Part shown: positions 1 through 21,417 of the stretch, one piece after another
How the letters are laid out: each line of letters starts with the position of its first letter
How positions within the stretch are numbered: the first letter of the stretch is position 1
IMG/VR virus record: IMGVR_UViG_3300027881_000101
Span: 1 to 21,417 of that record
DNA: 21,417 nt
Source of the DNA: a virus
Reading direction: 5' to 3' (one strand)
The notes under the pieces: model-generated
Databases searched by the model: none
Told to the model about the DNA's origin: nothing
What the model saw: only the letters and a program-made list of their open reading frames with translations
Program-made: the position numbers and the translations under genes

Positions 1-2545
1 CCAACGGGCTGGGGAATCGGCATCGGAACTTTCCGACGTCTACACCTCTATGGGTCGCGACTCCACCGAGATGATCCGGGCGGCAGGAGCGGCTTCAAAG
101 ATCGGGATTGCCGGGGAAACCAATCTCCTTCGATTCACGGCTGCCTCCCGAGACTTCGGATTCGTCACCAAGACCAGCGCTGATCAAGCCTCTGCGGCCC
201 TTTCTGAACTCAGCATTGCCCTCGGGTACGAGACTCCGGAGCAGGTTGAGCGCCTTGCTTCGGGGATGACCACACTCTCCCGAAAGACGAATGTATCCGC
301 CGCAGAGCTGACCAACCTCTTGCAGCAGGTCGGCCCTCTTTCCAACGCCATCGGTGTTTCCGAGTCGGCGGTAATGGGCCTCTCTACTTCTTTGGCTCAA
401 ACTGGATTGAGTGCCGGACAGACCATTGGTCCGATTTCCAAACTCATGCAGATGATGCAGTACTCGCAACTCAGCGGGCATGCTCTCGGTCAGACCATGG
501 GGTTGACCGGCGAGGCGTTCGATAAGTTTGCGGAGGCCACCCCTGATAAACAGGTCGAGATGTTCATGTCCCAGCTCGGCAAGATGGACAAGATTCCTGC
601 GGAGGCCACCTTGGAGGGGCTTGGGATTGCGTCCGGGTTTGCGGCGACGAAGATGTGGGAGGCGGCTAAGAAATCGGAGAACCTCACGACCTATATCGGG
701 TGGGCCAATGAAGCGATGAAGGATAACACGGCTCTCGGCAACGAGTCCGCGAAGATCCAGAAGACCTTGACCTATCAACTCAGTGAGCTGGGGAAGCAGC
801 TGAAGGCGATCTACCAGATGGCCGGTAAGGCGCTCATGCCTGTGCTGTCCTTCATGGTCCAGGCCCTCCGGGGTTTTCTCTACGTCGTCATGGTGATTCC
901 GAAGCCGATTCTGGCGGTTGTGGCTGCCCTATCAGCCTTGGGCGCAGCGCTCCTCACAGGGGCGTGGCTCGCCAAGACCAAGATGGTCGCCGGGACCATG
1001 AGCCTTGTGGCGGCACTCTGGAAGGAATACGCCGCTGTGGGCGGCCTCACCGGGCTCTACAAGGGTCTGACGAGCGCGAGGATTGTTGCGGCTGCCTCTG
1101 CGAGAGCGGGGAAGATGGGAGTACCCCTTAGGACCGGGATGCTCACGGGCGCGTTCGCGAAGGGGGCCCCGAAAGCGGTGGGTGCAGTAGGAGCCGGGGC
1201 CGGTACGACAGGCATGATGGCGGCGCTTGGGACTGCCGCGGCTGCGCTCGGTGTTTCGATTGCAGCTCTTCTTGGGATCATTCTCGCCGTGATTGCGGCG
1301 ATCGTGATCATGGGAATCATGATTTACAAGGGCGTGAAGATGTTTAGGGAAGGGGAGGGATCGGCCAAGGCGTTCGGGGCTGCTCTTCTGCTCCTGACCG
1401 GTCCCATCGGAGCCTTCGTCTTAGGCATGATGCTCCTGGCGAAGCCGATTAAACGGTTCAAGGATGAGGTGGTTAATGCGCTGACCCCTCTCTATGAAAT
1501 GTTGGTGAAATTTGAGCCCGTCCTCTATGCGATCGGGGCTGTTCTCCTCCTTACTGTTTTGCCCGCCCTTGCTCCAATCGCTGCTATGTTTGCCGTGATT
1601 TATCTCTTGATGCCTCTTGTGGTTGGGATGATGGAGGCGTTTGCTGAAGTTTTGATGTGGGCTCTTGAGCCGTTCCTTCCTCTCGCGGCAGAATTGGGTG
1701 CTCTCTTCAAATGGATTGGAGAAGCGCTCGGATCCACCAGTGATGAAGGGTGGGGTGTTTGGGAGGTCATGCAGGGACTTGGAAAGGTCCTGGGGTACAT
1801 CGTGTTCGGCCCCCTCGCCGCCCTCATCAAGGGCATTGCACTGATCGGCGAATTGATCGTGATGCTTGTGTCCGATATTGGGAGCGTCGGATACGCGCTT
1901 GCATGGCCTTTCATTTGGATGTGGGAGAAAGCCAACGAGGCCTTCCAATGGGTCGCGGACAAGTTCATGTGGCTCGTGAACAAAATCATGTCTCCGATCG
2001 AGTGGATCTATAACCTCTGGAACACGACGATGATGAAAATTAACAGCGCGATCCGATGGATCATCGGCCCGTTGAAGTCGGTCGCGGATGCATTTTGGAA
2101 GATCTACACAGCGGTGAGTGGGGTTTCGAGTGCTCTCTTCGGATCTTCTCCGTGGCATATCAAGGAGTCCATGGAGGGGGAGGTCATCCCTGCCTTGAAG
2201 GAGACGGGGAAGGGATTTGAGGGTATCACCGATTCGGCCATGGGTGTCCACCAGGTTGCAAAGGCAAAGGGCGGCGTGGTGCCCAAGCCGAAGGAACTCA
2301 GCATGGCCGAGCTTGAGGCTTCCAAGATTGGGGCCGCTGGAACAGCTGTTACTTCTGGATTGTCTGCTGTGGGAGCTGCGGGGCCTGCCGAAGGGCCTGC
2401 CGAGATCAAGGTTTCCATTCCCGTCACGCTCACTCTCGATGGAATGGTGATCGGCAAGACGATGGTCGAGCAGCTAATCAACCTTCGCGAAAGGCACATG
2501 AATCCGCCGGGGTTCCCCATGCGTGGGGTTGAACCGGCATTCTGA
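1..2545 (+). CDS. Tail tape measure protein (5' partial)
   Basis: The reading frame is open from base 2, so the gene begins upstream and the ATG at 50 is probably internal. The tape measure sets tail length and leaves the tail ahead of the DNA on infection (family knowledge). The first ~250 visible residues are Ala/Ser/Gly/Leu-rich and helical, matching the TP901-type tape measure domain. Hydrophobic segments follow at about 890-1000, 1214-1335, 1377-1440 and 1519-1635, which may insert into the host membrane. Near 2135-2160 is the motif FGSSPWHI, close to the 'SSP-x-H/x-I' signature seen near the C-terminus of many tape measures. No lysozyme or peptidase motif is visible in this part and I see no cysteine. 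Two stop codons stand in frame (TGA 2543, TAG 2546), the second inside a palindrome. The visible ~848 codons are only a lower limit on length. Confidence 0.9.
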   Translation, partial: QRAGESASELSDVYTSMGRDSTEMIRAAGAASKIGIAGETNLLRFTAASRDFGFVTKTSADQASAALSELSIALGYETPEQVERLASGMTTLSRKTNVSAAELTNLLQQVGPLSNAIGVSESAVMGLSTSLAQTGLSAGQTIGPISKLMQMMQYSQLSGHALGQTMGLTGEAFDKFAEATPDKQVEMFMSQLGKMDKIPAEATLEGLGIASGFAATKMWEAAKKSENLTTYIGWANEAMKDNTALGNESAKIQKTLTYQLSELGKQLKAIYQMAGKALMPVLSFMVQALRGFLYVVMVIPKPILAVVAALSALGAALLTGAWLAKTKMVAGTMSLVAALWKEYAAVGGLTGLYKGLTSARIVAAASARAGKMGVPLRTGMLTGAFAKGAPKAVGAVGAGAGTTGMMAALGTAAAALGVSIAALLGIILAVIAAIVIMGIMIYKGVKMFREGEGSAKAFGAALLLLTGPIGAFVLGMMLLAKPIKRFKDEVVNALTPLYEMLVKFEPVLYAIGAVLLLTVLPALAPIAAMFAVIYLLMPLVVGMMEAFAEVLMWALEPFLPLAAELGALFKWIGEALGSTSDEGWGVWEVMQGLGKVLGYIVFGPLAALIKGIALIGELIVMLVSDIGSVGYALAWPFIWMWEKANEAFQWVADKFMWLVNKIMSPIEWIYNLWNTTMMKINSAIRWIIGPLKSVADAFWKIYTAVSGVSSALFGSSPWHIKESMEGEVIPALKETGKGFEGITDSAMGVHQVAKAKGGVVPKPKELSMAELEASKIGAAGTAVTSGLSAVGAAGPAEGPAEIKVSIPVTLTLDGMVIGKTMVEQLINLRERHMNPPGFPMRGVEPAF

Positions 2546-2547
2546 TA

Positions 2548-2564
2548 GCGCAAACGGTTTGCGC
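2548..2564. repeat. 17-bp palindrome, copy 1
   Basis: Perfect inverted repeat GCGCAAAC-g-GTTTGCGC, starting two bases after the tape measure stop codon and ending 11 bases before the next start. A second copy with the same arms and a different centre base lies at 19666-19682. With the flanking TA and GG, 20 of 21 bases agree between copies. A one-base centre suits a dimeric DNA-binding protein better than a hairpin, although a 6-bp stem with a 5-base loop is possible. No T-run follows, so it is not a standard intrinsic terminator. Confidence 0.75.
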
Positions 2565-2575
2565 GGGAGTTGATC

Positions 2576-3163
2576 ATGGGTAAGGACTACACGGGTGAAT
2601 TTTGGAGCATTGGAAGGCTCCGTGGGCGTTATCAGCCCGAGGACTTCACCGAGACGCAGAACCTCAAGCTGAAGGATCTCATCACTTTCGGTGCAGTCTC
2701 CCGCGTCATGTTCGCAGGATGGGATCCTCGCGAAGTCACGCTCTCCTTCATGGTTGACTCCGTTCATAGAGGTGACACGCCGGATCAGGTTGATACCCCA
2801 AATTCGAGGTATCTCAATCGGGGAGCGGGAACTGGTGCCAGGCAAGTGGATTGCCCTCTCAACGATCCTGAGGAAGTTTGGAGGTATATCCAGAGCATTC
2901 AACGTCCTTTCCCTCGTCCGACAATCATAAGGCCGGTTAACGTTTACATTCCAGGGTGGGGGGATCACGGGAAAGATGAGGTTAAGAACGCCTATATCAC
3001 GAATGCATCTATTAAGCGGACCCATATTACACCGAAAGGAACACAATATCATCGCATCACTGGGGCGAGCAGAGCCGTTCGGGCAATCATCACCGTCACA
3101 ATGAAAGAGGCCGTCTTCTTTACGACGGAGGACGCTAAGAAGAATAAGGTTCCTACGTTTTGA
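2576..3163 (+). CDS. Baseplate/tube-end protein (gp53- or CIS-tube-like)
   Basis: A 195-residue protein encoded directly after the tape measure, where myoviruses usually place the protein joining tail tube and baseplate hub. I read the start at ATG 2576, six bases after GGGAG; a TTG six bases upstream is possible but sits almost on that ribosome site. The N-terminal part (FWSIGRLRGRY, then a beta-rich stretch ending VMFAGWDPREVTLSFMV) resembles the N-terminal beta domain of contractile-injection-system tube/LysM proteins. A turn-rich middle and a C-terminal beta region with AIITVTMKEA follow. No catalytic motif is seen. The next gene supplies the LysM-like domain that is often fused to this domain in other systems, which supports the assignment. 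Family call by position and fold impression only. Confidence 0.6.
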   Translation: MGKDYTGEFWSIGRLRGRYQPEDFTETQNLKLKDLITFGAVSRVMFAGWDPREVTLSFMVDSVHRGDTPDQVDTPNSRYLNRGAGTGARQVDCPLNDPEEVWRYIQSIQRPFPRPTIIRPVNVYIPGWGDHGKDEVKNAYITNASIKRTHITPKGTQYHRITGASRAVRAIITVTMKEAVFFTTEDAKKNKVPTF

Positions 3164-3170
3164 GGTTGGG

Positions 3171-3476
3171 ATGATTTTCAGGGGATCGAGATACGAGAAC
3201 TGCCGATACACGGGGATCATCGGTAGGGACGGCAAGGTGCGGAAGTTCATCCATGGGAGGGATCCGCTCAGGGCCGAGGATATGATCGAGCCCATCGTCA
3301 TTCATTCTTTTCAGCGAGGAGAGGTGATCGATGAGATTGCGTGGAGGGCGGTAGAAAAGTCGAGGCTTTGGTGGGTGATCGCGGACGTCAGTAATGTGAT
3401 GTTCCCTCTGGAGATTGAACCCGGCGCTGACCTTGTAGTTCCGATGACTGAACTCTCTGCGAGGGTGGATTACTGA
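3171..3476 (+). CDS. LysM-like baseplate protein (gpX/gp53 type)
   Basis: A 101-residue protein. Its second half reads DEIAWRAVEKSRLWWVIADV, followed by NVMFPLEIEPGADLVVP. This is the usual pattern of phage LysM-like tail proteins: a helix with D-x-I-A-x-R, then LWWVIA-x-x-N, then P-L-x-L-x-P-G-x-x-L-x-x-P. In myoviruses such proteins (P2 gpX, T4 gp53 relatives) help the tube-end and hub proteins attach, and probably do not need to bind peptidoglycan. ATG follows GAGGTTGG at close spacing. The stop codon shares its last base with the start of the hub gene, so translation is probably coupled. Confidence 0.75.
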   Translation: MIFRGSRYENCRYTGIIGRDGKVRKFIHGRDPLRAEDMIEPIVIHSFQRGEVIDEIAWRAVEKSRLWWVIADVSNVMFPLEIEPGADLVVPMTELSARVDY

Positions 3477-4741
3477 TGGGACGTGGTATTCCTTGTTTTC
3501 CGACGATAGGTCTTGGGAGAGGGCTCCCTGTTCCGATTGTCATTCCTGACGTCGGGATCCTTGGAAAGATCCCTGTCCCTGGATCGACGCTTCTTTCCTC
3601 CACCTCCAAAACTATCACAAAGGCGGTCCGTGCCTTTCCAGATTTCTTGATCCTCGGTTTTAAGGCTGTTGATGGAGTAGTGAAATCGGTCTTGCTCGAT
3701 GAGGTTGCGGGGTTCGGCGTGTCCGTGGCTAAGATCGTCTTGAATAACGTCAATGGGCGTCTCAGCAGGACGATTCACGCGAAGGAGCAATCATCGTTCC
3801 GGGTTTCACTCGGATACCAAACTCCTGGGCAGGCCCAGCACGGGACGTACATCGTTCAGAGACCGAAGTACCGATTCACCGCGGGTGAGCAGCCGATGGC
3901 CGTCGAGATCATAGGGTACGGTGAAGCGGTCAAGTTGGGAGCTACGGAGCGTCGAGAGACCTACCGGAAGATGTCTGATGCGGACATTGCACAGCTGATT
4001 GCGGGCCGGAACGGCATGACGGCGGACGTTGATACGACGACGCCGGTCTACGACCAGGTCCTTCAGGCGAACGAGAGCGATTGGAAGTTCCTGGAGCGCC
4101 GAGCGAAACTCTACGGCTTCTTGTTGTACGTCGATAATGGCACCCTCCACTTCCACAGGGTGCGTCCTCGGGAAAGCGGGATCACCGTGGCGGCGGATCT
4201 GGTGGATGGAGATCTCCAGGAGTTCGTCGTCGGTTCGAGAACCTTCATGCGTGGGGCTCAGCTCACCATGACGCAAATGGATCCCATCACGAAGGACGAG
4301 ATCAATATCATCTCGACCGAAGCCCCCGATCCCGTTCAGTCGAGATTGAATTTCAAAAACTGGGTTCAACTTGTGAATATCCCGGGAGTGGGGCAGCCGA
4401 AGCGTTTTGTCGTTGGGGAGGGTCACAAACAGTCGACGCCGGAACTCACGAACATGGTGAACGAGATGGCGAAGTCTACGAGGTACGTCATCGCCGGGAG
4501 CGGCGTCATCCATGGGATCGAGACCCTTCGGGCCAACGACCTGATCACAGTCAACGGTGTCGGAAGATCCAGCGGGAAGTACTACGTCACGAGAGCCATT
4601 CATGAATTGGACGCGGGAGAGGGCTCCATGGGAGGGGCATATCGTGTCCGGTTCGAGGTTGTAAGGTCCGGTGCTGGCGAGAACACGGATCAAGGGGTAA
4701 CCACCGTTCAGCCGCAGAGCGCCGGGACCGTATCTTTGTAG
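3476..4741 (+). CDS. Baseplate hub protein, gpD/gp27-like
   Basis: A 421-residue protein of the late-control-D/gp27 hub family, which forms the ring carrying the central spike. The diagnostic stretch is around residues 166-226: MSDADIAQLIAGRNG, then QANESDWKFLERRA, then KLYGFLLYVDNGTLHF. The helix with N-E-S-D-W-x-F-L followed by a beta hairpin is typical of the family's mid domain. Residues 83-160 form the first beta domain. The first ~60 residues are an odd Gly/Pro/Ile-rich lead (IPCFPTIGLGRGLPVPIVIP) that I do not associate with the family core. ATG overlaps the previous stop by one base, with GAGGGTGG upstream. Gene order LysM-like, hub, spike agrees with Mu/P2-type phages apart from two inserted small genes. 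Confidence 0.88.
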   Translation: MGRGIPCFPTIGLGRGLPVPIVIPDVGILGKIPVPGSTLLSSTSKTITKAVRAFPDFLILGFKAVDGVVKSVLLDEVAGFGVSVAKIVLNNVNGRLSRTIHAKEQSSFRVSLGYQTPGQAQHGTYIVQRPKYRFTAGEQPMAVEIIGYGEAVKLGATERRETYRKMSDADIAQLIAGRNGMTADVDTTTPVYDQVLQANESDWKFLERRAKLYGFLLYVDNGTLHFHRVRPRESGITVAADLVDGDLQEFVVGSRTFMRGAQLTMTQMDPITKDEINIISTEAPDPVQSRLNFKNWVQLVNIPGVGQPKRFVVGEGHKQSTPELTNMVNEMAKSTRYVIAGSGVIHGIETLRANDLITVNGVGRSSGKYYVTRAIHELDAGEGSMGGAYRVRFEVVRSGAGENTDQGVTTVQPQSAGTVSL

Positions 4742-4745
4742 GTGA

Positions 4746-5033
4746 ATGATGGGGTGTTGCGGGAAGAAGAGAAAGTCGGGTGTGCCCTCTCAATCTTCGA
4801 AGGTAACCCTGCCGAGGGATGCATCGAGGGCACCATCTCTGTCTCGTCCGAGAAGATTGAGGTCCGCCGTCTCCGTGGGGAAGCGTGTCCCCGATAAAGA
4901 TGAGCCTTTCGTCGTGGAGATGGACAAGGTATGCGGGGTGTGCGGAACCAAGCTGCAGGCGAAGATGAGGTGGAGCAAGCGGCTCCGCCGACGCTACCCC
5001 GTCTCCTACTGTCCGACGTGTACCAAGGGTTAG
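4746..5033 (+). CDS. Small basic zinc-ribbon protein
   Basis: A 95-residue, Arg/Lys-rich protein with a C-terminal four-cysteine site: C63-G-V-C66 and C89-P-T-C92, 22 residues apart. This spacing suits a zinc ribbon. Residues 1-50 are basic and look disordered, starting MMGCCGKKRK with two further adjacent cysteines. Zinc ribbons bind nucleic acid or protein, and the partner is not shown. It lies five bases after the hub gene and five before a membrane protein gene, in a place where Mu/P2-type phages go straight from hub to spike. It may be an accessory gene, a regulator or a small virion part. Function unknown; the metal site is an inference from cysteine spacing. Confidence 0.7.
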   Translation: MMGCCGKKRKSGVPSQSSKVTLPRDASRAPSLSRPRRLRSAVSVGKRVPDKDEPFVVEMDKVCGVCGTKLQAKMRWSKRLRRRYPVSYCPTCTKG

Positions 5034-5037
5034 GTCA

Positions 5038-5436
5038 ATGTTTGTTGTCAAGATTATCGTGGCTGTGATCCTCGTCGAGGCCATCGTGGAGATCGCGACG
5101 ACCGCTGAGATCTTCGAAGGGTTCCGTGGGTGGTTCGATGGCGAGGGCGATGAGCCGACCAAGCTCGGAACGTTCGCCCGTTGCGGGTACTGCCAATCCG
5201 TGTGGGCTGCATGGATGGTTGCATACCTCTTGAACCTTGAGGGAGTGTTTACGGGGCTGGCATGGGGCGAGCCTCTGGTCTGGGGCCTCTTGATTCACCG
5301 GGCATCGAACATCTGGCACGAAACCGTCTCACGGCACCTCGCAAGGGCACCTCTCGCGCTGTTCCTGCGGTCCTGGAGGCGAGAAGAGAGGCCACCGCGA
5401 CCCGAGAAGGGGGGAGACGGTGATGGAGCCGTCTGA
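5038..5436 (+). CDS. Membrane protein with CxYC-W motif (DUF1360-like)
   Basis: A 132-residue protein with a strongly hydrophobic N-terminus (FVVKIIVAVILVEAIVEIA), two further hydrophobic stretches around residues 55-72 and 76-90, and a basic C-terminus rich in Arg. Residues ARCGYCQSVWAAW resemble the cysteine-pair-plus-tryptophan motif (C-x-Y-C-x-x-x-W) of DUF1360-type membrane proteins, a family of unknown function. It follows the zinc-ribbon gene by four bases, and its last 14 bases overlap the spike gene, so it is part of the same transcript. Possible roles are host membrane modification, superinfection exclusion or helping tail insertion; the sequence does not choose between them. The family match is from memory of the motif, not from a search. 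Confidence 0.62.
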   Translation: MFVVKIIVAVILVEAIVEIATTAEIFEGFRGWFDGEGDEPTKLGTFARCGYCQSVWAAWMVAYLLNLEGVFTGLAWGEPLVWGLLIHRASNIWHETVSRHLARAPLALFLRSWRREERPPRPEKGGDGDGAV

Positions 5437-6508
5437 CGCCATTTCTGGGCTCCACGGGGAGAAGCGGTACTACGGAACCTACCGGGGATCCGTGGTGGAT
5501 AATAATGATCCCCTGCGGATCGGAAGGGTGAAGTGCCGGGTTCCCGAGGTCCTGGGCATGACGATGATGACCGATTGGGCCTCGTTCAAGGGCGGCCAGT
5601 ACGGGGGAGGCGCAGACAGTGGCGTCTTCGCCCCTCCGGATTTACTCTCGGCTATCTACGTGGAGTTCGAGAGTGGGGACGTCAACCGGCCCTTGTACTC
5701 CGGGACCTGGTGGGGGCAGAGGACCGGGCAGCCTCCGGAGCCACCGGCCCTCTCCCGTGCGGACGGCGATACATGCTGGATGACGGATCCGAGCACGATG
5801 GCCCCGAAGGGGACAGACAAGTTCAAGAGCCTTGATGACCAGAACCAATGCCAGCCGCAGTCGCCTCTCCATGTGAACGGCGGACCGATCTACCCAAACA
5901 ACAAGGTCTTCAAGACGAAGAACAATGGGATCACGATAGAGGTGGACGATACCCCCGGGAAGGGGCGGATCCACATCTGGCATGGTCCTTCGAAGTCGTG
6001 GGTGGAGATCGATGCTCAGGGAGAGCTTTCGATCCGGATGGCCGGGAAGTCCTATCGGCTGATTGATATGGACGACCGGCACCACGTGAAGATGAACCGG
6101 CACTCGATGGTCGAGCTATCTGAGACGGTTCGGATCGGGACCAACCGCCTCACGGCAGTGGGGGCCAACGAGAGGCGCGAGGTCGGAGGTACGAGAGATA
6201 CGTTTGTGACGGGGCCCGAGCAACGGGTGAATGACGGCGGCCTCAAGGATTGGGTTACGGGTGAGAGGGTGGACGTTATCCAGGGGAATTACACCCTCTG
6301 GGTCATGGGGAACTTCAAGGTCAACGTCGTGGGGAATTACGAGAGGACGGCTGTGAGCATCATCGACAAGGGAGCCACGATCGATCACAAGTTGGGGACC
6401 GTTACGGGATCTCCTCCTACGCCTCCGACTCCGCCGACGCCGCCGACCCCGGCTACATGTCCTCCTGTCCCTACTGCGTCCTGTCCGCCGCTGCCACCCG
6501 CACCATAG
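5423..6508 (+). CDS. Central spike protein, gp5/VgrG-type OB fold
   Basis: A 361-residue spike. Residues ~15-100 form an OB-fold: YYGTYRGSVVDNNDPLRIGR, then VKCRVPEVLG, then a strand ending AIYVEFESGDVNRPLYSGTW. These are hallmarks of the gp5 OB/gpV family. Residues ~165-325 hold short beta repeats (KNNGITIEVDDTPGKGRIHI, then ELSIRMAGKSY, VRIGTNRLTAVG, NYTLWVMGNFKVNVVGNYER) expected to form a trimeric beta-helix needle. No T4-gp5-like lysozyme domain is present. The last ~33 residues are an unusual Pro/Thr tail (PPTPPTPPTPPTP) with two Cys. I choose ATG 5423, six bases after GGAG, over the GTG three bases earlier. The C-terminus points toward the PAAR tip encoded two genes on. Confidence 0.88.
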   Translation: MEPSDAISGLHGEKRYYGTYRGSVVDNNDPLRIGRVKCRVPEVLGMTMMTDWASFKGGQYGGGADSGVFAPPDLLSAIYVEFESGDVNRPLYSGTWWGQRTGQPPEPPALSRADGDTCWMTDPSTMAPKGTDKFKSLDDQNQCQPQSPLHVNGGPIYPNNKVFKTKNNGITIEVDDTPGKGRIHIWHGPSKSWVEIDAQGELSIRMAGKSYRLIDMDDRHHVKMNRHSMVELSETVRIGTNRLTAVGANERREVGGTRDTFVTGPEQRVNDGGLKDWVTGERVDVIQGNYTLWVMGNFKVNVVGNYERTAVSIIDKGATIDHKLGTVTGSPPTPPTPPTPPTPATCPPVPTASCPPLPPAP

Positions 6509-6516
6509 GAGAATAG

Positions 6517-7038
6517 ATGTCTACGCCGATCGAGAACGAGGAAGTTTGGAAGTCTATCGTGGCTGATCCGGAGGTGCGTGCGTGTCTTCGGAGGGTGGCG
6601 ATGTCGGTTCTCTCTGAAATCAGTCCTGAGTCGATCGAGATTTATAGGTCTCAGGTGGAGACTTATCACGGACTCGTTCCCAAGTACAAGGCGAGGATCG
6701 ATGCGATCGATTCCGAGATCGGCTGTCTCGACGTTTTGGTAGAGAAGCTTCCTTTGGAGGGGGAGGGTGGAGCCTTCAGGGGAATGCTGGTCCAGAAAAA
6801 GGCTGCCTTGATGGTCGAGAAAGAGGAGACGATCAAGAAGGCCGAGGAAGTTCCAGGGCAGGCAGAACCGGCGGAGAGACTTCTTCGGACAGTTGAAATC
6901 CAAGTGGCGAATGCCAGTTTCTTGATGCGTGTTATTGAGGATGCGGAAGATGCCGAAGGTGGGATACATCGGGTCGATGACGAGCCACGGGGCCCTGGTG
7001 ATCACGGGCCCGCTCCCGACTCCATACGTGAAGTGTGA
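6517..7038 (+). CDS. Coiled-coil protein upstream of PAAR (paralogue A)
   Basis: A 173-residue, mostly helical protein. Residues 35-112 look like coiled coil, including ARIDAIDSEI followed by LDVLVEKL. The start is well set: AGGAGAATAG then ATG, eight bases after the spike stop. The final ~29 codons overlap the PAAR gene in another frame and have a different, Gly/Pro/Asp-rich character, so the functional part probably ends near residue 145. The protein shares a pattern with the 157-residue protein at 7249-7722 and the two are probably paralogues. A tail assembly or PAAR/spike chaperone role is plausible from position only. Function unknown. Confidence 0.7.
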   Translation: MSTPIENEEVWKSIVADPEVRACLRRVAMSVLSEISPESIEIYRSQVETYHGLVPKYKARIDAIDSEIGCLDVLVEKLPLEGEGGAFRGMLVQKKAALMVEKEETIKKAEEVPGQAEPAERLLRTVEIQVANASFLMRVIEDAEDAEGGIHRVDDEPRGPGDHGPAPDSIREV

Positions 7039-7186
7039 TTGTGGTCCCATTGGGAAGGTCGGGGATATGGTGGCCGCGCATTTCCATGGCTCGGTTCCCA
7101 TCCCTCCGAATCCTTTTCTGAATGGATCGCTGGTGTCCAAGGTCGAGGGACTGGGCATGCTCCGGGTCGGCGACACAGCTACGTGA
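6950..7186 (+). CDS. PAAR-repeat spike-tip protein
   Basis: A 78-residue protein with the PAAR pattern: VGYIGSMTSHGALVITG at the N-terminus, GPIGKVGDMVAAHFHGSVPI in the middle, and the closing MLRVGDTAT. PAAR proteins fold into a sharp cone that caps the spike of myoviruses and type VI secretion systems, usually with a bound metal. Here H13, C29/C31 and H44/H46 are candidate ligands. I choose ATG 6950, nine bases after GAGG; the reading frame extends upstream (ATG 6941, GTG 6929), but family proteins begin close to the V-G-x-x-x-x-x-x-H-G motif. The first 89 bases overlap the upstream coiled-coil gene. Confidence 0.85.
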   Translation: MPKVGYIGSMTSHGALVITGPLPTPYVKCDCGPIGKVGDMVAAHFHGSVPIPPNPFLNGSLVSKVEGLGMLRVGDTAT

Positions 7187-7202
7187 GGGGCGCAAATCAT
7201 AC

Positions 7203-7219
7203 CGGGTCCGTGTGACCCG
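7203..7219 (+). other. Short stem-loop between PAAR and coiled-coil genes
   Basis: CGGGTC-cgtgt-GACCCG, a perfect 6-bp stem with a 5-base loop, in the 62-base gap after the PAAR gene. It is not followed by a T-run, so it is not a standard terminator. It could protect the mRNA end or mark an RNA processing site. Confidence 0.4.
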
Positions 7220-7237
7220 AATACATCATCAGATTAG

Positions 7238-7247
7238 GGAGGCCTCC
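7238..7247 (+). promoter_or_regulatory. Palindromic ribosome binding site
   Basis: GGAGGCCTCC is a 10-base perfect palindrome whose left half is the ribosome binding site for the ATG at 7249 (six bases between GGAGG and ATG). The right half equals the anti-Shine-Dalgarno sequence. The ten bases cannot fold tightly on themselves, but the CCTCC could pair with another GGAGG in the transcript. May be chance. Confidence 0.4.
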
Positions 7248-7248
7248 A

Positions 7249-7722
7249 ATGGCCGGGATTTACGAGTTCTTCGAGGGGTTGAGTGACACGCAGTGGGACG
7301 GGATCGTGCGGGTGATGCAGGATCTTCAAGACAGCGCGTCTGGAGAGAGGATCGAGAGCCTCCGGGCCTTCCTTGCTTCCCTTACGAGGGAGATCGACAA
7401 CATCAACCGAAGGCGAGATGCCATCGGGCAGAAGATCGAGAACATTGACGTTCTACTGAGGACGCTCGACGAGTACGTCCGGAAGCACAAAGACAACGTG
7501 GAGACGGTTCTCTTCCGGTCGGTCCTGCTCCTTTGGAAAAGCCAGCTTCGATCAGAGGTCGCCTCTTTGCGTCCTTCCGAGAAGCTGGATAAAAAGTACG
7601 ATACAGAGAGGAAACGGGAGCTTCTGGTGCAGGTCGCCTCTCTTGTTTCTTCGATCAGTTCCAAGATGAAAGACGCCCAGGCCGAGAGGTCGGACGTCCA
7701 GGTTGAGGCCAAGAGGACGTGA
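7249..7722 (+). CDS. Coiled-coil protein downstream of PAAR (paralogue B)
   Basis: A 157-residue, charged, helical protein with no hydrophobic segment and no cysteine. Residues 40-80 and 95-150 look like coiled coil. RRDAIGQKI followed by IDVLLRTL (55-73) lines up with residues 60-78 of the 173-residue protein at 6517 (9 of 19 identical). Further on, FRSVLLLWKSQL (89-100) lines up with FRGMLVQKKAAL (87-98) after an offset of seven residues, one heptad. ATG follows GGGAGG by six bases. Its stop overlaps the GTG start of the gp25-like gene (GTGA), suggesting coupled translation. Position between PAAR and wedge genes suggests a baseplate assembly role; I know no family. Confidence 0.7.
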   Translation: MAGIYEFFEGLSDTQWDGIVRVMQDLQDSASGERIESLRAFLASLTREIDNINRRRDAIGQKIENIDVLLRTLDEYVRKHKDNVETVLFRSVLLLWKSQLRSEVASLRPSEKLDKKYDTERKRELLVQVASLVSSISSKMKDAQAERSDVQVEAKRT

Positions 7723-8159
7723 ACAGAAACGACATCATCGGGCGAGGATGGGCCTTCCCCTTCAGGTTCACGAAGGTAGGGAGGACCGGCAAGCTGGTGG
7801 GAGTCTCCGACGCCTCCTCGCTTGAAAAGATCGCTATGTCCATCCGGCAGATTTTGGGAACAAAAAGGGGAAGCCGGGTGATAGATCGTGACTTCGGGAC
7901 TGACCTCAAGGAGATCCTCTTCGATCCCATCGATGAAGTTTCCGTGGCGAGGGTCCGCTTCACAATTATGGATGCGCTTCAAACCTGGGAAAGGCGTGTT
8001 GATATTTTGGATGTGGATGTGAGCATTGATCGCGTCAAGGAAGGGATCATCGACGTGGAGATTTTTTACAAAGTGATTTCTACCCAGCTCGAAGGGAACC
8101 TGGTCTACCCTCTCTATGTTACTGATGAAATGCAGGTGGTGGGCCAGCTGAACGTGTAG
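7719..8159 (+). CDS. Baseplate wedge protein, gp25/gpW-like
   Basis: A 146-residue protein of the T4 gp25/P2 gpW family, which clamps the wedge ring and starts sheath assembly. Family features: SLEKIAMSIRQILGTKRGSR, then VIDRDFGTDLKEILFDP, then RVRFTIMDALQTWERRVDI and the strand LDVDVSI. The K/R-G-S-R-x-x-D-x-x-F-G core is typical. Such proteins are often mislabelled lysozyme; I see no sign of enzyme activity. The start is GTG, overlapping the previous stop by four bases. The J-like wedge partner follows 10 bases downstream, the usual order. Confidence 0.9.
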   Translation: MNRNDIIGRGWAFPFRFTKVGRTGKLVGVSDASSLEKIAMSIRQILGTKRGSRVIDRDFGTDLKEILFDPIDEVSVARVRFTIMDALQTWERRVDILDVDVSIDRVKEGIIDVEIFYKVISTQLEGNLVYPLYVTDEMQVVGQLNV

Positions 8160-8169
8160 GAGGAGAACC

Positions 8170-9945
8170 TTGGTAACCTATTCAATTTCAAAGGTGAGCA
8201 ACAGGATCCCGCCGATCGACTACACGAGTCGGGACTTCGAGGCTATCGCTCAGGATATGGTCCGGGCCATCCCCTTCATAGCTCCTGAGTGGACGGACCA
8301 CAACCTCTCGGACTTCGGCATCGTCCTCCAGCGTCTCTTGGCCATGGTTGCGGACACGCTCCACTTCTACATCGATCGCAACGCCAACGAGGCTTTCCTT
8401 CCGACGGCCATCACGCGGAGGAGCGTCATCAACCTCCTCCAACTCATCAATTTCCAGCTTAACAGCGCTGCTCCCGCGTCGGTGGATGTCCTCTTTTCCC
8501 TTCAGGATCCGCTTACCGGAGACCTTCTGATTCCTGCCGGGACAGAGCTTCAGACTTCCTCGGATGCGACCGATGGCCCTATCTACTTCGAGACCTCGCA
8601 GGACGCGATCATCCCGGCGGCAACCTTGGAGGTTTCGGCTCCCGCTGTAGAGGGCCGTACGGTCAGCGAGACCATCGGAGTCAGCATTGGGGTGCCGAGA
8701 CAGCAGTTCGATCTCACCCAATCACCCGTGATTGATGGGAGTATCGAGAACTATATCGACGAGGGGGCGGGGCCCGCGCTGTGGAGCGAGGTGGAATCCT
8801 TCGCTTACTCCGGTCCGGATGACAAGGTGTTCACCACCATTCGGGACGAGGAGGACAAGGTCACGTGCCTCTTCGGGGATAACGCCCAGGGGAAGATTCC
8901 CGACAACGGATCCGAGATCGATTCGGAGTACCGGATCGGTGGCGGGGAGGTGGGCAACGTCCCGGAGAACACGATCAAGGTGATCAACGACACCTTAACT
9001 TTCAATGGTGTGGGCGTGAACCTGGCAGTGACGAATCCTCTCGCGGCAAGCGGGGGCGAGGATGCCATGACCATCGAAGAGGCCAAGGTGCTCGGGCCGC
9101 AGAGCCTGTTGGCTCTGAACAGGGCCGTGACGCCGTTGGACTTCAAGACGCTGGCCGAAGCCTTCCCTGGAATCGCGAAGGCGAACGTGGAGGTGGGGTC
9201 GGTTCCCCAGGATGTGACCACGGGGTGCTGCTGCCTCGTGAGGCTCACCATCGCCCCGACAGGTGGAGGTACGCCCTCCACCCAATTGAAGGCCGATCTT
9301 CTGGAGTACCTCAATGCGAGGAAGATGATCGGGACCTGTATAGAGATCGTGGATCCGACGTACGGTCCCGTGGACGGTGTCGGCACGATTCACATGGGGT
9401 CGAATTTCTCCATGGAGCAGGGAGCCCTCGACGTCGAGGACTCGCTCAACGCCTTCTTCGATCTGGGGAGTGAGTACGTCGACTTCGGGCAGCCGATCTA
9501 TCTGTCCGACTTCTATCACATGATCGAGTCCATCCCCGGGGTGGATCACGTGGACCTGACGAAGTTGACCCGGAGGCCGGTGCCGAATTGCGGGCCGTGG
9601 TCCGGGGATTGTGAGATCACCGGATTCGGGATAGGTGATACCTCCAAGAACGAGCAATGGACCGTCACGATGCTTTCGGCCACGGATTTCTCCGTCGTCG
9701 GGAGTGTCAGCGGGATTCAGTCCAACGGGACCGTCAACTCGACGTACACGACCGATGGCGGCGAGCTTTCTTTCACGGTGTCATGCTCTGGACCGACACC
9801 GCCTTCTCCCGGAGACAAGTGCAAGTTCGAGACGAGCCCCAAGATCGACAACGTGCCTATGGGGCCGGTTGAGATTCCTACCAAGGGTGACTTCGTGTTC
9901 GCGTTCGTGGGTGGAGCGAAGCCGCAGAGAGTGTGCCCCGTATGA
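8170..9945 (+). CDS. Baseplate wedge protein, gpJ/gp6-like
   Basis: A 591-residue Baseplate_J family protein, the wedge that forms the baseplate ring with gp25 and gpI-like proteins. Matching features: IDYTSRDFEAIAQDM and WTDHNLSDFGIVLQRLLAMV near the N-terminus; LLIPAGTEL (119-127); FGDNAQGKIP (235-244); YRIGGGEVGNV (254-264); RAVTPLDFKTLA (318-329); and YLSDFYHMIESIPGVDHV (444-461). The start is TTG directly after the very strong AGGAGGAGAA. About 120 residues after position 470 do not belong to the core I know. They contain five of the ten cysteines and a beta-rich stretch (QWTVTMLSATDFSVVGSVSG), probably an extra appendage domain. The internal CCC run at residues 353-355 is unusual. Confidence 0.92.
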   Translation: MVTYSISKVSNRIPPIDYTSRDFEAIAQDMVRAIPFIAPEWTDHNLSDFGIVLQRLLAMVADTLHFYIDRNANEAFLPTAITRRSVINLLQLINFQLNSAAPASVDVLFSLQDPLTGDLLIPAGTELQTSSDATDGPIYFETSQDAIIPAATLEVSAPAVEGRTVSETIGVSIGVPRQQFDLTQSPVIDGSIENYIDEGAGPALWSEVESFAYSGPDDKVFTTIRDEEDKVTCLFGDNAQGKIPDNGSEIDSEYRIGGGEVGNVPENTIKVINDTLTFNGVGVNLAVTNPLAASGGEDAMTIEEAKVLGPQSLLALNRAVTPLDFKTLAEAFPGIAKANVEVGSVPQDVTTGCCCLVRLTIAPTGGGTPSTQLKADLLEYLNARKMIGTCIEIVDPTYGPVDGVGTIHMGSNFSMEQGALDVEDSLNAFFDLGSEYVDFGQPIYLSDFYHMIESIPGVDHVDLTKLTRRPVPNCGPWSGDCEITGFGIGDTSKNEQWTVTMLSATDFSVVGSVSGIQSNGTVNSTYTTDGGELSFTVSCSGPTPPSPGDKCKFETSPKIDNVPMGPVEIPTKGDFVFAFVGGAKPQRVCPV

Positions 9946-10160
9946 GTGACAGCGCGAGACGCAAATGCGTGAAGGAGCAGATGGGCTGGCGGTTGAACAT
10001 GGTCGAGACCAACGCCAGAGCCATCGCCAGTCATTTCGACATCTTCAAGATCGAGGGTGAGGAGGCCGCGAATCTCCGAAAGGGGCTTGATAAGATCGTC
10101 GAGACGGTGAGAGCAAGATACAAGGAAGCCGTCAAGGGCGGCGAGCAAGCAGGAGACTAA
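9942..10160 (+). CDS. Small helical protein after gpJ
   Basis: A 72-residue, charged, helical protein (SARRKCVKEQMGWRLNMVET, then LRKGLDKIVETVRARYKEAV) with one cysteine. ATG 9942 overlaps the J-like stop as ATGA and no good ribosome site is visible, so translation is probably coupled to the J-like gene. A GTG nine bases upstream is possible. It sits between the J-like wedge gene and the tailspike gene. It could be a small connector or chaperone; no family recognised. Confidence 0.6.
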   Translation: MSDSARRKCVKEQMGWRLNMVETNARAIASHFDIFKIEGEEAANLRKGLDKIVETVRARYKEAVKGGEQAGD

Positions 10161-10162
10161 TA

Positions 10163-11773
10163 ATGGCGTTCCAATACCCATATCCCAAGAATCTCGCGAT
10201 CGACTTCGACACCGATTGGGTGTCCTCTATGTGGGACCAGTCGGAGAATCAGCACGAGGCGGTGGCGCAACTGGTTCACAACATGAAGGCGCAGGTGACC
10301 GTATTCATAGATCCGAGCGGTGATGGGGATTACGAAACGATCCAGGAGGCCTTCGACGACGGTAAATCCTTCCTCGTTCTCAAACCGGGAGTGGATCACG
10401 TGGGGGATGTGACTCCGCCGCAGACGAGGTCTTACTACATTGCGCCCTTTGGGGACCAGTCGCTCATCGGGTCCGATTGGAACTGGTGGACGGGGTGGCC
10501 CGGTGCCGACTATCGGGAGTCCACGAAGATCACGGGGAACATCCTTCTCCCGAGCGCACAGATCGAACCCCTGCGTCGGTCCTTCGTCCTTTCCAACGTG
10601 GACATCCGGGGCGACTTCCGTGGGCAGGACAACTGGAACGCTCGCTTCTTCAAGTGTGGCCTTTCCGGTGAGATGTGGCAGGACAACGACGTTACGGCCA
10701 CCTTGGACGGGAAGGGATGCCAGTTCACGTTTGACAAGTGCTTCTCGGTTGTGAATCCGGCGACGAGCGATACCGTGCGATGGAGGCAAACCGGTGTCTA
10801 CCTCGACATGGGTATGGGGGCGAACATTTACATGAGGGGGTGCGACTTCTCTTGGTTTGGGAATCACCTCGTCATGATGACGAAGCCCGTGTTCGAGCTT
10901 GCCGTCGACGACTCCTATCTGGATGTCCGGGACACCAAATTCTTCTTTTGGCTCCCCAATCCTTCACCTGACACGCTGAAGTTCATCGAAGTGCCATACC
11001 CGATCGACAATCCGCAGATTGGGATGTTCTTCAAGAACGTCCTTGTTGAGTTCAATGTTGGTCCGGTCGGAGGTGTCCACCTTCTTGATGGGAGTGGTGG
11101 CGAGCAGATCATCGGGAGTAACTTCCAGGTCAATTATGAGAATGTCCTTCCTCCCTTCCGGCTGGAAGGTGGGGGTTTTACCTCTTACGACCATAAGGGG
11201 ATCGACTTCTTCGGAGGTCCGATCTATCCGCCAAATACGACGGGCTCCGCCATCTACCCGGTGTTCAGTGATATGGACTATGCGGGAGGGACCGGATGGC
11301 TCAACGTTCCGGGAGAGGGCAACGATCTCAGCAGGACGTCTTATCCCGCTGGCCGTTGGACCATCCAGAGCGCCATGGGTGGAGTTCATCTGGTAATGGG
11401 AAACCTCTTCTGCGCCCCCGTTGCCGTCAACTTCGGGGCTGGAGGTGCGACGTTCCCTCTTGGACAGGTTCTCGGGGATGACGACATCCTCGTGGGTCTC
11501 GCCTTGAGGCCTTCCGACCCTGTCACGTATTCAGCAGGGGTGGTCAATGTCGGGATCGGGATACCTCTTGATGTCGATAAACATTTGCTGACCCCGATGT
11601 TGTTCGCTACGAGCGAGCATGTGGAGACCCTCTTTGACCATAACCTTCTTGGGGCCGTCGACGATTTCTGGATCTCCACCTGTGACGCTGTTGGGGCCCC
11701 TATCGGTCAGTTCGACGGCGGCGAGATGATGGTTCTTATCTTCTTCCTCAGGCGTGTTGGGATGTACTTGTAA
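10163..11773 (+). CDS. Tailspike/appendage with beta-helix start motif
   Basis: A 536-residue protein. Residues 50-76 read DPSGDGDYETIQEAFDDG followed by SFLVLKPG, the classic opening of pectin-lyase-like right-handed beta helices (D-x-S-G-D-G-D-Y-x-T-I-Q-x-A). Repeated short beta segments follow up to about residue 350 (VLSNVDIRGDF, CQFTFDKCFS, NIYMRGCDFSWFG, SYLDVRDTKFFF), as expected for helix rungs. The last ~170 residues look like a separate beta-rich domain (VGLALRPSDPVTYSAGVVN). Such spikes bind and sometimes cleave surface polysaccharide; I cannot point to catalytic residues. The first ~45 residues probably attach to the baseplate. ATG follows AGGAGA. Location between the J-like and gpI-like genes is consistent with a baseplate-bound spike. 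Confidence 0.72.
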   Translation: MAFQYPYPKNLAIDFDTDWVSSMWDQSENQHEAVAQLVHNMKAQVTVFIDPSGDGDYETIQEAFDDGKSFLVLKPGVDHVGDVTPPQTRSYYIAPFGDQSLIGSDWNWWTGWPGADYRESTKITGNILLPSAQIEPLRRSFVLSNVDIRGDFRGQDNWNARFFKCGLSGEMWQDNDVTATLDGKGCQFTFDKCFSVVNPATSDTVRWRQTGVYLDMGMGANIYMRGCDFSWFGNHLVMMTKPVFELAVDDSYLDVRDTKFFFWLPNPSPDTLKFIEVPYPIDNPQIGMFFKNVLVEFNVGPVGGVHLLDGSGGEQIIGSNFQVNYENVLPPFRLEGGGFTSYDHKGIDFFGGPIYPPNTTGSAIYPVFSDMDYAGGTGWLNVPGEGNDLSRTSYPAGRWTIQSAMGGVHLVMGNLFCAPVAVNFGAGGATFPLGQVLGDDDILVGLALRPSDPVTYSAGVVNVGIGIPLDVDKHLLTPMLFATSEHVETLFDHNLLGAVDDFWISTCDAVGAPIGQFDGGEMMVLIFFLRRVGMYL

Positions 11774-12063
11774 TGCCTACACTCAACCAATCAAAGGTAG
11801 TGCCCGAAAACAACGTGAACATGCGTAGGGCGATGACCCCGGAAGAGGTGTCCGCCCTCGACGTAGCAATCGCTGCTGACGGTCAAGACCTGATCGACTT
11901 CCTCAATACCCTGCATGATACTGCGAGGTCTGAGCTTGCGGCGAAGCGTGCGGAGAGGTCCCGTGAAAGGGATCCTGCTGCGAGGAAGGTTCTCCACGAG
12001 GAGGCCCGTGCTATCATCCGCAAAAGGGTAGGAGCGCAGGCGTTCCTCAAGGCGATGGAATAG
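11773..12063 (+). CDS. Small helical protein after tailspike
   Basis: A 96-residue helical protein: a mobile N-terminus, MTPEEVSALDVAIAADGQDL, then a very basic/acidic helix (ARSELAAKRAERSRERDPAA) ending RVGAQAFLKAME. The ATG uses the last base of the upstream stop codon (TAATG), so translation is probably coupled to the spike. No family recognised. Size and place directly after a spike gene fit a dedicated spike chaperone, but that is inference. Confidence 0.6.
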   Translation: MPTLNQSKVVPENNVNMRRAMTPEEVSALDVAIAADGQDLIDFLNTLHDTARSELAAKRAERSRERDPAARKVLHEEARAIIRKRVGAQAFLKAME

Positions 12064-12066
12064 AAA

Positions 12067-13329
12067 ATGGCGAAGTTCGGCGAGTGCAAGTTCGGGACAT
12101 TCAAGTTCGGCGTTGGGACAGCCTGTTCCAGCGCCTTCTTGAGTATCATCGACGACCCGCGTCTTGTGACAGAGGCGACGGGGAGGAGGGGACTTGAAGG
12201 GCCTCAGATCGTCATCGAGTGGGGTGCCCCTGAGGAACCTCCGCTCGGTGGGCTCGTAAGGGTCGTAAGGAAGCTCTACGAGTTTGCAACGGAGTTTGAT
12301 GATCCGGCTGCCCTCATCGTGTACGAGGGAGATGTTGGCGGCGGCTATGTGGCCGACCTCGAAGTCGAAGGATGCGTCTGCTACTACTACACGATCTTCA
12401 CCTTCGATCCCTTAACGGGCAGATGGGTCTACTCTGTAGGAACCCAGATTTCCGTATTGGCCATCACGACAGGGTACTTCACGAACCGGCTCATGGAGCT
12501 TCTCCCCGAGCTTTATCTCGTCGGCGACAAGATGCTGGAGGCCGCGAACAAAGACGGTGTGATTCCTCTTTTTCCGACGTTCGACACTGAGAGCAAGGAA
12601 TGGTTCAACATTCATGAGAACCCGGAGGATCCGGAACAGGTCGCCGGGGTGCTCATGGGGGAAGAGAAGGCGAGGGGTCCTCTCAGCCGGTACCTCAAGA
12701 CTCTGTCGATCGATCTGGATATTTCCAAAGGGCTGATCGATTGCATGCCTACCCTCTGGGATGTGGATACATCGTGCTGTGACTCTCTTCCGGCGCTTGG
12801 GGCTCTGGTTGGCCTTGATGTGAACCGGGAGTTCCCCTGCACGAAGCAGCGGGAGGAGATCCGGCAGCAGGCCGCCATCCTCAAGATCAAAGGAACCCTT
12901 CAGGCCATCGAGGCCCGGGCGAGGCTCATCTCGGGACTGCGGGTAAATGTCCATGAGTGGTGTGGGAACATCCTGATCGCGAACCGGCTGGACCGGACGA
13001 GCGTGTACATCCCAAACCCCAACTTGGCCCTCAAGTACAGGCGGTGCGGGGACGATACGGATTTCACCCCTGGGCAGGAGATCACGTTTCAGTCCTTCAC
13101 AGTGTGTTTTGATCTGGATTGCGATGACTGCCTCTCGGAGCAGGTCGTGGAGAAACTTCAGCGGGTCATGCCTCCCGAGTGGCCGGTTTGCCGAAGCGGG
13201 TATTTCTTCTTCGAGGGATGCGTGTTTACGGACATCGTCCCTGCGCCGTGGGACTCGTGGTGGGACGTAATTGAGACGGGTGGCAACAGGATCAACGTTG
13301 CGAGGATCAACCTCGGCAGAATCGGATGA
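12067..13329 (+). CDS. Tail protein gpI-like with N-terminal Fn3-like domain
   Basis: A 420-residue protein. The gpI core (P2 gpI family, linking wedges to fibres) spans about 140-290: TNRLMELLPELYL, then LPALGALVGLDVNREF, then EEIRQQAAILKIKGTLQAI and EARARLISGLRV. Before it, residues ~46-130 form a beta-rich segment resembling a fibronectin type III fold (PQIVIEWGAPEE, VRVVRKL, IVYEG, YYYTIFTFDP), an arrangement I know from other phage gpI-like proteins. The N-terminus repeats K-F-G three times (KFGECKFGTFKFG). The protein has 15 cysteines in 420 residues, remarkably many, with VCFDLDCDDC near the C-terminus. ATG is three bases after the previous stop with only a weak ribosome site. Confidence 0.85.
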   Translation: MAKFGECKFGTFKFGVGTACSSAFLSIIDDPRLVTEATGRRGLEGPQIVIEWGAPEEPPLGGLVRVVRKLYEFATEFDDPAALIVYEGDVGGGYVADLEVEGCVCYYYTIFTFDPLTGRWVYSVGTQISVLAITTGYFTNRLMELLPELYLVGDKMLEAANKDGVIPLFPTFDTESKEWFNIHENPEDPEQVAGVLMGEEKARGPLSRYLKTLSIDLDISKGLIDCMPTLWDVDTSCCDSLPALGALVGLDVNREFPCTKQREEIRQQAAILKIKGTLQAIEARARLISGLRVNVHEWCGNILIANRLDRTSVYIPNPNLALKYRRCGDDTDFTPGQEITFQSFTVCFDLDCDDCLSEQVVEKLQRVMPPEWPVCRSGYFFFEGCVFTDIVPAPWDSWWDVIETGGNRINVARINLGRIG

Positions 13330-13337
13330 GGTGAAAC

Positions 13338-14387
13338 ATGGCGGGATACAACAATACATGGGACGAATGGGCAAACCTCCACCTGCTTCTCGATGAGCGA
13401 GTTTCCGGATTCCTACGACGGATCATGAATTTCGTCATGGACGGATACCAACTCACGGATCCCACGATCGGGTTGGTTGTTGAGGTGGGCCAATTCGGGC
13501 TGAACTTCGCCTACGTCAACGGCTATGAGCTGAAGCAGACGAATTCATCTTTCCAGCCTCTCGTGGACGCCACGACGAATTACGTCTATCTCTCGTTCAC
13601 CAAGACGGTGGATCCGGGCGGGGGCTACCAAGCCATCACTCTCGGGTACGTCGTGAACCAGACCGGGATCCCACCTGTGGACTCGATCAAGCTCGGGGAA
13701 GTGGACACAGCGGCGGGAATCATCACGACCATCCGGAACGAGAACAACAAGTTCCACCTCCATTCGTCCCAGATGGACGACGATATCGATGGCAACCTCA
13801 ACTCCATCAACCGTCTCGTCATCCAGGCAGGCGCGGCCTACCCGACCATCCCAGCACCCATAGCAGGGGAGCTTTTCTTCCGGACGGACCTGCTTCAGCT
13901 CTACGTGTTCGATGGGGGCATCTGGCAGCCATTGACTCCGGGTGCGCCTCCTGGATCCCTCATCTTCACGGCGGATCCGGGCGGCCCTCCTATCTCTCCG
14001 GGTGAGATGGTCTACGTCGGACCGAATCCTCCAGCGTTTCCGCTCACGGTCACGCAAGCGATCGCCACGGCCATGGCGACGGCGGAGGTCGTCGGGGCCT
14101 CTCTTGGCCCGGTTCCTCCCGGAGCCCCTGGTCCCTTCGGTACTTACCACGGGAACGCCGTCACCGCCTTCTATGAGCTGGTGGCTCCTCCTGCCATCCC
14201 CGCCGTTCCAGGCGCGAAGGTGTGGCTCTCCAAGTTTACGCCGGGAGCCATTACCACCCTTGCTCCCCCTAACCCTACTGCCCGCAAGGTGCTTGGTGTG
14301 ATCACCGACAACTCGGTGTTCGCGTGGCCTGGAAATCCATATCTCACGATTCTCTGGGCCCCTGAGCCTACGATCTGGGTTCCTTGA
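13338..14387 (+). CDS. Tail fibre/adhesin with GELFFRTD motif
   Basis: A 349-residue fibre-like protein. The N-terminal ~150 residues are beta-rich with NYVYLSFTKT and IKLGEVDTAAG, a pattern of phage fibre proteins. Residues 177-196 (GELFFRTD...LYVFDGGIW) are a short fold common in fibres; a similar motif occurs in the protein at 18567. Residues ~222-330 carry a second domain, with MVYVG and PGAKVWLSKFTPGAIT, that recurs in the next gene. Good ribosome site GAGGTGA before ATG. It directly follows the gpI-like gene, the usual place of fibre genes. The receptor is unknown. Confidence 0.72.
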   Translation: MAGYNNTWDEWANLHLLLDERVSGFLRRIMNFVMDGYQLTDPTIGLVVEVGQFGLNFAYVNGYELKQTNSSFQPLVDATTNYVYLSFTKTVDPGGGYQAITLGYVVNQTGIPPVDSIKLGEVDTAAGIITTIRNENNKFHLHSSQMDDDIDGNLNSINRLVIQAGAAYPTIPAPIAGELFFRTDLLQLYVFDGGIWQPLTPGAPPGSLIFTADPGGPPISPGEMVYVGPNPPAFPLTVTQAIATAMATAEVVGASLGPVPPGAPGPFGTYHGNAVTAFYELVAPPAIPAVPGAKVWLSKFTPGAITTLAPPNPTARKVLGVITDNSVFAWPGNPYLTILWAPEPTIWVP

Positions 14388-14416
14388 TAGACCGAAAATG
14401 GAGCCGATGTTATACT
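14384..14416 (+). promoter_or_regulatory. Likely extended -10 promoter for adhesin genes
   Basis: TGTTATACT at 14408-14416 is an extended -10 element (TGn plus TATACT, one base off consensus). TTGATA at 14384-14389 resembles a -35 box and overlaps the upstream stop codon. The spacing of 21 bases is too long for a standard pair, so the extended -10 would have to carry it. It lies in one of the few intergenic gaps, 21 bases before the ATG of the next gene, in locally AT-rich DNA. Confidence 0.5.
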
Positions 14417-14436
14417 TGGGAAATTAAGGATCCAAC

Positions 14437-14868
14437 ATGTCTTATCCCGCGAGAGTTATCGCCATCACAGAAAGCGGGGAGCTTGAGGCGCTCTCGGAGG
14501 ACCAGCTCGCCCAAGCGCTGGATCTCAAACTGATTCTGGGACCATCTCTACCTGTTTTGCGCGATGCGGTTTACATTTCTGGTGCCGGGACGGTTGATCA
14601 GGCTGCGGCTACGACCCTCACAACCCCTTGTATCGGCTTCGTATCAACCATTCTTGGTGGAGGCGAGGTCCTGGTGAGGATGAGAGGGATTCTTACTGGT
14701 TTCGTAGGCCTCATTCCGGGTAAGATTTACTACGTTGACGATCTCACTCCGGGGGGAATCACGGTTACACCTCCGAGTGATCCTGGTACAACGATTCAGG
14801 AAATAGGGACGGCGCTTTCGGCGACAAATCTATTTGTATTTCCAGATCCAGATTACACTCAAAATTAG
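14437..14868 (+). CDS. Small fibre-associated protein
   Basis: A 143-residue protein. After a short helical start (SEDQLAQALDLKLILG), residues 40-131 form a beta domain with DAVYISGAG, GEVLVRMRGILTGF and PGKIYYVDDLTPGGIT. The last segment aligns with PGAKVWLSKFTPGAIT of the preceding protein (7 of 16 identical), so both carry related domains. The same type of domain often occurs as a capping module in phage fibres. ATG follows AAGGA by six bases, behind a likely promoter. Its stop overlaps the strong ribosome site of the long fibre gene. Base composition is lower in GC than the long fibre gene (27 of 60 in 14521-14580). Confidence 0.65.
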   Translation: MSYPARVIAITESGELEALSEDQLAQALDLKLILGPSLPVLRDAVYISGAGTVDQAAATTLTTPCIGFVSTILGGGEVLVRMRGILTGFVGLIPGKIYYVDDLTPGGITVTPPSDPGTTIQEIGTALSATNLFVFPDPDYTQN

Positions 14869-14879
14869 GAGGGTGACTT

Positions 14880-17800
14880 ATGGCGAGTGGTGGAATGTTG
14901 GCATCCCTTGTGGGTGTCCCTACCAGAACCAAGCTGAGTTACGACGACGGTACGGATACGCTCACCGCTCCGAGTGTGAACTTGGATCAGAGCGGGGCCG
15001 CGAGCGTGTCGTATCTTGCCGATAGCATCCTAAACACGGATATCAACTGGGGCACCGGCTCGACCGAGGTCAGCGCCGAAGACATGCCCATCGAGGATGC
15101 CGGAGGGTACTACTCGACGGACAACGTCGAGGCCATGGGGCAGGAGATCGGGGCGCAGGTCCAGGCCCTTGCATCCGGCATCCAGATCAAGATGACGGTG
15201 TGGTCCAACCCCGGAGGTGAAGTCTTCGACGACGCCGACGGTGTGCGCCAGTTCCAGGCGGTCCTCTTCGGGGGACTCGGCGAGGTGGGCACCACCTTCG
15301 TCGTCGACGACGGAACCACGACGGAGACCTGGACGGGGGTGAGCGGGACGCCCGGTGCGAACGAGTTTGACATCGACGGTCCCACCATCAACGACATGAT
15401 CCTTTCACTCGTGACGAGGATCAACGCCGACTCGGCGCTGGTAAAGGCCGACTACAGCCTCGTGGCGGATGTGGACGCGACGAACTACCTTATGTTCCTG
15501 GGCACGCAGGCGATCGAGGCCAAGATCTACACCTGGGGTAAGAAGGCAGCGGGCGGCGACTGGACGAATGGGCAACCCGAGTTCAGCGACAACGCCATGG
15601 ACGCTGCCGCCGAGTTCACCGCGCTCGGCAACACCGACCCGGACGTCATGCAGTTCAACGTCGGCGTGGCGCAGGCCACCCTGGAGAACGGGTGGGCCTA
15701 TCCTCTGAGGGGCGGCTTCGAGTCTGGGGCCATCTACGCCTACGACCAGGACGACGATCAGTTCACGATCTTCATCCCGCACCAGAACACGCCGATCCAG
15801 GCTGGGAACGGCATCACGCTGAACACCACCACCGACCCCGACACGGTCCTCTTCGACGAGGCCGCCGACTTCACCGCCCTTACGGGTGAGTGGACGGTAG
15901 ACACGGGGTTCTTCATGGATTTCTCGTCCGCCGACGACGACGCCCTCAGGATCCCGACGGGGGACGGGGCACCTGATGTGACTACACACATCGGATCCCT
16001 CTACGGCGATTACACCGGCGATACCCTACACGTCTTCCTGGACGAGTGGCACACGGTGTTGGGGGAGGACACGAACCATACCGTCACAGGCACCCTGACG
16101 TTCAACACCGGTGGAGCGCCGTTCGCGGTTACAGGGACCACCCTGGTCTCCAACCTCAACGCCGACCTTCTGGACGGGGTTGAGGGGTCGGGCTACGCGA
16201 CGGCGGCCCACATGCAGGCGAACACCGCCGGGGGTACGGCAGCCGACTCCTCGGCGCAGCAGGGTGCCACCTACCTCTCCACGGCAGGAACATGGGCATG
16301 GACAGGGGCGATCGTCGCAGGCGACACCTTCGTCGGAAGCGCGGCCAACACGATGGCGGCGCTGGCGAAGGGTGCAGCCCATAAGATCTTCAAGATGAAT
16401 TCGGGCGCGACCGTTCAAGAGTGGGGAGACGCGGAACCAGCTGCGGGCGGCACCGGGATCGATTCGAGCGCCAAGCAGGGACCGGCCTTCCTTGGGGCGG
16501 CAGGGGTATGGGATACGGTGGGAGCGATCGTACAGGGCGACATGTGGTACGGCAGCGCGACCGACACGATGGCGGCACTGGCGGCAGGATCACCTGGTTT
16601 CATGCTCTACATGAATGGCGGGGGAACCGCCCCTGTGTGGGCCGCTCCTCCATCGGGAGCCATCGCCTTCGATACGATGAACGCACCCGCAGGGACCGAC
16701 CCAGTTGCCAGCGTCTCTCAGACGCTGAACTTTACAGGCACCGGGATCACCGTCACCGGCAACTCGACCACGACCACCCTCGACTTCGCAGTGGACGTCG
16801 CCCTTCCAGCATCCACCGTCCAGTACTCGGGACTCTTCGCGGATGGGTCGGGCGGATGGTTGGAGGACACGGCCTTCAAATCCAACGCAGGGGCTGCCCA
16901 GATGCAGTCAGCGGATAGAACCACAGCAGGGGCTTTCAACTTCTGCGCGGCGACGGCAACCTCGATGGTCTTTGGCGCGAGCGATTGTGCCGGGGACTTC
17001 CTCGGGAACCTGACGGTCGCCACCAACAAGTTCTCGGTGGCCTACGACACGGGAAACACGCTGGTCGCCGGAACCCTCGGGGTTACGGGGCTTGCAACCT
17101 TCAGCGGTGGGGCCATCGTTCCCGACTCCCAGAACTTTACCATCGGAACCGGGAGCGACGCCGTCTGGTCCAGCGATGGGGCCAACGTGCTCTGCACCGT
17201 TGCCAACGGCAACCTCACGATCGACATCACAGGAGCGACGGAGTTCTTCTTCCTCGACCTCGGGACGGACACGGTCGCCACTGGAGGCGCGTTCCGAGAC
17301 AACAGTGGGAACGCTATCTTCGAGTGGTTCGGGGATCAGAGCACCAAGTTCACCATCGACGACACAGACCCCTCGTTCGTCATCACGGACACCGGCGGGG
17401 ATATCTGGTTCGAGGTGAGACCCGGGGCCGATAACAAGTGGACCCTCGGCAGCGAGGCCGACAATCCTGGCGGGTTCATCCTGGGCACCGGCGACCTGCT
17501 ACTTGGGGATCCTGTGGCAGGGGCCGAGACCGCCAAGGTCGTTTACCTGGGCCTGACCCGGTGGACCCAGATTGGGTGGGAGGTGTACTGCGGGAACGGC
17601 AGCGGAGTGGCAATCGCTCAGTACGAGAACGTCAAGCTCATTACGGGTACTTACACGGTTCAAGGGTCGCCCGATCTGACGGACATCGACAACGTGGTGT
17701 GCGGGATCGCACAGACGGCCCTCGGCGACGGACCAGGTGATCCGGGGTGGGTTGCCTTTCCGGGCGGTGGGATGTGCTACGCGCATAACGGAGGCCTGGT

Positions 17801-17972
17801 TGCGATTGCTGCGGGGGATGACGTCTACTCGAAAGCTGATGGAACGATCGTCGGTGTCGCCGAAATCGACATCGCTGTTGTCATCCAGAGGCTCGGGAAG
17901 GCCATGCAGGCCATCGCGTCTGATGCGGATGGCATCATCAATATCCAGAGCAGCCTCGACATTACTGTATAG
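14880..17972 (+). CDS. Long tail fibre protein
   Basis: A 1030-residue fibre, the longest complete gene here, beta-rich and low in Lys/Arg. N-terminal features include MPIEDAGGYYSTDNVEAMGQ, a pattern common near the base of phage fibres. A middle section has VSNLNADLLDG, a typical fibre repeat motif, followed by two tandem 72-residue repeats (16227-16658). The distal half is a chain of short beta repeats (TLGVTGLATFSGG, FVITDTGGDIWFEVRPG). The last ~110 residues form a distinct capping domain (GDDVYSKADGTIVGVA). The start is firm: AGGAGGGTGA then ATG. GC content is very high (43 of 60 in 15301-15360), unlike the gene before it. Probably receptor binding; the receptor is unknown. Confidence 0.8.
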   Translation: MASGGMLASLVGVPTRTKLSYDDGTDTLTAPSVNLDQSGAASVSYLADSILNTDINWGTGSTEVSAEDMPIEDAGGYYSTDNVEAMGQEIGAQVQALASGIQIKMTVWSNPGGEVFDDADGVRQFQAVLFGGLGEVGTTFVVDDGTTTETWTGVSGTPGANEFDIDGPTINDMILSLVTRINADSALVKADYSLVADVDATNYLMFLGTQAIEAKIYTWGKKAAGGDWTNGQPEFSDNAMDAAAEFTALGNTDPDVMQFNVGVAQATLENGWAYPLRGGFESGAIYAYDQDDDQFTIFIPHQNTPIQAGNGITLNTTTDPDTVLFDEAADFTALTGEWTVDTGFFMDFSSADDDALRIPTGDGAPDVTTHIGSLYGDYTGDTLHVFLDEWHTVLGEDTNHTVTGTLTFNTGGAPFAVTGTTLVSNLNADLLDGVEGSGYATAAHMQANTAGGTAADSSAQQGATYLSTAGTWAWTGAIVAGDTFVGSAANTMAALAKGAAHKIFKMNSGATVQEWGDAEPAAGGTGIDSSAKQGPAFLGAAGVWDTVGAIVQGDMWYGSATDTMAALAAGSPGFMLYMNGGGTAPVWAAPPSGAIAFDTMNAPAGTDPVASVSQTLNFTGTGITVTGNSTTTTLDFAVDVALPASTVQYSGLFADGSGGWLEDTAFKSNAGAAQMQSADRTTAGAFNFCAATATSMVFGASDCAGDFLGNLTVATNKFSVAYDTGNTLVAGTLGVTGLATFSGGAIVPDSQNFTIGTGSDAVWSSDGANVLCTVANGNLTIDITGATEFFFLDLGTDTVATGGAFRDNSGNAIFEWFGDQSTKFTIDDTDPSFVITDTGGDIWFEVRPGADNKWTLGSEADNPGGFILGTGDLLLGDPVAGAETAKVVYLGLTRWTQIGWEVYCGNGSGVAIAQYENVKLITGTYTVQGSPDLTDIDNVVCGIAQTALGDGPGDPGWVAFPGGGMCYAHNGGLVAIAAGDDVYSKADGTIVGVAEIDIAVVIQRLGKAMQAIASDADGIINIQSSLDITV
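16227..16658 (+). repeat. Two tandem 72-residue repeats in the long fibre gene
   Basis: Units 16227-16442 and 16443-16658 start AGGTAADSSA and AGGTGIDSSA. They share GAIV-x-GD, GSA-x-x-TMAALA-x-G and a closing W. Over the first 66 residues 35 are identical with no gap needed. This is an in-frame duplication of a fibre module. Confidence 0.85.
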
Positions 17973-18043
17973 ACGTGAGGCATGGGATTTGTGGTCATAA
18001 GTTGCCCGAGTGACAGGGCATTGAGAAAGAAAGGAAGTGCCAA

Positions 18044-18499
18044 GTGAGCGGCAAGCGAAAAAAAGGGGGTCACGTAGCGCCCCCCCAGAGCAAAACACCG
18101 AAGGGAACCGGGAAACTCAAGCTGGTGAAGGATCCTGTGGGGGATCAGGAAATCACCGAAATCGATGCCCTCAAGTTCCGGTTGGCTGTCCAGAAGGACA
18201 ACAACGTTACGTCCTCCAAGAAGGAGATTGATGCGGAGCAGGCAGCTCTCGATCAGAAGAAGGAGACCCTCAGGCTCCGTGTCGTAATCGTGCGGCAGGA
18301 GAACATGAGGGAGATCGAGCATCTCCATATCCAGGCTGGCGATAATGTGTACGAGAAGGACGGGAAGTTCTTTCTCAAGAGGGCACCTCAGAATCCCGGG
18401 GGTCCTGGGATGCCGCCGGGCCTGCCGCCGGGTCCTCCTCCGACCCCCACACCCGACGGCCAGAAGGCCGGGGCGGGGGATGAAGGTGAGAGCAAGTAA
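18044..18499 (+). CDS. Basic/coiled-coil protein with proline-rich tail
   Basis: A 151-residue protein starting at GTG, seven bases after AAAGGAAG. Layout: basic, disordered start (SGKRKKGGHVAPPQSK); a helical coiled-coil part at about residues 45-105 (KKEIDAEQAALDQKKETLRL and VVIVRQENMREIEHLHI); a short beta piece (DNVYEKDGKFFLKRAP); and a Gly/Pro-rich end (GMPPGLPPGPPPTPTP). No family recognised. It follows the long fibre and is the last gene before a terminator, so it could assist fibre assembly or attach to it. The 71-base gap before it holds only a weak 5-bp hairpin. Confidence 0.62.
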   Translation: MSGKRKKGGHVAPPQSKTPKGTGKLKLVKDPVGDQEITEIDALKFRLAVQKDNNVTSSKKEIDAEQAALDQKKETLRLRVVIVRQENMREIEHLHIQAGDNVYEKDGKFFLKRAPQNPGGPGMPPGLPPGPPPTPTPDGQKAGAGDEGESK

Positions 18500-18506
18500 C
18501 TACGAC

Positions 18507-18553
18507 GGACCAGGGCGGGGCGTCTAACGAGCCCTGTCCCGGTCCGTTTTTTT
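18507..18553 (+). terminator. Strong rho-independent terminator
   Basis: The arm GGACCAGGGCGGGGC (18507-18521) pairs with GCCCTGTCCCGGTCC (18531-18545) over 15 positions, with one mismatch and two G-T pairs. The loop has nine bases and seven T follow at 18547-18553. It lies seven bases after the stop of the coiled-coil gene and ends 13 bases before the next ATG. Confidence 0.9.
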
Positions 18554-18566
18554 ATGGGGGAAGCAG

Positions 18567-19064
18567 ATGCCCCTTCTCAGCCTTGAGAGCGGTATCAGCT
18601 CACGGGTGGGCTTTGACAGTGGATCAAGGTTTGCCGATACGATCTACATCGGTGATCTTGACTCCAACGGCCAGCTCGGAGCGGGCGGGACCATCCTCAA
18701 GCAGGATCGCATCTCTATCGGCGGAGACGTCTCTGATCCGACGTCGCTCGTAGGCGGCGATCTGTGGTACAGGTCCGACAGCGGAGATCTCAGGTACTAC
18801 AACGGGGCGTGGGGCATGTCGATGACGCTCCTTCAGGACCAGTCTTCGTTTGGTGGAGACGTATCCGGGGCGTACGGTTCGATCAAGACCCTTCAGTTGG
18901 ACTGTCCCAATAGTGAGCATTATCCGTCCGATGCCTCTAAACTAATGTGTTTTGTGGATGAGGGTGCTCTCCCGAGTCCTGAATTGTATTTCACATATCT
19001 GAGTGCTGATGGACTTACTCAGTACTACACTTCTGGTATTCCTCTGACGGCGTATCTACCATGA
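18567..19064 (+). CDS. Small tail fibre/appendage protein
   Basis: A 165-residue beta-rich protein. GDLWYRSD...LRYYNGAWG (residues 64-83) matches the pattern GELFFRTD...LYVFDGGIW in the 349-residue fibre, a module common in phage fibres. The rest (SRFADTIYIGDLDSNGQLG; ELYFTYLSADGLTQYY) is consistent with a short fibre or fibre tip. ATG follows GGGGGAAG, directly behind the terminator, so it needs read-through or a promoter I cannot find in the 67-base gap. Its stop overlaps the next gene as ATGA. Confidence 0.65.
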   Translation: MPLLSLESGISSRVGFDSGSRFADTIYIGDLDSNGQLGAGGTILKQDRISIGGDVSDPTSLVGGDLWYRSDSGDLRYYNGAWGMSMTLLQDQSSFGGDVSGAYGSIKTLQLDCPNSEHYPSDASKLMCFVDEGALPSPELYFTYLSADGLTQYYTSGIPLTAYLP

Positions 19065-19666
19065 TCTTTGGACCAGACAGAAGCGGCGACCCCAAGAGGG
19101 TGGCGGAGGTCTTCCTTCCGAAGGAGAACTTCAACCCATCCGAGGAGATCCACGGGCGCTGGAAGGACGTGATTGAGAGAAAACTCCCTGACGGCACCGA
19201 AGAGGTGGTCGAGGAGACCGAATGGAAAAGCAACCTCATCGTCGTCGGAATGGGTGTGGTTCTCGCGGGGCTGCTCAAGGCGGATCCGGACTTCGAGGGC
19301 GGAGTCGTCAGGCACGCGGTGGGGCGCGGCAGTCCTTCATGGGATATGTCCGGGCCGCCGACACCGAGCTACGACTCAACGGCCCTTTATGACGAGTATT
19401 TCAGGAAGGCCCCAGCGGCCATTTCGTATCTGGATACGGGGGGTGCGCCGGTGGTGGGCCCTACTCGATCCATTCTGGTTCAGACGATCCTGGATTACGG
19501 AGAGGCGAACGGGGGAAGCGGGGAGTACATTAGGGAACAAGGCCTCTTCGGTGGACCGGCTACGGATACCCTCGGGTCGGGGATACTCATGAATTTGATC
19601 TACCATATAGCCAAATTCAAGAACGCGGGGGTCAAGATTACCCGGTACATCAACTTGCAATTTTAG
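19061..19666 (+). CDS. Tail appendage protein
   Basis: A 201-residue protein with N-terminal helix and charged region (PSEEIHGRWKDVIERKL), EWKSNLIVVGMG, AVGRGSPSWD and the late motif ILDYGEANGG then YIREQGLFGG, closing with MNLIYHIAKFKNAG and ITRYINLQF. Phage structural proteins with a late 'E-x-N-G...I-R-E-x-G-L-F' motif and H-x-x-x-x-K are familiar in tail modules, but I cannot name the family firmly. ATG overlaps the preceding stop by four bases. Its TAG stop shares its last base with the second palindrome copy. Confidence 0.65.
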   Translation: MIFGPDRSGDPKRVAEVFLPKENFNPSEEIHGRWKDVIERKLPDGTEEVVEETEWKSNLIVVGMGVVLAGLLKADPDFEGGVVRHAVGRGSPSWDMSGPPTPSYDSTALYDEYFRKAPAAISYLDTGGAPVVGPTRSILVQTILDYGEANGGSGEYIREQGLFGGPATDTLGSGILMNLIYHIAKFKNAGVKITRYINLQF

Positions 19667-19682
19667 CGCAAACAGTTTGCGC
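19666..19682. repeat. 17-bp palindrome, copy 2
   Basis: GCGCAAAC-a-GTTTGCGC, identical in both arms to the copy at 2548-2564 and different only in the centre base. Preceded by TA and followed by GG in both copies. Here the first base is the last base of the TAG stop codon. The next gene begins 20 bases after the palindrome. Confidence 0.75.
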
Positions 19683-19702
19683 GGTGACGGGCGGAGGTTC
19701 CG

Positions 19703-21417
19703 ATGGGAGAGAACAAGGCGATCATCACTCGCCGGATGTTCGATGAAGCCAAACGTTACGTCGAAACGGTCCTTCAGGCGGGTGTTCCTCTGGTCGATGC
19801 GGACTACAACGACCAGATGGATTCGACCTACATGCAGCTCCGTCGCATCATTCAATCCACCCTCGGCGATGGCGCTCTCGGCGACGCATTCCTGATCTCG
19901 CAGAACCTCCCGGATCCGGTCAACAACTTCATCGTCAATGGAGGCCAGGTTCCGGCGACCGTCGATCTGACGGTGAACGCGGACAAGACGGTGGACCTCC
20001 CGCAGCCGGGGCCGGAAGGCCTCTTCAACAAGGGCATGCACGCCCAGCTCATTTCGGACGAGACCTTCAAGGTCGGTGTCGAGACCTCTCCCATCTCAAC
20101 CGGGATCACCAAGACGGCCATCGACGATGACACGCTGGAAGACTCGGCGGCGCAGTACGTCCCTGCGGCGCTCGTGGGGCGCATTCTCACGCCCGACCTG
20201 ACCGATCCGGGGACCACACACGCGATCATCGCCAACACGTTGAATACGATCCAAGTGGGGGCCGGGATCACCGCGCCCGTCGGGGCCAACTATCGAATCG
20301 GCCTCTCGACGCCGGTGGGGGACCGGAAGGACCTCGTGTACCTGGACTGCTACCTCAACGAGATCGACTCCTCTGAGGATCCGGACCTCAAGCACACCAT
20401 CGATTCCATGCAGATCGAGGCGATGCTCCGGTGGAAGCTGGTCGAGACGGTCAAGGTCGAAGAAGACATCGCCCTTCCGCTCGTCATGCCCTCGGGGTGG
20501 ACCGACATCGACGGGAACCCGCATGTGGTGGTGCCGCTGGCCCTCATCGAGAGGCCCGCAGGACAGTCGAACATCACGGACGCGATGATCACGGATCTTC
20601 GTCGAAAGCTCTTCAGGCTGGACGAGATCGACGATCGGTATGTGAACGTGACCGGCGACACCATGACGGGCACCCTCGTCATGGAGGCCAATATCACGCT
20701 GGCCCTGGGCCGGAAGGTCCTGGGAACCTGCATCATCGACGCCGATGCCCTGTGCGAGGACACGGTAGGCCAGAAGCACATGAAGCGGGACTCGCACCTC
20801 CTCGGGAGTGCCGATCAGGTTCCCACGTGGAGCCAGGTCAATAACCCGCTCGACCCCAACCATTTCAAGGTCCACGACAACAGGTATTACGAGAAGTCCG
20901 TCATCGACGCGATGATTGGGGCCAACCTCATCTCCAACGGCCTGTTCGATGATGGCCTGGTGGGATGGGAGAATTTGGCTCCGAAGCCTCTCTACGGGTA
21001 TCCCCCGATTGAAGCGGAACGCGTGATCGTCTCCATCAGCCTCTGCGGGGCAACGTGCGAAGGAGGGTTCTGCTCCTGCCGTTCGCTCCAGATCTACATC
21101 CCCGACGGGAGCCGGATCTGTAACGTGTGCGCCGTACGGCAAGAAGTCTGCGGCGGCATCAAGTGCGGCGGCGAGTTCATGTTGATCGAGACCCTCTGCG
21201 TGACGAAGGGCGAGGAAGCGGTCATTCCCTACCTCGTGTTCGACCTCTACTCTTCGTGCCAGTACGTCGGGAGGAAGGTCTACCCGATGTGGGAACCCTC
21301 CATCGATCAACCCAACAAGGTGGGGATCGATATTTACGATGGATTCGTACGGCTGGAGAAGAAGATCGAGTGGCCCGTCTGTATCGACAACGCCATCGTG
21401 ACGGTGTGCTTCGAGAT
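19703..21417 (+). CDS. Large tail appendage protein, DUF6519-like start (3' partial)
   Basis: The frame is open from ATG 19703 to the window edge, 571 complete codons, with GGAGG five bases before the ATG. Residues 8-60 (RRMFDEAKRYVETVLQAG then VPLVDADYNDQMDSTYMQLR) resemble the DUF6519 pattern 'F-D-x-x-K-x-Y...Q-x-G-x-x-x-x-D-A-D-x-N-x-Q', seen in injection-system and phage appendage proteins. Around residue 315 is VTGDTMTGTLVM, a classic phage fibre motif. From about residue 410 (LISNGLFDDGLVGWENL) a jelly-roll, carbohydrate-binding-like domain begins. Eight cysteines fall within about 45 residues near 21044-21175 (CEGGFCSC, CNVC, CGGIKC). The C-terminus lies outside the window. Confidence 0.75.
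   Translation, partial: MGENKAIITRRMFDEAKRYVETVLQAGVPLVDADYNDQMDSTYMQLRRIIQSTLGDGALGDAFLISQNLPDPVNNFIVNGGQVPATVDLTVNADKTVDLPQPGPEGLFNKGMHAQLISDETFKVGVETSPISTGITKTAIDDDTLEDSAAQYVPAALVGRILTPDLTDPGTTHAIIANTLNTIQVGAGITAPVGANYRIGLSTPVGDRKDLVYLDCYLNEIDSSEDPDLKHTIDSMQIEAMLRWKLVETVKVEEDIALPLVMPSGWTDIDGNPHVVVPLALIERPAGQSNITDAMITDLRRKLFRLDEIDDRYVNVTGDTMTGTLVMEANITLALGRKVLGTCIIDADALCEDTVGQKHMKRDSHLLGSADQVPTWSQVNNPLDPNHFKVHDNRYYEKSVIDAMIGANLISNGLFDDGLVGWENLAPKPLYGYPPIEAERVIVSISLCGATCEGGFCSCRSLQIYIPDGSRICNVCAVRQEVCGGIKCGGEFMLIETLCVTKGEEAVIPYLVFDLYSSCQYVGRKVYPMWEPSIDQPNKVGIDIYDGFVRLEKKIEWPVCIDNAIVTVCFE

Follow-up and report, generated by a model that had tools for sequence, protein, structure and literature searches.

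What are two small genes doing between the baseplate hub and the spike of a contractile tail? The question is raised by a 21.4-kb virus fragment from IMG/VR (IMGVR_UViG_3300027881_000101, positions 1 to 21,417), here analyzed at its full length and called the window, which carries a contractile-tail module encoding, in order, a tape measure, two small tail proteins, the hub, a basic candidate zinc-ribbon protein (zr), a predicted membrane protein (mp), the spike and, later on, a gp25-like protein (7719-8159). The hub (gpD/gp27-like; 3476..4741, + strand) was recognized in profile searches by phrog_52 (E 4.4e-24) and by Phage_GPD (E 3.1e-6, 27 bits, under its 30.1 cut-off), and the spike (gp5/VgrG-like; 5423..6508, + strand, alternative start 5420) by Phage_base_V (E 3.3e-12) and phrog_430 (E 2.6e-29). 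A J-like protein (8170-9945) and an 85-aa PAAR-like protein (6929-7186) were named by eye, the latter having no match in Pfam and PHROG profile scans; its gene overlaps by ~110 nt, in a different frame, that of a 173-aa protein (6517-7038), and counterparts of both are present in most relatives. Phage_portal was matched in 4/6 records and the terminase family phrog_2 in 0/6; the portal matches, together with the tail genes, are the grounds for regarding these records as phages.

The original prediction was that the pair had been inserted, since Mu/P2-type phages were taken usually to encode hub and spike next to each other; this adjacency is true of Mu, and not of P2 or T4. The four genes are tightly packed, with 7 nt between hub and zr, 4 nt between zr and mp, and a 14-nt overlap of mp and spike, and similarly tight spacing was found in the eight relatives measured. 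No sigma-70-like site was detected within positions 3000-8000 (1.7 expected), where terminator-like matches on both strands numbered 6 against 3.7 expected; one weak match, on the + strand, lies inside mp (5271-5286). It is plausible, from this arrangement, that hub, zr, mp and spike share one transcript.

Constancy is fairly tested by a search with the hub only, because a search with mp retrieves only contigs that contain mp. The hub retrieved 11 contigs independently of mp, and in 11/11 zr and mp come directly after it; the spike is reached in 10, the remaining contig (3300002053_000153) ending inside mp. Altogether, the order hub-zr-mp was observed in 17/17 related contigs, which stand for about 10 lineages (five contigs are near-identical), with the spike next in 16; 3300031772_009028 includes only the end of the hub. 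Within the clade, a recent insertion of the pair was rejected on account of this constancy. The original prediction had set against itself the case of a pair both constant and well described in all relatives: the order is indeed fixed in the window clade, and the families of zr and mp are of unknown function.

In comparisons with the window, dN/dS was 0.08-0.18 for the hub and 0.13 for the spike (one comparison); mp gave values of 0.16-0.33 and zr of 0.29-0.60 (four comparisons each), several of the dS values being near saturation. These ratios indicate purifying selection on both zr and mp, zr being the least constrained of the genes compared. Since both frames are conserved in ~10 other lineages and show constrained dN/dS, we regard zr and mp as real genes, and the span first assigned to the pair, 4746-5436, holds. 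In one contig (L010, 3949-4253), a loss of 52 nt relative to the near-identical L009, either a real change or an assembly error, puts mp out of frame.

Other exceptions in this stretch are endonuclease genes in L017 and the L014 lineage. In L014 (9559-10926) and the near-identical L015, L016, L018 and L025, a LAGLIDADG gene (in L014, PF14528 E 5.5e-8 and phrog_4645 E 1.8e-23) lies inside mp, interrupting it just after C-G-Y-C-Q. The truncated first copy in L014 is the same as in L006 at 146/150 nt, and a complete, chimeric mp stands downstream of the endonuclease, its 5' half ~69% identical to L006 and to L017 and its 3' half 88% identical to L017. In L017 itself (~9970-11985), a related LAGLIDADG gene (PF14528 E 9.9e-6) comes after a truncated spike start and is followed by a re-started spike. 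In a group of contigs described below, the head protein gene of L078 (5761-7918) is split into two overlapping pieces (4-72 and 49-360) with a LAGLIDADG gene between them, and that of L073 (1382-4919) is in three pieces. The simplest reading of these arrangements would be that the element carries a replacement for the gene part that it separates. The complete mp behind the endonuclease suggests that the loss of mp is costly, no more so than that of spike or head protein. L032, a relative of 111 kb, also carries an HNH endonuclease gene (PF01844 E 6.3e-8) among its tail genes (16596-17372).

The pair was found once at a different position, as had been expected of two genes moving as a unit. In 3300035698_029648 (L011/L035), from another contractile phage, zr and mp, overlapping by 25 nt, lie between a tail sheath (phrog_23 E 2.6e-82) and a tail tube (phrog_4542 E 1.7e-25), after which come another tube protein and one of the PF12322 family; in the 15.2 kb searched there was no convincing homologue of the hub or spike of the window clade. 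Judged by this case and by their joint presence after the hub in about 10 lineages, zr and mp belong together as a pair, in agreement with the original suggestion.

Beyond these contigs, tblastn with the window mp gave 16 records of cultured phages, with E of 2 or worse among the matches listed, and a scan of bacterial genome contigs yielded 30 pattern matches and no relative. Four candidates were discarded: prophiGD27-1 (found with the window mp) and Ahp1 (found with the L011 mp, E 2), both with matches opposite to the annotated genes; L002, with a match in a GC-rich stretch at the contig end and no like protein; and L091 (found through zr), which has a C-x-x-C resemblance only, with neither MGCCG nor a hub or spike match.

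The zr open frame spans 4746-5033 (95 aa, + strand). Its likely start is the second ATG, at 4749 (gene 4749..5033), because relatives begin at an N-terminus of the M-G-C-C-G type (M-A-C-G-G-C-G in L019 and L021). The protein has 24 K+R against 6 D+E and six Cys, four of them in a C-terminal C-x2-C-x22-C-x2-C arrangement whose two pairs, C63-C66 (4932..4943) and C89-C92 (5010..5021), are invariant in 11 aligned members. Both pairs had been recognized from the start, and a conserved Cys-rich N-terminus had been overlooked: G-C-C-G (4752..4763), in which G3, C5 and G6 are unvarying in the same alignment, as are R79, L80 and Y84 further on. The structural model contains strands 71-77 and 82-88 in a block of pLDDT 88-89, i.e., a confident two-strand ribbon, and is of low confidence over about 60 residues at the N-terminus. 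Alignment and model together show a small beta ribbon bearing two C-x2-C knuckles, which suggests that zr would bind zinc. The commonest weak match of the zr group was DZR (PF12773; 9/10 members, best E 0.005). Three Pfam families were listed for the window zr at E up to 10, none reaching its curated cut-off; a PDB fold search (E up to 10) gave 136 matches, none of them at 0.001, a PDB sequence-profile search gave none, and NCBIfam had nothing for zr or mp.

mp (5038..5436, + strand, 132 aa) carries the C-G-Y-C-x3-W motif that first drew attention to it, reading C49-G-Y-C52-Q-S-V-W56 (residues 49-56, 5182..5205). In an alignment of 22 family members, where the motif takes the form C-x-Y-C-x3-W, R30, C49 and C52 are invariant (22/22) and S54 and W56 nearly so, and the window mp thus shares the family core of C-x-x-C-x3-W and a preceding conserved Arg. 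The mp of L014 and L017 carries C-P-Y-C, a glutaredoxin-type sequence. A further motif, H-R-x-S-N (residues 87-91, 5296..5310), lies in the third segment. That there are three membrane segments, as originally proposed, is compatible with the 22-member alignment; hydropathy gives one strong segment, N-terminal, and one marginal peak, and the model, of low confidence (mean pLDDT 60.7), has helices at 2-33, 42-47, 50-67, 78-101 and 105-117. From these features we infer that mp is located in the inner membrane.

As to its family, the window mp taken alone gives E 0.02 with phrog_781 and E 2.2 with DUF1360, for which its 8.7 bits stay under the cut-off of 21. Among its orthologues, phrog_781 was matched by 10/10 within a limit of E 1 (best 4.2e-7) and DUF1360 by 6/10 (best E 4.8e-4), and a profile of mp aligned with 15 actinophage members by hhalign at 96.5% (E 8.8e-10, 61 columns). 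By profile comparison, mp is a divergent relative of DUF1360 (PF07098)/phrog_781. A fold search against viral models gave 58 matches, none at 0.001, and PDB sequence profiles gave a single unconvincing chain (E 0.0053) for mp and none for the actinophage set. A role as holin was set aside: the only such family was Phage_holin_4_1, in 1/10 members at E 0.12, and structural holin models were all at E >0.9. In the literature searched, full-text matching for DUF1360 returned work on non-tuberculous mycobacteria only, and for phrog_781 nothing; passages of PMC12908700 and PMC3556154 hold nothing on the family.

The relatives of mp lie in other virion operons. The mp of L032, Evaa gp8 and Zooman gp66, used as queries, matched 203, 585 and 398 phage records, which overlap, at E limits of 1, 0.01 and 1, respectively. 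In 19 records picked for diversity rather than at random (phages of Gordonia, Mycobacterium, Tsukamurella, Nocardia, Rhodococcus, Arthrobacter, Microbacterium and Streptomyces, and lake phage DSL-LC01), the mp relative has the portal as its next large downstream neighbour in 19/19. The distance is at most 50 nt in 16/19; NTR1 has 137 nt, and in ReqiPine5 and Argie a single small ORF intervenes. In TPA2 and NTR1, where it is not annotated as portal, this gene product matches the portals annotated in Evaa, ABU and Glass with E no worse than 4e-132. The phrog_781 profile confirms five of the actinophage members (E 2.3e-31 or better), the others having been assigned by tblastn and alignment, the weakest being Asis (E 0.6) and SilentRX (E 0.02). 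No zr-like neighbour occurs among 11 upstream genes examined in actinophages.

In an uncultivated group of eight contigs (L073-L080, of which L074 and L075 are nearly identical), the mp relative, for which three scans gave phrog_781 matches of E 1.1e-6 to 6.6e-5, follows the major head protein by 67-113 nt in 7/8; in the exception, L073, ~3 kb and two further ORFs intervene. The head protein was identified by phrog_2522 (E 3.3e-10) in one contig and recognized elsewhere from an identity of at least 84%, and no zr match was found in the contigs of this group searched. The window clade has a single phrog_781 match per record, at the hub (9/9 records searched), ~18 kb from the portal: in G008, for instance, mp is found at 50195, whereas the portal occupies 31009-32115. 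The 1.1-1.2 kb preceding the portal carry no phrog_781 gene in either G008 or G004. The window-clade phages L054 (117-737) and L057 (205-822) encode, two genes ahead of the portal, a ~205-aa protein with a hydrophobic stretch, for which a Pfam scan in L054 gave no match.

As far as these neighbourhoods indicate, the mp family stays in virion-building operons, in four settings whose neighbour varies by lineage. A single molecular partner is unlikely, given that the neighbours differ by group. Sequence differences accompany the settings: in the first segment, most portal-linked members have R-x2-R where most others, including mp, have E-x3-E, and the third-segment H-R, found in each of the 14 aligned members lacking a link to the portal, is absent from the portal-linked ones. 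An ion pair between the segments would explain both the swap and the distribution of H-R.

These data lead us to propose, tentatively, that mp is a membrane-anchored morphogenesis factor placing an initiator complex on the inner membrane, and zr its clade-specific adaptor. mp, a small inner-membrane protein made together with the tail-tip proteins, would hold the nascent hub, perhaps hub and spike, at the membrane during tail nucleation; zr, soluble and basic, would join mp to the hub complex through its zinc ribbon and Cys-rich N-terminus; and in other phages the mp family would be paired with another initiator, the portal, or stand beside the head protein, in the absence of zr. Both the zr-mp contact and the assembly role are predictions. 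An assembly site would explain why the neighbours differ by lineage and yet are virion genes, and T4, whose portal and hub assembly is taken up below, offers a precedent. Against it, the hub/spike and sheath/tube positions could reflect hitchhiking of accessory genes, the membrane topology is weakly predicted, and the pair lies far from the portal in the window clade.

A broader version, that DUF1360/phrog_781 is a general assembly-site family tethering portal, head, tube or hub, with zr gained here and contractile tails built at the membrane, we hold to be somewhat doubtful. It is rather unlikely that mp, perhaps with zr, is instead a virion component that travels in the tail tip or neck and enters the target-cell membrane on release, aiding DNA crossing: the location between hub and spike, which are first to meet the envelope, the strongly hydrophobic N-terminal segment of mp and the position of its actinophage relatives beside the portal, another DNA gateway, would all suit such a protein, whereas the sheath/tube position and that of relatives beside a head protein suit it less well, and no virion proteomics was found in the literature searched, cluster B included. 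Phage membrane proteins acting in superinfection exclusion exist, and mp, being small and membrane-bound, could block related phages or modify the envelope late in infection from the host membrane, with zr as modulator; the second position of the pair in L011 would agree with this. Nevertheless, a presence and position fixed throughout the hub-retrieved clade, co-directed with virion genes, are unlike those of a patchy accessory gene, and the low dN/dS of mp speaks against it too, so that we consider this reading unlikely.

Improbable, in our estimate, is a thiol or metal chemistry in which the C-x-Y-C of mp is a membrane redox or metal site that acts, with zr as soluble partner, on cysteines of virion proteins. 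The invariance of C49 and C52 and the C-P-Y-C variants favour it, and an extensive disulfide network is reported for a phage tail (PMC10811340); on the other hand, no oxidoreductase family was among those listed for the mp group, the one PDB chain was unconvincing and the Cys pair may be structural. Least probable of all is that the pair is a dispensable passenger settled in structural operons for a benefit unrelated to its neighbours, which would suit the change of neighbours between phage groups and the rank of zr as least constrained gene compared, and is opposed by the constancy within each group and by the complete mp retained after endonuclease insertion.

If the proposed morphogenesis role of mp is true, hundreds of sequenced actinophages (the 585 records of the Evaa gp8 query, at E up to 0.01) carry an unrecognised portal-side morphogenesis factor, and assembly at the membrane, as documented for the head of T4, would extend to tails. 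Furthermore, the portal rule makes the function of the family directly testable in easily grown mycobacteriophages. If not, the pair nonetheless remains a fixed part of the tail module, undescribed in the literature searched.

With regard to known systems, zr shares with the DZR zinc ribbons the two C-x2-C knuckles, and differs in its long, basic, disordered N-terminus with Cys of its own. The hub of T4 needs the small chaperones gp26 and gp51 (PMC3004832); the PF12322 proteins of L011 and L032, to which gp26/gp51 correspond, also hold C-x-rich pairs, as seen by eye. That zr is itself the PF12322 hub chaperone was rejected, given a separate PF12322 gene besides zr in L011 and L032, and PF12322 is not among the families listed for the window zr at E up to 10, nor found in a check of other zr members covering the best 25 of 42 families. 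mp resembles the DUF1360/phrog_781 actinophage proteins in size, in the order of hydrophobic segments, in the C-x-[YW]-C-x-S-x-W core and in lying in a virion operon, while the portal-linked members mostly have R-x2-R instead of E-x3-E and lack both H-R and zr. Lastly, the portal initiator of T4 assembles on the inner membrane in dependence on gp40 (PMC9958956). mp would be comparable to gp40 as a predicted membrane protein encoded beside initiator genes; in the window it stands between hub and spike and not beside the portal, the place that all 19 of its actinophage relatives examined occupy.
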